From the NCBI GenBank assembly GCA_938010435.1, contig CALLUS010000023.1, forward strand, positions 1-64,000: DNA of 64,000 nt, in the 5' to 3' direction. Positions 1 to 64,000 of this stretch are shown one piece after another (position 1 is the stretch's first letter; each line of letters starts with the position of its first letter). The position numbers and the translations under genes are program-made. This DNA is from an uncultured Rhizobiaceae group bacterium. GTDB taxonomy: Bacteria > Pseudomonadota > Alphaproteobacteria > Rhizobiales > Rhizobiaceae. Below the pieces are notes generated by a model. That model ran no database searches. It saw nothing but the letters and a program-made list of their open reading frames with translations, and was not told where the DNA came from.

Positions 1-202
1 CTCAAATATATAAGAGATCACAATGAACTGATTCATAAGTTCAAGAAAATACGAGATATGGAAAATATTTTACATATCCACACCCTATTTATTATAAATA
101 AAAATCCTAACAATAAATCTCAACGCACCACTCAACCAAAATAAACAATGTCCTTTCAAACAATTCAATCAAATAACATCGCAAACTTAGAATTAGGGGG
201 AC
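1..202. other. AT-rich leading stretch, no gene seen
   Basis: Very AT-rich sequence at the window edge. I see no open frame with a plausible start and no RNA gene. It lies just beyond the 3' end of a transposase remnant, so it may be decayed mobile-element flank, but no terminal inverted repeat could be recognised. Confidence 0.4.
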
Positions 203-478
203 TCAATTGGCCCAACGCCTGATTGGGAAGAGTTGAAACATTGCGAGGAAGTTCTGTGCTTCCGTCTCAAACCTCGTTGCCAGTCTTCGCATGCCCTTCA
301 TTTTGCAAAAGAAACGCTCGACAACATTTCTATATCTGTAGAGCCCTGCGTCATGCGGAATTGGTTTACGGGTATTATTTTTGAATGGAATGACTGCCAA
401 CGCACCTTCATCGGTGACTTGTTGCCTAATCTTTGCGCTACCATAAGCCTTGTTTGCAACAATGGCGGGCGGTTGTTT
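203..478 (-). pseudogene. IS5-family transposase remnant (C-terminal part)
   Basis: The minus strand encodes only the C-terminal part of an IS5-type DDE transposase. Recognisable pieces in order are ANKAYGS (the region after the second catalytic Asp), IPFKNNTRKPIPHD, YRYRNVVERFFCKMKG (the DDE Glu region, Y-(2)-R-(3)-E-(6)-K signature) and RLATRFE...NFLAMFQL. The match runs upstream of the first ATG of the frame (about 400) to about 478, after which similarity stops. The N-terminal half with the first catalytic Asp is absent, so the element is dead. The same frame is separated only by a TGA (515-517) from the secreted protein encoded upstream, which suggests the insertion clipped that gene's 3' end. 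Confidence 0.75.
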
Positions 479-514
479 TTGCCAATCCAGAAAGCATGTA
501 TCACACGTAGATGT

Positions 515-895
515 TCACAAACCTGGACAACGCATTAGAAGGTCGTTTGATCTGTGAATGTCCCAGCGCAGTTTTAAGTTGTTGCTTGAGAGTTCAAACC
601 CTAGAAAATAACTGCGTACAGAGTCTTCGCCGCATTGGGCGTTTGATGCTGTGAAAAAACCGTTCTTGCGTGTTTCAATGGGCCCCCAATTAAGGTTGCA
701 CCAGAAAGTTCCCTGCCTCAACCAATGTGAGTTGATCACAAACGGTTCCGAGAGAACTGTTCCGTCAGGCTTTATTGGTTTGCGCGCACATTGTTTCGCT
801 GTGCCCCACGTTCCATAAAAAACCTCACGCACATCTGCGGTGGCACTTGCGGGCACTGACAAAACGAAAAAGATTATTAGAAAAGCGTAGCGCAT
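515..895 (-). CDS. Small secreted protein of unknown function
   Basis: 126 residues. An N-terminal signal peptide is clear (MRYAFLIIFFVLSVPASATA, cleavage probably after ASA or ATA), giving a mature periplasmic protein of about 105 residues. The mature part carries four cysteines (KQC, WC, AQC, RC), an arrangement common in small disulfide-bonded periplasmic proteins. I do not recognise the family. The stop codon coincides with the edge of a transposase remnant, so the natural C-terminus may be lost or altered. The downstream minus-strand frame continues directly into transposase sequence. Confidence 0.6.
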   Translation of the reverse strand: MRYAFLIIFFVLSVPASATADVREVFYGTWGTAKQCARKPIKPDGTVLSEPFVINSHWLRQGTFWCNLNWGPIETRKNGFFTASNAQCGEDSVRSYFLGFELSSNNLKLRWDIHRSNDLLMRCPGL

Positions 896-1002
896 TCAAT
901 TTCTGTATCGGCCTAACATTACGACAGCAAATCAATTTGGCATGACCAACTCGTGTCGGATTCAAAAGCGCCCTGCACCACCAATACAGTTTGGGAACGT
1001 TG

Positions 1003-1233
1003 TCAGCCAACCACCAGCGCCATTGCCCACCACACGACAAATGTACCAAACACCCACGCAATCGCCATGCCCCCCCACAACGTCCACGCATAGCGGGATT
1101 TTGCGTTCTCGCTGGCGTCCGTTCCGTTGGCCAGATCTCTAAACAGGAATATGGATGGCAGGATGCCGACTGGAATGGCCAGCATTCCAACCACAACGGA
1201 AATCAAAAACTTGGTGATAAGAAACAGGCTCAT
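1003..1233 (-). CDS. Small two-helix membrane protein, unknown
   Basis: 76 residues from the ATG at 1233 (MSLFLITK). An ATG eight codons further upstream is less likely, because a GGAA sits about ten bases before the chosen start. Two hydrophobic segments (about residues 5-30 and 49-74) flank a short polar loop containing RDLANGTDASENAKSR. No family recognised. The gene is followed by the terminator-separated transporter block on one side and the secreted 126-residue protein on the other, all on the minus strand. Confidence 0.5.
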   Translation of the reverse strand: MSLFLITKFLISVVVGMLAIPVGILPSIFLFRDLANGTDASENAKSRYAWTLWGGMAIAWVFGTFVVWWAMALVVG

Positions 1234-1260
1234 TGATGTGGTTTCCGTGCAGCACAAATA

Positions 1261-1294
1261 AAAGGGGCACCACGTTGATACGCGATGCCCCTTT
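1261..1294 (-). terminator. Rho-independent terminator after the BMP transporter operon
   Basis: Perfect nine-base-pair stem AAAGGGGCA / TGCCCCTTT around a 16-base loop. On the minus strand it is followed by TTTATTT. It lies 22 bases beyond the stop of the substrate-binding protein gene and so should end that operon. Confidence 0.7.
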
Positions 1295-1315
1295 CGAATT
1301 TCTTTAAACGAAAAC

Positions 1316-2395
1316 TTATTTTGGCAGTTTGTCGTCTACGCCTTTGACGTAGAAGTTCATGCCGAGCATTGTGCCGATATCGGCTTTCTCGCCGTCTTTG
1401 AGCCAAACAGTGCCGTCTTGCTTGGTCACAGGGCCTGTGAATGGTTCAAAGCTGCCGTCACGAATGCTCTCTTCGGTTTTCTTGGCCATAGCTGCCACAT
1501 CGTCTGGCATGTTGGTATAAGGTGCCATGGCAACACTGCCGTGATCCATTCCGTGCCAAACATCTTGCTGCTTCCAGGTGCCGTCAATAACCGCTTTTAC
1601 GCGCTCTTTGTAGTAAGGCGCCCAATCATCGATGATTGCAGTCAGCTGTGTTTTTGGACCAAATTTGATCATGTCAGAAGCTTGACCGAAAGCTTTAATG
1701 CCGCGTTCAGCTGCAACCTGCATAGCAGCGGTTGAGTCTGTGTGCTGTGTCAAAATATCGACACCCTGGTCGATCAAGGCTTTTGCCGCATCAGCTTCCT
1801 TTGGTGGATCAAACCATGTGGAAACCCAAACAACCTTCAATTTGAAGTCTGGATTGACGGACTGAGCACCCAAGATGAAGGAGTTGATGCCACGCACAAC
1901 TTCTGGGATCGGGAATGATGCGATGTAACCCGCAACGCCTGTCTTGGACATTTTGGCCGCGATTTGGCCTTGCACATAACGACCTTGATAGAACTTGGAC
2001 GAATATGTGGAAACATTTGGATGCTCACGCTTGTAACCCGTGGCGTGTTCGAACTTCACATCAGGATGCTTTGCAGCGGCTTTGTTGGTTGGGTCCATGT
2101 AGTTGAAGGACGTTGTGAAGATGATGTTGCAGCCTGAACGCGCAAACGCTTCGATTGGACGCTGGGCTTCAGCAGATTCTGGAACGTTTTCCAAAAATGC
2201 AGTTTCCACCTTATCACCGAATTCAGCTTCAACAGCTTTACGGCCTTCATCATGCTGGTATGTCCAGCCGAAATCGCCCGTTGGGCCAATATAGATAAAG
2301 CATGCTTTGGTTTTTGCGTGGCCATCTGCTTGGGCAGCGCCCGCTGACAGCATGACAGCTGCGGAAGCAGCCAATGCGAAAAGTGTCTTTTTCAT
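1316..2395 (-). CDS. BMP-family ABC transporter substrate-binding protein
   Basis: 359 residues, Sec signal peptide (MKKTLFALAASAAVMLSAGAAQA). The start of the mature chain, FIYIGPTGDFGWTYQHDEG, and the following segments GCNIIFTTSFNYMDP and GYIASFPIPEVVRGIN are typical of the basic membrane protein (BMP/PnrA) family, periplasmic receptors that in characterised members bind purine nucleosides. Residues FDPPKEADAAKALIDQGVDIL and the QHTDSTAAMQ stretch match the family as well. It is the last gene of a four-gene minus-strand set with two permeases and a double ATPase. A 78-base gap separates it from the permease gene, so it may have extra regulation for higher expression. The ligand is inferred from family only. 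Confidence 0.9.
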   Translation of the reverse strand: MKKTLFALAASAAVMLSAGAAQADGHAKTKACFIYIGPTGDFGWTYQHDEGRKAVEAEFGDKVETAFLENVPESAEAQRPIEAFARSGCNIIFTTSFNYMDPTNKAAAKHPDVKFEHATGYKREHPNVSTYSSKFYQGRYVQGQIAAKMSKTGVAGYIASFPIPEVVRGINSFILGAQSVNPDFKLKVVWVSTWFDPPKEADAAKALIDQGVDILTQHTDSTAAMQVAAERGIKAFGQASDMIKFGPKTQLTAIIDDWAPYYKERVKAVIDGTWKQQDVWHGMDHGSVAMAPYTNMPDDVAAMAKKTEESIRDGSFEPFTGPVTKQDGTVWLKDGEKADIGTMLGMNFYVKGVDDKLPK

Positions 2396-2473
2396 GAGGT
2401 ATTCCCTGTGGTTTTGAGCTTGCGCCCCGTAAGTTATAGCTATAAATCAGTATTTTATGACGGTTAGTTAATG

Positions 2474-3394
2474 TTATCTATCAGGAACAAAGCTTTGTCC
2501 TAGTGATGCCGGTGTGTTGAGCATGGTCATTCTGCGATTTCTCGCAATTAAAACCAAGACGACGATGGTTGCAATATAGGGCAGTGAAGTTAGGAACTGC
2601 GCGGGAATCGCAATGCCAATCGCCTGTGCATGAAATTGGCCAATGGTGACTGTGCCGAACAGATAAGCCCCCACCAACACGCGCCCGGGTCTCCATGAAG
2701 CGAAGACCACCAAAGCCAATGCAATCCAGCCCCTACCCGCCGTCATGCCTTCCACCCACTGTGGTACATAGACAAGCGACAAGTGTGCGCCCGCGAGGCC
2801 AGCGCAAGCGCCACCGAACAAGACAGCCAGATAGCGCACCTTGATGACGTTGATGCCAAGCGCATGGGCGGATGTGTGATTATCGCCAACAGAGCGCAAT
2901 GTCAGGCCCGCACGGGTTTTGAACAGGAACCAATACACACCGAAGACAAGCGCGATTGAGATATAGAAAATGAGGTCTTGGCCAAAGATCAGTTTTCCGA
3001 TGATTGGCAGATCAGTCAGTATGGGAATATCCAACGCTTCCATACGAATGCCCGGACGACCAACAAAGCCTTCACCGATCATGCCAGACAAGCCAATTCC
3101 TAGAATGGTAAGCGCAAGCCCTGTCGCGACCTGGTTCGCCACAAGTGTAAGCGTGAGAAAGGCAAATAACAGCGAGAACAAAGCTCCTGCCCCCATGGCG
3201 ACCAGTGCGCCAAGATAAGGATTGCCCGTTACCTGTGCCGTGGCGAAGCCTGCCACTGCGCCCATAATCATCATGCCTTCTACGCCGAGATTAAGCACGC
3301 CAGAACGTTCCACCACGAGTTCGCCAGTTGCCGCGAGGAGCAACGGCGTTGAAGCTGCGCAGATGGAAAGAATGATGCTGATCCAAACGTCCAT
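2474..3394 (-). CDS. ABC transporter permease (BMP/nucleoside type, YufQ-like)
   Basis: 306 residues starting at MDVWISII. This ATG overlaps the stop codon of the upstream permease as TGATG, so the two are translationally coupled. A longer frame start 20 codons upstream is inside the neighbour and is rejected. The sequence GVLNLGVEGMMIMGAV is the characteristic segment of branched-chain/nucleoside-type inner membrane permeases. About eight to nine hydrophobic helices are visible. Together with the partner permease at 3394-4527 it should form the membrane channel for the BMP receptor. Confidence 0.88.
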   Translation of the reverse strand: MDVWISIILSICAASTPLLLAATGELVVERSGVLNLGVEGMMIMGAVAGFATAQVTGNPYLGALVAMGAGALFSLLFAFLTLTLVANQVATGLALTILGIGLSGMIGEGFVGRPGIRMEALDIPILTDLPIIGKLIFGQDLIFYISIALVFGVYWFLFKTRAGLTLRSVGDNHTSAHALGINVIKVRYLAVLFGGACAGLAGAHLSLVYVPQWVEGMTAGRGWIALALVVFASWRPGRVLVGAYLFGTVTIGQFHAQAIGIAIPAQFLTSLPYIATIVVLVLIARNRRMTMLNTPASLGQSFVPDR

Positions 3395-4527
3395 CACGCC
3401 ACCGCCTCTACTGCTGCGACCAACCGAACCCGATAATGAATAAGCGTGTCGCATGCCAAAACGAAGAACAGCAGAAGGCCTTGGAACACGCGAGCTGCAC
3501 GGTCAGAAACACCAAGGCTAATTTGCGCTGCTTCGCCTCCGATATAGGACAGCGCCAACACGAGTGCCGCAGCCACTATGCCCAACGGATTCAAGCGTCC
3601 AAGAAATGCAACAATGATCGCCGTAAATCCGTATCCCAAGCTCAATTTATCATCGAGCTTTTCAACAGAGCCTGAGACTTCGGAAATACCAGCTAAGCCA
3701 GCCATCGCGCCGGAAAATAGGAATGCAAAGACTGTCATATTCTTGGCACTGAATCCGGCGAACCTTCCGGCACGCGGGCTTTGGCCCAGAACCGTGATTT
3801 CGAACCCCTTGCTGGTTTTCGCCAGCATGAACCAAACGGCAATGGCTGCAACGACCGCAATCACCGCCCCATAGTGGGCATCAGCATGTTGCCAAAGCGA
3901 TGGCAGCACGGCGCTTTCGTTGAACGATTTTGTGCCTGGAAAGCCCATTCCCTTTGGGTCGCGCCACGGGCCCCGCACAATCCAATCCACGAGCTGTTGC
4001 GCCACATAGACCAACATCAAACTTGTGAGAATTTCATTGGTGCCAAAGCGAGATTTCAAAATGGCTGGAATGAACCCATAAAGCGCACCACCCAACATGC
4101 CCATAATCAAAACCAATGGTAACGTTAGCGGCGAATTCCAATCATTGAACAAAACCGGGATCATCGCGCCAAACATTCCGCCAATGAGATATTGTCCTTC
4201 GGCCCCGATGTTCCAATTGCCCGAGCGGAAACACACGGCTAAACCCACCGCGATAAGTGCCAACGGTGTGGCCTTCACCAAAATCTGTTCGAGACTCCAA
4301 CCGTTGGGCACTATTCCCTCAAAGCTGAAGTCACTGAATATGGGGCCCATATCGAATTTTAAAAACAAAGGCTCTATGAAGTAGGAATAGAGCGAAGCAA
4401 ATGGTGGCTTGCCCAAAATGACAAACATGATCGCGCCAGCGACCAGTGTCAGCACCAATGCGATAAAGGGAGAAAGGATGGAAAAGAGCGTGGATGCCCC
4501 TGCCCGTTTTTGGAGTTCCAGCCTCAT
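3394..4527 (-). CDS. ABC transporter permease (BMP/nucleoside type, YufP-like)
   Basis: 377 residues, strongly hydrophobic. The segment WNIGAEGQYLIGGMFGA is the family hallmark. The N-terminal extension with a hydrophobic helix and a periplasmic loop (about residues 20-80) is typical of the larger of the two permeases in nucleoside-type importers. The ATG directly follows the TAG of the upstream ATPase gene (no gap), and its own TGA overlaps the start of the next permease. This shows a single, coupled transcription unit. Confidence 0.88.
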   Translation of the reverse strand: MRLELQKRAGASTLFSILSPFIALVLTLVAGAIMFVILGKPPFASLYSYFIEPLFLKFDMGPIFSDFSFEGIVPNGWSLEQILVKATPLALIAVGLAVCFRSGNWNIGAEGQYLIGGMFGAMIPVLFNDWNSPLTLPLVLIMGMLGGALYGFIPAILKSRFGTNEILTSLMLVYVAQQLVDWIVRGPWRDPKGMGFPGTKSFNESAVLPSLWQHADAHYGAVIAVVAAIAVWFMLAKTSKGFEITVLGQSPRAGRFAGFSAKNMTVFAFLFSGAMAGLAGISEVSGSVEKLDDKLSLGYGFTAIIVAFLGRLNPLGIVAAALVLALSYIGGEAAQISLGVSDRAARVFQGLLLFFVLACDTLIHYRVRLVAAVEAVA

Positions 4528-6108
4528 CTAGGCGGCCTCCCCGGATGCATCTACATTGTCACTGGAACCCGCCATCAACAGGCCAACGCGCTCACGGGTC
4601 ATGTTGGCGGTTGGCTCTGGCTGAGACAAACGTCCATCGGCCATAACAGCGATGCGGTCTGCAACTTCGAATATTTCATCCAGGTCTTGACTGATCATCA
4701 ACACGGCAGAACCAGATGCGGCCAGATCAATCAAAGCCTGACGAATATGTGTTGCCGCACCTGCATCCACACCCCAAGTGGGTTGGTTGACCAGTAAGAA
4801 GACAGGCTTGCGATCCAACTCACGCCCCACCACGAATTTTTGTAGGTTACCGCCCGACAATGCGGCTGCAGGTGGATTTTCGGCTGATTTACGAACGTCC
4901 ATCGCTTCCACCACACGCTTTGTGGCCGATTTGATAGCGTTTTTTGCGATGACTTTCAGGCTTCCACCTGATTGAAAGTCGTCGCTGTCCGACGCGTGGC
5001 GTGCCAGATACATGTTGTCGGATAGAGTAAGTGCGGGAACTGCGCCGTGGCCCAAACGTTCTTCTGGTACAAATGCACCACCGATTTTGCGGCGCTCTGA
5101 AATACCTAGATTTCCCACAACGTGACCGTCGATCACAACAGCATCGGCATTGGCAGCTACATCTTCGCCGGAGATCGCACCGAACAATTCGCCTTGCCCG
5201 TTTCCAGCAATGCCAGCAATTCCGACAACTTCACCTGCATTCACTTGGAGGTTTACGTTCTGCAATGCCACTGCAAATGGATGGGTGGATGGCATGTTCA
5301 AATTGTTCAGTTGCAAAACAACCTTGTCAGTGGCGGCGCTTTCGCGGTGAACCACTTCATCAATTTCCGCACCCACCATTTTGGACGCGAGCGAACCCGC
5401 TGTTTCTTCACGCGGATCACATGCATCGACCACTTGGCCATGGCGCATAATGGTGGCCGCGGAACACAGGCGCTGAACTTCTTCCAAACGGTGAGAGATA
5501 TAGAGAACCGACCGTCCCTCGTCGCGCAAACGAAACAAAGTTTCAAACAATGTATCCGCTTCCTGCGGCGTGAGAACCGATGTGGGTTCGTCGAGAATGA
5601 TCAACCTTGGGTCTTGCATCAGACAGCGGATGATTTCGACACGCTGACGTTCTCCCACGGACAAATCACCAACCACCGCATCTGGATCTAGCGGTAAGCC
5701 ATATTGTGTCGACAAGTCGCGGGTTCTTGTGGATATATTTTCCAACGGTGTGGCGGCATTGAAAGACAGAGCGATGTTTTCAGCCACCGTGAGCGCTTCA
5801 AACAGCGAGAAATGCTGGAACACCATTCCAATGCCCAACTCACGGGCTTCAGACGGCGAGCGCACAGTCACAGGTGCGCTATCCCACAGCACACCCCCCT
5901 CATTTGCTTGCAGTGAGCCAAACAGGATTTTCACAAGGGTCGATTTGCCCGCGCCATTCTCCCCCAAAAGCGCATGAATTTCGCCTTTTTGAATGGCAAA
6001 GTCCACATTATCATTTGCTTTCAATGTGTCAAATATCTTCGTAATGCCCCGCGCTTCAAGCAGTGGAACAGTCTTGACCGGCTCATCGAATTGTTGCGTT
6101 GCAGCCAT
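4528..6108 (-). CDS. ABC transporter double ATPase subunit (nucleoside/sugar type, YufO-like)
   Basis: 526 residues with two ABC domains in tandem. Domain 1 (about 15-245) has Walker A GENGAGKST, signature LSVGERQRVEI and Walker B RLIILDEPT. Domain 2 (about 265-510) has signature LSGGNLQKFVVGREL, but its P-loop reads GIAGNGQGEL and lacks the GKS/T, as is usual in the second half of this family. That domain is expected to be catalytically weak. First gene of the transporter operon. The order (ATPase, two permeases, receptor last) differs from the receptor-first order of Bacillus yufNOPQ. Confidence 0.9.
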   Translation of the reverse strand: MAATQQFDEPVKTVPLLEARGITKIFDTLKANDNVDFAIQKGEIHALLGENGAGKSTLVKILFGSLQANEGGVLWDSAPVTVRSPSEARELGIGMVFQHFSLFEALTVAENIALSFNAATPLENISTRTRDLSTQYGLPLDPDAVVGDLSVGERQRVEIIRCLMQDPRLIILDEPTSVLTPQEADTLFETLFRLRDEGRSVLYISHRLEEVQRLCSAATIMRHGQVVDACDPREETAGSLASKMVGAEIDEVVHRESAATDKVVLQLNNLNMPSTHPFAVALQNVNLQVNAGEVVGIAGIAGNGQGELFGAISGEDVAANADAVVIDGHVVGNLGISERRKIGGAFVPEERLGHGAVPALTLSDNMYLARHASDSDDFQSGGSLKVIAKNAIKSATKRVVEAMDVRKSAENPPAAALSGGNLQKFVVGRELDRKPVFLLVNQPTWGVDAGAATHIRQALIDLAASGSAVLMISQDLDEIFEVADRIAVMADGRLSQPEPTANMTRERVGLLMAGSSDNVDASGEAA

Positions 6109-6442
6109 GCGTTTTGTCTAGCAGCCAAAAGTGTTGAAGTTCGCCTTTGGGGAGATACTAGAGAATCACTGGTGAAAAGACATGTGTTTGTCGGGAGTTA
6201 TCCACGGAGTGTTTGGGGAGAGAACGATTACTTTTCAATGGCAGTTGTGCGGACCTTTGAGACCTTCAATCTGTGTCGCAAAGAGGAAGATTTTCGCAAT
6301 GGTTTTTAGCACCCTTTAATTTCAGTGGGTAAGCTGTCGCAAATTCTCGTCGCGAATTTGCTGATTGATTTTCCGTGGAGATTTGCCATTTCTACGATGT
6401 ATGAGGTTAGTTGCATCGGTAACTATAAGGAGAAAACGATTG
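6109..6442. other. Intergenic region between divergent genes
   Basis: About 330 bases between the start of the transporter ATPase gene (minus) and the start of a small membrane protein (plus). It must hold the promoters for both directions. I could not assign clear -35/-10 elements. An octamer TTATCCAC at 6198-6205 resembles a DnaA box but stands alone. A ribosome binding site AAGGAG at about 6427-6432 belongs to the downstream gene. Confidence 0.4.
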
Positions 6443-6772
6443 ATGTATCTGAAGTCGGTTCGGTTTCTAGATGTTTTGTGTTTGGGTGTAATTTTGACAG
6501 CTGGTTTGATGTTGCAATGGATGTTTCCGACAATTGAGTGGTTTCAACGCTCCGGTGCTGTTTGCGTTGGTATTGGCGTTGTTGTTGCATCACATTCAAA
6601 TCGCGAACGCCCAAAGCAATATTGGGGAGGAAATGCATTTGGATCAGGTGACAAAATAGATCCTGATGAAATGCACCGAATTGGTATTGCAAACACCTCA
6701 ATGTGGGCTGTAGTCGGAACTCTTGTTTGGGGATTTGGTGACTTAGTACATCAATTGATATGTTTTAAATGA
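6443..6772 (+). CDS. Small membrane protein of unknown function
   Basis: 109 residues. The start ATG (MYLKSVRF) is chosen because AAGGAG lies eight to ten bases upstream; an upstream in-frame start at 6365 has no such site. Hydrophobic segments are seen at about residues 9-30, 37-51 and 83-105, the last interrupted by a Trp/Gly-rich turn (VVGTLVWGFGD). The central polar stretch NRERPKQYWGGNAFGSGDKIDPDEMHR should be outside the bilayer. I do not recognise the family. It is followed after 43 bases by another small membrane protein on the same strand. Confidence 0.5.
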   Translation: MYLKSVRFLDVLCLGVILTAGLMLQWMFPTIEWFQRSGAVCVGIGVVVASHSNRERPKQYWGGNAFGSGDKIDPDEMHRIGIANTSMWAVVGTLVWGFGDLVHQLICFK

Positions 6773-6815
6773 GCTGGAAATAGATATTTCTGATTTGGCA
6801 ATTTGACAGAGGAAC

Positions 6816-7058
6816 TTGATCATTTCGTTGAATATAGCTTTAATTTTGGGTGTAATCCCCATGATACTCGCCATTATTTTGTATACTTGGGACAATCGCG
6901 GGTGGAAGTATTTTTGGCTTATCCCAACTTGGTTGCCCGGACTTTTGGTTGCATTGAGCATAATTGGGTCGATTGTCATTCCCCTGAGTTTTGATGGTAT
7001 AGGAAATCGAAGCGACGATTGCATCGAATACGGTTCTGGGATTACTCGCACTTGCTGA
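6816..7058 (+). CDS. Small two-helix membrane protein, unknown
   Basis: Up to 80 residues. There is no ATG near the beginning of the hydrophobic part. TTG at 6816 (after AGAGGA, but only two bases away) or TTG at 6828 are possible starts. Two hydrophobic segments (about 3-24 and 38-59) are linked by WDNRGWKYFWLIPTW, and the tail contains two cysteines (DDCIEYG and a C-terminal RTC). Family not recognised. Close spacing behind the 109-residue membrane protein suggests one transcript. Confidence 0.4.
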   Translation: MIISLNIALILGVIPMILAIILYTWDNRGWKYFWLIPTWLPGLLVALSIIGSIVIPLSFDGIGNRSDDCIEYGSGITRTC

Positions 7059-7177
7059 ACTGTCGCAAAAGCTATGCTTCTTACGATCGGTTTTTGCGTG
7101 TCGTAATCAAAGCAATTGGTTCGATGTTTTCTTGTCGAAGAGGGCTCATTACAGACTTCAGTGACTATCTGCCTCCC

Positions 7178-8155
7178 TCAAGGCATCAACAGTGTCGACC
7201 CAACGGTCTTGCGCCCCTCCATCGCAATATGAGCGCCTTGCACATCTTCCAGCGCGAAGCGTTGATTGATTGCGATTTTGACGGTTCCTACCTTCACCAC
7301 ATTAAACAAATCATTGGCGGTTTCAGCCAGCAGTTCTGGTGTCCTGATGTAATGGAATAACGTCGGACGTGTGGCGAAGAGAGAGCCTTTTTGGGATAGG
7401 ATCGCCAAATTGACTTCCGGCAGTGGGCCAGAGGATTGCCCAAAACTTGCCCATGTGCCCAGCGGTTTGATGCAATCGAGGGAGTGGGGAAATGTGTCTT
7501 TGCCTACGGAGTCATAAACCACTTCACAGCCTTTACCGCTGGTGATGTCCTTCACCCGTTCGACAAAATTTTCTGTATTGTAGTTGATCATGTGATCGTA
7601 GCCGTTTTGTTTGGCGAGTTCACATTTCTCGTCAGATCCTGCTGTTCCAATAGCTGTTACGCCAAGGCTTTTGGCCCACTGACCTGCAATGAGCCCCACT
7701 CCACCTGCGGCCGCGTGGAACAAGATCGTATCGCCCGCTTTGACCTTGTAGGTGGCGCGCAGCAGATAGCGCGCTGTCATGCCCTTTAACATCATGGATG
7801 CAGCAGTCTCGTCGCTTATTCCTTGAGGAATTTTCACAAGGCTTGCGGCTGAGATATTTCGCACTTCTGCATAAGCGCCGACGGGGGCCGCCGCATAGGC
7901 CACTCTGTCTCCCACTGAGAAGCTGGTGACCCCATCCCCCAAAGCAATGATTTCACCTGCGCCTTCCATGCCGGGGGTGAAAGGCATCTGAGGTGCAGGA
8001 TATAGGCCTGTTCTGAAATAGACGTCGATGAAGTTGAGACCTATGGCAGTTTGTTTGATCTGTACTTCGCCTACATCGGGCGCCGCGATGTCACGCTCAA
8101 CCAATGTTAAAACCTCTGGACCGCCAGTTTGTGTAACTTCAATCAACTTACTCAT
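7178..8155 (-). CDS. qor: NADPH:quinone oxidoreductase (zeta-crystallin type)
   Basis: 325 residues, medium-chain reductase/dehydrogenase fold without structural zinc cysteines. Landmarks are IGLNFIDVYFRTGLYP, PFTPGMEGAGEI, the Rossmann segment HAAAGGVGLIAGQWAK (cofactor binding, NADPH type), YDSVGKDTF and FGQSSGPLPE. These match QOR proteins that reduce quinones with NADPH in the cytosol. Its ATG overlaps the end of the upstream MFS gene by eight bases, so it is the last gene of a pcs-terC-MFS-qor string on the minus strand. The physiological substrate is not evident. Confidence 0.88.
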   Translation of the reverse strand: MSKLIEVTQTGGPEVLTLVERDIAAPDVGEVQIKQTAIGLNFIDVYFRTGLYPAPQMPFTPGMEGAGEIIALGDGVTSFSVGDRVAYAAAPVGAYAEVRNISAASLVKIPQGISDETAASMMLKGMTARYLLRATYKVKAGDTILFHAAAGGVGLIAGQWAKSLGVTAIGTAGSDEKCELAKQNGYDHMINYNTENFVERVKDITSGKGCEVVYDSVGKDTFPHSLDCIKPLGTWASFGQSSGPLPEVNLAILSQKGSLFATRPTLFHYIRTPELLAETANDLFNVVKVGTVKIAINQRFALEDVQGAHIAMEGRKTVGSTLLMP

Positions 8156-9326
8156 TGGTTGTTCCTTCTTTCAATTCATCTGTCAGCAGCAATGATGTGG
8201 CTGCAGCGGGGATAAGCAGTGCCAGTGCAATCCTAAGATCAGTCGCATCTGCGATAAATCCGATCAATGGCGGTGCCAGCATAAACGATGTGAACGAAAA
8301 CAACGACATGGCTGCGACATTGTCTTCTGCATCGCCCGGTCGTTTGGCCGCTTCCGCCATGGCGAGTGGATATACGATGGCAACACCAAGCCCGGAAAAA
8401 AATGCACCAACGAACGCCACATAAACGTTTGGAGCAAATGCAAACAGGGATATTCCCACAATTGCTGATACGGCAGATACGCGCGCAACTCGAACTGGGC
8501 CAAATCGATCCAGCAACCAATCGCCGCTCAATCGGGTGATCGACATCAACAAGGCAAATGCTGAAAAGATGAGACCAACCGCAATGGGGCCTGCGCTCAA
8601 CTCATCTCTGAGGAACAATGCCGACCAATCTATGAAAGCCCCTTCGATCAACATGATACCGATTGGCATAAGACACAAAAGCACGATCGCTTTTGATGGC
8701 AATTTGAATGCGCCCTCTTCTGCTCCTGTTTTTTGAGCTTTGGAAGAGATTTGGATTTTGTTTGCGGCCACAACGCCAACAATCATGATCAACGGCATTA
8801 CAATTGCGAAATGTAGAGCCACGCCGGTTTCCAACCATGCGAAAAATGTTCCAATGAGTGCTCCCACCAGAGAGCCCACGCTCCAAAAACCGTGAGCACG
8901 AGACATACAACGCACATCGTTTTTACGTTCCCATTCATCGGCAGCTGTGTTCATGGCAATTTCCAACATGCCAATATTAATGCCAGCTAGAACAAGCAGG
9001 CCCGCCAAGGCATAAGTATTCGGCATCAATGGTACCATTGCCATGGAAAATGCCCATGCCGGCACAGACCAAGCACAGGCGCTGCGCAACCCAACGCGTT
9101 TGATGAGGCGGGAACCAAAGACAAAAGCGATCAAAGTGCCCGCAGCAAAAATGAAAAGGTTTAACCCGAGTTCACTGGCAGACAGAGCAAACAGATCTTT
9201 CACGTCTGGTATACGCGTGATCCAATTGCCAAGCACAAAGGCCTCAGAGAAGAAAACGATGAAGATTGGCCAAAGACCATTGGTTGTCCGTTTTGCCTTT
9301 AAAGTGGCTCCATCAAGCGTCGTCAC
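8148..9326 (-). CDS. MFS transporter (fucose permease / YbjJ-like)
   Basis: 392 residues with about twelve hydrophobic helices in two groups of six. The N-terminal part FSEAFVLGNWITRIPDVKD followed by a Ser/Leu-rich helix and GSRLIKRVG (MFS loop 2-3 motif) resembles the YbjJ/fucose-permease branch of the major facilitator superfamily. Its start overlaps the terC stop by four bases (ATGA), and its end overlaps the qor start. Substrate unknown; an efflux or sugar-related role is only a family guess. Confidence 0.8.
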   Translation of the reverse strand: MTTLDGATLKAKRTTNGLWPIFIVFFSEAFVLGNWITRIPDVKDLFALSASELGLNLFIFAAGTLIAFVFGSRLIKRVGLRSACAWSVPAWAFSMAMVPLMPNTYALAGLLVLAGINIGMLEIAMNTAADEWERKNDVRCMSRAHGFWSVGSLVGALIGTFFAWLETGVALHFAIVMPLIMIVGVVAANKIQISSKAQKTGAEEGAFKLPSKAIVLLCLMPIGIMLIEGAFIDWSALFLRDELSAGPIAVGLIFSAFALLMSITRLSGDWLLDRFGPVRVARVSAVSAIVGISLFAFAPNVYVAFVGAFFSGLGVAIVYPLAMAEAAKRPGDAEDNVAAMSLFSFTSFMLAPPLIGFIADATDLRIALALLIPAAATSLLLTDELKEGTTNE

Positions 9327-10063
9327 GGTTGGGATTGCTTTGCGCGTTTGCGGCCAGCCACGATGTTGATGAATTCCACAAGAACCGAAAAGCCCATGGC
9401 TGCATAGATGTATCCGCGTGGAACGTGGAAGCCCAAACCATCCGCCACCAACGAAACACCAATCAGCAACAAGAAGGCCAGTGCCAGCATTTTTGTGGTG
9501 GGATGACGGCGGATGAAGCCGGATATGGTGCCTGACGCAACAAACATCACAACAACGGCCACGATGACGGCCGCAATCATCACTTCAACATGTTCAGCCA
9601 TGCCAATGGCCGTGACGATGGAATCAACTGAAAATACCAAGTCGATAACAATAATTTGCCCGATGATTTTCGCAAATGAAGCGGTAGATATCCGCTCCGC
9701 AGATTCTTCTTCGGTCTCGCCTTCTAACTCTTCATGAATTTCCGAGGTCGCCTTGTAGAGTAGGAATGTTCCGCCAGCGATCAAAATGATGTCACGCCAC
9801 GAGAATGAATGGCCGAAAGCTTCGAAAAGCTCTGCCTTCAAACCAATAATCCAAGCAAGAAACAGCAGCAAAACAATACGAAACACCAGCGCCAATAACA
9901 GGCCAAGCTTGCGGGCGCGGTCGGCCTTATGTTCCGGCAAGCGGTTCACTATCACTGATATGAACACGATATTGTCGATGCCGAGTACGATTTCCATAAT
10001 TGTCAGGGTCGCGAAACTGGCCCAAACGGCGGGATCGTAAAGCAAATCAATCATGGAATTCAT
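9323..10063 (-). CDS. TerC-family integral membrane protein
   Basis: 246 residues. The N-terminal motif MEIVLGIDNIVFISVIVNRLPE and the later VIDLVFSVDSIVTAIGM are the paired acidic membrane motifs (GxDN, SxDS) that define TerC proteins. These are linked to metal ion handling or metalation of exported proteins, with manganese export reported for some members. A cytoplasmic acidic stretch (EIHEELEGETEEESAER) separates the two halves. Located 18 bases after pcs and overlapping the downstream MFS gene, so in the same operon. Confidence 0.88.
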   Translation of the reverse strand: MNSMIDLLYDPAVWASFATLTIMEIVLGIDNIVFISVIVNRLPEHKADRARKLGLLLALVFRIVLLLFLAWIIGLKAELFEAFGHSFSWRDIILIAGGTFLLYKATSEIHEELEGETEEESAERISTASFAKIIGQIIVIDLVFSVDSIVTAIGMAEHVEVMIAAVIVAVVVMFVASGTISGFIRRHPTTKMLALAFLLLIGVSLVADGLGFHVPRGYIYAAMGFSVLVEFINIVAGRKRAKQSQP

Positions 10064-10081
10064 TCCAAACGGGTCTGGCTA

Positions 10082-10810
10082 TCAGGCAGCTTTGCCCAAA
10101 AACTGTTGAACAAAACCAACACAATAAAGATAAAGCCCTGTCACCGCGATACCCACTTTTGCAATGGAGGGCACTTCCATTTTGAAATACCAAGCGTAGA
10201 GCGCCATAATGCCGAACAATGTCCACAAAACCAACATGGATAAAGTGAATGGGCGCCAAAGTTTCACACGAACAGGGTGTACAAAAAGCAGTGGTGCAAA
10301 AGTCAGTGCGGTGGAAACAATCACCACACCAAACGCGATATACCACCCCGGTTCCATTACAAATAGCGTGAACACCAGCATGTTCCAACAGATTGGAAAG
10401 CCGATAAAGCAATTATCGCGGCTCTTCATACGCGTGTCTGCGTAATAGATAGCACTTGTGCAGACGATCAATGCAGCACAAATGAATGAGTATATTTCAT
10501 CAAGGAAGCCGGATTGGTATAGCGCAAAAGCCGGGATCAGTGCGAATGTGACGTAATCAATGATACAATCCAACAATTCGCCCGACCAATTAGGCAGCAC
10601 CGTTTTCACTTTGAAATAACGGGCCAGCGGACCATCAACACCATCTACGAGCAGTGCAACACCGAGCCAGAACCACATATTGGTGAAACGCCCCTCAGCC
10701 GCCGCTACAAGCGCCAGAAAAGCCCAGAAAGCACCGGAAGCTGTAAAGAAATGGATCGAAAATCCGATCAGCACATTGTTGGGTGGTCTATCCATCACAT
10801 TGCTTACCAA
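10082..10810 (-). CDS. pcs: Phosphatidylcholine synthase
   Basis: 242 residues, CDP-alcohol phosphatidyltransferase fold with about eight helices. The catalytic motif DG-x2-(x)-AR-x(n)-G-x3-D-x3-D is present: DGVDGPLARYF then SGELLDCIIDY. The extended form starting LLVDGVDGPLAR is specific to bacterial Pcs, which condenses choline with CDP-diacylglycerol at the inner membrane. This enzyme is characteristic of rhizobia, Brucella and relatives, supporting the Hyphomicrobiales assignment. It is the first gene of the minus-strand pcs-terC-MFS-qor string and is divergent from the UbiH-type hydroxylase gene. Confidence 0.92.
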   Translation of the reverse strand: MVSNVMDRPPNNVLIGFSIHFFTASGAFWAFLALVAAAEGRFTNMWFWLGVALLVDGVDGPLARYFKVKTVLPNWSGELLDCIIDYVTFALIPAFALYQSGFLDEIYSFICAALIVCTSAIYYADTRMKSRDNCFIGFPICWNMLVFTLFVMEPGWYIAFGVVIVSTALTFAPLLFVHPVRVKLWRPFTLSMLVLWTLFGIMALYAWYFKMEVPSIAKVGIAVTGLYLYCVGFVQQFLGKAA

Positions 10811-11048
10811 TAAGGTCTTTAAAAATCAAAACTACCTACCAAACGCAAGACGCTCCCATAGTGCAATTGCCATTTTTCATTGCATTTGAAAACAGGTGAT
10901 TACACATCATCCACGCTGTCTTGCATTGGTGCATTGCTTCTGCGGTCAATTGGTCACGTGAAAAGCCTACAGAAATGCCAACGCCTGTCTTTCTTTGAGC
11001 CGTCAGACTTCATATATACTTGGCAAAGAAAGAGCATGGAGTTTTCTC

Positions 11049-12311
11049 ATGGGCGATGTATCAAAAGCCGCAAAAGTCGACCTGGTTGTGGTTGGTGGCG
11101 GTTTGGTTGGTCTTATGGCAGCATTAAAACTGTCCCATGCCACTCGCACCAAGGGATTGACGCTTGGTTTGGTGGCACCGAAAACTGGTTCAAGCGACCC
11201 GCGCACCACTGCCATGTTGATGCCTTCTATCAATATGTTGGAAGAATTAGAGGTTTGGGACGCGATTAAACCCAGAACTGCCCCATTGAAAACAATGCGT
11301 CTCATTGATGGGAGCAAGCGATTGGTCCGGGCCCCCGTGACAGATTTCCGGTCCAGTGAGATGGATCTGGAGGCATTTGGTTACAATGTCCCCAATGCTG
11401 ACATGATTACTTTGTTGGAAGAGAAAATCGCTGACATCAACTCAATTGTACGGTTCGACGGGCGCGTTGAAGAAGCGTTGTGCGAAACAGGTAAAGTCAC
11501 TCTCAAACTCGATGATGGCACATTTGTAGAATCCCAATTGGCCGTTGCCGCAGATGGTCGAAATTCCATTTTGCGGGACTGCGCGGGAATTGACGTGAAA
11601 AAATGGTCCTATCCGCAAACAGCCTTGGTGCTAACTTTTAAACACAGTTTACCTCACGACCATGTGTCGGCTGAATTCCACACTGAGACGGGCCCTTTTA
11701 CCCAAGTCCCTCTGCCCGCCAAGCCAGATGCGCCAAACAGATCAAGCCTTGTATGGGTTGCAACTCCGGAAGAAGCACAGAATTTTTTAAACTGGAAAAC
11801 GAATAAACTAGAACAATACATTGAAAATAAATTACAATCTTGCTTTGGAAAAATTGAAATTAAAACTGACCTTCATGACATTCCCCTGTCTGGCATGACC
11901 GCAAAGTCATTCGGACAAAATGGGGTAGCACTTGTTGGAGAATCTGGGCATGTATTCCCGCCCATCGGCGCACAAGGGTTTAATCTCGGGCTGCGCGATG
12001 TCTCAGAACTTGCCAAATTAATTGACCATAAGGACCTCGCCAGCAATACCCTGCTCGCTAACTACACGCGAAAACGCTCGACAGATGTGGCTTTGCGCAC
12101 TGCTGGTGTTGATGTGATGAACAGATCCTTGCTCACTGATTTTTTGCCGGTGCAAATAGCCCGCACCATGGGCATTTCGGCGCTGGGAAACATCAGTTGG
12201 CTGCGTAAACTCGCCATGCATAGCGGTTTGGGCAACGGTTTAAGCGGTGCATTGCCCTCTCCTGCTAGCTTGATGGAAAAAGGTCAGGCGGCAGTAAACC
12301 GCTCGCGATAA
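11049..12311 (+). CDS. UbiH/UbiF/COQ6-family FAD monooxygenase
   Basis: 420 residues from the ATG at 11049, which has GGAG eight bases upstream; an in-frame ATG at 10995 is not preceded by a site. FAD-binding features are VVVGGGLVGLMAAL (dinucleotide fold, about 12-25), VAADGRNSILRD (second motif, about 160) and GESGHVFPPIGAQGFNLGLRD (third motif, about 300). This is the layout of ubiquinone ring hydroxylases. It probably acts in ubiquinone biosynthesis at the inner membrane face; which ring position is hydroxylated cannot be told. The 3' end overlaps the convergent AEC transporter gene by 47 bases. Confidence 0.88.
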   Translation: MGDVSKAAKVDLVVVGGGLVGLMAALKLSHATRTKGLTLGLVAPKTGSSDPRTTAMLMPSINMLEELEVWDAIKPRTAPLKTMRLIDGSKRLVRAPVTDFRSSEMDLEAFGYNVPNADMITLLEEKIADINSIVRFDGRVEEALCETGKVTLKLDDGTFVESQLAVAADGRNSILRDCAGIDVKKWSYPQTALVLTFKHSLPHDHVSAEFHTETGPFTQVPLPAKPDAPNRSSLVWVATPEEAQNFLNWKTNKLEQYIENKLQSCFGKIEIKTDLHDIPLSGMTAKSFGQNGVALVGESGHVFPPIGAQGFNLGLRDVSELAKLIDHKDLASNTLLANYTRKRSTDVALRTAGVDVMNRSLLTDFLPVQIARTMGISALGNISWLRKLAMHSGLGNGLSGALPSPASLMEKGQAAVNRSR

Positions 12312-13236
12312 GATAAAGTAGGCCTGTCACAGTCACGACTGATACGACAGTCGACACCAGAACCATGCTGGATGCACGCGCAACCCAAACATCATACTGT
12401 TGGGCGATAACGAAGACGTTCGTGGCCGTCGGTAACGCTGCCAACAAAACCGCAGTATAAACCCAAACAGGTTCAAAATCCCCCACCCAACTGACCAAAA
12501 CATATACCAGTACAGGATGAACAAAGAGCTTGATGGAAACCAGCACACCAAGGATTTTGGGAAAACTGCCCTTTGGCGACAAAGCAATGGTTACACCCAT
12601 GGCAAACAGTGCACAAGGTGCCGCCGCATTCGACAGATATTCTAACAGCTTATCAGCGGCCACAGGAGGTTTGAAATCGAGTATCGCTGCCAAAACACCC
12701 ACAACCGTTGCTAGAATAAACGGATGAGTAAAAATACGCTTCCAAACATCATAGGCAGTCAACCATGGGCTTTGTTTTGGTCCATTACCTCCGATCGCCA
12801 TCATGAATGGCGCCATAGCAAAGTGGAGTGTGTTGTCGAAACAGAATATCAAGGCAACTGGCACCACAGCTTCTTCACCAAGAGCGGCAATCGCCAATCC
12901 CGGCCCCATATAGCCAATATTGCCATAAGCGCCTGCTAAGCCCTGAATTGTGCTTTGGGGAACATCACCATCTGTAGCAAACACGCCAGCGCAAAACGCT
13001 ATGGCGAAGGCACAATAAGTTCCCAGCAAAGATGCAAATATAAATCCCCAGCTTGTCAGCTTTTCAACGGGTGTTTCTGACAACAAGTTGAAGAACAATG
13101 CAGGTAAGGCAATGTAAATGATAAAGAAATTCATCCATGCCAAGCCCTCTTTAGGGATGTTTTTCACTTTGGCAGCGACAAAACCTAAAAGAATAAGCCC
13201 GAAAAACGGCAGCGCTTGGCTGAGTATTTCAGACAT
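12265..13236 (-). CDS. AEC-family (auxin efflux carrier-like) transporter
   Basis: 323 residues, about ten hydrophobic helices in a five-plus-five arrangement. Typical segments are LPFFGLILLGFVAAKVKNIP, FIIYIALPALFFNLLSE, GAYGNIGYMGPGLA (the conserved NxGYMG break) and LPTATNVFVIAQQY. The family moves organic acids or related anions across the inner membrane. The gene's last 47 bases are also the end of the convergent hydroxylase gene on the other strand. Substrate unknown. Confidence 0.85.
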   Translation of the reverse strand: MSEILSQALPFFGLILLGFVAAKVKNIPKEGLAWMNFFIIYIALPALFFNLLSETPVEKLTSWGFIFASLLGTYCAFAIAFCAGVFATDGDVPQSTIQGLAGAYGNIGYMGPGLAIAALGEEAVVPVALIFCFDNTLHFAMAPFMMAIGGNGPKQSPWLTAYDVWKRIFTHPFILATVVGVLAAILDFKPPVAADKLLEYLSNAAAPCALFAMGVTIALSPKGSFPKILGVLVSIKLFVHPVLVYVLVSWVGDFEPVWVYTAVLLAALPTATNVFVIAQQYDVWVARASSMVLVSTVVSVVTVTGLLYLIASGLLPPDLFPSS

Positions 13237-13403
13237 GTTTGCTCCAGCATAAAGTTAATTCCACCCGCATCGAGCTAACTTGAAGGTGGGAAACGGTCAA
13301 GCAGAAGCTCTTCACTGATGTGTTGAAGAACCGCTTCGATAGTGCGATAAAGCCTCAATAATGAAATTTATCTTTCTCTCCATCGAACCAAGTTAACGAT
13401 ACG

Positions 13404-13730
13404 ATGTTTAAAACTGCAAAATTCCAAATCGGCGAAGTTGTGAAACACCGGATTTACCCGTTTCGTGGCGTTGTGTTTGATGTGGACCCCACATTTGACA
13501 ACACCGACGAATGGTATGACGCGATACCGGAAGAAAGCCGTCCCTCAAAAGATCAGCCATTCTATCATCTGTTCGCTGAAAACGAAGAAACTGAGTATAT
13601 CGCTTATGTTTCAGAACAAAACCTACTGAAAGACACCACATCACAACCGTTGCGTCACCCGCAAATCAATGAAGTATTTCAGCGCGACACGTCTGGTAAT
13701 TATGTTGCCCGTGACAATACGAGCCATTAA
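13404..13730 (+). CDS. hspQ: Heat shock protein HspQ
   Basis: 108 residues. The motif KFQIGEVVKHRIYPFRGVVFDVDP followed by PFYHLFAENEETEYIAYVSEQNL is diagnostic of HspQ (YccV), a small beta-rich cytosolic protein; the E. coli homologue binds hemimethylated DNA and acts as a specificity factor for Lon protease. The length matches the family. It is a single gene followed immediately by a strong hairpin terminator shared with the convergent ialB-like gene. Confidence 0.93.
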   Translation: MFKTAKFQIGEVVKHRIYPFRGVVFDVDPTFDNTDEWYDAIPEESRPSKDQPFYHLFAENEETEYIAYVSEQNLLKDTTSQPLRHPQINEVFQRDTSGNYVARDNTSH

Positions 13731-13751
13731 TTTTTTTAACATTTAGAATTA

Positions 13752-13786
13752 AAAAAGCCGCCGAAAACTCGTTCAGGCGGCTTTTT
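13752..13786. terminator. Bidirectional Rho-independent terminator
   Basis: Stem of eleven pairs, AAAAAGCCGCC / GGCGGCTTTTT, around a 13-base loop. It lies between convergent hspQ (plus) and the ialB-like gene (minus). There are A/T tracts on both sides, so it should serve both strands. Confidence 0.88.
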
Positions 13787-13823
13787 CTATTCGATTTCTA
13801 AAGCGTAGCTTTGAAGGTCGCTG

Positions 13824-14450
13824 TTAGTTGCTGCCTTGTTTGGCTGCTTCTTGAGCAGCTTTCAACTTGTCTGCGGTTTCTTGGGCCTTCAATTTTAGCC
13901 CCTCTTCAATCTTCTTGTTGCGCTCTGCAACTTCACCACGTTTCAATGGCGGACCATCGAACGCGGCCGTGAACCCTTTGAGGGTTACTTTCACCGGGTT
14001 TTTCTGGGCACGGTAGTTCGTGGATGTCAAAGTGATACCACCACCACCTTTCAACGCTTTCACAAGACCTTCGCTCAACTGAACTTCTGCCAGACAACGG
14101 TCAGGCAGACAAATACTATAGGGCAAGGTGTTTGTTTTGCCTTTATCGATCTGCACTTTAATGCCTTCAGGAATGTAACGGCCTGATGGTACCGCCACCT
14201 GAAAAATCCGGCGGTTCGTTTTGCCCTTCGATTGCAGCAAGTTCACGCCCGTTACCAATTGGTTATTTGGTGTGATGATATTAAACTGCACATTGCAAAT
14301 GTCGCTTTCGCCAACTTTGGAACACACCTTAACCCATTTGCGCGCCTCGTTGGCACTTTGAGCTTGAGCATGTTGGGTTGTGGCAACGAATCCGGTGCTC
14401 AATACACCAAGAGCAATCGCGGATTTAAGTGAAGTGCGGATCATATCCAT
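13824..14450 (-). CDS. Invasion-associated locus B (IalB) family protein
   Basis: 208 residues with a signal peptide ending near AQA (residues 1-31). The mature domain has the IalB pattern: WVKVCSKVG....CNVQF (paired cysteines), GVNLLQSKGKTNRRIFQVAVPSG, PYSICLPDRCLAEVQL (second cysteine pair), then KNPVKVTLKGFTAAFDG. The C-terminus is a charged helix rich in Lys, Ala and Gln (about 175-208). IalB proteins are periplasmic or outer-membrane associated and common in Hyphomicrobiales; their molecular role is unclear outside Bartonella. The gene is convergent with hspQ. Confidence 0.88.
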   Translation of the reverse strand: MDMIRTSLKSAIALGVLSTGFVATTQHAQAQSANEARKWVKVCSKVGESDICNVQFNIITPNNQLVTGVNLLQSKGKTNRRIFQVAVPSGRYIPEGIKVQIDKGKTNTLPYSICLPDRCLAEVQLSEGLVKALKGGGGITLTSTNYRAQKNPVKVTLKGFTAAFDGPPLKRGEVAERNKKIEEGLKLKAQETADKLKAAQEAAKQGSN

Positions 14451-14485
14451 AAAGTCGTTTCCTGTCGGCGCTTACGTTTGTGAGG

Positions 14486-14719
14486 TCATAATTCGTTGCA
14501 ACACCAATCATGACCAAATGAGGCATCAAAATGACACCACTGACTCGTATAGGCTTTTAAGGTGTATTCGCTGGTAAAACCAGAGCGTATATGCCCAAGA
14601 GTGTTGCAAGTTTGCATCGCCTGTTTCGAGTAATCTTTAAAATTGAGTTTTCGACAATCCTCCATTCCCGCCAAATAGATAAAAAATTGCATCAAACGAT
14701 CATCGATACGATCTGACAT
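14486..14719 (-). CDS. Small cysteine-rich protein of unknown function
   Basis: 77 residues from the ATG at 14719. Five cysteines (EDC, QTC, WC, WCC) and aromatic residues suggest a small disulfide-bonded or metal-binding protein. No signal peptide is visible in the chosen frame, and the frame is blocked by TAA a short way upstream. It lies just 35 bases from the ialB-like gene on the same strand and its start is only 88 bases from that of cydA on the other strand. Family not recognised; it could be a shadow frame, but its position upstream of ialB and its coding character make it plausible. Confidence 0.4.
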   Translation of the reverse strand: MSDRIDDRLMQFFIYLAGMEDCRKLNFKDYSKQAMQTCNTLGHIRSGFTSEYTLKAYTSQWCHFDASFGHDWCCNEL

Positions 14720-14807
14720 GCATTTTGTCGCACGGGCATGTGCCGGTAAGTTTGCTACTTATATAACGGCTAACAAGATCACAATTCCGAACGATACGGA
14801 GCTGACT

Positions 14808-16196
14808 GTGGACACCTTACTCCTATCACGCATCCAATTTGGAGCGAATATCTCTTTCCACATTCTGTTTCCAACCATCACAATTGCATTGGGTTGGGTT
14901 TTGTTGTTTTTCAAACTTAGGTTCAGCGCCACGGGCGATAGCAAGTGGATGGACGCTTATATGTTCTGGGTGAAAGTGTTTGCACTTTCATTCGCTATGG
15001 GTGTCGTGTCGGGCATCACCATGTCTTTTCAATTCGGCACCAACTGGCCCGGATTCATGGAAACAGTGGGCAATGTGGCGGGGCCGCTTTTAGCATATGA
15101 AGTGCTCACAGCTTTTTTCTTGGAAGCCGTGTTTTTAGGAATCATGTTGTTTGGCGCCTCAAAGGTAAAACCTTGGGTGCACACGCTGGCAACGTTTTTG
15201 GTTGCGTTTGGCACTACGATGTCAACCTTTTGGATCATCATCTTGAACTCCTGGATGCACACACCACAGGGTTACGAACTGCGCGACGGTGTGGTGTTTG
15301 CTACGGACTGGTTCGATATTATTTTCAACCCATCAATGCCCTATCGCTTTGTGCACATGTTGCTGGCATCAGCTCTTACGGTTGCATTCCTTATAGCGGG
15401 TATCTCTGCTTTGCGGATGCTGTGGGGCGACAAAAGTGAATCTGTAAGATCGGCCCTTCGGGTTGGTATCATCGCTGGAGCAGGCCTTATCCCTTTACAA
15501 ATTCTCGCGGGCGACCTGCATGGTCTGAACACTTTAGAGCACCAACCTGCTAAAGTGGCTGCAATGGAGGGCAATTGGGAAACACGGTCAAATGTGCCGC
15601 TTGTCTTGTTTACTATCCCCGATCAAGAAACGCGCAGCAATAAATTTGAACTGTCTATTCCCAACGGCGCATCTTTGATCCTCACTCACAAGTCCGATGG
15701 TGTGGTCCCTGGTCTCAATGACTTTGTGACAGCGGACGGTGAAGTCCAGCACCCACGCGTCGCGCCAGTCTTCTTCAGCTTCCGCATTATGATCGGCACC
15801 GGGATGGCCATGTTGGGTCTTTCTTGGGGTGGATTGGTTTTGCTTCGAAAATATGGTGCTGGGGCTATGCCAAAACTGTCACTCTACGCATTCTGCGCCA
15901 TGAGTTTCAGCGGATGGATCGCTACACTGGCGGGGTGGTACACCACCGAGATCGGTCGCCAACCATGGTTGGTACAAGGTGTGTTGGCCACGAAAGATGC
16001 GGTCAGTGATGTGCCCGCTGGCATGGTTTTGAGCACATTGATTGGATATCTCATCATCTACGGTATTTTGATTGCTGCCTATATTTTCGTGATCACCTAT
16101 CTCGCCCGCAAAGCCACACGGGGCGAACCATATTCAACGCGCGACTATCCGCGCAGCGGTGAAGCCGAGGTCTATGCCTTGCAGGCAGGAGAATAG
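14808..16196 (+). CDS. cydA: Cyanide-insensitive-type bd ubiquinol oxidase subunit I
   Basis: 462 residues from a GTG at 14808 that has GGAG six bases upstream. An ATG at 14718 would add a 30-residue polar leader that is not typical. Landmarks are FGANISFHILFPT (haem ligand His), LSFAMGVVSGITMSFQFGTNWP, FFLEAVFLGIMLFG, STFWIIILNSWMHTPQGYEL and TTEIGRQPWLVQGVL. The quinol loop is short, as in the CIO (CioA) branch. It catalyses ubiquinol oxidation with reduction of oxygen to water in the inner membrane. cydB follows after two bases. No CydX-like small subunit is recognisable after cydB. Confidence 0.92.
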   Translation: MDTLLLSRIQFGANISFHILFPTITIALGWVLLFFKLRFSATGDSKWMDAYMFWVKVFALSFAMGVVSGITMSFQFGTNWPGFMETVGNVAGPLLAYEVLTAFFLEAVFLGIMLFGASKVKPWVHTLATFLVAFGTTMSTFWIIILNSWMHTPQGYELRDGVVFATDWFDIIFNPSMPYRFVHMLLASALTVAFLIAGISALRMLWGDKSESVRSALRVGIIAGAGLIPLQILAGDLHGLNTLEHQPAKVAAMEGNWETRSNVPLVLFTIPDQETRSNKFELSIPNGASLILTHKSDGVVPGLNDFVTADGEVQHPRVAPVFFSFRIMIGTGMAMLGLSWGGLVLLRKYGAGAMPKLSLYAFCAMSFSGWIATLAGWYTTEIGRQPWLVQGVLATKDAVSDVPAGMVLSTLIGYLIIYGILIAAYIFVITYLARKATRGEPYSTRDYPRSGEAEVYALQAGE

Positions 16197-16198
16197 AG

Positions 16199-17209
16199 AT
16201 GGATTATTTCGGAGACCCCGCTGTCTGGCTGCCATGGACCTTCGCGTCACTTATGGGACTGTCCATTCTCATTTACGTTGTGTTGGACGGGTTCGACCTT
16301 GGCGTCGGCCTTCTCATGCCTTTGGCGGATGATCAGGAAAAAGACAAACTTGTGTCGTCCATCGGGCCTTTTTGGGATGCCAACGAAACTTGGCTCGTTC
16401 TTGCCATTGGATTGTTGCTCGTCGCCTTCCCACCGGCACACGGTGTGATCCTCACGGCGCTTTATCTTCCCGTATTCGTCATGCTGCTTGGTCTCATTTT
16501 GCGTGGTGTTTCATTTGAACTGCGCGCCAAAGCTCCAATAGCTCAAAAGCGAATTTGGAATGGAGCGTTTTTTACAGGTTCACTGATGGCATCGCTCAGC
16601 CAAGGCTTTATGCTGGGCATGTACATTATGGGGCTTACATGGACCCTGCCCCACGTGGCGTTTGCAGCGCTGACCGCATTGTTTTTGACAGTCGGCTATA
16701 GCTTCATTGGCGCTGCTTGGTTGATCTGGAAAACATCCGACAAATTGCAGAAGCGTGCCATCACATGGGCCAAGGGTGGTATTTGGGGACTCTTTTTGGG
16801 AATTGGTGCGGTTTCCTTTGCAACGCCATTTGTGAGCGAACGCATCTTTGATCGCTGGTTCAACTACCCTGAGATTCTATATCTTTCACCTTTGCCCATC
16901 ATCTCCGGTGCATTGGTTGTTTTCCTGTGGTGGTCTCTGTCGCGGTTGCCGCTGAAAAATGACCGCTTTTCGTGGACACCTTTTGCAGCAGCCGTTGGTC
17001 TCTTCACACTGGCTTATTGCGGCATGGCTTATTCGTTCTATCCCTACGTGGTGCCAGAACAGATGACCATCTATGAAGCCGCATCTGCGCCTGAGAGCCT
17101 GTTTATCATCTTGCTCGGCACATTGTTCGTTCTACCTGCGATTTTGGGCTACACGGCACTCTCGTATTACATCTTTCGAGGCAAGGCGACAGAACTGCGA
17201 TATGATTGA
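16199..17209 (+). CDS. cydB: Cytochrome bd-type ubiquinol oxidase subunit II
   Basis: 336 residues, eight or so hydrophobic helices. FGDPAVWLPWTFASLMGLSI, VLDGFDLGVGLLMP (conserved GFDLGVG) and IGPFWDANETWLVLAIG are CydB signatures. It pairs with subunit I encoded two bases upstream; the ATG sits behind GCAGGAG in the end of cydA. The length is that of CIO-type subunit II. No assembly ABC transporter cydDC is found nearby, which is usual for CIO operons in alphaproteobacteria. Confidence 0.92.
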   Translation: MDYFGDPAVWLPWTFASLMGLSILIYVVLDGFDLGVGLLMPLADDQEKDKLVSSIGPFWDANETWLVLAIGLLLVAFPPAHGVILTALYLPVFVMLLGLILRGVSFELRAKAPIAQKRIWNGAFFTGSLMASLSQGFMLGMYIMGLTWTLPHVAFAALTALFLTVGYSFIGAAWLIWKTSDKLQKRAITWAKGGIWGLFLGIGAVSFATPFVSERIFDRWFNYPEILYLSPLPIISGALVVFLWWSLSRLPLKNDRFSWTPFAAAVGLFTLAYCGMAYSFYPYVVPEQMTIYEAASAPESLFIILLGTLFVLPAILGYTALSYYIFRGKATELRYD

Positions 17210-17264
17210 TTATCAAAAGGCTGTTCTTTAGACACAATGAATAGCTAACATTGTTTAATAAGGC

Positions 17265-17494
17265 ATGGACGTGGAACCACAATCAAACTTTGGCGGCCTG
17301 TTTATGCTGTCCTACTTTTTCATAGCGCTGTTTTTTTCATTTTTAGTGAAAGTTTTAGAAGCAACCTGTCCGATTGGCTTTCAAACAAAGACTTTGGTGG
17401 AGGATCATTTTGGTCGCAGAACAAGTGCTTTTCTCTAATTACAATTGTCTATGTGTTTATGATACTTTTATTCATATTTTTTGGCGTGAAATAG
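17265..17494 (+). pseudogene. Possible frameshifted small membrane protein gene
   Basis: The 470-base gap between cydB and the solute-binding protein gene contains an ATG-started frame (MDVEPQSNFGGLFMLSYFF) that ends early. If one extra T were present in the T7 run at 17331-17337, the frame would continue to the TAG at 17492 and give a 76-residue protein with two hydrophobic helices, the second being LITIVYVFMILLFIFFG. I infer a small two-helix membrane protein broken by a one-base deletion, or a sequencing error. AAGG lies only one base before the ATG, so expression is doubtful. The rest of the gap (17495-17678) shows no gene. Confidence 0.3.
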
Positions 17495-17678
17495 ACAATC
17501 TGCATATTTGAAATCCCATATTTTGCGACATTCGAGTTTAGTGTAACCGATTTCCATACAAAATATTGGCCATCAATATATCGGCCATTCCCCCGCAACA
17601 TCAATAACACATGTTAGATTGCATCATACGAATCAGGTCATATGGCCAACTCTAGGTTGCCCTACGGGAGAAGATTGG

Positions 17679-19538
17679 ATGTTTTTTAAGAAGTGCCGCA
17701 CTTTGAGTGGCAGTGCAGTCGTTTTGACATCTGCAATTTCCAGCCTTGTCATCTCGGCCAATCTCGCGATTGCAGAACCATCCCACGGCATTGCTATGCG
17801 CGGCGATCCGTTGCTGCCTGCAAACTATACACATTTCGACTATGCCAATCCTGATGCGCCGCAAGGTGGAACGTTGGTCTATGGTGTCACAGGCTCGTTT
17901 GATGATCTCAATCCGTTTGACGCAAAAAGCATTCGCACGGGTGCGCGCGGCATTTGGGACCCGATTTTTGGCAATCTCGTTTATGAGCCATTGTTGAAAC
18001 GCAATAAAAACGAACCTTTCACGCTGTACGGCCAATTGGCTGAACGGGTGGAGATGTCTGATGATCGAAAATGGATTGAATTTCATCTGAACCCGAAGGC
18101 GGTCTTTTCTGACGGCAAGCCTGTTTCCGTTGCAGATGTTCTTTTTACCTATGAATTGCTGCGTGAAAAAGGTCGCCCGCCCTATTCCACCCGCGTAAAA
18201 CAAACTTCCAAGATAGAGCAAACGGGCGAGCACAGTTTCAAAATTATGTTCAATGAACGTGCGTCCCGCGAAACACCTATGCTGTTTGGCCTCATGCCTG
18301 TATTGCCCAAACACGCGATTGATGTTGCTGAATTTGGGAAGTCTACTTTAGTGCCCCCCATTGGCTCCGGCCCTTATGTGATTTCGGAAGTCAAACCAGG
18401 TGAACGCATCACCTACACCAAAAATCCGAATTATTGGGGCAACGATATTCCTTCGCAAAAAGGCTTTCACAACTTTGAGAAAGTGCGCGTTGACTATTAT
18501 CGCGGTGGCAATGCTCAATTTGAAGGTTTCAAGAAAGGTCTGTTCGACGTTTATCAGGAAAACAGCCCCTCCAAATGGCGCACATCTTATGACTTTTCTG
18601 CTGCCAGTGATGGACGTGTGGAGCGAGAAACGTTCAAACGCCGCACGCCGAGCGGCATGTTGGGATTTGTGTTCAACACCCGCCGTGAGAAGTTAAAAAA
18701 TCCGAAGGTTCGACAGGCGCTCGCTAGTATTTTTGATTTTGAATGGGCGAATGAAAATCTGTTTTTCGGAGCTTACGTCCGCACATCGTCTTATTGGCAG
18801 GAATCAAACTTATCGTCTCTCGGGCAAGCTGCAAGCGCGGGTGAAAAAGCATTTCTTTCCAATTTTCCCAACAGTGTCGCTGCAGACGTAATGGATGGAA
18901 CCTACAAAGCGCCTGTCGCTGACGGCTCAGGCCGAGACCGTAAGGTTTTGCGCAATGCGCTGAAGATGTTAAAAGCCGAAGGTTTTACGCTCAAAGCCGG
19001 CAAAATGCTGACACCTGATGGAAAACCGTTGCAATTGGAATTTCTGATCGCCGGCGGTGCAGGATTGAGCGGACAGGATATTGAACGTCTGTCACTCGCC
19101 TACAAACGCTCGGCTGCGCGTCTCGGTATAGATATTGAAGTGCGCCTTGTGGATGACAGCCAATATCAAGCACGAAAAGGTGCCTTCGATTATGATGTGA
19201 CGATCAATGTATATTCGTCTTCGCTTTCGCCGGGTGCAGAACAATTTGGACGTTGGGGGTCAGCCTCAAAAGACGTTGAAGGCAGTTTCAACTTTGCAGG
19301 CGTCGCTGAGCCTGCGATTGATGCAGCAATCGACAAATTGCTCGCCGCCACATCAGAAGAGGAATTTCAGGATGCTGTACGCACCTATGACCGATTGTTG
19401 ATTTCCGGCCATTACGTCATTCCGCTATACCACCAACCAGACATCTATATGGCCCGTTGGAAGCGCATTAGCCGCCCTGACAACAATCCGCTTTATGGCC
19501 CACAATTTCCCACGTGGTGGCACGAGGACGCAAAATAA
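17679..19538 (+). CDS. ABC transporter substrate-binding protein, family 5 (YejA-like)
   Basis: 619 residues from the ATG at 17679 (MFFKKCRTLSG), with GGGAG upstream; the longer frame start adds 20 residues before the signal peptide. A signal peptide ends near AIA (about residue 33). ANPDAPQGGTLVYGVTGSFDDLNPF, LHPK-like FHLNPKAVFSDGKPVSVADV and YEPLLKRN are typical of SBP_bac_5 peptide receptors. The long form with this N-terminus is closest to YejA, which handles oligopeptides/microcin C. No permease or ATPase genes accompany it. Its TAA overlaps the next gene's ATG (TAATG), coupling it to a DsbA-like protein. Confidence 0.87.
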   Translation: MFFKKCRTLSGSAVVLTSAISSLVISANLAIAEPSHGIAMRGDPLLPANYTHFDYANPDAPQGGTLVYGVTGSFDDLNPFDAKSIRTGARGIWDPIFGNLVYEPLLKRNKNEPFTLYGQLAERVEMSDDRKWIEFHLNPKAVFSDGKPVSVADVLFTYELLREKGRPPYSTRVKQTSKIEQTGEHSFKIMFNERASRETPMLFGLMPVLPKHAIDVAEFGKSTLVPPIGSGPYVISEVKPGERITYTKNPNYWGNDIPSQKGFHNFEKVRVDYYRGGNAQFEGFKKGLFDVYQENSPSKWRTSYDFSAASDGRVERETFKRRTPSGMLGFVFNTRREKLKNPKVRQALASIFDFEWANENLFFGAYVRTSSYWQESNLSSLGQAASAGEKAFLSNFPNSVAADVMDGTYKAPVADGSGRDRKVLRNALKMLKAEGFTLKAGKMLTPDGKPLQLEFLIAGGAGLSGQDIERLSLAYKRSAARLGIDIEVRLVDDSQYQARKGAFDYDVTINVYSSSLSPGAEQFGRWGSASKDVEGSFNFAGVAEPAIDAAIDKLLAATSEEEFQDAVRTYDRLLISGHYVIPLYHQPDIYMARWKRISRPDNNPLYGPQFPTWWHEDAK

Positions 19539-20191
19539 TGAATAATAAGGTTACAATCGACGTTGTCTCAGATGTCATGTGCCCGTGGTGTTATATCGGT
19601 AAACGGCGTTTAGAACAGGCGCTTACAAAACTCGATGATATGGATATAGATGTGCGTTGGCGCCCTTATCAATTGGATGCAACATTGCCGCCCGAAGGTC
19701 GTGACCGTCGCGAATATCTGGAAACCAAATTTGGTGGACCAGAACGCGCAAAAGAGATTTATGGACGCATTGAAGATGCTGGACGTGACGAGAACTTAGA
19801 TTTCAAATTCGAAGCTATTGCCGTTTCCCCCAACACAATCGATGCACACCGCGTGATCCGCTGGTCTGCCAATGATGGCAGCAAAGTGCATGATAAACTG
19901 GTGGAAATTCTGTTTCGCAAATTCTTTATGGAAGGCGCTAACATTGGCAAACATGAGGCTCTAGTGTCCGCAGCTGAAGAAGCCGGAATGGATTCCAGCG
20001 TGGTGGCGTCTTTGTTGGTAACAGACAAAGACCGTGATGAAGTGACTAAAGAAATAGCAACGGCTCAACAAATGGGTGTCACCGGCGTTCCTTGTTTCAT
20101 CATAGACAATAAATACGCTGTGATGGGCGCACAAGAACCTGACGCGATTGTTCAAGCGGTACGCCAAGCAGCGGAACAAACAGACAGTTGA
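19538..20191 (+). CDS. DsbA-family oxidoreductase (FrnE-like)
   Basis: 217 residues from the ATG that overlaps the upstream stop as TAATG. The thioredoxin-fold active site is SDVMCPWCYIGKRRLEQA, with CPWC as the redox pair, and GVTGVPCFIIDNKYAVMGAQ carries the cis-proline loop. This is the FrnE / 2-hydroxychromene-2-carboxylate isomerase-like branch. No signal peptide is visible, so it should be cytosolic, as most FrnE proteins are. It probably acts as a dithiol-disulfide oxidoreductase or GST-kappa-like enzyme; the substrate is unknown. Confidence 0.88.
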   Translation: MNNKVTIDVVSDVMCPWCYIGKRRLEQALTKLDDMDIDVRWRPYQLDATLPPEGRDRREYLETKFGGPERAKEIYGRIEDAGRDENLDFKFEAIAVSPNTIDAHRVIRWSANDGSKVHDKLVEILFRKFFMEGANIGKHEALVSAAEEAGMDSSVVASLLVTDKDRDEVTKEIATAQQMGVTGVPCFIIDNKYAVMGAQEPDAIVQAVRQAAEQTDS

Positions 20192-20246
20192 TTTGCCCAA
20201 CTAACACCATAAATTCGTTACATTAAATACGCTTCTCTCTTCCAAT

Positions 20247-20906
20247 GTGAATAACATGTTAAAACTAATCCAGAAAACGTTGTTCTGCACTGCGATTGCG
20301 GTGAACCTGTTGCCGAATTCAGCTTGGGCGCACCCCCATGAATTTGTCACGATGCAAATTGGCATTGCATTTGATGACGCCGGAAAAATTGCCGGAATGC
20401 GCTACAATTGGGTATTTGATGAGTTCTTTTCCGCCTATGCGCTGGAGGGACAGGATAACAACAAAAATGGCAAAGTTGAGCGCGAAGAAATGGATGCTGT
20501 CCTCACAGAAATAATCGGCAACATTAAACGCATCCAATATTTCACAAAATTTGAAGCTGAAGGCTTAACTCCCAAATTTGATGAGGCAACGCCTCTTTCA
20601 TCGGAGATGATAGGACGACAGTTGTCACTGACTTTTGAGGTTCCATTCAAGGCTTCCTTTGACGTGACAAGCACGCCATTGAAATATGCGACCTATGATC
20701 CTGAGTTTTATATTTCATTTGAACATGATAAAGGAAAAAAAGGCGTGTCTTTGGTCAATGCTCCAAAGAATTGTAGTGGGGAATTGAGTGAGGCTACGCC
20801 TTCTGAAGATATTGAAGAATTCGCCAGTTCGCTAGGCAAAGACGATAGTGGCGGACCTGACCTTGGCTCAAGTTTTGCCGAGTGGGTGACCATCTCATGC
20901 AAGTAA
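20247..20906 (+). CDS. DUF1007 periplasmic protein with an EF-hand-like loop
   Basis: 219 residues; start GTG at 20247 or ATG at 20256, neither with a strong site. A signal peptide ends after AWA (residue 28), leaving a mature N-terminus HPHEFV that begins with two histidines. That HPHEF start and the following YNWVFDEFFSAY are DUF1007 hallmarks. Residues 70-81, DNNKNGKVEREE, fit a calcium-type EF-hand loop. DUF1007 genes accompany nickel/cobalt transporters, and here the next gene is NicO, overlapping by ten bases. Inference: a periplasmic metal-handling partner of that transporter. Confidence 0.85.
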   Translation: MNNMLKLIQKTLFCTAIAVNLLPNSAWAHPHEFVTMQIGIAFDDAGKIAGMRYNWVFDEFFSAYALEGQDNNKNGKVEREEMDAVLTEIIGNIKRIQYFTKFEAEGLTPKFDEATPLSSEMIGRQLSLTFEVPFKASFDVTSTPLKYATYDPEFYISFEHDKGKKGVSLVNAPKNCSGELSEATPSEDIEEFASSLGKDDSGGPDLGSSFAEWVTISCK

Positions 20907-21901
20907 AGAGCGCGCCAAACCAACGGTTTTTCGTCTTCGGATTGATAGCTGTCGTCGTATTAGGCTTGCTGGTCTACGCGTATGGCAGCGCTGCCTACAC
21001 CCAATTTATCGGTTGGGTTTATGCCGGACAGAAAATGTTTCATGGCGAAATGACAGATAATCTCAGCAAATTTGCAGATTCTGCGAGTAGCGCAACAGCA
21101 TGGGCGGTGGTCTTCGGGAGCTTTCTTTATGGGGTGTTCCACGCTGCCGGCCCCGGACATGGCAAGATTATTTTATCAACTTACCTCTTGGCACAACCTC
21201 ATGAGGTGAGAAAAAGCGTTTACATGTCCGCTGCCGCTTCAATCCTACAAGGTATCGTAGCCATCGTGTTGGTTTACGGATTGTTTTACGCGTTTGGCCT
21301 TGTGGCTAAGGAAACAAAAGCTGCAGTCGCTTGGAGTGAGCGTTTGGCGTTTGCTTTGGTAATGGGAATCGGAGTGATTTTGATCTGGCGCGCCATAAAA
21401 GGCTTTGGTTGGATTGGACAAAAAGCTCACTCGCACAACCCGCATGGCGATCATGAACATTCGCACGATCACGGGCACGATCATCAACACGATGAAAATG
21501 GTTTGTGCAGCACTTGCGGCCACGCTCATGTTCCCAGTTCAGAACAGGTTTCCAAGGCCACTGATATACGCACGATTGTCGGCATCATTTTTTCAATCGG
21601 TCTGCGCCCCTGCTCTGGTGCGGTACTGGTTCTGGTGTTTGCAAAATTCGCAGGTATTCCGTTGGCTGGCGTTTTGTCTGTCTTTGCCATTTCGATTGGC
21701 ACCGCAATCACTGTTTCAACTCTCGCCATCCTGTCAGTACAGGCGCGTAAATTGGCTGTAACTTTATTGGACGGCGCTGTTGGCAAAGCGGAAATTATAG
21801 GAAACGGCATCGCACTTGTGGGCGGTGCTGCGCTCATCTTACTTGGTTACGGCTTGATGCAAACAACGTTTGAAGCTCCCATCCGTTCAATGGGTCTCTG
21901 A
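20897..21901 (+). CDS. NicO/RcnA-family nickel/cobalt transporter
   Basis: 334 residues from ATG at 20897, inside the end of the DUF1007 gene. The N-terminal helix is followed by GVFHAAGPGHGKIILSTYLLA, the conserved HAxxPGHGK segment of NicO proteins, and later SIGLRPCSGAVLVLVFA. A long cytoplasmic loop (about residues 175-210) is rich in His, Asp and Glu (HSHNPHGDHEHSHDHGHDH) with a CSTCGHAH cluster, suited to bind Ni or Co. About six to seven helices. Direction (efflux or uptake) cannot be decided by sequence. Convergent with kdsA, with only three bases between the stops. Confidence 0.88.
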   Translation: MQVKSAPNQRFFVFGLIAVVVLGLLVYAYGSAAYTQFIGWVYAGQKMFHGEMTDNLSKFADSASSATAWAVVFGSFLYGVFHAAGPGHGKIILSTYLLAQPHEVRKSVYMSAAASILQGIVAIVLVYGLFYAFGLVAKETKAAVAWSERLAFALVMGIGVILIWRAIKGFGWIGQKAHSHNPHGDHEHSHDHGHDHQHDENGLCSTCGHAHVPSSEQVSKATDIRTIVGIIFSIGLRPCSGAVLVLVFAKFAGIPLAGVLSVFAISIGTAITVSTLAILSVQARKLAVTLLDGAVGKAEIIGNGIALVGGAALILLGYGLMQTTFEAPIRSMGL

Positions 21902-21904
21902 CAT

Positions 21905-22756
21905 TTACACGCTGCGTTTCACCACCGCGTCAATTTCCATCAACTGATCGATAAACGCCGGCATATTGTGCAAGTGCATCATGTTAGGACCGTCTGAAGA
22001 GGCTGTATTGTCTGGATCTTCGTGGGTTTCCACAAACACGCCAGCGACACCAACTGCGATTGCTGCACGGGCCAGAACTTGCACGAATTCACGTTGTCCA
22101 CCTGAGGTTTCGCCCAAACCGCCAGGTTGTTGCACTGAATGGGTGGCATCAAACACAACAGGTGCGCCCATAGCTGCCATAGTTGGCAGACCGCGAAAAT
22201 CACTAACCAATGTGTTGTAACCGAAGCTTGTGCCGCGATCGGTTAAAAGCACATTTGGGTTGCCGCTCTCCACCAATTTTGCGAGTACGTTTTTCATGTC
22301 CCAAGGGGCAAGAAATTGCCCTTTTTTCACATTGATCACCGCGCCTGTTTTGGCGGCAGCGACAAGCAAGTCTGTTTGACGACACAAGAACGCAGGGATT
22401 TGCAACACATCCACATGAGGCGCGACTTCGGCACACTGTTCGGCTGTATGAATGTCGGTTACTACAGGCACGTCCAGTTCTGCACGCAGGTCATCAAATA
22501 TCTGCAATGAAGCGTCGAGGCCGAGGCCACGTGTGGATTTCAAGCTAGAGCGGTTGGCTTTGTCGAAAGAGGATTTGTATACGAGACCAATACCAGCCTT
22601 TGCGCACATTTCTTTCAATGCACCCGCCATATCAAAAGCGTGTTGTTTGCTTTCCAGCTGGCATGGGCCGGAGATCAACGAAAATGGCGCAGATTGGTCA
22701 AAGACCACATCTTTAACCGTTACGCGTTTGTTCGCCGTCATGGTTTCGCTGCTCAT
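21905..22756 (-). CDS. kdsA: 3-deoxy-8-phosphooctulonate synthase
   Basis: 283 residues. SLISGPCQLESKQHAFDMA, YKSSFDKANRSSLKSTRG, VVTDIHTAEQCAEVAPHVDVLQIPAFLCRQTDLL, TDRGTSFGYNTLVSDFRGLP and DATHSVQQPGG are all KdsA landmarks. The enzyme condenses phosphoenolpyruvate with arabinose 5-phosphate to make KDO 8-phosphate for the lipopolysaccharide core, in the cytosol. It starts inside the last four bases of the VOC gene (ATGA overlap). In many alphaproteobacteria kdsA lies near pyrG and eno; here it is with a VOC gene and an aminotransferase instead. Confidence 0.95.
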   Translation of the reverse strand: MSSETMTANKRVTVKDVVFDQSAPFSLISGPCQLESKQHAFDMAGALKEMCAKAGIGLVYKSSFDKANRSSLKSTRGLGLDASLQIFDDLRAELDVPVVTDIHTAEQCAEVAPHVDVLQIPAFLCRQTDLLVAAAKTGAVINVKKGQFLAPWDMKNVLAKLVESGNPNVLLTDRGTSFGYNTLVSDFRGLPTMAAMGAPVVFDATHSVQQPGGLGETSGGQREFVQVLARAAIAVGVAGVFVETHEDPDNTASSDGPNMMHLHNMPAFIDQLMEIDAVVKRSV

Positions 22757-23634
22757 TTGGATTCCTCGAATATCATAGTCGTGCCCTGCCCTTCGGCTGG
22801 TGGAACAATTAAACGCTCGCGCATCATGTGATGTGTTACATCGTTTTTGATCAGCAATGCGGCTGTCTTTGCAATAGATGTCACAGACAAAACCGCTGCT
22901 TCGAATTTCATTCCACGTTCATAGCATTCCACATCCAAGCCGTGGAATGCTTTGAGACCTACAGGAGATAGGACTGATACTTTGGAATTCGTCATTTCAA
23001 ATGACATACCAAATGAATCCACATCCATTTCGCGTTGCTTGAGATAGGTCTGGAAGAAATATTGAAAGTCAGTCGGATTGGATTCCGATATCAAAACCTC
23101 ATTGACACCCAACACACCATTTTCATGAGCTTGCAATGCCGAGCGATTCACCTTTGGTGCGTCAAGCACTTGGCAGGAAAAGAAATGGCTGTCCGGGCTG
23201 CGCGGATCGGCAGCGAATGCCAGATGAAAAGAAACGCGACCAGACTCACCGTCAGGCGTTTTGAATGCACGTCCAAAACGAACCATTTTACCGCCTGATA
23301 TCCCGTTGACTTTGTAGAGCTTGTCGTCTGCTTTCGCATCATCAGATTTCAACACGATGCTGGAGAACCCTTCAACGCCTTGGCGGAAACGGTAGGCTTG
23401 ATCGTTGGCGACAAATGTATTGCCCTTCAACGCTTTCACTTCGCATGTTTCGCGTTGTGCTATTCCCAGCGGTTCCAGAAATGTTCCATCTTTGAAGAAC
23501 ACGCAGCAGTTTTCTGTTCCAAACGGATGCAGGCCATTTGGTGCCACGTTGAAACCCAGCGCGGTTAAACGTTCCCGGGCTGTATCAATGTTCGCTACTG
23601 GTAGAACCAGATGATCAAGAGTTCTGGGTGTCAT
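22753..23634 (-). CDS. VOC-superfamily (glyoxalase-like) protein
   Basis: 293 residues from the ATG at 23634 (MTPRTLDHLVLPVANID); an ATG ten codons upstream adds only a short polar tail. The opening TLDHLVLPVANIDTARERLTALGF is the first beta-alpha unit of a vicinal oxygen chelate (glyoxalase) domain, and FGTENCCVFFKDGTFLEPLGI continues it. A second, more diverged module is likely in the C-terminal half. Function unknown; similar proteins are annotated as glyoxalase-like domain proteins. Coupled to kdsA by a four-base overlap, and 74 bases after the aminotransferase gene on the same strand. Confidence 0.8.
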   Translation of the reverse strand: MTPRTLDHLVLPVANIDTARERLTALGFNVAPNGLHPFGTENCCVFFKDGTFLEPLGIAQRETCEVKALKGNTFVANDQAYRFRQGVEGFSSIVLKSDDAKADDKLYKVNGISGGKMVRFGRAFKTPDGESGRVSFHLAFAADPRSPDSHFFSCQVLDAPKVNRSALQAHENGVLGVNEVLISESNPTDFQYFFQTYLKQREMDVDSFGMSFEMTNSKVSVLSPVGLKAFHGLDVECYERGMKFEAAVLSVTSIAKTAALLIKNDVTHHMMRERLIVPPAEGQGTTMIFEESK

Positions 23635-23708
23635 ATCTGTCTTTACAAGAGTTAGCCAATGCACCCGAAAGCGCTATGCGACCTAAGTGCCGCAACGCGC
23701 GCGTATGA

Positions 23709-24812
23709 TCAAGCCGTTTGGGCAGCTTTTAGGGCAAGTGGCAATTGTTGTGCCAGCAGTTCCAAATGCGCATCTGTACCAGATGAAATTCGAATGCAGC
23801 GGTTTTGCGGTTCCACGAACGGCATACGCACAAAGATATCACGTTTCACGAGCTCTTCCACACATCTTTTGGCAAAAGCACCATCTTGGCCGCAATCAAT
23901 AGTGACAAAATTTGTGGCAGTCGGCAGTGGTTTTAATCCGTTTTCACGCGCCAAACTTGCAATCTTTTGATTGGAGGTTCGCACACTGGTCTTCACATAC
24001 TCCAGCCAATCTCCATCTTTCAGTGCCGCTAATGCGCCTGCTTGCGCTATGCGGTTTACGCCAAAATGGTTGCGCACTTTGTTAAATGCTGTAGCGATGT
24101 CCGCATGAGCAATGGCATATCCTATGCGCGCGCCTGCCATGCCGTAGGCTTTGGAAAAGGTGCGCATTCGGATGACCCGTTGATGGGACACATCAATCGC
24201 TGGTAAAGTGCCATCTGGTGCGAATTCGCCATAGGCTTCGTCCAAACACAAAAGGCTGCCTTCCGGCACATTATCGATCATGGATTGTACACGTTCGGCA
24301 CTATGCATACTGCCCATGGGGTTGTCAGGGTTTGCAAAATATACCAGCGGAGCGTTCTCACGCTTCACAGCGTCCAACAAAGCATCCGGGTCTTCTGCAT
24401 CATCTTTATACGGCACAGTGATCAAACGACCGCCAAATCCGGCCACATGGAAATTGAAAGTGGGGTACGCCCCCAGTGATGTGACAACTGGTGTTTCTTG
24501 CTGCACCAACATCCGCACCAAATAACCCAGCAGTCCATCGATACCCTCACCCACTACGATGTTCTCGATGGCCACACCGTGATGTTCGGCCAGCGCAGAA
24601 CGTAGATCATAATTTTCAGGGTCGCCGTATTTCCATGTATCCACCGCCGCCATACGCATGGCTTCAATCGCTTTGGGAGATGGACCAAACACGCATTCAT
24701 TGGCACCCACGCGGACTAAAAACTCACTGCCACGCGCTCGCTCCTGCGTTTCCGGCCCAACGAAAGGAACTGTAGAAGGAAGACTATCAACAAGGGGCGT
24801 ATAATTCGGCAT
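23709..24812 (-). CDS. HisC-like PLP aminotransferase
   Basis: 367 residues from the ATG at 24812, preceded by AGGAG at five bases; a longer frame to 24923 is rejected. Fold type I aminotransferase: LVRVGANECVFGPSPKAIEAM, KYGDPENYDLRSALAEHHGV, YFANPDNPMGS (substrate Asn), CLDEAYGEF and RTFSKAYGMAGARIGY with the PLP lysine. The last is the histidinol-phosphate aminotransferase subfamily. It could be a histidine biosynthesis enzyme or a broad-specificity aromatic aminotransferase; no other his gene is nearby. The first gene of the aminotransferase-VOC-kdsA string. Confidence 0.85.
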   Translation of the reverse strand: MPNYTPLVDSLPSTVPFVGPETQERARGSEFLVRVGANECVFGPSPKAIEAMRMAAVDTWKYGDPENYDLRSALAEHHGVAIENIVVGEGIDGLLGYLVRMLVQQETPVVTSLGAYPTFNFHVAGFGGRLITVPYKDDAEDPDALLDAVKRENAPLVYFANPDNPMGSMHSAERVQSMIDNVPEGSLLCLDEAYGEFAPDGTLPAIDVSHQRVIRMRTFSKAYGMAGARIGYAIAHADIATAFNKVRNHFGVNRIAQAGALAALKDGDWLEYVKTSVRTSNQKIASLARENGLKPLPTATNFVTIDCGQDGAFAKRCVEELVKRDIFVRMPFVEPQNRCIRISSGTDAHLELLAQQLPLALKAAQTA

Positions 24813-25133
24813 CACTTTCTCCTGAATGATCGAAGATGTTTTGCGGGGATTGGGAATGGGATGCAAGGGGATATCGTCCTTTGCAATCATTCTGTTCAAA
24901 CACGCATCGATACACCGCCTCAAAAATCAGGTTTTGTATTGAGAAAAGCGCTTTTTGTTGCCGCTGAATTGGAGGGTTGTGCAAGAGAAATGCAATATTA
25001 AAGATTCTCACAATCACTTTAGTTTACGAGTAAATGGGATCATTGTGACAATGATGCAAATATTGCTTGTATATCGCTATCATATTAAAAGCTTGTCAGT
25101 TCAGAGCAAACGGCATTCCAAAAGGATCGAAAG
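24813..25133. other. Intergenic region between divergent genes
   Basis: About 320 AT-leaning bases between the aminotransferase (minus) and the first acyltransferase (plus). It should hold both promoters. I see no RNA gene or repeat. The only clear element is an AAGGA about eight bases before the acyltransferase ATG. Confidence 0.35.
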
Positions 25134-26219
25134 ATGCAATACGCGATCCGTTTTACACTTTCGTTTTTGGTTATGGTGTCACATTTTTGGGCTGACCTAT
25201 TGCCTGGTGGCGACGGTGCTTTAGCAGTGATGGGATTCTATGTGATCTCTGGTTACGTCATAACCCTCGTCTGGACCAAAAGTTACAGCACTGCCCCAAA
25301 CGGCTTCAAACGTTTCTGGATAAATCGGTTCATCCGCCTTTATCCGGTATTTTTACTGTCGAGTATTTTCGGCATTTTAGTGATCTATCTGTATCCAGAA
25401 GCAGCTCGAACGATACACCCATTGATGGAGTTACCTTGGTCGCCTGAAGGGGGGGCTGGGTTAGCAGCAGCAGGTATAAATCCATCCCTAAACTGGGCTG
25501 TTCTCATCCCGCAAGTCAGCCTCGTCGGGTATCAAGCACCAGCGTTCTGGAGATTGCCAATTACGTTTTCACCAAATGCGTGGAGCGTAAACATGGAGCT
25601 ATATTTTTACCTAGTTTTTTCGCTTGGTTTGACCGCAACATTTGCTAGAGCAAAAGCCTTTTTCTACTTCAGCCTGATCATTGTTGGAACGTTCTACATT
25701 CTGCTTGTATTGTTCGGACATGGCATCTTTGCGACATCCTTCTTTTTACCGTACTTTAATATAAACTACTATATGATATTCTACCGAACGCCAGTTGGAA
25801 TAATGTTCTTTTTTGCTCTTGGTGCTCTCGTTTATTTTCTCCCAAAACATCAGTATCCTACAGCGTTAAAATTTAGCGCACTTGCAGCATTGTTATTGGT
25901 TCCATTGATCATTGTTCCCACCACTTCCGCCATTATTACCCGGTTGTTGGTTTTTGGGTTGCTCTGCGCTCTCGTGCTACATTTGTGGTCAGATTCTAAA
26001 CCTACCGGGCTTTTGAAATTTGTTGGAGACCTGTCCTATCCGTTGTTTTTGTTACACTGGCAAATGGGGGTGTTGGTGTCTGGCTGCACCAGTTTGGAAA
26101 AGAATTCGGCAATGTTCTTTTATCTAGCTGCATCAGCCTCAGTGCTGGCGAGTGCGTTGGTCGTTTTGTGTTTGGAGCATCCACTAGAACGATATCGAGA
26201 TAGAATTCGACCAACTTGA
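25134..26219 (+). CDS. Acyltransferase-3 family membrane protein
   Basis: 361 residues, about ten hydrophobic helices. The N-terminus FTLSFLVMVSHFWADLLPGG holds the conserved His of acyltransferase-3 enzymes, GFYVISGYVITLVWTK the second motif, and FWINRFIRLYPVF the RxxRxxP-like third motif. NAWSVNMELYFYLVF and DLSYPLFLLHWQMG follow as expected. Such enzymes transfer acetyl or other acyl groups to surface sugars at the inner membrane. The motifs are slightly unusual: the N-terminal segment is short and lacks the usual R-x10-H spacing. A second enzyme of the same family follows on the same strand. Confidence 0.83.
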   Translation: MQYAIRFTLSFLVMVSHFWADLLPGGDGALAVMGFYVISGYVITLVWTKSYSTAPNGFKRFWINRFIRLYPVFLLSSIFGILVIYLYPEAARTIHPLMELPWSPEGGAGLAAAGINPSLNWAVLIPQVSLVGYQAPAFWRLPITFSPNAWSVNMELYFYLVFSLGLTATFARAKAFFYFSLIIVGTFYILLVLFGHGIFATSFFLPYFNINYYMIFYRTPVGIMFFFALGALVYFLPKHQYPTALKFSALAALLLVPLIIVPTTSAIITRLLVFGLLCALVLHLWSDSKPTGLLKFVGDLSYPLFLLHWQMGVLVSGCTSLEKNSAMFFYLAASASVLASALVVLCLEHPLERYRDRIRPT

Positions 26220-26405
26220 TATTTCAGAGCTTACGATTGAGCGCCACCTCTACTGAAACCTAAGCATTGTGAAATGCAGATACGTGCTGAAGTCTCAAAG
26301 ATAATTTTCTCAAATACTGATAACTCAATTTTTATGATCACGCCTTTCAAACTAGGGTAAAAGTATATTGCGTAGAATCATATCCATAGATCGGTTCCAT
26401 AGAAT

Positions 26406-27440
26406 ATGGCTCAAGGCGTTCTTTATCCGGTCCAGTATTTGCGGTCAGTTGCCGCTTTGGCGGTGTTCTATTTTCACCTATCGGAAACGTTTAAAAACCA
26501 TTCATCTTCCGACGGTGTGCCGATCGAACAAATTGGTGCAGCTGGTGTAGATCTGTTTTTTGTCATCAGCGGATTCATCATGGCGATGATCGTGTGGAAC
26601 AGACCGGTGACTTTTTCCGGTTTTTTGAAAGACCGGCTTATACGCATTGTTCCATTGTATTGGCTGCTAACATTTATCGTATTTGCTATTGCGGTTTTTG
26701 CTCCTACTTTGTTGAGTTCGACCAAAGCTGATCCCCTCCAACTTTTACATTCCTTGTTTTTCGTGCCTTACGGTATGAGCGAAAACTCGGCGGTACCAAC
26801 ACTCGTGGTCGGTTGGACGCTGAATTACGAGATGTTTTTCTATTGTATCATTGCGGTTTTTGCAGGCTTCGCGAAGGACCGGTGGTTGATTGTATCTTCA
26901 ACCTTTATATGCGGATTGGCTTTTGCTGGCTTTTTCATTCAACCCGGCAACGGGTATATAGCTTTCTATCTTGACCCTATCATTCTTGAGTTCCCTATGG
27001 GAGTTTTAGTTTTTCACTTCTGGCGGATGACATCGAACCAACAAAACAAACTCATTTCAGCTGCACTTTTTGTGACTTCGGTTATTGCGATTGCGTTGTT
27101 GTTTAACAAGGACCCGGGACAATACAGGTTCATCTATTGGGGAATTCCAGCCACTCTGCTGCTGTATGCGTCACTCAATTTCTTTACATTCAAGAATGAA
27201 GGTTTGAGGAAATTAGGCGACTGGTCTTACTCAATCTATTTACTCCATGTTTTCATGATCATGGGTTTCCATAAGGTTTTGGTGCCAGCACTTCCCCAAA
27301 TAACCATTCCATGGCCTCTGCTCGTGGCTACAATCACAGCAGCTTTGATCACAGCATCAATCGTTTCGTATTACTTGTTTGAACGTCCGGTCGCCCAGTG
27401 GCTAAAGCGCAGACGGTTTGCGATAAGACAATCGACCTAG
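26406..27440 (+). CDS. Acyltransferase-3 family protein (ExoZ/OafA-like)
   Basis: 344 residues, about ten helices. QYLRSVAALAVFYFHLSE carries the classic R-x9/10-H pair, GVDLFFVISGFIMAMIVW the second motif, FLKDRLIRIVPLYWLLTF the arginine motif, WTLNYEMFFYCI and LGDWSYSIYLLHVF the later ones. This layout is typical of exopolysaccharide or O-antigen acetyltransferases such as ExoZ. No obvious ribosome binding site precedes the ATG. It differs in sequence from the acyltransferase upstream, so it is not a recent duplicate. Target polysaccharide unknown; no glycosyltransferases are adjacent. Confidence 0.88.
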   Translation: MAQGVLYPVQYLRSVAALAVFYFHLSETFKNHSSSDGVPIEQIGAAGVDLFFVISGFIMAMIVWNRPVTFSGFLKDRLIRIVPLYWLLTFIVFAIAVFAPTLLSSTKADPLQLLHSLFFVPYGMSENSAVPTLVVGWTLNYEMFFYCIIAVFAGFAKDRWLIVSSTFICGLAFAGFFIQPGNGYIAFYLDPIILEFPMGVLVFHFWRMTSNQQNKLISAALFVTSVIAIALLFNKDPGQYRFIYWGIPATLLLYASLNFFTFKNEGLRKLGDWSYSIYLLHVFMIMGFHKVLVPALPQITIPWPLLVATITAALITASIVSYYLFERPVAQWLKRRRFAIRQST

Positions 27441-27554
27441 ATTGAATTTTTGATGAGCCTTGTTGCGATTCTTTTGTCTGTCGTAAGATGAGTATATCCA
27501 CCTTCCACTCCGATCTTCATTGCCACATCCCCGCATCCCGCTTATGGCTGAGGG

Positions 27555-28802
27555 ATGAAGCCTGAACCTCCTTCCCTTTCTCATGAAACTGCACCCGTGT
27601 TGACGCCAAGTTCTGAGCCGCCTTTGATCAAAGCAATTGGTTGGCGAACGCCTGCAGTTTTGTTGATGTTGATGGCGGCGGCGATGCAGTTATCCTTCGC
27701 GTCTTGGTCTGCGCTTCAATATAATTTTGCTTATGAAATGCTGGGGTTCACCGGCAAAGAGATTGGCATTCAGCAATCTATTCGCGAAATCCCGGGGTTC
27801 CTCTCTTTTGCAGCCGTGTTCTTTTTGTTTGCCATGCGCGAACAGACATTTGGCATGGTGTCTTTGGTTTTGTTGGGGCTTGGCACCGCAGCGACTGGAT
27901 ATTTTCCCACAGCTATGGGGTTTTACATCACTACGTTCATCGGGTCCGTTGGCTTTCACTATTATGAAACCATGCACCAATCGCTAACGCTGCAATGGTT
28001 GCCGAAAAAGACAGCCGCTGGAACTATGGGGAAAATTCTGGCCGTGGCCAGCATCGCACAATTGGCGGCTTACGGATTAATCTTCATCGCAGGTCAGATG
28101 TTTGACCTCTCGTTCACAATCATGTTCGTGCTGGCAGGTGGCGCCACACTGATCATGGTTGCGCTTATGATGGGTGGCTTTCCCACTTTCCCTGAGACCA
28201 CACCGCAAACCAAGAAACTCATTTTGCGTAAACGGTATTGGCTCTATTACGCTGTGACTTTCATGGCAGGTGCACGCCGTCAAATATTTCTCGTCTTCGC
28301 CAGTTGGATGATGGTGGAGCGGTTCGGATATGCATTCAAAGACGTGGCAGCTTTGTTCTTCGTCAATGCGGCCGTGATGATGGTTATGGCACCATTGCTT
28401 GGCCGTTTCATTGAAAAGATCGGCGATCGCAATGCGATGATCATTCAGTATGTGGGTCTGATAGGCGTGTTTGCAGCCTATGCCTATGTGACGGATCCAC
28501 GATTGGCGATTGCGCTCTACATTCTTGACCATGCTTTTTTTGCGATGGAGATCGCCAAGAAAACGTATTTTCAGAAAATAGCTGATCCGGCAGATATCGC
28601 AGGGACGACAGGTGTCGCGTTCACAATCAACCATATAGCTGCAGTGTTCATTCCTGTAATCTTTGGCCTCTTATGGCTCTACAGCCCTGCTGCAGTGTTC
28701 CTCAGTGGGTCTGCTATGGCGGTTGTATCGCTAGGCTTTGCACTGATGATACCGCGCGCGCCCGATAAAGGCGTCGAATTCATCTGGAATGAAAAACGCT
28801 GA
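27555..28802 (+). CDS. MFS transporter
   Basis: 415 residues with about twelve hydrophobic helices after a proline-rich N-terminal tail (residues 1-30). Segments include SFASWSALQYNFAYEMLGFTGKEIG, SIREIPGFLSFAAVFF and LLGRFIEKIGDRNAMI, the last resembling the MFS loop 8-9 motif. The conserved MHQSLTLQWLPKKTAAGTMGK loop is notable. I cannot name a substrate. On the same strand as the two acyltransferases and 114 bases after the second; a shared transcript is possible. Confidence 0.8.
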   Translation: MKPEPPSLSHETAPVLTPSSEPPLIKAIGWRTPAVLLMLMAAAMQLSFASWSALQYNFAYEMLGFTGKEIGIQQSIREIPGFLSFAAVFFLFAMREQTFGMVSLVLLGLGTAATGYFPTAMGFYITTFIGSVGFHYYETMHQSLTLQWLPKKTAAGTMGKILAVASIAQLAAYGLIFIAGQMFDLSFTIMFVLAGGATLIMVALMMGGFPTFPETTPQTKKLILRKRYWLYYAVTFMAGARRQIFLVFASWMMVERFGYAFKDVAALFFVNAAVMMVMAPLLGRFIEKIGDRNAMIIQYVGLIGVFAAYAYVTDPRLAIALYILDHAFFAMEIAKKTYFQKIADPADIAGTTGVAFTINHIAAVFIPVIFGLLWLYSPAAVFLSGSAMAVVSLGFALMIPRAPDKGVEFIWNEKR

Positions 28803-28892
28803 TCCAAGCTGTGGCATTATAACGCCAAATTGAGATGGTCTTGCCACAATTTGTGTTTAGGGTGTTAGAATTGGAAACAGGCGCCTGTCCTC

Positions 28893-29492
28893 ATGAAGCT
28901 TGAGATTGCTGTAAAACGAATAGTATTGCCCCTGTTTGCATGTTTGGCTCTTAGTGCCTGCGTGAGCACAACGACAAGCAAGGTTTCTGTTGATTACTAT
29001 TCCATATCCGGAAACTCGACTGCAGCCCTTGACCGTGAAATTCGCAACAAAGGACCACGGATTGATGGCGGTCGCCATGCTGTGGCTGTAGCACGAATCA
29101 AGATCATCCCGAATGTGCGCTATAATTCGAATGATGGTCGTTGCCGTGTCGCGTTTTCAAAAGTGGCTGTTAAAGCACGGGTGACCTTGCCGAGATGGCG
29201 CGAACGGGAGACAGCAACCAAAAAACTTGGTGAAGCTTGGGACAATATTGACCGTTACACACGCCTGCATGAATCAGTCCACGTGGCCATTGCATTCCGT
29301 TACGCCAAAGACTTGGAGCGCACACTCAGAGAATTACCACCGCGTCGTACATGTGCAGCACTGAAAACGCAGGTGAGTTCTATCGTCACCCAACGCTTGG
29401 ACGAACATGATGTGACACAGAAAAAATTTGATGCTGATGAGCAGAGAAAATTCTCGCTGTTGGCCCGAAAGCGTAAAAAAACGGGCGCTTAA
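28893..29492 (+). CDS. DUF922 lipoprotein, putative metalloprotease
   Basis: 199 residues. The N-terminus ends in a lipobox LSAC (Cys at about residue 22), so a lipoprotein. The domain begins VDYYSISGNSTAALDREIRNKGP, with RCRVAFSKVAVKARVTLPRW and then HESVHVAIAFRYAKDLE, a zinc-type HExxH motif. This is the DUF922 family of predicted Zn-dependent proteases. Residues after the motif include RRTCAALKTQV, giving a likely disulfide with the earlier Cys. A paralogue of similar length lies 114 bases downstream on the same strand. Confidence 0.83.
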   Translation: MKLEIAVKRIVLPLFACLALSACVSTTTSKVSVDYYSISGNSTAALDREIRNKGPRIDGGRHAVAVARIKIIPNVRYNSNDGRCRVAFSKVAVKARVTLPRWRERETATKKLGEAWDNIDRYTRLHESVHVAIAFRYAKDLERTLRELPPRRTCAALKTQVSSIVTQRLDEHDVTQKKFDADEQRKFSLLARKRKKTGA

Positions 29493-29606
29493 CCGGTGTT
29501 GCGATCACTTTTGTAAAACACACGTGTAATTTATCACATTCAGCTTGCAGTTTTCAGAGTCTCACTTACGCTTGCCAAATCAAATAAGCCCTGTGGAGCA
29601 TAGAAG

Positions 29607-30197
29607 TTGAATATAAAGGCGCTCATTCTAGCAACAAGCTTTTGCTTTGCGGCACCTTGTATCAGTTTCGCGGCACCTGTGAAGGTCAAAGAAAAGAACA
29701 AATTCTACACCATACAAGGTAAAACGGCTGCTGAATTTGCAGTGGCTATGAGCAAACGCGGCCCCTACTCGCGCCAACATCGCAAACGGGCCTGGGCAAC
29801 AGCCAGCCGCGACCTCTCCTATCAGTTGGTTCGCAAACGCGGATCAAAGGGCTGTTCCATTCGCGATGTGAAAGTTGAATTGGAAATCGTTTACACATTG
29901 CCGAAACTGCGCAACGAACGTTCCGTTTCCAAAAGACAGCGCTCTAAATGGCGCCGAATGTTCAATTTATTGAACAAGCACGAAAAGGTGCATGGTAAAT
30001 TGTACAAACAGTTTGCCCGGAACGTGCGTAGTCAACTATTGCGCATGCCTCGCGCCTCCTCCTGTCGTAAATTGGACCGTCAGGCGACCAAAATCGTTAG
30101 CGCACTGTCTGAAAAAGACAGTTTGACAAATGATCGCTTCGACTTGAAGGATCGTCGCAATTATTTGCTGATGGAACGCATCTATTCGGGCAGTTGA
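29607..30197 (+). CDS. DUF922 secreted protein, putative metalloprotease (paralogue)
   Basis: 196 residues, TTG start at 29607 with GGAG ten bases upstream. A cleavable signal peptide ends near SFA (residue 22) and there is no lipobox, unlike its upstream paralogue. FYTIQGKTAAEFAVAMSKRGP, GCSIRDVKVELEIVYTLPKL and LLNKHEKVHGKLYKQFA align with the first copy; HEKVH is the HExxH motif. Very basic protein (many Arg and Lys), which suggests binding to an acidic surface or polymer. The pair likely arose by old duplication, with different membrane attachment. Confidence 0.8.
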   Translation: MNIKALILATSFCFAAPCISFAAPVKVKEKNKFYTIQGKTAAEFAVAMSKRGPYSRQHRKRAWATASRDLSYQLVRKRGSKGCSIRDVKVELEIVYTLPKLRNERSVSKRQRSKWRRMFNLLNKHEKVHGKLYKQFARNVRSQLLRMPRASSCRKLDRQATKIVSALSEKDSLTNDRFDLKDRRNYLLMERIYSGS

Positions 30198-30227
30198 TTT
30201 TCACCAACTGCCTGTATTGGTAATGCC

Positions 30228-31274
<1,047 letters not shown>

Positions 31275-31387
31275 TCATCATTGTATTTTCTTGCGTCCAT
31301 CAAGTGATGGTTCAACGTGTTGAAAACAAGGAATGACTTTCCATGTTTTCGACATTCAAGAGAAAATTTCTGCAAAATAAGCCGTGT

Positions 31388-31732
<345 letters not shown>

Positions 31733-31832
31733 TTATCTTTTCTGCAGCGGATTTACCGTGACAGGCTTAAGAGTCAAGGAATTAGCGGAAAACTACAACT
31801 AATAGTGACAATTTGGCTTCGGGTCGGAGGGT

Positions 31833-32177
31833 TTAAGCTAAGATTTCGGCTATATAAGCGTTGGCATTTTCAATGGCCTCACGCAAAAGCGTGAGATCTT
31901 CCAAATGCGCAGTATTTGCTTCGATGCTCTTTGCTTCGTGTGCAACGATCCAGGCACCAATACCGCGTGCAGAACCCAAAATTGTATGCGCCGCAAGCTT
32001 TCGTTCATCGCTGGTTTTGGCATTACTCAGCCGGTCGAGATATAAAGCGGACTGGCTTTTGAAAAGGCTGAGAATTTCACGCTCTAGCGAACGGTCTCCC
32101 AATGATTGTCGTGACAAGTGAACCAAGTCGACAGGATTAGCAGAACTTGCCGAAGCAGGCGTTTTAACTGCGGGCAT
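31833..32177 (-). CDS. HPt-domain protein
   Basis: 114 residues from the ATG at 32177, which has GGAGG at a good distance (seven bases). An ATG at 32237 is also preceded by a weaker AGGGA and would add 20 residues. The core LSRQSLGDRSLEREILSLF and AAHTILGSARGIGAWIVAHEAKSIE match a histidine phosphotransfer domain, the His in AAHTILGSARG being the likely phosphorylation site. It should relay phosphate in a His-Asp cascade, but no kinase or regulator is adjacent. It is divergent from the giant coiled-coil gene, sharing the intergenic region. Confidence 0.82.
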   Translation of the reverse strand: MPAVKTPASASSANPVDLVHLSRQSLGDRSLEREILSLFKSQSALYLDRLSNAKTSDERKLAAHTILGSARGIGAWIVAHEAKSIEANTAHLEDLTLLREAIENANAYIAEILA

Positions 32178-32644
32178 TGCACACCCTCCATGAGCAGTTG
32201 AAAATGAAGAGCGGATCGATTTAGCGTGCGCAGCCATGGCTGAATGTTCCCTGCAAGTGAATTTGCGCTGTAATTGTTTAAATTTGCGCCTGCTCTATTG
32301 ACGTTCAGTTAACCGCGGACGGAAACTGAGCTTATAGTTAATGGAACGTTTGCAGCCATTATTTGCGTACAAATTGAATTGAACAGTGGAAAGATTAACC
32401 AAAATTAACCATTTTCACCTGTAGCGCCTATTCAACAGTACCCATTGGCACTGGTAAATCGTATGTTGATATGTGCGGCGGCGCGCGAACAACGAAGAAA
32501 TGCGTTTGATTTTGATGTTTTGAGGCGAATATCAAATGGTATTATCTTCCGTTCGAATTGTTGCCCACCCTGCTTGTAGAAGCAGTTTTGTAATTTGTGT
32601 TGGTCCTGTAGCATTGTACAAATCAGGACAAAGTAGAGGCAATA
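32178..32644. other. Intergenic region between HPt gene and GPR-like gene
   Basis: About 470 bases between divergent genes. It contains AT-rich blocks with several GTTAA/TTAACC words (32309-32313 and 32394-32411), which resemble half sites of the CtrA recognition sequence TTAA-N7-TTAA used in alphaproteobacterial cell-cycle control: TTAACCAAAATTAACC at 32395-32410 contains TTAA-N6-TTAA, one base short of the ideal spacing. This is suggestive only. A GAGG ribosome binding site precedes the ATG at 32645. Confidence 0.35.
32395..32410. promoter_or_regulatory. CtrA-like half-site pair, imperfect
   Basis: TTAACCAAAATTAACC holds two TTAACC words 10 bases apart, start to start. The CtrA consensus is TTAA-N7-TTAA; here the spacing is N6. 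It lies in the intergenic region upstream of the GPR-like gene, whose relatives act at the growth pole. A weak assignment, offered because of its context. Confidence 0.25.
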
Positions 32645-35600
32645 ATGGCTAAAAAAGCTAAAGCTAAGGCTCAAGTCGAATCCGCAAGCGATGCGTTAAA
32701 TGCGGTTGAAGAAGCGTTGAAAATCGACTTTGGACAAGAAGCACAAGCCGATAGTTTAGAAGACAACACTCCCGATGTAGCAGCCAAGACAGAAGCGCCG
32801 CGTCGTGAACAAGTTGTTTCCCCAAGCTCAGCACCGGCTAACGATGTGCGCCGCTCTGGTGCCGCACGCTTTGCGGCAACACTTAACAAAAAACCATCTG
32901 CGTTTTCTTTCTGGTTAGCCTCTTTTCTCACAATTGTTTGGATTGCAGCAGCCTGCTGGGCTGGATATTCCATTATTGGAGACTCGCTGACTGACATCAC
33001 TGCTTGGAGGGACATTGTTGAACGCCCTAGCCTGATTTACTTTGCGGCGAGCTTAATTTTACCTCTCATGTTGATCTGGAGCTACGCCTTGATGTCACGT
33101 CGGGGGCAAGAGTTGAAAATTGCTGCACGATCAATGACCGAAGTTGCTTATCGTTTGATCGAGCCGGAAAATGAAGCCACAGGCGCTGTGCGCAGTGTGG
33201 GGCAAGCTGTTCGCGTTGAGGTCAACGCACTGACTGATGGCATCGAACGCGCTATGGCTCGTGCCAGCGAACTCGAAGCCTTGGTGCACAATGAAGTATC
33301 AACGCTTGAGAATTCATATTCTGAAAACGAATTGCGTATGCGCGGTTTGGTTGAAGAGCTGTCCAACGAGCGTGAAGCGATCGTCAATCATTCTGAACGT
33401 GTTCGCTCTTCAATTGCGGGCGCAAGCGAAACGCTCAAAGAAGACCTCAACATCTCTGCTCTGCAAATTAGCAACAATGTTTCGGACGCTCAGCAAAATT
33501 TTAGTGCCGCTTTGAATTCAACCAACGAAGACATGAAAGCCTCATTGTCTGTTGCCGGTGAAACCTTGCTGGAACAGCTCACCCAAAAGGGTGCAGAAAT
33601 TGGCGGACGTATTGAAGATGCTGGTAGCACGATTTCAAATCAACTGGACACTACAACAGAACGCACAGCTTCCAAAATGGAAGACCTGACAACCAGCATG
33701 GCTTTCAGTTCTGAAAATGTGTCTGAAACCATTACTGCGCGTGTCGCTGAGATGGAAAGCCGCATTGAAACTGTGGGAACATCTGTCGCCGGAAAACTGA
33801 GCGATGCGACACAGCAGGCAACCAGTTCTTTGGAAGATGCTCAAGTTGGTCTGAATGCGGCTGCTGATGATTTGAATGCAATTGTTTCCGCACGTCGAGA
33901 TGAAATCGGCGAACAGATTGAAACTGCAGGCGCAAGTTTGTTGCAAAAACTCGAAGTAACAGGCCAGAACACGACCGCTGGCATAGAAGACATTCAAGCC
34001 ACACTTGCATTCGCTTCTGAAAATCTAAGTTCAATCATCGACACCAAAGGTGGTGAAATTGGCGAGCGTATTCAGCTGGCAGGCGAAGGCATGATGAGTA
34101 AACTCACCGCCACAGGTGAAACCACGGCTTCTGGCATAGAAGATGTTCAAGCAGCACTCTCCTTCGCTTCTGAAAACCTGGCCGCCGTATTGGACTCTAA
34201 AAGCGGAGAAATCAGTCAACGTATCGACGATGCCGGACAACAGATGATAGCTCAATTGTCCGAAACGGGTAAGAGCACAGCTTCCGGCATTGAAAACGTA
34301 CAGGCTTCACTGGCATTTGCTTCTGAGAACCTTAGTGAAATTCTGGATACCAAAGGCACCGAAATTGGCGAACGCATCGATATGGCTGGTCAAGGTATGC
34401 TCACGAAGCTGGCCGAGACAGGTATCAACACCGCAAACGGTGTGGAAAATGTTCAAGCCGCCCTCGCCTTTGCATCAGAGAACTTATCATCTTTACTGAG
34501 TGCACGTGGTGAAGACATCAGCGACCGCATCGACGCCGCTGGTAGCAGCATGCTGGAACGGTTGCGCGCGACCGGCGAAGCCACCGCGGACGGTATTGAA
34601 AGTGTCCAAGCCAGCCTTGGGTTTGCGACCGAAAACCTGACGGAAGTTCTGAATTCCAAGGGTGCTGAAATCAGCGAACGCGTGAACCAAAGCTCGGCCC
34701 GGTTGATCGACAGCATTGAATCAGCAGGAACGGCCACAAGCAATTCACTGGAAATCAAAACCAACGAGATTGCAGATCGCATCAACTTCTTATCTGAAAC
34801 CGTTCGTTCAGAGGTTGCTGAGAAATTCTCGGACATAGATGCTCAACTGGCTACCCGCGGCAGCGCCCTTGTGGATTCACTTGGTCAAAAATCGATCGAA
34901 CTCAGCCTTGCTCTTGAAACAGGTGCAAGTGAAATTGACGACACTATCAGTGAGCGTATTTCCAGCTTTGGCCAAACGCTCACAGGTCGTGTTGATGATC
35001 TCGTGACTAAACTCGACGAACGAAGCGAACTACTGTCATCCAACGTCGATAAGATCGATACGGCCCTCGACAACCGAACCCGTCAGATCAACGAAACGCT
35101 TGTGGAGCGGACACGTGAAATCGCTGGTGTGTTCAGCGAAGGCCAAAATACGATCAAGAACGACCTTGGCGCACAGTTGGATGAGACAAAAGAAACACTC
35201 GACAGTAAAGCGATGGAACTGTCCCTCTCGCTGGCAACACGTGTTGATGAAATCAATTCTAAAATTGGCACTCAAGTTGATGACATTGACGAAAAGCTTG
35301 CTCTTCGCGCCGCCGAAATTGAATCCCGTATGGCAGAGCGCTTGAGCGCGATTGATACAGCCATCGCAAAAGGCACAGCAGCTGCGGACCGCAAGCTGGA
35401 AGAGCGTGCAGCTCAAATGAAAGATTCGTTCGACGAACAAGTCGCCGTTCTCGACATGACGCTTGGTGCCAGAATGGACTCCATCGGATCTTCACTTGAT
35501 GAAGGTGCAGGCCGTGTGAACGAAGTGCTGTCGGCGCGTTCGAAAGAGCTGTCCGAGCAGTTAGAAGCAAATCTATCTGGTATTTCACAATCATTGTCCG

Positions 35601-37777
35601 GAGAAGCCAATAAGGCTTCTGACATTATGGAAGGTTCGATTTCTACAGCCGAAGCACGCATTGCGGATCAGTTGACTGCAATCGACAATGCACTGACACA
35701 ACGTGCCGACAAAGTGACAGTTACTTTGGCAGAGCGCACATCCGAGCTTAATACAATGTTGGCCGCACGTTCACGCGAGCTGAGCCAATTATTGGCGCGC
35801 GACACGCTGCCATTGCTGCGCAACTTTGAAGCCGAAGGTCAAGCTGTTGCGGCGGCCCTCTCCCAATCAACCGAGGAAATTGCGGTTGGTCTGTCGAGCA
35901 AACTTGCAGACAGTTCTGGAATCTTACGCAGTGCAGCAGATGATGCTGCTGCAAAACTGGAGGGTATGTTGGTCACTTCTAACGAACGTATGGAAGCATC
36001 AGCGCAAGCCGCGGCAGAAGACCTTGCTGCTCGTTATCTGTCATTGGAAGGTCGCACGACCGATTTGATCACCAAACTTTCACGCTCATCAGAAGCGTTG
36101 GCCAATGTCGTTGAAAACCAAAGTGCCACTTTAGTGTCCAGTGGTGAAACGATGGCTCAGCAAATGTCTGATGTGGCTGAGAATGTTGGCGAACGGGTGC
36201 GCTCTGAAAGCGCGGCAATGGTCAACACACTCACATCAAAATCAAACGCCTCCATTGAAGCGTTGAGCCAGACCAATGAGCGTTTGAAAACCGAAATTGG
36301 TGATTTGCTTGAGCGTTTGGGCCAATCAAACAATGTCTTATCGTCTTTGATCTCGACTGCGGATGAAAACCTTTCCGGTGCCCAAAACAAATTACTCACA
36401 CAAACAGAAGAATTCAAAAACGCAATCTCACAAGCTGCAAGTGATCTGAATTCATCTACCGGCATCATTGAATCGAACTACAATGGTTTGCGTGACGTAT
36501 CCGCGACCGTGTTAGTAGAAATTTCCGAAATCGCGTCCCGCTTTGACGAACAAAGCATGGCGCTGAACACAGTTTCAAGACTGCTGGACGATACACAAAG
36601 CAACATCGCCATCAGCCTCGATGATCGTCGTGATGCGATTGAGGCTCTAACGTCCGGCCTTGTTTCACGTTCAACGGACCTTGAAGACTTGATGCGTCGT
36701 TTCACCGAATTGATGTCAGATTCAGTGACCAATGCAGAAAGCCGTGCAGAAGGTTTGACCCAAGGGCTGGCGCAAAGTGTTGAAAATGCTGCAGTTGAAG
36801 CGACACAACGATTTGCTTCAGCGACCGAAGAAATGCGTTCAACAGCTGCAAGCCTGCGCGAAGACCTTGCTGTCACACGCACCGAGATTAAAAAGAGTGT
36901 GATTGATCTTCCTGAAGAAACCAAAGAAAGCGCATCTGCAATGCGCCGTGTGGTGTCAGATCAAATCAAAGCATTGAAAGATCTGTCTGATATCGTTGCA
37001 CGAACATCCCGTGTTCAAGATGCTGCGGGAAGCAATGCGCCCTCACCCATATCCCGCGCTATGTCTGCAGCACCTGCAGCTCCAACACCTGTTGAACCAG
37101 CCCGTGCTGTACCCGCACCTGCCCCAGCATCAATTCCTGCGCCTGTAGCTGTCGCTAAACCTGCTGTAGCGCAACCAACGCCTCCACCAATCGTTGAAAC
37201 TGCGCCTGTTGTTGCAACAACGCCTGCACCAACAGCACCTGCGCCGCGCGTAAACACACGACCGGCAATACCTTTACGCAAACAAGAACCATCAGAATTG
37301 CGTGGCGGTCTGGACTTTGATGCGGGTGAACGCGTTGAACCTACCGGTACCCGCGATGCCGGATGGGTGAGTGATTTGTTGCGCCGTGCCTCACAAGATG
37401 AAGATCAAACAACAACAGTTCCAAGATCGCGGCAAAGTGCAGATTCTCTGAACACATTGTCTGCTGATATTGCCAGTTCGATTGATCACGATGCCGCGGT
37501 GAGCTTATGGGATCGTTATCAACGGGGTGAGCGCAACGTTTTCAGCCGTGATATCTACACATCTCAAGGTCGTGAAACGTTCGACGACATCAGTGCCAAG
37601 TATCGCACTGATGCCCGTTTCAAAGACTCTGTTGATCGCTATGTGGATGATTTTGAGCGTTTGATTGCAGATGTGGCAAAAAATGACCGTGACAACATCA
37701 TGGCTCAAACTTACCTTACGTCTGATACAGGTAAAGTATACACAATGCTGGCGCACGCTGCCGGACGTTTCGCTTAG
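32645..37777 (+). CDS. Giant membrane-anchored coiled-coil protein, Growth Pole Ring (GPR)-like
   Basis: 1710 residues. Order of parts: a charged cytosolic N-terminus (1-85), two transmembrane helices (about 87-111 and 129-150), a long alpha-helical region with apolipoprotein-like heptad and hendecad repeats (about 155-1455), an Ala/Pro-rich linker (about 1459-1545) and a conserved C-terminal domain (about 1550-1710, with AVSLWDRYQRGERNVFSRD). Residues 342-698 are seven tandem 51-residue repeats. The architecture matches the GPR protein of Agrobacterium, which forms a ring at the growing pole, and 'kinesin-like' or apolipoprotein-domain proteins of Brucella. Role here is inferred: polar growth scaffold. 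GPR of Agrobacterium is longer, about 2100 residues. Start supported by GAGG. Confidence 0.75.
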   Translation: MAKKAKAKAQVESASDALNAVEEALKIDFGQEAQADSLEDNTPDVAAKTEAPRREQVVSPSSAPANDVRRSGAARFAATLNKKPSAFSFWLASFLTIVWIAAACWAGYSIIGDSLTDITAWRDIVERPSLIYFAASLILPLMLIWSYALMSRRGQELKIAARSMTEVAYRLIEPENEATGAVRSVGQAVRVEVNALTDGIERAMARASELEALVHNEVSTLENSYSENELRMRGLVEELSNEREAIVNHSERVRSSIAGASETLKEDLNISALQISNNVSDAQQNFSAALNSTNEDMKASLSVAGETLLEQLTQKGAEIGGRIEDAGSTISNQLDTTTERTASKMEDLTTSMAFSSENVSETITARVAEMESRIETVGTSVAGKLSDATQQATSSLEDAQVGLNAAADDLNAIVSARRDEIGEQIETAGASLLQKLEVTGQNTTAGIEDIQATLAFASENLSSIIDTKGGEIGERIQLAGEGMMSKLTATGETTASGIEDVQAALSFASENLAAVLDSKSGEISQRIDDAGQQMIAQLSETGKSTASGIENVQASLAFASENLSEILDTKGTEIGERIDMAGQGMLTKLAETGINTANGVENVQAALAFASENLSSLLSARGEDISDRIDAAGSSMLERLRATGEATADGIESVQASLGFATENLTEVLNSKGAEISERVNQSSARLIDSIESAGTATSNSLEIKTNEIADRINFLSETVRSEVAEKFSDIDAQLATRGSALVDSLGQKSIELSLALETGASEIDDTISERISSFGQTLTGRVDDLVTKLDERSELLSSNVDKIDTALDNRTRQINETLVERTREIAGVFSEGQNTIKNDLGAQLDETKETLDSKAMELSLSLATRVDEINSKIGTQVDDIDEKLALRAAEIESRMAERLSAIDTAIAKGTAAADRKLEERAAQMKDSFDEQVAVLDMTLGARMDSIGSSLDEGAGRVNEVLSARSKELSEQLEANLSGISQSLSGEANKASDIMEGSISTAEARIADQLTAIDNALTQRADKVTVTLAERTSELNTMLAARSRELSQLLARDTLPLLRNFEAEGQAVAAALSQSTEEIAVGLSSKLADSSGILRSAADDAAAKLEGMLVTSNERMEASAQAAAEDLAARYLSLEGRTTDLITKLSRSSEALANVVENQSATLVSSGETMAQQMSDVAENVGERVRSESAAMVNTLTSKSNASIEALSQTNERLKTEIGDLLERLGQSNNVLSSLISTADENLSGAQNKLLTQTEEFKNAISQAASDLNSSTGIIESNYNGLRDVSATVLVEISEIASRFDEQSMALNTVSRLLDDTQSNIAISLDDRRDAIEALTSGLVSRSTDLEDLMRRFTELMSDSVTNAESRAEGLTQGLAQSVENAAVEATQRFASATEEMRSTAASLREDLAVTRTEIKKSVIDLPEETKESASAMRRVVSDQIKALKDLSDIVARTSRVQDAAGSNAPSPISRAMSAAPAAPTPVEPARAVPAPAPASIPAPVAVAKPAVAQPTPPPIVETAPVVATTPAPTAPAPRVNTRPAIPLRKQEPSELRGGLDFDAGERVEPTGTRDAGWVSDLLRRASQDEDQTTTVPRSRQSADSLNTLSADIASSIDHDAAVSLWDRYQRGERNVFSRDIYTSQGRETFDDISAKYRTDARFKDSVDRYVDDFERLIADVAKNDRDNIMAQTYLTSDTGKVYTMLAHAAGRFA
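33668..34738 (+). repeat. Seven tandem 51-codon repeats inside the GPR-like gene
   Basis: Seven consecutive units of exactly 51 codons (153 bases), residues 342-698 of the coiled-coil protein. The shared pattern is ..GIE-VQA-L-FASENLS..(L/I)-(D/S)-(K/R)G-EI-ERI--AG--M---L--TG-(T).. . Units 3 to 6 are the most alike, and units 1, 2 and 7 have diverged. A constant 51-residue period is a multiple of neither 7 nor 11 but equals 4 x 11 + 7, which suits a right/left-handed mixed coiled coil. No insertions or deletions occur among the seven units. Confidence 0.85.
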
Positions 37778-37796
37778 CAAAGCCATCTATCTTGAA

Positions 37797-37827
37797 TTAA
37801 AAAGGACGCTCATGGCACCCTTTTTAA
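37797..37827. terminator. Bidirectional hairpin between convergent genes
   Basis: TTAAAAAGG / CCTTTTTAA, nine pairs, around a 13-base loop, between the GPR-like gene (plus) and lpxB (minus). A/T tracts belong to the stem itself, so either strand gets a U-run. GC content of the stem is low. Confidence 0.5.
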
Positions 37828-37830
37828 TGT

Positions 37831-38982
37831 TCATTTCATTGCGTGTTGCAGGATAATTTCTGCGGCTAGTTGACCAGGTGGTCGTTTGGTTTTCATAATT
37901 TTCGCAACATTTTTAAAACCCGAAATTTGGCGTTTTCTAGCAGCGCCATCCATCATCAATTCTTCCAGATAACGAGCCAAGCGTTGTGGGTCGACCATTT
38001 TGTTAAACTCTTCAGGTACCAACAATTGATCCGTGATGAGATTAGGCAAACTTGGAGACCAAATATTGATCAATGAGCTCAATACTGTGGCGGCAGGGTC
38101 AAGAATATAAGCCACCACCATCGGAACCCGATTGAGCGCCAGTTCAAGGGTGACTGTACCGGAAGCAGCCAAAGCCACATGAGCGTTGGTAAATGTGGTT
38201 GCGTTATCTTCGCTGTTCACAATAAGGGGCTTTACAGGCCAACTCTCCGTTTCACGTTCGATGCGTTCGCGCATACGAGAAACAGCAGGAATGACAGCTT
38301 GAAACTCATTCCCGCGCTCTTTCAAAATTTGAAGCGTTTCGCCGAACGGTTTCAACATACGTGTCACTTCACCGCCACGAGAACCGGGCAAAACGAGTAC
38401 GACTGGTTTTTCATCGTTTGGGTGAGACACAGTATCTTGGGGGGGTATATTCTGTACCAATGGGTGCCCCACATAAGTCGCTGGTGGGCCACCTAGATCA
38501 GCCAGTGCTTTTGGTTCAAATGGTAAAATGGCCAACACATGGTCTACATAGGCACACATAGATTTGGCACGGCCCTGTCGCCATGCCCAAACACTGGGAC
38601 ATACATAGTTTACAATTGATACATCGGGTAGTTTTTTGCGTACGCGTTTTGCCACCGCATGGGTGAAGTCCGGACTGTCTATCAGTACAATAACATCAGG
38701 CGCTTTGGCCACGATGTCAGTAACAGTCTCCCGAACGCGTCTTATGATTGTGGGCAATCTGGCGACCACGGCAGTGATCCCCATCACTGCAATATCATCT
38801 ATATCAAAGAGAGAGGTTTGACCTGTAGCTGTTAGTCGGTCACCTGCAAGCCCATCCACCCGAATCGTACGTCCCAATTTCTTGGCTTGGGATTCTAAAT
38901 AAGGCAACAGATCTGCGCCCAATGCATCTCCGGACTCTTCCCCCAACACCAGATAGATTTTCAGAGGATTATCGGCCATCAC
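37831..38982 (-). CDS. lpxB: Lipid-A-disaccharide synthase
   Basis: 383 residues. VLGEESGDALGADLLPYLES at the N-terminus, GITAVVARLPTIIRRV, VLIDSPDFTHAVAKRVRK, VNYVCPSVWAWRQGRAKSM and the later AASGTVTLELALNRVPMVVAY are LpxB signatures. It joins UDP-diacylglucosamine to lipid X to form the lipid A disaccharide, at the cytosolic face of the inner membrane. Last gene of the minus-strand lpxD-fabZ-lpxA-lpxI-lpxB set; its ATG overlaps the lpxI stop by four bases. Confidence 0.95.
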   Translation of the reverse strand: MMADNPLKIYLVLGEESGDALGADLLPYLESQAKKLGRTIRVDGLAGDRLTATGQTSLFDIDDIAVMGITAVVARLPTIIRRVRETVTDIVAKAPDVIVLIDSPDFTHAVAKRVRKKLPDVSIVNYVCPSVWAWRQGRAKSMCAYVDHVLAILPFEPKALADLGGPPATYVGHPLVQNIPPQDTVSHPNDEKPVVLVLPGSRGGEVTRMLKPFGETLQILKERGNEFQAVIPAVSRMRERIERETESWPVKPLIVNSEDNATTFTNAHVALAASGTVTLELALNRVPMVVAYILDPAATVLSSLINIWSPSLPNLITDQLLVPEEFNKMVDPQRLARYLEELMMDGAARKRQISGFKNVAKIMKTKRPPGQLAAEIILQHAMK

Positions 38983-39860
38983 CGTTCCCCAGCAGACCGG
39001 ATTTGATGTTCATCTATTCCATAAACGAAAATTCCAAGTTGCTTTGCAAGTTGAAGCGTCTTTTCGCGTTCAATGATAATAGATTTTCTGGCTTCAATTC
39101 CAATTCCACACAACATTGCACGATGGGCATTTTCAATTGTTAGGGGACCGATTGTAGGCAGGTCTGCGCGCTCGTCTTGATTTGGCTTTGTACATTTCAC
39201 CAACACACCTGTTTTCCGGTTTGGCAAACGTCCGTATGCACGCAACTCTTCTATACGTCGCAACATTCCGTCGGTACCTTCCACGCCTTCCACAGCCACA
39301 GCGCGTTTGCCAATAACCACGCAAGCTTGCCCGACATCATAGGGCCCGAGTGCATGAGTCACGGCGACACCTTCTAACAATCTGTCCAATTCCCGCCTAT
39401 TGGGTTTATGGCTGGTGTTGGGGCCAACGGATGCCAACAGTTCGGGCGCAAGTTCAGCAACACTGCACACCTTGTAACCACGCTTCTCAAATACGCCCAT
39501 AACACCGGACAAAATAGAGTTGTCTCCTGCCAACAAAACGGACAAAAGTCCGGGAAGTGTGCGGATAGCACCGAAATCCATTTTGCGCAGCTTGAGCTCA
39601 GGTCTTCCCACAACACCGCCGGCAAGAGCAATACGCTTCACCCCATACTCTTCCAAAATCTTGAAAAGCCGGCCAATCTTTTCCCATTCAATGATTTGAT
39701 GGGGGAAATCGTCGAGAGTATCGTCGGCCTCGCCTTTCACACCAATCATCAACACGTTCACACCACGCGCTCTCAAACTGTGGCCAATTTCAAGTGGTAG
39801 CTGTCCGTTACCGGCCAATATTGCCACAGGTTCTGAATTCTGGTCGATGTTTGTTTTCAT
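38979..39860 (-). CDS. lpxI: UDP-2,3-diacylglucosamine pyrophosphatase LpxI
   Basis: 293 residues. The opening VAILAGNGQLPLEIGHSLRARG and the later GVMGVFEKRGYKVCSVAELAPELLA, DVGQACVVIGKRAVAVEGVEGTDGML and GVLVKCTKPNQDERADLPTIG are diagnostic of LpxI (formerly DUF1009). It hydrolyses UDP-2,3-diacylglucosamine to lipid X and UMP. Alphaproteobacteria use LpxI in place of LpxH. Located between lpxA (24 bases) and lpxB (overlap), as expected for lipid A operons of this class. Confidence 0.95.
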   Translation of the reverse strand: MKTNIDQNSEPVAILAGNGQLPLEIGHSLRARGVNVLMIGVKGEADDTLDDFPHQIIEWEKIGRLFKILEEYGVKRIALAGGVVGRPELKLRKMDFGAIRTLPGLLSVLLAGDNSILSGVMGVFEKRGYKVCSVAELAPELLASVGPNTSHKPNRRELDRLLEGVAVTHALGPYDVGQACVVIGKRAVAVEGVEGTDGMLRRIEELRAYGRLPNRKTGVLVKCTKPNQDERADLPTIGPLTIENAHRAMLCGIGIEARKSIIIEREKTLQLAKQLGIFVYGIDEHQIRSAGER

Positions 39861-39884
39861 TCGGGATCAATGCCCCTCACAACT

Positions 39885-40688
39885 TTACGAACTTGCAGGA
39901 GTGCAAAGTGCGCGATCAGCAGATGCCAGGACGAAATCCAACATATCAACAAGCAATTCATCCGTAGCAGAAGCACGCAATTCTTTTGCGGACTCTTGAA
40001 TGGGGCGACCGCTTAAGAAAACCTCTTTATACCCTCCACGCACAGCATGAATACTCTCGCGCGCAATACCGGAACGTCTCATTCCAACGAGATTTAAACC
40101 AGCCAATCCACCCCGGGTCCCAATAACCATACCGAACGGAATGACGTCCCCTTCAGTGCCCGACAATCCGCCAATGAAAGCGTGGTGCCCAATACGGCAA
40201 AACTGATGCGCAGCTGCTCCGCCACCAAAAATAACATGATCCCCCACAACACAATGTCCTGCCAACATCACATTGTTTGAAAAAATAACGTCATTACCAA
40301 CAATGCAGTCATGGGCCACGTGGGAACTGGCTAAGAAGGTGCAACGATCACCAATTCGAGTAACGGAACCACCACCTGCAGTACCGGGGTTCATGGTCAC
40401 TGTCTCACGAATAGTGCAGTCCTCGCCGATCTCCAAAGTGACCGGTTCACCATTGTATTTCAAATCTTGCGGTTCGTTGCCGATTGATGCAAATGGGAAA
40501 ATACGAGTGCGCGCACCCAATGTTGTGGAGCCTTGCAAGGAAACATGGCTTAGAAGTTCAACGTCATCACCGAGTTTTGTATCTGCACCCACATGACAGA
40601 ATGGTCCAATTTTCACGCCTGAACCCAATTGAGCACCGTCTTCTACTACAGCACTCGCATGAATTTCCACACCGGAACTACTGGTCAT
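39885..40688 (-). CDS. lpxA: Acyl-ACP--UDP-N-acetylglucosamine O-acyltransferase
   Basis: 267 residues. Left-handed beta helix of hexapeptide repeats (about 1-190) beginning [54 protein letters not shown] contains the catalytic His of the LpxA active site, and [17 protein letters not shown] follows. The C-terminus is helical. It performs the first step of lipid A synthesis in the cytosol. The start ATG lies inside the last 11 bases of fabZ, so translation is coupled. Confidence 0.95.
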
Positions 40689-41145
40689 CGCGGCCTACCA
40701 TCATTGCGCCGACCATAGCCTCAGCAACTTTTTGACCGTCGACCTCGGCATAACAGTTGTATTTGAACACATTTCGTTTCTGACGAACTTTGGTAATCAC
40801 GTATTCCACCACGTCACCCGGCACCACTGTTTTGCGAAACTTGGCATTGTCAATCGTCATAAAATAAGTGGTCTTGGCCTCACCTTCATAATGAGCTTCA
40901 GCGCAAACTGCACCGGCTGTTTGAGCCATTCCTTCGATCAGCAAAACACCTGGCATTATAGGTGAATGGGGAAAATGACCTGTAAAATGTGGCTCGTTAA
41001 ATGTCACATTTTTAATACCTCGTGCAGACAGATCTCCATCTATTTCAATGATTTTATCAACCAACAAAAAAGGGTAACGATGGGGAAGAAGCTCCATCAA
41101 ACGTTTGATATCGATACTTTTCAATTCGCTCGTGTTTTCGGCCAT
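40678..41145 (-). CDS. fabZ: 3-hydroxyacyl-ACP dehydratase FabZ
   Basis: 155 residues from MAENTSELK at 41145; a longer frame to 41217 lies within lpxD and is rejected. Hot-dog fold with [19 protein letters not shown], and [26 protein letters not shown] holding the catalytic His and Glu. It dehydrates 3-hydroxyacyl-ACP in fatty acid synthesis and competes with LpxA/LpxD for hydroxyacyl-ACP, which is why it sits in the same operon. Five bases separate its start from the lpxD stop. Confidence 0.95.
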
Positions 41146-41150
41146 AATGC

Positions 41151-42203
41151 CTATTTCCCTTTTTTGCGTTCTTCTGCAAACGCTTCCCGCCGCAGACGCG
41201 CCACTTCGCGCATCCAATGCTTAATCGGTCGTGCTGGCACACCACCCCAAATAGATCCTGGTGGAACATCACCTGACACGCCGCTCAAGCCAGCAATCTG
41301 CGAACCACTCCCAATTTTGATGTGACCGTTGATTGCGGCTTGACCGCCCAAAACGACATAATCACCTAGTTCTGCACTTCCCGCGATTCCTGTTTGCCCA
41401 ACAATGACACAATGGCAACCAATCACCACATTGTGGCCAACCATTACCAAATTATCCAACTTTGAGCCTTGGCCGATAATTGTGTCCCGGTTTGACCCTC
41501 GATCAACGCATGAGTTTGAACCAATCTCAACTTGGTCTTGAATGACTACACGGCCAATCTGTGGTACTTTTAAATGACCGCCAGCCCCCATGGCAAAACC
41601 AAAACCATCTCCACCTATACGAACGCCCGAGTGAATGATCACTTCATCACCAATTACGGCGTGAACGACCGAAGCACCAGCAGATATACACGTATCGCGC
41701 CCAATTGTTACCGAAGCACCGACGACTGCGTTGGGACCGATATATGCCCCCTGCCCAATAACAGCGTTGGCACCAACCACAGCCCCGGGCTCAATAGTCA
41801 CATCATCTTCAATAACAACTGTCTCATGCAAAAACGCATTTTGGGATACGCCGTCCCCGACCAATGGCTGTGGACGCATAGCTTTTGGAAACAGCGCGGC
41901 GGCGGCGCGTGCAAAGGTTTTATAGGGTTGATCGGCAATCAACGCACAAACAGTTTTTGGAACAGATTCCACATAGCGTTTGCTACAAATAACAGCAGCA
42001 GCTTTTGTTTCAGCTAAAGCTGCTATGTATTTTGGATTGTCTAGAAAGGTTATGCTACCCAATGTGGCAGATTCAATAGGTGCCACAGATGACACTTTGC
42101 AACTTAAATCATCGCCATCGCGTATTTCAGCATCTAACTTTGCAGCTATATCTGAAAGAAGCATTGGTTTAGGCGTGTCAAAAAATGTCAAAGACTGAGT
42201 CAA
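41151..42203 (-). CDS. lpxD: UDP-3-O-acylglucosamine N-acyltransferase
   Basis: 350 residues. The N-terminal uridine-binding domain (about 1-100, [21 protein letters not shown]) is followed by hexapeptide repeats, with [38 protein letters not shown] and [21 protein letters not shown], the GHNVxIG-type His being catalytic. It adds the second hydroxyacyl chain in lipid A synthesis. The upstream bamA is separated by an intrinsic terminator, so lpxD may start its own transcription unit or depend on read-through. Confidence 0.95.
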
Positions 42204-42221
42204 AATTTATATCCGATTGTC

Positions 42222-42251
42222 AAAAAAAAGGCCGCCGCATTTGCGGAGGCC
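42222..42251 (-). terminator. Rho-independent terminator after bamA
   Basis: On the minus strand the hairpin GGCCTCCGC-AAAT-GCGGCGGCC has nine positions per arm, eight paired and one mismatch, and is followed by eight T. It lies 22 bases after the bamA stop and 18 bases before the lpxD start, so it splits the envelope gene block in two. Confidence 0.85.
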
Positions 42252-42273
42252 TAATTTCGCAAAAAAGCTCAAC

Positions 42274-44613
42274 TTAAAATTTTGAGCTGATGCCGAAACG
42301 TAAGGACTGAGTATCGTCGTAATCCGCTTCCGCGATTGGTTGCGCATAGTCGACACGCAATGGACCGAATGGTGATTCCCAAATGATGGAAGCACCAACA
42401 GAGGCACGTAACTCAGAATCATCTTGAATGGTTGCTGATGAAAAGTCATTGCCGAACAAAGACCCGGCATCAGCAAACAAAGCACCGCGAACTCCATAAG
42501 AACGAGGCAATAATGGTATAGGGAATTGAACTTCAGCAGAAACGTTCCAGTAGTTCAGCCCACCAAGCGCTTCATTAGTTACACTGTCGCGTGGACCGAA
42601 ACCACGGGTATCAAAGCCACGGATTTGTTGTCCACCTTGGAAAAAATGATCGGTTATTCGAAGAGTATCATTTCCGAAAGGCAACACATTGCCGGCTCCT
42701 GCAGCACCTTTGAGCACAATATCTTTGTCTTCGGATAAGAGATAGTAGCCAACCAAACGACCAGTTGTTCTTATGTATTCGGCATCACCGCCGACACCAG
42801 CAAATTGTTGATTAAACTTCCCGAACAAGCCGTTTCTTGGATTTTTAGTACTGTCCAAAGAGTTATAGACAAGACCGTAACCTAAAGAAGACGTGAAGTA
42901 AGGGCTTCTATTCACGGTGTCTTGAGTAGCTGCTGAAAGAACTGTCGTAACTCCGTCAATATCAAGTTTTTCGTACTTTGCTGTGTAATTTACACTGGCC
43001 GTTAATTGATCGGTGATTGGTGCAGCAGCTCTTAATCTAAATAGCGTAACTTCATTGTTGTAATTAACATCGTCGCTGGCTTCTGTCGTTTCATGAGAAA
43101 AATCAAAGCCAGCAGCAATACGACGACCCAAAAAATATGGCTCTGTAAAGGACAACTCATATTTCTCGGTGTCTTCACCAAAACCGCCTGATACTTTCAC
43201 GTATTGACCACGACCGAGGAAGTTACGTTCTGTAATCGAGACTTCGCCAATGGGGCCACCAGACGTTGAGTAACCGCCACCGAATGAAATCTCACCAGTG
43301 GATTTGTCTTTAACATTGACCACAACAACGACGCGATCTGGCGCAGAGCCCGGACGGGTTGTTATACGAACACTTTCGAAAAACCCGAGGCCTTCCAAAC
43401 GACGTTTTGCCTGATTCACAAGAACGCGATTATACGCATCACCTTCAGACACGTCGAATTCACGACGGATAACATAGCCACGTGTACGGTTATTGCCGAT
43501 AACTTCAATGCGTTCAATATATGTGCGAGGGCCTTCGTCGACGAAGAAAGTAATGTCGATTGTACGGTTTTCGAAATTGCGTTCACCGCGAGGTGTCACT
43601 TCAGCGAATGGATAGCCGCTTTCAGATATAGCAGCTGTCATAGATACCAAAGTACGCTCAATGTTGCGAGCGCTATATATGTCACCCTCACGAATTTTGA
43701 TCGCGTCTTGGAGCACACCATCGTCTACGACGGACAGAGCATTGTCAATGGCAACTGTTCCAAACGTATAGCGCTCACCTTCTTCAACGGTGATGTTGAT
43801 AGAGTAAGTGTTATTCACCTGGTCAAAATCACCAACAGCAGAGATCACACGGAAGTCTGCGTAGCCATTGTTAAAGTAAAAACGACGCAGACGTTCCTCA
43901 TCCGCACGCAAACGGTCCGGATCGAACACATCATCGCGCTTCAACCAGCTGAGAAAGTTACTCTCATTGTGAGAAATCACTTCAGTCAATCGGCTGTCAC
44001 CGAATGCGTTGTTTCCGATAAATTCTATGCTTGAAATTTTTGTGCGTCCGCCTTCGTTGACCAAGAAGACAATATTGACGCGATTGTTGTCGAGAACATC
44101 AACCCGTGCAGTTACATCAGCGGAAGCCCTACCGGAACGACGTACAGATTCACGAACACGCTCAACATCACTGTCGAGGTTCTCTTGGCTGAAAATGCCG
44201 AGACTTTTTGATTGCACAATACCGCGGAGTTGCTCGTCTCTAACCTTGTCGTTGCCTTCGAACTGAACCAAGTTAATGGTCGCATTTTCCTGAACTTCAA
44301 CAACGAGAGTAGAACCAGAAGTCGTGATGCGAACGTCTGAGAACAAGCCAGTTGCATACAACTGACGCAAAGATTCGTCAGTATCAAATGTACTGAAGCT
44401 CTTCCCCGGTTGAATTGTGAGGTAAGAGCGTACAGTTTCTGCATCAATACGTTGGTTACCGCGCACACTGATTGATCTCACAACCGCGGCTGAAGCCTGC
44501 GTTGCGGACACTGCAGATACAACAGCAACGGCAGGAACCAAGGCTCCAACAGCCAAAGTTACTGCCACTGAAAAGCGTATAAAACACAAGGAAAATTGGT
44601 GATGCAATTTCAT
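42274..44613 (-). CDS. bamA: Outer membrane assembly factor BamA
   Basis: 779 residues. Signal peptide (about 1-42), then five POTRA domains (about 43-430), opening SISVRGNQRIDAETVRSYL, and a 16-strand barrel (about 440-779). Barrel landmarks include GGGYSTSGGPIGEVSITERNFLGRGQ and HFFQGGQQIRGFDTRGFGPRD, the second being the VRGF-like motif (here IRGF) of loop 6. The C-terminus SLRFGISSKF ends with aromatic Phe as outer membrane proteins do. It inserts barrel proteins into the outer membrane. Preceded by rseP and followed by a strong terminator. Confidence 0.95.
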   Translation of the reverse strand: MKLHHQFSLCFIRFSVAVTLAVGALVPAVAVVSAVSATQASAAVVRSISVRGNQRIDAETVRSYLTIQPGKSFSTFDTDESLRQLYATGLFSDVRITTSGSTLVVEVQENATINLVQFEGNDKVRDEQLRGIVQSKSLGIFSQENLDSDVERVRESVRRSGRASADVTARVDVLDNNRVNIVFLVNEGGRTKISSIEFIGNNAFGDSRLTEVISHNESNFLSWLKRDDVFDPDRLRADEERLRRFYFNNGYADFRVISAVGDFDQVNNTYSINITVEEGERYTFGTVAIDNALSVVDDGVLQDAIKIREGDIYSARNIERTLVSMTAAISESGYPFAEVTPRGERNFENRTIDITFFVDEGPRTYIERIEVIGNNRTRGYVIRREFDVSEGDAYNRVLVNQAKRRLEGLGFFESVRITTRPGSAPDRVVVVVNVKDKSTGEISFGGGYSTSGGPIGEVSITERNFLGRGQYVKVSGGFGEDTEKYELSFTEPYFLGRRIAAGFDFSHETTEASDDVNYNNEVTLFRLRAAAPITDQLTASVNYTAKYEKLDIDGVTTVLSAATQDTVNRSPYFTSSLGYGLVYNSLDSTKNPRNGLFGKFNQQFAGVGGDAEYIRTTGRLVGYYLLSEDKDIVLKGAAGAGNVLPFGNDTLRITDHFFQGGQQIRGFDTRGFGPRDSVTNEALGGLNYWNVSAEVQFPIPLLPRSYGVRGALFADAGSLFGNDFSSATIQDDSELRASVGASIIWESPFGPLRVDYAQPIAEADYDDTQSLRFGISSKF

Positions 44614-44846
44614 GGATACTTTGCTCTCAAACTATGACCACAAGGGCCAACGTTGCGTCCTATATTTAAGTCTGTTCAATCCGCTGGAAAATAGGCGAAT
44701 TTGAGACAGAGCCCCAGATTTGTTAATTGTTTGTACAGGACTTTTTTACGGTTGCAACCACTGTCGGATGCTACAATTGCCAAAAAGTTTAAACAGCGAC
44801 CAAAACGCAACACAGCATGGGGTATTGGTTAATCAATAGTTAATAA

Positions 44847-45998
44847 TTAGCCAAAGACACCCAAGATCCGCCGTACATCATTGGACGTGGCGAACAGCAT
44901 CATGACCAATATGCAGGTTAAACCGATTCTAAACGCGTATTCCTGTGTCTTTACGGACAAGGCTTTACCGCGAATCCCTTCCAATGCGTAGAAAACTAGA
45001 TGCCCGCCATCCAAAACAGGAACCGGCAATAGATTCATCAAGCCGATACTGACGGACAAGGCTGCTGCTAAGGAAATGAGTTGCAGAACCCCAAGAGTGG
45101 CGACCTGTGAGGTCATTTGGCCAATCCCCAAGGGACCACGCAATTGCGTTGCATCCTGTTTGCCGACAATCAGTTCGCGTATGAAATGGTAAGTTCGTGT
45201 GACAATTTGCCAAATGCTGTCGAGGCTTTTGGTAAACGCGGCTCCCACACCTAATTGCACACGAACGATATTTTCTTCGGATGTGTCAGGACCGATTCCG
45301 ACAAGTCCTGTCATGAATTTGTTTCCGAAACGATCTTCACGCTCGGTCATTCTTGGCATGGCTTCAATTGTAAGTTCCTCATTTCCGCGCTTGATCACAA
45401 ATGTGAGAACTTCGCCTGTACCAACAAGTGTATAACGGGAGATATCTTGAAAATCGTTGATTTTGTCGCCATTGATACTGACGATTTTATCGCCCACTTG
45501 AATTCCAGCATCACGGGCAGCTGACACTTCGCTCACAGTGCCAACAACAGGCGTAATGCGTGCGTCTCCGTAATAAACGAACAAAGCTGTGTAAATTACC
45601 GACGCAAGTATGAAATTGGCGATCGGACCAGCGGCCACAACTGCAGCTTTGCGCCAAAGGGCTTTGTTCTGAAACGCCCCTTCCCGCTCTTGCTGGTTCA
45701 TCGCATCCAAAGCATCGTGGTCAGGTTTGCTACTGGCATCTTCATCGCCATAAAATTTTACGTACCCCCCAAGCGGGATTGCGCAAACTTTCCATCGGGT
45801 ACCGTGCCTGTCGTTGCGGCCAAAAAGTTCTGGACCAAAACCAACGGCGAAGGCATCTACCTTCACTTTATTCCAACGGGCCACCAGAAAGTGGCCAAGC
45901 TCGTGGAAAAACACGACAATGGTCAAAACGAACACAAACGGAATGACTTTTCCGATGAAAAACCAGAACAACCATTCAGGTGCTGCGAAAATGTCCAT
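44847..45998 (-). CDS. rseP: Site-2 protease RseP
   Basis: 383 residues. VVFFHELGHFLVARWNKVKV has the HExxH zinc motif in the first transmembrane helix. One PDZ domain is visible (AGIQVGDKIVSINGDKINDF, about 125-215). NLLPVPVLDGGHLVFYALEGIRGK provides the LDG zinc ligand. This intramembrane protease cleaves anti-sigma factors in the envelope stress response. The 233-base gap before bamA is the largest in the block and may hold a bamA promoter. Confidence 0.94.
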   Translation of the reverse strand: MDIFAAPEWLFWFFIGKVIPFVFVLTIVVFFHELGHFLVARWNKVKVDAFAVGFGPELFGRNDRHGTRWKVCAIPLGGYVKFYGDEDASSKPDHDALDAMNQQEREGAFQNKALWRKAAVVAAGPIANFILASVIYTALFVYYGDARITPVVGTVSEVSAARDAGIQVGDKIVSINGDKINDFQDISRYTLVGTGEVLTFVIKRGNEELTIEAMPRMTEREDRFGNKFMTGLVGIGPDTSEENIVRVQLGVGAAFTKSLDSIWQIVTRTYHFIRELIVGKQDATQLRGPLGIGQMTSQVATLGVLQLISLAAALSVSIGLMNLLPVPVLDGGHLVFYALEGIRGKALSVKTQEYAFRIGLTCILVMMLFATSNDVRRILGVFG

Positions 45999-46089
45999 TT
46001 GGTATTCTTTCTGTAAGTCTATTTCACCACTTATCGAACAAATTGACCGACAAAGAGTCCATCATGTGGCAGCGCGCTTTAATTAAGTC

Positions 46090-46890
46090 CTAAAATGTAC
46101 CAAGTGAAAGCCAAAGCGCCAAAGCGAGTGCGGCCGTTACAAGCCCATCCACACGATCTAACACACCACCATGCCCTGGTATCAAATTACTCGAATCTTT
46201 CACATTGTGGATACGCTTAACCCAAGATTCGAAGAGATCACCTTTTTGGGAAATCACAGATAACACAAATGCAAGTATCAGCGCAGGCCAGATCGCAAGG
46301 CTCGGGCTCAGTCTGGCGACGATATAAGCAATAACAACAGCTGTAACCGCTCCTCCGACAGCACCGGACCATGTTTTCTTCGGGGAAACGGAGGGCAACA
46401 GTTTAGGACCACCGAATTTCCGGCCAGCAAAATAGGCGCCAACATCAGTTCCCCAAACGGCAAAAAATAGAAGCATTAAAAGAGCGATGCCTCCTGTTTC
46501 ACGCACCAATGGCAGTGCGAAGACGGGAATTGAGCAATAAAGCGCCCCAAAGCCAATCCACATCACTTCAGAACGTTCTTCGCCTTTGGTGACGAGTTCC
46601 AAGACCAGTCCGACAACCAAAAAGGCGGCTAAAGCCCACCAGAAAAACCCGAACAACGATCCAACCACTAAGACCAGAAAGCCTACGGACAATATGGCTT
46701 CCGGAACGTCAAAAGGCGTGACACTGACCATTTTTTGCCATTCGTAAAAGACAACGAGTGAAATTGCAGCGCAAAAAACAGCAAAGACCCAACCACCCAA
46801 AACACTAACGGCCAATGTCACCGCAGCCATTACAATTGCAGACGAAATACGCAGACCCAGTTCAGATGACTTAAAACTTCGGACGTTCAT
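46090..46890 (-). CDS. cdsA: Phosphatidate cytidylyltransferase
   Basis: 266 residues, about seven helices. The signature near the C-terminus, S-x-x-KR-x4-KD-x5-PGHGG-x4-D, is present as [25 protein letters not shown] with DG following. [22 protein letters not shown] and [12 protein letters not shown] precede it. It makes CDP-diacylglycerol from phosphatidate and CTP in the inner membrane, the precursor also used by the Pcs enzyme encoded near 10 kb. ATG overlaps the uppS stop by four bases. Confidence 0.95.
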
Positions 46891-47660
46891 GCGCCTGCCT
46901 TGGCAACTTTAACGCCGCCATACCGGCGATCACGACTGTGGTAAATTTCAATTGCATTTTGCAGTTCGACTTTGTCGAAATCAGGCCAGAGACAATCAAG
47001 GAACACAAATTCGGAATAAGCCGCTTGCCACATCAAAAAATTGGACAAGCGCTGTTCGCCTGATGTGCGGATAATCAAATCAGGATCAGACCATTCAGCC
47101 GTATCTAATGCGCCGCTGATCATATCTTGATCAATATCTTCCGGCTTCAATTCGCCTGACGCAGCTTTTTCGGCGATTTTTTTGGTCGCACGTACAATCT
47201 CGTCACGGGACCCGTAATTGAAAGCAATCACCAAACGTGTCGATGTATTGTTGCGGGTAAGGTTTTCCGCCTCTTCCAGCAAAGGTTTAATGTCGGACGG
47301 AATATTGTCACGCGCACCTATGATAGAAACCCGAACACCCTCTTTATGAAGATCGGCAAGATCACGGCGAATGAATATCTTGAGCAAGCCCATGATTTCA
47401 CTGACTTCGTCAGCAGGTCTATTCCAGTTTTCAGATGAAAACGAAAACAATGTAAGGGTTTTGATACCCAGTTCGCCGGCTGCGCGTACAGCTGCGCGAA
47501 CAGCTTCCACGCCTTTACGATGACCTTGAGTACGCGGCAGACCACGAGACTGGGCCCAACGACCATTTCCATCCATAATGATGGCAACGTTTTCCGGCAC
47601 TGGCGGTTGCGAAGAACCATCAAATTCCTGAAATGCGTCAGCAGCAAGTTGCTCAGCCAT
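46887..47660 (-). CDS. uppS: Undecaprenyl diphosphate synthase
   Basis: 257 residues. [31 protein letters not shown] contains the catalytic Asp and the pyrophosphate-binding site, [12 protein letters not shown] and [24 protein letters not shown] follow. A cis-prenyltransferase that makes the C55 lipid carrier for peptidoglycan and lipopolysaccharide. Overlaps cdsA downstream and is 31 bases after frr. Confidence 0.95.
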
Positions 47661-47691
47661 TTTCCATCTCTCCCTCGTTCAGCACCGAATG

Positions 47692-48252
47692 CTAAACCTG
47701 CATGATTTCCGCTTCTTTGGTGCCGAGAACTTTGTCCACTTCGGTCACCATATCATCAGTCATTTTTTGCACTTTATCAGACGAGCCACGTGCTTCGTCT
47801 TGACCAATTTCTTTGTCTTTTTCAGCTTTTTTCAATGTTTCCATCGCATCACGACGCACGTGACGGATCGCAACTTTGGCATCTTCCGCATAGCCTTTGG
47901 CGACTTTCACCAATTCTTTGCGGCGTTCTTCGTTCAAATCAGGCAAAGGAATGCGCAGGTTTTGACCATCCACAACCGGGTTTAAACCAAGCCCGGCTTC
48001 GCGAACTGCTTTTTCAACAGGTCCGACCATGGACTTATCCCAAATCTGAACAGTGATCAGTTTTGGCTCAGGCGCATTAATGTTGGACACTTGGTTGAGT
48101 GGCATTTTCTGGCCATAAGCGTCTACCATCACGGGATCAAGCAATGCAGCCGATGCGCGGCCGGTGCGCAGCCCGCCAAGGTCTTTCGTCAAAGAGGTGA
48201 TTGCGCCGTCCATGCGCTTTTTCAAGTCATTCAGATCGATACCATCAGACAT
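47692..48252 (-). CDS. frr: Ribosome recycling factor
   Basis: 186 residues from [18 protein letters not shown], with GGAAAAG before the start; an ATG six codons upstream lacks a site. [68 protein letters not shown] are RRF hallmarks. With EF-G it splits the post-termination ribosome. It follows pyrH with an 83-base gap containing a short tandem repeat. Confidence 0.95.
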
Positions 48253-48312
48253 AATCTTTTCCGTTCTCATTCTGCGCTGACGTTGCTGCCAGCATATCTA
48301 TCAAAAAATTCC

Positions 48313-48360
48313 TAAGCGGAGCTTACTTACATATCTTAAGCGGAACTTACGTATGTAAAT
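48313..48360. repeat. 24-base tandem repeat at the end of pyrH
   Basis: TAAGCGGAGCTTACTTACATATCT followed directly by TAAGCGGAACTTACGTATGTAAAT shows two 24-base units with about 17 matching positions. The second unit is the reverse complement of the pyrH terminal codons (TYVSSA plus stop), so the first unit looks like a partial duplicate of the pyrH 3' end. Confidence 0.5.
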
Positions 48361-49055
48361 ATACCCTCACCCATCACCACCCGCGCCAATTCACCCGGTT
48401 TGTGGATCGAGAAAACAACTAAATCGATGTCATTGTCTCGTGAAAGTGCCACTGCTGCCGCATCCATAATCGTTAGTCTTTTTTCCAACACATCGTCATG
48501 AGACAAGGTTTGGAAACGTTCAGCGTTCGGGTCTTTCTTCGGATCAGCGGAATAAATCCCGTCCACCTGAGTGCCCTTGAAAATTGCATCAGCACCAAAT
48601 TCTGCTGCGCGCAATGCAGCGGCTGTGTCCGAAGTGAAATATGGATTGCCTGTGCCGCCTGCAAAAATGACCACATCGCCACGGTCTCTTGCTTCTATCA
48701 TGCCCCGTTGGGTGAATGGATCACACACCTGCGGCACAGCGAGGCCAGACAGAATTGTTGCCGGCACGCCGCGCTTGTCGAATTCCATGCGTAGGGCCAA
48801 TGCGTTCATGATGATCGCCATCATGCCCATGTGGTCGCCCGTCACACGATCCGCTCCACCAGAGGCCAAAGCCACACCACGGAATATATTGCCACCGCCC
48901 ACAACAAGAGCAATTGAAGTGCCCTGCTCTTTGGCAGAAATGATATCTTCCACCACGCGTGAGACCATTTCGGGGTCAATACCAAAGGATTGCGACCCCA
49001 TAAGGGCTTCGCCGGAAATCTTATACAGAATGCGTGCAAATTTAGGCTTGCTCAT
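48336..49055 (-). CDS. pyrH: Uridylate kinase
   Basis: 239 residues from the ATG at 49055 (MSKPKFARILYKISGEAL); an ATG six codons upstream is also possible. KISGEALMGSQSFGIDPEMV, GGGNIFRG, GDHMGMMAIIMNALALR, GTGNPYFTSDTAAALRA and GTQVDGIYSADPKKDP are PyrH landmarks. It phosphorylates UMP to UDP. Located after an intrinsic terminator that ends rpsB-tsf, and upstream of frr. Confidence 0.95.
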   Translation of the reverse strand: MSKPKFARILYKISGEALMGSQSFGIDPEMVSRVVEDIISAKEQGTSIALVVGGGNIFRGVALASGGADRVTGDHMGMMAIIMNALALRMEFDKRGVPATILSGLAVPQVCDPFTQRGMIEARDRGDVVIFAGGTGNPYFTSDTAAALRAAEFGADAIFKGTQVDGIYSADPKKDPNAERFQTLSHDDVLEKRLTIMDAAAVALSRDNDIDLVVFSIHKPGELARVVMGEGIFTYVSSA

Positions 49056-49176
49056 CGAATCTGTGTTTCCCATTTACGCATGTCAATTTGGCGCAGAAAT
49101 ACAGGAACGGCTCGCGAATGTCACGCGACGTAAACACCAGATGCCAAGCAAGTTTATGCAATTGGTGTGCAGAACG

Positions 49177-49210
49177 AAAAACGGCGGCTTTGGAAACCAA
49201 AACCACCGCC
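49177..49210 (-). terminator. Rho-independent terminator after tsf
   Basis: On the minus strand GGCGGTGGTTTTGG-TTT-CCAAAGCCGCC forms a GC-capped hairpin with a bulge and is followed by GTTTTTCG. It lies between tsf and pyrH, 109 bases after the tsf stop. Confidence 0.75.
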
Positions 49211-49318
49211 TAAAAACAACCTGATGTGCAAGCTTCAGGCATATCTCATTCAACCGCCACAAAAGAAGCGCCGAGGTTGCGCGTCTTTTGCGACACTATT
49301 GATAATATGAGACTTGCC

Positions 49319-50236
49319 TTAATTGCCAGCCATGCTTGCAACTTCTGCAGCGAAGTCATCGACTTCTTTCTCAATGCCTTCACCAAGCTGGAAGCGTGTA
49401 AAGCCTTTGAGTGTGATTGGTGCGCCAGCGTCTGCTTCGGCGTTTTTCAACGCTTGCTCAACAGTGTTTTCACCGTCGATCACGAAAGTCTGGGACAGAA
49501 GAACGTTTTCTTCGTAGAATTTGCGAATGCGGCCTTCAACCATTTTCTCGATGATGTTTTCCGGCTTACCGGATTCACGAGCGCTTTCGATGAAGATGTT
49601 CTTCTCGCGCTCAACAACTTCTGCATCCATATCGTCTTTTGTGGCTGCAAGCGGGTTTGTTGCTGCAACGTGCATAGCGACCTGACGACCGATAGCTGCA
49701 ACGGCTGCTGCATCACCAGTTGATTCCAATGCGACCAACACACCGATTTTGCCGAGACCATCGGAAATCGCGTTGTGAATGTAAGACGCAACAGCACCGG
49801 ACGATACTTCCATGACCGCTGCGCGACGCAGGCTCATGTTTTCACCGATTGTCGCGATATTGCCAGTGATCGTGTCAGCAACAGTCTTGCCGCCGAGATC
49901 AGCCGCGTTCAACGCGTCATTGCTGCCGTCTGTGCCCAGTGCTGCTTTTGCAACGCCGGAAACCATTGCCTGAAACGCATCGTTGCGGGCAACGAAATCT
50001 GTTTCAGAGTTCAGTTCAACGATCGCTGCTTTCGAGCCTTCGCTGGCCACGCCAACAAGACCTTCAGCCGCAGTACGGCCAGATTTTTTGTCCGCTTTCG
50101 CGATCCCTTTGGCACGAAGCCAATCAACCGCCGCTTCGATGTCACCATCGTTTTCGTTCAGCGCGTTTTTGCAATCCATCATGCCTGCGCCGGTCTTGTC
50201 GCGCAGTTCTTTCACCATTGATGCGGAAATAGCCAT
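49319..50236 (-). CDS. tsf: Elongation factor Ts
   Basis: 305 residues. [26 protein letters not shown] (UBA-like N-terminus with the TDVGMMDCK-type motif) and [17 protein letters not shown] are EF-Ts signatures. C-terminal [28 protein letters not shown] is also typical. The guanine nucleotide exchange factor for EF-Tu. It follows rpsB in the order usual for bacteria, with a 164-base gap that holds a hairpin. Confidence 0.96.
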
Positions 50237-50351
50237 TTTTATAGCCTTTCAGTTTGAGCGGTTCGTTGTATCAAACGAACGCTTGGGGTGATGTTGTGTA
50301 AATAAGATGACATGGTGCCGGAATGCACACACGTCATTTACAGCGTTAGAT

Positions 50352-50378
50352 GGGGTGCGCCGTTTGCAGCGCAACCCC
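50352..50378 (-). terminator. Hairpin between rpsB and tsf, possible attenuator
   Basis: On the minus strand GGGGTTGCGC-TGCAAACG-GCGCACCCC forms a stem of nine pairs with one bulge, but the downstream bases are ATCTAACG rather than a T-run. It is not a classical terminator. It may tune the S2 to EF-Ts ratio, a role such hairpins have in other bacteria. Confidence 0.4.
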
Positions 50379-50400
50379 TTATGCTTTTTCTAAAGTGCGA

Positions 50401-51492
50401 TTAGCCTTTAGCCAATTCAGCAGCTTGACCTTTCCAGTCCTCGATCTGTGCAGTCGAGAATGGCATATAGTCATCAACCTTTTGAATTTCTTCAGCAGTC
50501 AATTCAGCAATTTGCTTGTAAGTTGTGATGCCCTGCTCGTTCAATTGCTTTTCAGCAACCGGGCCGATGCCGTTGATCTTTTTCAGATCTTCCGCATCGC
50601 CTTCAGGAGCGGCAAACAATGGACCGTCCAAAGGAGCCAGTTCAGCTTTTGGAGCAACAGCTGCAGGAGCCGCTTCAACAACCGGTGCTGCAACAGGAGC
50701 AGCTTCAACAGCTGCAGGTTCGGCAACAGGTGCAGGTTCGGCAGCAAGAACGGGCTCTTGTGGCGCAACTTCTTGAGCGCCGAGATCAACGCCTGAAGAG
50801 CCCTGCTGACGTGCAATACCGTCGATTGCAGCTTTGGCAATCAGGTCGCAATACAAAGCAATTGCGCGGGACGCATCGTCATTTCCTGGAATTGGGAAAT
50901 CGATGTTGTCCGTGCTGGAGTTTGAATCGAGAACCGCGCAGACAGGAATTTTCAGCTTTTTGGCTTCCTGAATAGCAATCGCTTCTTTGTTTGTGTCGAT
51001 CACGAAGATCATGTCGGGTGTGCCGCCCATGTCTTTGATGCCGCCAAGTGCACGTTCGAGCTTGTCGCGCTCACGTGTGAGCTGCAGAAGTTCTTTCTTG
51101 GTGTAGCTTTGTTCAGCCGCACCCAAAAGCTCTTCCAACTGGCGCAGACGCTTGATGGAGTTCGAAATTGTTTTCCAGTTGGTGAGCATGCCGCCCAACC
51201 AACGAGCGTTCACATAATACTGTGCGGAACGGCGTGCAGCATCAGCCACGATTTCAGAAGCCTGACGCTTCGTGCCCACGAACAGAATACGACCGCCCTT
51301 GGCAACAGTGTCAGACACTTCTTTCAGCGCAGTGTGAAGAAGCGGAACTGTTTGTGACAGATCGAGAATATGGATGTTGTTGCGTTTGCCGAAAATGTAT
51401 TGATCCATTTTCGGGTTCCAGCGGTGTGTCTGGTGACCAAAGTGTGTGCCAGCTTCGAGCAGCTGACGCATAGAAAATTCGGGCAAAGCCAT
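50401..51492 (-). CDS. rpsB: 30S ribosomal protein S2 with C-terminal helix-hairpin-helix extension
   Basis: 363 residues from [17 protein letters not shown] is nine bases upstream of this ATG and only one base from an ATG three codons earlier. The S2 core (about 1-232) includes [44 protein letters not shown] and [10 protein letters not shown]. It is followed by an Ala/Pro/Glu-rich linker (about 236-298) and a helix-hairpin-helix domain (about 300-363, [20 protein letters not shown]). Standard S2 is near 240-260 residues. The same kind of extension occurs on L21 and NuoE in alphaproteobacteria. First gene of rpsB-tsf. Confidence 0.95.
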
Positions 51493-51841
51493 GGCTTGCA
51501 TCTCCTTTTACCGGTTGAACCTAGCGCGGATAAGAACAACGAGCAGAATGCTCGCCGCACCGGAAGTGCTGGTCAGTGCCGTGTTATCGCTAACTGGAGG
51601 CTGAAAGGTGCAAGCACCCGCGACCAACACGCTTCCGCGTGTGGAATGAGCGGGTGTATATAGGAATTTTGGGGGGATGCAAGGGGTGTGAACTGACTAA
51701 TCCAACACTCGCAATATGGAGACCAACACTTATAACAACATTCCTCGAATTGAATATTGCATAACTAAGTTTCGTTGACTTGTTTGCGACATTAAAAATC
51801 CCCATATATTCCTTCAATGAAAATCACGAATAGGCAATATT
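51493..51841. other. Intergenic region upstream of rpsB
   Basis: About 350 bases between divergent rpsB (minus) and the HTH protein gene (plus). It must contain the rpsB promoter and 5' leader, in which S2 often controls its own operon. I could not define an S2-binding fold by eye. A GC-rich stretch near 51600-51655 contains inverted words (ACCCGCGACCAACACGC) without a clean long stem. The last 160 bases are AT-rich. Confidence 0.4.
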
Positions 51842-53548
51842 GTGGATCAAAACTATCAATCAGAACCTCTGCAAATATTTGATAGCTCTACCAATTTGAG
51901 CCGCGAATTGGATCCAGAAGTTGCTTCTGTGTTCTTGAGTACTGATCAAAACTACCCCGACGACGGATTTGAGGTGAGCCTTCAAGCGAGTTTTGGAAGG
52001 GAGAGAATGAAACTCGTGGCAGGATCAGTCACATTAGAGGTAACAATTTCCTTTTTAAAAGCTGCCGCAGTCATTGAGTGCGAAAATTGCAATTTACAAA
52101 CTACGTTTTGTGCAGAGATGGACGAAACAGAGGCCTTCAACTTTGAAGAGGTTCAGGAAATAGAAAAGGGGGATACTTTCAATGCAACCGCGAAAGTAAA
52201 TCTGGCAGGAATATTTTCAACCGAGAACAAGAGCGAAAGTAGCGCCAATCTTGAATCCGGTCTGGCTGGACAATGGGATAAAACCAAAGCCACGAAACAG
52301 ACTCGATCTCGAAGCCACGGGCCAGTTCGAAGAATTTCTGCTAATCGTGTAACCTTCGATGGGTATGGCCAAGCGCTTCAAGGGCGACAGTTGTCACGCG
52401 CTAAAGCATGGAGGGTGGTTCCCAACGATTTAACGTTGCCTGTCGTTGTTCGCTCTCAGCTAAAAGTTCGAAAAGACTGGATTACTTTCGAAGAACCTAT
52501 TTTTCTGGAGCCCCAAGCGAGCTTGGCCAAAAGATTAGAACAAAAAATCCGCGGCCAAAAAAAACAGGGCGAATATTTCATGATTCTTCTCGAACATCTG
52601 GCCTATTTGAGCTTGGAGACTGACAAAGAAGCAAAAGAAGCTAGCATTGCTGCACACGCCATAAAAACTGCGCCGCACTCCAAAAACATGAATAGCGTTC
52701 CTTATTTTGCACCAGCTCCACAAATTGAAATTCCAGAGGCACCATTAGAACAGTTTGCATCATCACCAGATGGGGAAGAACTGGAAACCCTGCGAGCAAT
52801 TGGAGTGAGTGCATCAACGCTAAGCAAATCCAGATCTTTATCACTAAAGTCACCGAGAAAATCTGAATTATTTCTCCCACTTGTTTCCCCAATTGACGCT
52901 CTAGAACACTATGTACAAACAGTTGCATTAGAAAACGAGGTGACAACGGATGTATGGAAAAGCGAAATCGGAAATTCCAAAACTCTTACTGTTTTGAAGC
53001 GCCTAAAGTTAGTGACAGTTGTAAAGAATTCGCGACATGAAGCAGGAGTTGTAAGACTGACGGATACTTCAGTCATCGACCCTGAAGCTACCTTTAGATA
53101 TGCGGCCACACGCACTGATACGATAAAAATGGCGCGTGCGCTTTTACTACAAGATTCGTTGATTGCTCCATATGACGTGTGTCAGTTTATCACCCTGAAA
53201 TTTGGAAAAATCTACTCTAACGACGCTACAATTGACCGCGAAGGACGCCAGTTGCTTCGGTGGGCTAGATGGCTAGATCCTAGTTTACTGAATCCACAAG
53301 GAAGCATGCGTGAAAGAAGCTTCCTGTATTCGGCGCGATCGAAGGAGGCAGGTAGAGGAAGAGCAGGAACAGATACACCTGAAAATACTAAACTTGCGAC
53401 AGAGCTATACGCACAAGGACTATCATCCAAGCAAGTGGCGAAAGAGATTGGGGTGGCTGCCGAAACTGTAAGGCGTTGGGTTAGAGCTGGCAAAGTTCAG
53501 CGCAAATACACTCGGCACAAAAACTCACCAGTTCCGACCGCAGATTAA
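51842..53548 (+). CDS. Unrecognised protein with C-terminal helix-turn-helix
   Basis: 568 residues, GTG start with AGG eight bases upstream. I do not recognise the family. An N-terminal part (about 1-240) is beta-rich, with IECENCNLQTTFC holding three cysteines. A charged, Ser-rich linker (about 280-350) follows. Residues 355-470 contain an alpha-helical part reading like a winged helix (DVWKSEIGNSKTLTVLKRLKLVTVV) and GRQLLRWARWLDP. The C-terminus (about 517-554) is a clear helix-turn-helix: LATELYAQGLSSKQVAKEIGVAAETVRRWVRAG, as in recombinase and transposase-like DNA-binding domains. No transmembrane segment or signal peptide. Single gene between rpsB and trmL, likely DNA-binding; role unknown. 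Confidence 0.65.
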   Translation: MDQNYQSEPLQIFDSSTNLSRELDPEVASVFLSTDQNYPDDGFEVSLQASFGRERMKLVAGSVTLEVTISFLKAAAVIECENCNLQTTFCAEMDETEAFNFEEVQEIEKGDTFNATAKVNLAGIFSTENKSESSANLESGLAGQWDKTKATKQTRSRSHGPVRRISANRVTFDGYGQALQGRQLSRAKAWRVVPNDLTLPVVVRSQLKVRKDWITFEEPIFLEPQASLAKRLEQKIRGQKKQGEYFMILLEHLAYLSLETDKEAKEASIAAHAIKTAPHSKNMNSVPYFAPAPQIEIPEAPLEQFASSPDGEELETLRAIGVSASTLSKSRSLSLKSPRKSELFLPLVSPIDALEHYVQTVALENEVTTDVWKSEIGNSKTLTVLKRLKLVTVVKNSRHEAGVVRLTDTSVIDPEATFRYAATRTDTIKMARALLLQDSLIAPYDVCQFITLKFGKIYSNDATIDREGRQLLRWARWLDPSLLNPQGSMRERSFLYSARSKEAGRGRAGTDTPENTKLATELYAQGLSSKQVAKEIGVAAETVRRWVRAGKVQRKYTRHKNSPVPTAD

Positions 53549-53640
53549 AGTATCTGAATTGCATCGTTTCTCAACACAATTTTGAGGATCAGTTGTAACA
53601 GACGTTATTCGTTGTTCTAACTTCAAATTGGCGTCTCGTC

Positions 53641-54126
53641 TCACCCACCCAATTGCGTTCGCATCGCTTGATACACTACTGCAGTCGCCACGTTGGCCAA
53701 GTTCAGTGATCTCACGTGGGGGCTTTTCATGGGGAGGTTGAAGGTGCGGTCTTCGTGGCCTCTCAAAACGTCTTTCGGCAGGCCTTTGGATTCGCAGCCG
53801 AACACCAGATAGGCGTCTTCTTGGTAAGTGGGTTCGAACACGCTGCGCGCGCCATATTGTTCGAAGAAATAGAGGCTTTCGCGGGGCGGTTGTCGCGCGT
53901 CGATGAAGCTCTGCCAATTGTCATATTCGCTCAGCTGAACGTGTTTCCAATAGTCCATCCCTGCCCTGCGCACGGCCTTTTCTTCCAGCGAAAAGCCGTA
54001 GGGTTTAATCAGAATCAATTCCAGTTCCAACGCCACGCTGGTGCGCCCAATCGCGCCCGTGTTGTACGGGATTTCCGGTGTCACCAAGACGACTTTCATT
54101 TGCGGCTTGGTCTTTGGATTGGACAT
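53641..54126 (-). CDS. trmL: tRNA (cytidine(34)-2'-O)-methyltransferase
   Basis: 161 residues from ATG at 54126 (MSNPKTKPQMKVVLVTPEIP); starts at 54174 or 54099 are also open and none has a good ribosome binding site. SPOUT-type fold: VLVTPEIPYNTGAIGRTSVALE, LIKPYGFSLEEKAVRRAGMDYW, LVFGCESKGLPKDVLRGHE (SAM-binding knot) and PHVRSLNLANVATAVVYQAMRTQ. These match TrmL, which methylates the wobble base of certain leucine tRNAs. Minus strand, between the HTH protein and a lectin-like gene. Confidence 0.9.
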   Translation of the reverse strand: MSNPKTKPQMKVVLVTPEIPYNTGAIGRTSVALELELILIKPYGFSLEEKAVRRAGMDYWKHVQLSEYDNWQSFIDARQPPRESLYFFEQYGARSVFEPTYQEDAYLVFGCESKGLPKDVLRGHEDRTFNLPMKSPHVRSLNLANVATAVVYQAMRTQLGG

Positions 54127-54297
54127 TGGATGAGAAGCTTTCATGGTCGCAGCCGAATTGGCCTGCTGTGACATGCTGTTAGCTTATGTTACAGCCCATA
54201 TACAACGGCAAATTTGTGCAATGGTAAGCGTGCGCAACGCGCAAGTACGCTGTTTCAATTCGTACGTACCGCTATCCGCCGCGCCCTATTCTACCGC

Positions 54298-54345
54298 TAA
54301 GCCAAAACAATTGCGCTCATCACAATGAACACGCCACCGATCAAA
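54298..54345 (-). pseudogene. 3' scrap of an EamA/DMT transporter gene
   Basis: The minus strand encodes LIGGVFIVMSAIVLA plus stop, matching LVGGVIIVVSGIVLAW at the C-terminus of the complete DMT transporter at 55613-56509. About 48 bases align by eye to 55641-55688 with roughly three quarters of positions the same. It abuts the end of the lectin-like gene: the lectin's TAG is at 54346-54348. This is a remnant of a paralogous or duplicated transporter gene. Confidence 0.65.
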
Positions 54346-55503
54346 CTATGGCGCACCGTGGTTTTCCCATGCCCATTGTTGGATACCTGAATTCCAATGA
54401 CGCTCGTATAATTTTCCCGAAGTTGTTCTGACAAAGAACTTGTTATCCCAAGCAGGGCCAATTTCGCAGATGGTTTCACTGTCCGGATAGCCGTGGTCAG
54501 CCCAATGCCAACCGCCCTCTGTGTCTTGCCAGCGATGATAAACACGGAAATTATCATCAGGGTTTTTCCATTTGGGCTTTATGATGAAAAGAATACCATC
54601 ATTCAGTTTGCGCAATGAACCAACGACATATTTTCTAAAGTGCTTCTTTTTCACGGGCCGCCCGTGGTCATCCCACACCCATTTATGTTTGTCTTGATCA
54701 AACCGCCGTGCAAACAGGCGGCCATTGTCTCGTATGCCAAACACTTTATCGTCAAACCCCTCACCCACATCCATAAACTGTTTGTTGCCATGCTGCGACA
54801 ATCCCATGTCGATATTGGCATGGTACATGTAGTTACCCGTTGTTGTTAGAACATCATGGTTTGACATAATCGCCGGACGAACATTTTTTGAATCACGCTC
54901 TGTGATGTAACCATCATCATACGATGGGTTATCGCTAATCCGAAAGCGCGGCATGCCCCCTTGGGATTGTTCAATCACGTTCAAATCGAGATCAAAACGG
55001 GTCATCAGAAGGTTTTTTTCTGTTTCACCGGTTTGTGAATAATGGGGCGCCAACCCGTAAAGTTTCCAATCTGCACTGACTGAAAAATTAGTACTACAAG
55101 GCACCCGATTAAAGGAAAGTGGAGTGTAATTGCCGACTTGAAAATTGTTTAGGTCGGAGTAATCCGTAAGATTCTGATTGAAATTGTAGAGTACCCAGTT
55201 TGTCACGTATATGGTTTTGCCGGACGAGTTGAAATCGTAAATATCTCTCGTGCGTATGAATAAGCGACCAACATTTTCGGATGTGTTTACCAGGCAGGGA
55301 CCAAGCACTGTTCCCTTCCCGCCCAAATATTGATTAAGCGCTTGGTGATCAATCCACGTCCAATTACCATTTATATATCGGCGCTCTTTGACGCTGCCGT
55401 TTTCAGTTACAAAAACACGATCTTTTAGATTGGTGTGTGCGGAAATCGATGACATTAGAAAATTCCAATAAAATACTAAAATGAACAATATTTTATACTG
55501 CAA
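54346..55503 (-). CDS. Secreted PLL-type beta-propeller lectin-like protein
   Basis: 385 residues. Signal peptide (about 1-22, ending ISA). At least four repeats of a tryptophan-rich strand pattern are seen: GNWTWIDHQ (about 50), KWVWDDHGRP (about 275), GGWHWADHGYP (about 330) and QWAWENHGAP at the C-terminus, each preceded by a variant of G(x)(L/V)xxRxxx. This W-x-W-x-x-HG-x-P pattern is that of PLL-like (DUF346) sugar-binding propellers. The middle part (about 70-230) is longer and more diverged, so it may be an incomplete or modified propeller. Aromatic and His residues suggest glycan binding; ligand unknown. The 3' end abuts a transporter scrap. Confidence 0.6.
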   Translation of the reverse strand: MQYKILFILVFYWNFLMSSISAHTNLKDRVFVTENGSVKERRYINGNWTWIDHQALNQYLGGKGTVLGPCLVNTSENVGRLFIRTRDIYDFNSSGKTIYVTNWVLYNFNQNLTDYSDLNNFQVGNYTPLSFNRVPCSTNFSVSADWKLYGLAPHYSQTGETEKNLLMTRFDLDLNVIEQSQGGMPRFRISDNPSYDDGYITERDSKNVRPAIMSNHDVLTTTGNYMYHANIDMGLSQHGNKQFMDVGEGFDDKVFGIRDNGRLFARRFDQDKHKWVWDDHGRPVKKKHFRKYVVGSLRKLNDGILFIIKPKWKNPDDNFRVYHRWQDTEGGWHWADHGYPDSETICEIGPAWDNKFFVRTTSGKLYERHWNSGIQQWAWENHGAP

Positions 55504-55612
55504 TCATATTTTTCTCTTGGCAATATGCTTGATAAATATGTCGAAACAGCTGTTGAGAACTGAATTTTATTTTGCTTTCGAAGCGTACATCTACAACGCG
55601 CGTGCATTTATT

Positions 55613-56509
55613 TCACAAATTTTGCACTTTGTTTTCCCGCCAAGCCAAAACAATCCCGCTGACAACGATAATCACACCACCGACCAAACTTAACGACACG
55701 GGCACCACGTCGAACAACACAAAGTCATACAGTGCTGCGAATAACAGGGTTGCATAGCTGAAAGGCAAGACAAAACTGGCTTCGCCTATTCGCAATGCGT
55801 TTGTGTAAAAGGCTTGAGCTGTGACCATGAGGATGCCTGTTCCCGCCATCCACAACCATTGGTCGCTCACGGGCGTCTGCCACACGAATGGCAAGGTGAG
55901 TGACGCCATAGTTGTACCAACCACATTGGCGATAAGAATGATTTGGAACGCCCCTTCCCGCCCCGCCAGCAGTTTCAGCACCACCACTTCCATGCCGAAC
56001 AAAATTGCGGCCAAGAGCGCAATCAATGCTTCCGGTTGAAAGCCGCTGGACCCGGGCCGGATGAGCAACATGCCGCCAAACAGGGCAAGTGCTGCCGTAC
56101 CCCATCTGATTGGCCCAACTCTCTCGCCCAAAATAAAAATCGCAAACACCATGGCGAACATAGGATTGAGAAACGAAATTGCCGTTGTGTCCGCCAATGG
56201 AATTCGGCTTGCGGCATAGAACATAGCCGTCACACCCAACAATCCGCAGGTCACACGCCCCAAATGCAGTTTCCAGTCGGGCTTGGTGAATTTGGGTTTC
56301 ACCACAATTGCGATTGATATGACCAAGACCAGTGCAAACGCGTAACGCCCCCATGTGATTTGAAACGGCGACATGGCATTTTCGCCCACGCCCAGTTGTT
56401 TCGCACACAGGGTCGAGGCCGCCACAAATGCACTGGCGATCAGGATCATTCCCGCTCCTTGGAGGGAAATCTCAGATTTTTGCGGTTTTGCGGTGACGGG
56501 TTCCTTCAT
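55613..56509 (-). CDS. EamA/DMT-family transporter
   Basis: 298 residues with ten helices in two EamA repeats. GAGMILIASAFVAASTLCAKQLG begins repeat 1, and ILGERVGPIRWGTAALALFGGMLLIRPG ends it; repeat 2 ends FDVVPVSLSLVGGVIIVVSGIVLAW. Drug/metabolite transporter family, probably an inner membrane efflux permease. Substrate unknown. It lies two bases after the DUF938 methyltransferase and is cotranscribed with it. A scrap resembling its C-terminus lies 1.3 kb downstream. Confidence 0.87.
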   Translation of the reverse strand: MKEPVTAKPQKSEISLQGAGMILIASAFVAASTLCAKQLGVGENAMSPFQITWGRYAFALVLVISIAIVVKPKFTKPDWKLHLGRVTCGLLGVTAMFYAASRIPLADTTAISFLNPMFAMVFAIFILGERVGPIRWGTAALALFGGMLLIRPGSSGFQPEALIALLAAILFGMEVVVLKLLAGREGAFQIILIANVVGTTMASLTLPFVWQTPVSDQWLWMAGTGILMVTAQAFYTNALRIGEASFVLPFSYATLLFAALYDFVLFDVVPVSLSLVGGVIIVVSGIVLAWRENKVQNL

Positions 56510-56511
56510 AT

Positions 56512-57114
56512 TTAAGTCGCACCTTTGCGCCAGACCAAAAACTGGTTGTTGGCGGGCATGGGCGTGTCGCTTTCAAACGTCAGGCCGTTGTCTTTCGCCA
56601 ATTGATCGACGGTTTCAAAGTCGCGTATACCTGCATCTTCATAGGTCTCTGTCAGGAATTTGCTAAACTCCGCATTGCTCTCGGTGGTGAATTCGCCATC
56701 ATATTTAAAGGGGCCGTAGAGAAGCAGGCATCCATCTTGCGTCAAGTTTTTGGCTGCGCCTTCTACATAAGGTTTCAGGTTTTTTTCCGGCATCACATGT
56801 AAGCAATTGGCGCTGAACACCGCATCAAACTTCGGACGCAGGTTGGGCCAATGCAAAATGTCGAGAACGATTGGGGCCACCAAGTTTTTTAAATCAGCAC
56901 TCCGGATGGTGTCGATCAAGCGATATTCATTCAAATCACGGTCGCTGGACTGCCATTCTACGTTCTCCAAGTGGTGTGCGAAATGAAGCGCATGCTGGCC
57001 CGATCCGCTGGCAATCTCCAAAACCCGTGCACCCGGTTTCAACACCGTTTGAAGCCGGTCCAGAATAACGCCTTTGTTGGCTTCTGCTGCTTTGCTAGAA
57101 GGTGGTGATGACAT
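56512..57114 (-). CDS. DUF938 SAM-dependent methyltransferase
   Basis: 200 residues. SSPPSSKAAEANKGVILDRLQTVL then RVLEIASGSGQHALHFAHHL (SAM-binding motif I), WQSSDRDLNEYRLIDT, FDAVFSANCLHVMPEKN, LLLYGPFKYDGEFTTESNAEF. These are DUF938 features. It is a class I methyltransferase with unknown substrate, cytosolic. Followed after two bases by the EamA transporter; divergent from the TauE/SafE gene. Confidence 0.9.
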   Translation of the reverse strand: MSSPPSSKAAEANKGVILDRLQTVLKPGARVLEIASGSGQHALHFAHHLENVEWQSSDRDLNEYRLIDTIRSADLKNLVAPIVLDILHWPNLRPKFDAVFSANCLHVMPEKNLKPYVEGAAKNLTQDGCLLLYGPFKYDGEFTTESNAEFSKFLTETYEDAGIRDFETVDQLAKDNGLTFESDTPMPANNQFLVWRKGAT

Positions 57115-57224
57115 GAGCGACTTTCAAAATATCCAATCCTCCACGCCTATTGCTCTGCGAGAAAACTTGCAAGCGCGCAATTGTCTGCGTACCGATGAAA
57201 TTCGACCCCGCTGGACCTGACATC

Positions 57225-57968
57225 ATGACTGAGCCACTTTCCCTGTTGATCATCGCCATGGCTTTTGTTTTGGGCGGCATGGTGAAAGGTGTTGCTGGTT
57301 TGGGTTTGCCCGTCGTTACCGTTGCTGTGCTCACTTTCGCGTTTGGTTTACCGAGCGCCATGGGCCTCATGGTTGTGCCGGGCCTTATGACCAATGCGTG
57401 GCAAGCGTTGGGGCCGAATTTCTGGCCTGCGCTGAAACGCATTTCCATCTTTCTCATCCCGTCATTGTTCACAATATGGTTCGGTACGGGCTTGTTGGTG
57501 ACGCTTGATTCTTCTTGGTTGGTTGCCATGCTAGGCATTATCTTAAGCATCTACGCTATCACTGGAATCTCAGGATTTACCGTCACCATTCCTGCCACAA
57601 AAGAACGATTTATCGGGCCGGTGTTTGGTCTTGTAAACGGCATCACCACAGGTATGACGGGCGTAACATCCACTCCAAGCGTAATTTATCTCAACGGCCT
57701 TGACATGAAACGCGAAATGTTCATCCAGTCTATGGGTTTGGTGTTCTTGATCTCATACATGGTGCTCACCGTGTCGCTGTGGATGCGCGGGCTGGTGACC
57801 ATGGAAATTGGTGGTTTATCACTCTTTGCCGCAATACCAGCCTTGATCGGCATGTGGGTTGGGCGTTGGCTGCGCTTTCGAACCTCGGAAGCCAGCTTTA
57901 AGCGATTGTTCTATCGCGTGTTGCTGGTCATTGGATTGTACTTAATTGTACGCGCTGTTTGGCTTTAA
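57225..57968 (+). CDS. TauE/SafE-family permease
   Basis: 247 residues from MTEPLSLLII (57225); an upstream ATG would add a polar 25-residue leader. About eight helices in two halves. AMAFVLGGMVKGVAGLGLPVVTV is the family signature (FxG-x-x-x-G-x-x-G-x-G), mirrored by VFGLVNGITTGMTGVTSTPSVIY. Such permeases export sulfite or organosulfur compounds. Convergent with dnaE with a 12-base gap. Substrate not determinable. Confidence 0.87.
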   Translation: MTEPLSLLIIAMAFVLGGMVKGVAGLGLPVVTVAVLTFAFGLPSAMGLMVVPGLMTNAWQALGPNFWPALKRISIFLIPSLFTIWFGTGLLVTLDSSWLVAMLGIILSIYAITGISGFTVTIPATKERFIGPVFGLVNGITTGMTGVTSTPSVIYLNGLDMKREMFIQSMGLVFLISYMVLTVSLWMRGLVTMEIGGLSLFAAIPALIGMWVGRWLRFRTSEASFKRLFYRVLLVIGLYLIVRAVWL

Positions 57969-57980
57969 ACAGCTTTGGCC

Positions 57981-60900
57981 TTAGACGAGTTCCACATCCA
58001 CGACGCCTGGAATAGCTTTAATCGCACCTGCAATTTGCGGTGAGATAAGACGTTTTCCAGGCACTTCAATCTCCACTTCACTTTCGCCCTGCCCTTGCAA
58101 AACGATGAGATTGACGCGGCCTTCACCGCGTTTGTTCACACGTTCGGAAATACTGGCCAGAGGTTTCTCATCACGCAGGAACACATAAAGTTGCCGCTCG
58201 ACCTTTGAGGCTTCCAGCTCCAATGAACGTACAGAATTAATACGCAATGAAATGCCTTCCGGCTTGTCTTCAGCGGCGGCGTTGATGACCACCGATGTGC
58301 CAGCCACCAAAAGATCGCGGAACTGATCTAAAGCTTCGGAAAATAACACGGCCTCATATTGGCCCGTAGGGTCAGAGATTTGAACAATCCCCATACTGTT
58401 GCCCTTGCGGGTTTTGCGAAATTGTAGCGAGGTCACTGTACCCGCCAAATTGCCGACTTGAGAACCGGCTTTCACATCGCGCTGGAAATCGGCCCAACTG
58501 CGCACGCGCATTTTTTCCAACGTGTCTTGGTATTCATCCAACGGATGAGCCGAGAGATAGAACCCAACCGAACCGAATTCCTTTTGCAATTTTTCAGCTG
58601 GTGCCCAAGCCTGAACGGGTGCCAATTGAACCTGCGTTTCGCCTGTGTCACCACCAAACATATCCGTCATACCGATCGCGCTGTTGTCCGCCACACGGTT
58701 GGCATGACCGATCAAACGATCCAACCCGCCCACCATCTGCTCACGTGGGTGTCCGAAACTGTCAAACGCACCAGCATGGATGAGGTTTTCCAGCATTTTA
58801 CGGTTGAGCTGCTTTGGATCAACACGGGAGAAAAAGTTGGTGAGGTTTTCAAACGGCCCGCCTTCTTTGCGAACTTCGACCACATGAGAAACCGCCTGAG
58901 CGCCAACACCTTTTATCGCGGCCAGCGCGTAGTAAATTTTGTTGTCGCGCACTGCGAAATCAACATCCGATGTGTTGACTGACGGAAGCAGAACTTCAAT
59001 TTCTTCACGTTTAGCTTCACGGTAGAAATCAGACAATTTATCGGTATTGCCCATATCCAAGGTCATCAATGCGGCGGCAAATTCAACGGGATAATTCGCT
59101 TTCAACCAAGCGGTTTGATAGGAAACCAATGCATAAGCGGCGGCGTGAGATTTGTTGAAACCATAGTCGGCAAATTTCGCCAAAACATCGAAAATATGGT
59201 TAGCCTTTTGGGCTTTCATATCACGCTCAACCGCGCCATCAACAAAACGTTTGCGTTGAACCTCCATCTCCGCGCGGATCTTTTTACCCATCGCACGGCG
59301 CAACATGTCCGCTTCACCAAGAGAGTATCCAGACAATATCTGCGCGATCTGCATCACCTGTTCCTGATAGATGATCACGCCTTGGGTTTCTTCCAAAACC
59401 ACTTTAATTTTGTCGTCGTAAAAATCCGGTTCTTCTTCTCCATGCTTACGGGCGTTGTAAACAGGAATGTTTTCCATCGGGCCCGGGCGATACAGCGCCA
59501 CGAGCGCAATAATATCCTCAAATTGGTCCGGCTTCATGCCGATCAGTGCTTTGCGCATACCCATGGATTCTAGCTGGAACACACCCACCGTTTCACCACG
59601 TTGGAGCATCTCAAATGTCTTTTGATCGTCGAATGGAAGATCATCCACATCCACTTCCACACCGCGCAGTTTGAGGTATTCAACGGTTTTGCGGATCACG
59701 GTCAGAGTTTTGAGGCCAAGGAAGTCAAACTTCACCAGGCCCGCCTGCTCCACCCATTTCATGTTGAATTGGGTGACTGGCATATCAGAACGCGGATCGC
59801 GATAGAGCGGGACAAGTTGGTCAAGCGGACGGTCACCAATCACAATGCCCGCCGCATGGGTGGATGCGTGACGGTACAAACCTTCAAGCTTGAGCGACAG
59901 ATTGATGAGATTGTCGACTTCCGGCTCGGCTTTGCGCGCTTCGATCAATCCGTCTTCCGATTTTACGGCTTCAGCCAGCGTGGTTGGGTTTGCAGGATTG
60001 TTAGGCACAAGTTTACAAAGGCGATCAACTTGCGGATACGGCATTTGCAGCACACGCCCCACATCGCGTAACACCGCACGAGCTTGCAAGGTTCCAAATG
60101 TGATGATCTGTGCCACTTGTTCGCGGCCATATTTGTCCTGCACATAGCGGATCACCTCATCACGTCTGTCTTGGCAGAAGTCGATGTCGAAATCGGGCAT
60201 AGACACACGTTCGGGGTTCAAGAATCGCTCGAACAGCAGCGCAAATCGCATAGGGTCAAGATCAGTGATCGTCAGTGACCACGCCACCAATGACCCCGCG
60301 CCGGAACCACGACCCGGCCCAACAGGAATGCCCTGCTCTTTCGACCATTTGATAAAGTCTGCAACAATCAAGAAGTAACCCGGGAACTGCATATTCTCGA
60401 TAATGCCGAGTTCGAACTCCAATCGTTCATCATAATCTTTGCGCTCGAACCCGGGCGCCATGTCGTTTTGTTGCAGCCGCACTTCCAAGCCGTGGCGAGC
60501 CTGTGCTTTTAATTCCTCAGATTCAGCTTGCAGCGGATCGTCACCCTTCCCGTCGGTGAAGAATGGAAGGATCGGGTCGCGCAGTGGCGATTTGACTGAA
60601 CATCGTTTTGCGATCTCAATGGTGTTTTCCAGCGCTTCAGGAAGATCAGCGAACAGTTTGTGCATTTCAGCTGCGGATTTGAAACTGTGGTCGGGCGTAA
60701 GTTTGCGACGATCTTCCTCGATAACCATACGCCCTTCGGCGATACAAATCAGAGTGTCATGCGCTTCATAGTCTTCACGCTTGGCAAAATAGGATTCATT
60801 CGTGGCCACCAAACCAATGTCGCGATCGAAAGCCCAATCGATCAAACGGTTCTCAATGGATTTCGAATACCCTTTATGGCGCTGCAATTCGATGTAGAGG

Positions 60901-61502
60901 CCATCTCCAAAAGTGGATTGGAGAAAATCCAGATGTTGTTTGGCAACATGATCTTGGCCCGTAGCCATGGTCATATTGAGCGGTCCGCTTGGGCCGCCTG
61001 ACAACACAATCAATCCCTCGTTGAACTCAACAAGATGTTCACGGGTGATACGTGCACGGCCAGCGTCTTCGCTGTCCATATAGGCAAGGCTTACCAATTT
61101 GGTGAGATTTGCGTAACCCTGTTCCGTGCTTGCAATGAACACCATTGTTGGCAGTTGGCGCATGGCTTCTTGCGAACTGCCTTGTTTTTTCAGTTCTGTG
61201 GAGTCAGTTGCGACGGCTTGGCCAAGATCCACTTCCAGCTTGCAGGCCATAATAGGCTGCAGACCTGCTTTTGCGGCTTTTTGTGAAAACTCCAGCGCGC
61301 CGAATAGATTGCCCCGGTCTGTGATCGCCAGTGCAGGTTGAAAATCTTCCGTAGCCAGATCGATAATTTTATCGATCTTCATCGCGCCTTCAAGAAGCGA
61401 AAACGCAGAGTGCACGTGGAGATGAACGAATGGTTTGTCATTCGCATCAGGCTCGGCCTTACGCGCCAAAGCCGCCGTTATTTCATCTTTCTTGGACACC
61501 AT
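57981..61502 (-). CDS. dnaE: DNA polymerase III alpha subunit
   Basis: 1173 residues. PHP domain at the N-terminus (FVHLHVHSAFSLLEGAMKI). Catalytic palm PDFDIDFCQDRRDEVI with the two Asp, FGTLQARAVLRDVGRVL, and the third acidic motif within VKFDFLGLKTL. The helix-hairpin-helix and OB parts are present, e.g. GNLAGTVTSLQFRKTRKGNSMG. This is the replicative polymerase subunit of the DnaE1 type. The length is standard. Single gene on the minus strand, convergent with the TauE/SafE permease. Confidence 0.96.
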   Translation of the reverse strand: MVSKKDEITAALARKAEPDANDKPFVHLHVHSAFSLLEGAMKIDKIIDLATEDFQPALAITDRGNLFGALEFSQKAAKAGLQPIMACKLEVDLGQAVATDSTELKKQGSSQEAMRQLPTMVFIASTEQGYANLTKLVSLAYMDSEDAGRARITREHLVEFNEGLIVLSGGPSGPLNMTMATGQDHVAKQHLDFLQSTFGDGLYIELQRHKGYSKSIENRLIDWAFDRDIGLVATNESYFAKREDYEAHDTLICIAEGRMVIEEDRRKLTPDHSFKSAAEMHKLFADLPEALENTIEIAKRCSVKSPLRDPILPFFTDGKGDDPLQAESEELKAQARHGLEVRLQQNDMAPGFERKDYDERLEFELGIIENMQFPGYFLIVADFIKWSKEQGIPVGPGRGSGAGSLVAWSLTITDLDPMRFALLFERFLNPERVSMPDFDIDFCQDRRDEVIRYVQDKYGREQVAQIITFGTLQARAVLRDVGRVLQMPYPQVDRLCKLVPNNPANPTTLAEAVKSEDGLIEARKAEPEVDNLINLSLKLEGLYRHASTHAAGIVIGDRPLDQLVPLYRDPRSDMPVTQFNMKWVEQAGLVKFDFLGLKTLTVIRKTVEYLKLRGVEVDVDDLPFDDQKTFEMLQRGETVGVFQLESMGMRKALIGMKPDQFEDIIALVALYRPGPMENIPVYNARKHGEEEPDFYDDKIKVVLEETQGVIIYQEQVMQIAQILSGYSLGEADMLRRAMGKKIRAEMEVQRKRFVDGAVERDMKAQKANHIFDVLAKFADYGFNKSHAAAYALVSYQTAWLKANYPVEFAAALMTLDMGNTDKLSDFYREAKREEIEVLLPSVNTSDVDFAVRDNKIYYALAAIKGVGAQAVSHVVEVRKEGGPFENLTNFFSRVDPKQLNRKMLENLIHAGAFDSFGHPREQMVGGLDRLIGHANRVADNSAIGMTDMFGGDTGETQVQLAPVQAWAPAEKLQKEFGSVGFYLSAHPLDEYQDTLEKMRVRSWADFQRDVKAGSQVGNLAGTVTSLQFRKTRKGNSMGIVQISDPTGQYEAVLFSEALDQFRDLLVAGTSVVINAAAEDKPEGISLRINSVRSLELEASKVERQLYVFLRDEKPLASISERVNKRGEGRVNLIVLQGQGESEVEIEVPGKRLISPQIAGAIKAIPGVVDVELV

Positions 61503-61610
61503 TTACCGCCTTGGAAACCTGCCCCGCTCAACGAGGTTATGTGGACGAATTCAGACTCGCCCTCTTTCCAAAACATCATGGGATGAACAGCGTTATTTCT
61601 CAACCCGAGC

Positions 61611-61700
61611 CTAAGCCAGAATGTTCATCCATGCGAACATCATGAACAGAAAAATCGACATGGAAGCCGCGGATGCGAGATTGCGAAGAACAAGGGTCAT
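61611..61700 (-). CDS. 29-residue single-helix membrane protein
   Basis: Short frame on the minus strand, MTLVLRNLASAASMSIF continuing as LFMMFAWMNILA. The ATG at 61700 has GGAG six bases upstream, which makes translation likely despite the small size; an ATG four codons earlier overlaps that site. It has a hydrophobic Met-rich helix (about 12-29) after an Arg-containing start. Location is upstream of dnaE (start 61502), same strand. No family recognised; small proteins of this type are often missed. Confidence 0.45.
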   Translation of the reverse strand: MTLVLRNLASAASMSIFLFMMFAWMNILA

Positions 61701-61891
61701 TGGAAACTCCATACTAAAATACCAAATTCGCAAGCCGCTGATACAAAGCGACTTTTGATATTTGTTCACTAAATGTTCTTTTGTGGATTGTCAACAAATA
61801 TTCTTGCTTTGTTCTCATTTTTAAATGAAGCTGATTCGACCAGTCAAACACAATTCAGACAAATGCCTGTGTATGGTATTGGCAAGATTGG

Positions 61892-62707
61892 TTGGGGAAA
61901 CAACTCGTACGAATTTTGAAAACTGTCCTGACCGTTTGCGCAACGATCTATCTCACCGCATTTGTTACATTAACAGGGATGCAGCGCAGTTTTATTTTCC
62001 CTGCCAGTGACGGTTCGGAAATGAAGGCCATCAACTGGCAAGCGATCGAAGGACAAGATCGGTTCTTCATCGAAACAGAAGATGGCGAAACGCTTTCCGC
62101 TTGGTATCATCCGCCAAGTGACGGAAAGCCCGTGTTCATGTTCTTTCATGGCAATGGCGGACGTCTCGACCTGATGAAATGGCGCTGGCAGCGCATACTC
62201 AAAGAAGGCTACGGCATCTTCACCCTCTCCTATCGCGGCTATCCTGGCTCCACAGGTTCCCCGAGCGAAGAAGGTTTGATCAACGACGCACGAGCAGGTT
62301 GGAAATGGTTGTCTGCGAAACACAAACCCGATGACATTATCATTCACGGATTATCACTTGGTTCTGGTGTCGCGACTGCATTGGTAACTGAAGTGGACGC
62401 AAAAGCATTGATCTTGGAAGCACCCTTCTCTGCCGTGGTCGATGTGGCTGCTGAACGGTTTTCTATGTTCCCGACCCGTTGGGTCATTCGGGACAAATTT
62501 CTATCTCGTGAGCGTATCGCAAAGGTCAACATGCCGTTGCTCGTGGTTCACGGCACTGAAGACAGCGTGATACCGTTTCATTTGGGACAGCGTTTGTTCA
62601 AACGTGCTGTTGAACCAAAACAATTCATAGCAATGGAAGGCAGCGACCACAGCACACTGGTGCGTGATGGGATTTATCCATTGATTTGGAAATATTTGGG
62701 GAATTGA
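61892..62707 (+). CDS. Alpha/beta hydrolase, membrane-anchored
   Basis: 271 residues with TTG at 61892 as the probable start; ATG at 61979 would remove the hydrophobic anchor. N-terminal helix (about 8-28), then the ABHD13/Bem46-like fold: FMFFHGNGGRLDLMKWRWQ (oxyanion His-Gly), LSYRGYPGSTGSPSEEGL, GLSLGSGVATAL (nucleophile Ser in GxSxG), VVHGTEDSVIPF (Asp) and GSDHSTL (His). A serine hydrolase facing the periplasm or membrane; substrate unknown. Confidence 0.87.
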   Translation: MGKQLVRILKTVLTVCATIYLTAFVTLTGMQRSFIFPASDGSEMKAINWQAIEGQDRFFIETEDGETLSAWYHPPSDGKPVFMFFHGNGGRLDLMKWRWQRILKEGYGIFTLSYRGYPGSTGSPSEEGLINDARAGWKWLSAKHKPDDIIIHGLSLGSGVATALVTEVDAKALILEAPFSAVVDVAAERFSMFPTRWVIRDKFLSRERIAKVNMPLLVVHGTEDSVIPFHLGQRLFKRAVEPKQFIAMEGSDHSTLVRDGIYPLIWKYLGN

Positions 62708-62859
62708 ACAGCAATAACCTGGCGATTGATTGGCTTCTTCGAGCCCTCAATTACATTGCTGGCTTCGTCGCTGACTGAACCGTCAGAAATGTTGGTACTA
62801 GTCAGTTACAGTTCGAGCAGAGGCTGAATAACTTCATTGCTCTAACGTAGAGCAGACAT

Positions 62860-63303
62860 TCACCGATATTTGTTCGGATTCGGAAGCAGTTTGGAAAGCA
62901 AACCGACCAAAAATGCTGTGCTTAGGCCGAAGTTGAGCAGACCGGTTACAGCCGCCATTGCGGCAAAGACTCGGAATCCTTCTTCTACGGTGACATCGCC
63001 ATAGCCAAGTGTGGTGTAGGTCACGATTGAGAAATAGATCGCATCAGCCATCGTTGTGAGTGCACCCAGTACGATGAAGGATAGTGCCCAAGCCCAAACC
63101 TGAATCGTGTGCGCAAAAACGATAATGAGGAAGGCTACCGAAACCAGAGCTCCCCACTTTCGTACCGATTGGTTTGGCAATCCTGACTGCAAGCCAGCAA
63201 ATCTAGTCAAAAGCTGAACTGCCCAAATTAGAAATCCGATATGAACTGCCGAGCACAGCACCAGCAATCCGCTGCCAAGAACGATTTGGAGTAGAAGGCT
63301 CAT
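62860..63303 (-). CDS. Two-helix potassium channel (Ion_trans_2)
   Basis: 147 residues. Hydrophobic helices at about 5-33, 50-80 and 115-138. Between the last two is a pore loop, DAIYFSIVTYTTLGYGDVTVEE, holding the selectivity filter TLGYGD. This is the KcsA-like pore module. No regulatory RCK domain is attached. Such proteins pass potassium across the inner membrane. Divergent from the RND lipoprotein gene that follows. Confidence 0.85.
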   Translation of the reverse strand: MSLLLQIVLGSGLLVLCSAVHIGFLIWAVQLLTRFAGLQSGLPNQSVRKWGALVSVAFLIIVFAHTIQVWAWALSFIVLGALTTMADAIYFSIVTYTTLGYGDVTVEEGFRVFAAMAAVTGLLNFGLSTAFLVGLLSKLLPNPNKYR

Positions 63304-63425
63304 GTAATTCCGGTTCCTATGGCGTCCAGATGTAATATCAGTGATAGTAACAACTGATGCAATCAGATAGCTACTTTGAAGTGGCTGACTTAGGGAATGA
63401 GCGGATTAAGCCCCGTGATTATAAA

Positions 63426-64000
63426 ATGATGTTTTTGCTCAATAGATTACGCATGTTGTCAACGGTTGGACTGGTTAGCGTGGCTGTCGCCGCCTGCAAT
63501 CCATCAGATGATCAAGCCGATACGTCTTCAGAACAATTAATTCGACCTGTTAAGGTCGCAAAGGTTCAGTCAGCAACGACCGAGATCAAACGCACCTACT
63601 CTGCGGTGGTGCTTGCGGCAGAAGAAGTGCAACTCTCTTTCAGGGTTTCGGGGCGTATTGTCGAACTTGCCGCACTCGCGGGCACCAATGTGCAAAAGGG
63701 TGATGTGATTGCACAGCTAGATACGCGTGACTTCAAGGCAGAGATCACGCGGTTGGAAAGTCAGCTGGAGCAGGCCGAGGCGCAATTGACAGCATTGACA
63801 TCTGGAGCACGTGCAGAAGACCTTGCGTCTCTTGAAGCAGGAGTTGCTGCGGTTCAAGCACAAGTTGATGCTGCAATCGATCAGTTAAAACGCACACAAA
63901 CCCTATTTAAAAAGAAGATCGTTACCAAGGCAAAAGTGGATCAAGACACGACCAATCTACGAGTGGCAGAGGCCGAACTTGAAGCCAAAAAACAAGAACT
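63426..64000 (+). CDS. RND efflux membrane-fusion lipoprotein (partial)
   Basis: Start of a gene cut by the window end; 191 residues are seen. MMFLLNRLRMLSTVGLVS is followed by a lipobox VAAC (Cys near residue 24). VRPVKVAKV-like IRPVKVAKVQSA and AEEVQLSFRVSGRIVELAALAGTNVQKGDVIAQLD form the lipoyl/barrel-sandwich entry, then a long coiled coil starts (LESQLEQAEAQL). Typical of HlyD/AcrA-type periplasmic adaptors of RND pumps; the pump gene would be just outside the window. Confidence 0.85.
   Translation, partial: MMFLLNRLRMLSTVGLVSVAVAACNPSDDQADTSSEQLIRPVKVAKVQSATTEIKRTYSAVVLAAEEVQLSFRVSGRIVELAALAGTNVQKGDVIAQLDTRDFKAEITRLESQLEQAEAQLTALTSGARAEDLASLEAGVAAVQAQVDAAIDQLKRTQTLFKKKIVTKAKVDQDTTNLRVAEAELEAKKQE

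Follow-up and report, generated by a model that had tools for sequence, protein, structure and literature searches.

A GPR/RgsE orthologue of the Rhizobiaceae whose long helical body changes length mainly in steps that would keep the helix in register

The growth pole of Agrobacterium and Sinorhizobium is organised by the large proteins GPR and RgsE, which have a polar ring or scaffold role and whose loss rounds the cells (PMC8262873, PMC7327166). In the passages of these papers considered here, GPR (Atu1348, 2115 aa) and RgsE (SMc00190, 2089 aa) are described with two N-terminal membrane segments, a very long helical body resembling PF01442, low-complexity stretches and a functional C-terminus. 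RgsE is called repeat-containing, with no period given in those passages (PMC7327166), and words starting with "repeat" or "periodic" are absent from the main text of PMC8262873. Here, we analysed a stretch of 64,000 nucleotides from an uncultured Rhizobiaceae group bacterium (hereafter the window), which encodes a protein that can be likened to GPR and RgsE by this description.

The gene lies at positions 32645–37777 of the forward strand and is an intact frame running from ATG to TAG, encoding 1710 residues as proposed in the initial annotation; the protein is thus shorter than both described relatives. Hydropathy predicts two transmembrane segments (residues 86–104, 32900–32956, and 130–148, 33032–33088), in agreement with the two N-terminal helices previously claimed, and the bulk of the protein comes after them. 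The body (residues 152–1450, 33098–36994) appears helical from its local hydrophobic periodicity of 3.64 residues per turn, and the protein matches PF01442 (Apolipoprotein) over nine stretches with 183.4 bits, for a cut-off of 90 (E 4.6e-54). A Pro/Ala-rich flexible linker (residues about 1455–1585, 37007–37399), recognised from the sequence and from the indel sizes in congeneric pairs, precedes a conserved C-terminal domain (residues 1586–1710, 37400–37774) that is delimited by alignment and predicted by AlphaFold2 to be all-helical, with a mean pLDDT of 83.4. The protein thus shares with GPR and RgsE the membrane segments, the body, the low-complexity stretches and a conserved region in the place of their functional C-terminus, and it differs from them, as they are described, in carrying an array of 51-residue repeats. 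A search of its own genome with the whole protein returned a single match. Elsewhere in that genome, a 1321-residue frame holds another PF01442-like stretch (G000:C8:58471–58929, reverse strand), which is weak at 27 bits. Assignment to the antiphage protein ZorA was rejected: the NCBIfam score is 35.2 bits for a cut-off of 190, and the best stretch (residues 397–560) falls in the body, so that we take it as repeat resemblance.

Using the C-terminal 140 residues as query, the domain was found in 38 of 41 relatives, in 12 of the 15 genomes from the genus and in 244 of the 247 sampled from the family, mostly in single copy, with second matches in two genomes of the family set and one of the relatives set. 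In a 33-row alignment, 30 of the 32 other rows share 39–77% identity with the window domain, and the two remaining ones 26–29%. Conservation extends beyond the C-terminal domain claimed at the outset, since this domain and the N-terminal region were both detected in all 37 order-level ORFs that are 5'-complete and non-duplicate, as well as in 60 of 60 further ORFs of the family. At least two hydrophobic segments are present in 90 of 98 homologues at a hydropathy threshold of 1.4, and in 97 of 98 at 1.2. The architecture and distribution of this single-copy gene, together with its PF01442 similarity and its relatives across the order, support the initial suggestion of a GPR-like polar scaffold, and we consider its status as a GPR/RgsE orthologue well supported. 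One 0.9 Mb genome with the same genus label (G014, 98% complete) has no match to the C-terminal domain, which may reflect loss from a reduced genome or a problem with the label. For the domain itself, the search for a PDB fold returned no match at E ≤ 0.001 and 22 weaker ones, and the search by sequence for a solved relative found none (best E 0.023). The best Pfam family, Abi_2 (E 0.0019, 5 of 33 members), was unconvincing and was rejected.

Distant RgsE homologues outside the order are mentioned for Emcibacterales and Rhodospirillales in the available passages of PMC7327166. Of the 192 class genomes sampled, 77 were matched by our C-terminal profile, and 74 of these are labelled outside the order. 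Among 40 class-level ORFs (two of them from the same order), at least two N-terminal hydrophobic segments were found in 36, one in two, and none from the first Met in two. After exclusion of the two same-order proteins (L174, L181) and one short body, 37 of the 40 remained for the pitch and lag counts: lag 25 is preferred in 17 of the 37 and the median pitch is 3.58. Homologues outside the order (L175–L213 except L181) mostly show a period of 25 and a pitch of about 3.58, versus 11/22 and 3.64 inside it.

Within the body, seven units of 51 residues, each made of four hendecads and one heptad, tile residues 342–698 (33668–34738) without gaps, as revealed by lag and profile analysis; a profile built from the seven units identified an eighth, degenerate one at residues 291–341 (33515–33667). 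Identity at lag 51 reaches 47% in 342–698, lags 102, 153, 204 and 255 being the next four best, and over the whole protein the lag-51 diagonal reaches a score of 851 at best, compared with at most 50 in five shuffles. The units had been described as exact; this holds for their length, not for their sequence, as they are 22–67% identical to one another at the protein level. Tandem Repeats Finder (TRF) reported no DNA array at the 51-residue period, its only hit being one 22-base repeat distinct from this array, and a satellite at the DNA level was rejected. Since the units have diverged and TRF does not see them in the DNA, the array is old and diverged, and exact in length only. The period is also local: the best lags are 77, 33, 216, 161, 11 and 22 in residues 700–1000, and 11, 29 and 22 in 1000–1430. 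The array contains no proline and 8.7% glycine. Comparison with congeners indicates that the unit at 291 has matches at 45–57% identity in 8 of 9 of them, and that the window units tend to share one best-matching unit in more distant congeners (8 of 8 in L044; 5 of 8 in L046, L047 and L048); judged from these unit matches, the arrays appear to have grown separately. In the GPR of a 1.1 Mb genome (L069), residues 1457–1601, towards the C-terminus, form near-perfect 36-residue repeats with 95–99% identity between lagged copies, which has the look of a recent expansion.

The core of each 51-residue unit comprises 14 positions, the spacing 3-4-4 being repeated four times and followed by 3-4 once, giving 14 turns of 3.643 residues. 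Nine of them carry large hydrophobic residues confined within about 65 degrees, forming a narrow stripe, and the other five are occupied by small or polar residues, in most cases Ser, Gly, Gly, Gly and Thr. Unit positions 13, 21 and 41 are strongly hydrophobic and lie outside the stripe. Position 13 is Phe in six of the seven units, and these six Phe are all the aromatic residues of 291–698; the nearest complete relative repeats this pattern (six of six), and in a more distant congener 7 of the 10 units carry Phe at this position, alongside other aromatics. This Phe lies off the stripe and is a possible evenly spaced docking mark along 33668–34738. Between residues 284 and 658 the phase of the stripe shifts by just about 30 degrees; it then drifts steadily to about 1100, as expected for pure hendecads, and changes smoothly to about residue 1230. 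Near 1250–1320 the stripe weakens to a strength of 0.33 and its phase turns rapidly. The body is acidic, with a net charge of -6.8 to -9.5 per 100 residues (-9.5 in the array), and the median over 98 homologues is -5.6. In the same 98 proteins the local pitch has a median of 3.64 (IQR 3.63–3.65). A helix that is acidic and bears a narrow stripe is more in keeping with a coiled coil, presumably formed by self-association, than with a helix lying on a membrane.

To follow how the body changes in length, we aligned 129 congeneric pairs and took the 25 closest disjoint pairs, at 65% identity or more, for indels. Four entries that are the same genes as others (L002, L003, L004 and L007, corresponding to L042, L041, L043 and L047, respectively) and four fragments (L008, L009, L070, L077) were dropped before counting, and the 5'-open L041 was left out of the body statistics. 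The bodies of the 25 pairs contain 36 indels, 34 of which have a size of the form 11a+18b residues, and none is shorter than 11. The sizes are 11 (nine times), 22 (4), 26 (2), 29 (3), 33, 36 (5) and 40 (2), followed by 51, 58, 65, 66, 72, 87 (3) and 88 (2). The two that do not fit, 26 and 26, come from a single pair at 76% identity. The flexible ends behave differently from the body: indels under 11 residues make up 28 of 32 in the N-terminal tails and 67 of 69 in the linker and C-terminus of congeneric pairs, or 95 of 101 together. At the gap setting used, the fit of 34 out of 36 is far from chance, because only 22% of the sizes up to 60 and 30% of those up to 90 have this form, and because 34 fits were reached in none of 20,000 trials in which the body sizes were jittered by up to 5. 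The top lag is likewise of the form 11a+18b in 98 of 98 homologues, although 51% of the scanned lags (15–159) qualify.

The outcome depends on the cost given to gaps. From the softest to the firmest setting, 28 of 44, 32 of 39, 34 of 36 and 33 of 35 body indels fit in the 25 pairs, with seven indels under 11 residues at the softest cost and three at the next. Among the 17 pairs sharing at least 86% identity, 13 of 13 fit at three of the four settings, while the softest gives 12 of 14. Over the 26,243 body residues compared in these pairs, indels under 11 are absent at the same number of settings (three of four), whereas the ends of the same proteins have 53 such indels out of 55. As the fit falls to 28/44 and 32/39 at softer settings, the 11a+18b rule holds cleanly only when the pairs are close or the gap costs firm.

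Eleven residues make about three turns of an alpha-helix and eighteen about five. We propose that the protein is a polar-growth scaffold whose body is probably a hendecad coiled-coil rod of free length and fixed facing. The N-terminal hairpin would hold the scaffold in the inner membrane; the body would be a long alpha-helix, most likely packing with its own copies into the rod; the Pro-rich stretch would act as a flexible tether and the conserved helical domain as a docking head. Each step of 11 or 18 residues would return the hydrophobic stripe to nearly the same side, and selection may tolerate changes in length and remove changes in phase, because a break in phase would split the stripe. 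Several observations count against this proposal: the two indels of 26 residues, the weaker fit under soft gap costs, the three hydrophobic unit positions off the stripe, the weakening and rapid turn of the stripe near 1250–1320, the glycine content of the array, and an AlphaFold2 model of the array that, although of low confidence, lacks a single uninterrupted helix.

The initial annotation had instead taken the constant period to suggest a ruler-like element that could determine ring size; in this reading, the 51-residue repeats would fix the length of the rod and hence the size of the ring. The seven gap-free units, the evenly spaced mark provided by the Phe at position 13 and the lead of lag 51 in seven of the 11 proteins from the genus all speak in its favour. 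With the established helix rise of 0.1485 nm per residue, a single unit forming a straight helix would be about 7.6 nm long. On a larger scale, at about 0.15 nm per residue, the whole body of the window protein would measure about 190 nm when fully straight, and a helix of 1,700 residues about 255 nm by the established rise, compared with the 600 nm stated for an extended conformation in the part of PMC8262873 considered here. However, the period is not constant among homologues: lag 51 is strongest in only 8 of 98, the seven of the genus and one protein of another genus, the others being led by lags 22 (40 proteins), 29 (18), 36 (9), 33 (5), 62 (5), 66 (4), 55 (3), 44 (2), 94 (2), 18 (1) and 109 (1). 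The nearest complete relative, at 86% identity, has 11 residues fewer inside the array, one body indel of 174 residues separates congeners at 84% identity, and body length ranges about six-fold, from 401 to 2435 residues (coefficient of variation 0.29). The ruler was not borne out, neither repeat number nor spacing being conserved, and on this variation in length and period we reject it as extremely improbable. Rather than a mark on a ruler, the 51-residue unit represents one repeat length among several (22, 29, 36, 51, 62 and others) that can be composed of steps of 11 and 18 residues, and the array is a lineage-specific form of a rule, observed in the 25 pairs, in which length is free and phase largely fixed.

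In another reading, the body would be an amphipathic helix lying on the membrane, its phase kept so that one face meets lipid; periods of 11 and 22 residues, as observed here, are typical of apolipoproteins, and the match to PF01442 points the same way. A lipid role is also favoured by the authors of the GPR study in the passages considered (PMC8262873). The stripe is nonetheless narrow, where an apolipoprotein would have a wide amphipathic face, the array has only six aromatics, and an acidic body is poorly suited to an anionic membrane; PF01442 is moreover hit below its cut-off in 7 of 14 control genomes, so that the match may reflect the repeat pattern alone, and we regard this reading as unlikely. 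That each 51-residue unit is a helix and a turn, the chain folding back and forth in stacked hairpins, would agree with the argument in the same passages that the chain must fold since the foci are 50 nm (PMC8262873), and with helix breaks in the AlphaFold2 model of the array, five of seven of which fall near unit positions 22–26. Yet that model, with a mean pLDDT of about 42, is too weak to use, the stripe shows no jump in phase at the putative turns, residues 342–698 are free of proline and a difference of 11 residues is tolerated within one unit, which makes stacked hairpins very unlikely. A purely mutational origin, with slippage between units setting the indel sizes without structural selection, is suggested by insertions that closely resemble their flank (36 aa at 94%, 29 aa at 83%, and three of 11 aa, two at 82% and one at 91%). 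Other insertions are little like their flank, the 11-residue one of the window pair matching it at 0–9%, and slippage leaves unexplained why indels under 11 residues are missing, at three of four gap settings, from the bodies of the closest pairs and so common in their ends; we consider it highly improbable.

The proposed hendecad coiled-coil rod has partial parallels elsewhere. Phage tape measure proteins have bodies built of 11-residue and also mixed 11-11-18 units with Trp/Phe marks, and change by duplication or loss of units, according to the passages available from PMC3271669; the Phe of the window protein recurs too, once per 51 residues. Their gene length is proportional to tail length (same source), whereas neither length nor unit number is held constant among GPR homologues; we claim no homology. 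Another comparison is offered by the coiled-coil linkers of Rec-GGDEF diguanylate cyclases, the lengths of which are discretised so as to keep the helical register (described in the part of PMC8041772 considered here), as in the GPR body, where such register-keeping steps account for the 34 fitting indels in a manner dependent on gap cost. Those linkers are short and change in steps of 7, while the GPR rod exceeds 1000 residues and changes in steps of 11 and 18. In our search for literature on quantised coiled-coil indels, PMC8041772 was the only relevant paper among the matches listed.

Upstream of gpr, on the reverse strand, a divergent gene (31833–32237) encodes an Hpt domain with AAHTILGSARGIGAW around its candidate phospho-accepting His (Pfam Hpt, E 6.5e-5; 23.5 bits for a cut-off of 24.6). 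It is kept beside gpr: relatives occur upstream in 31 of 39 order-level loci, and as four of the eight misses have fewer than 400 bases upstream, in 31 of the 35 loci with at least 1.3 kb; the candidate His is conserved in 30 of these 31. Of 19 loci from outside the order, four have a small Hpt ORF upstream, and one more shows a weak match inside an 889-residue frame. The word "Hpt" is absent from the main text of PMC8262873 and PMC7327166, and the literature search on Hpt and polar growth gave nothing on an Hpt protein beside GPR among the matches listed; PMC9022086, in the part considered, concerns another, orphan hybrid kinase. We retain a phosphorelay input to polar growth through Hpt as a candidate link, that is, as a lead. 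In the same region, a 2Fe-2S ferredoxin gene (31397–31732, reverse strand) adjoins the Hpt gene and has relatives in 32 of 39 order loci, and two adjacent DUF922 proteins (28893–29492 and 29607–30197, forward strand), both above the Pfam cut-off, are apparently tandem paralogues. The genes lpxB, lpxI, lpxD, bamA and rseP (37831–45998, reverse strand) are convergent to gpr. A functional link between lpxB and gpr was discarded, their adjacency being found in 3 of 39 other loci, all of the same genus, with some loci holding little downstream sequence. No RNA family reached its gathering score in 29000–39000.

TipN of Caulobacter likewise combines a pair of N-terminal membrane segments with an extended coiled-coil region, and we liken it to GPR by this architecture. 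TipN is a new-pole marker in the passages considered (PMC10127582), and no TipN–GPR link appeared in the titles and abstracts among the matches listed. In a wider and quite doubtful scheme, GPR would be one branch of alphaproteobacterial polar scaffolds made of a hairpin, a phase-locked rod and a conserved head, in which rod length is free and adaptive and facing invariant, the Phe at unit position 13 serves as a docking mark in the lineage of the window, the Hpt protein provides a phosphorelay input and the supercoil differs between orders.

In the passages considered of PMC8262873, the authors propose lipid sorting in a folded chain for the giant helix of GPR and ask whether the helix mediates protein contacts. 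That the body changes length mainly by steps preserving the register points towards a coiled-coil rod and argues against a fixed-length ruler. If the wider scheme were true, this rod would carry register or rotation between the membrane and the head.
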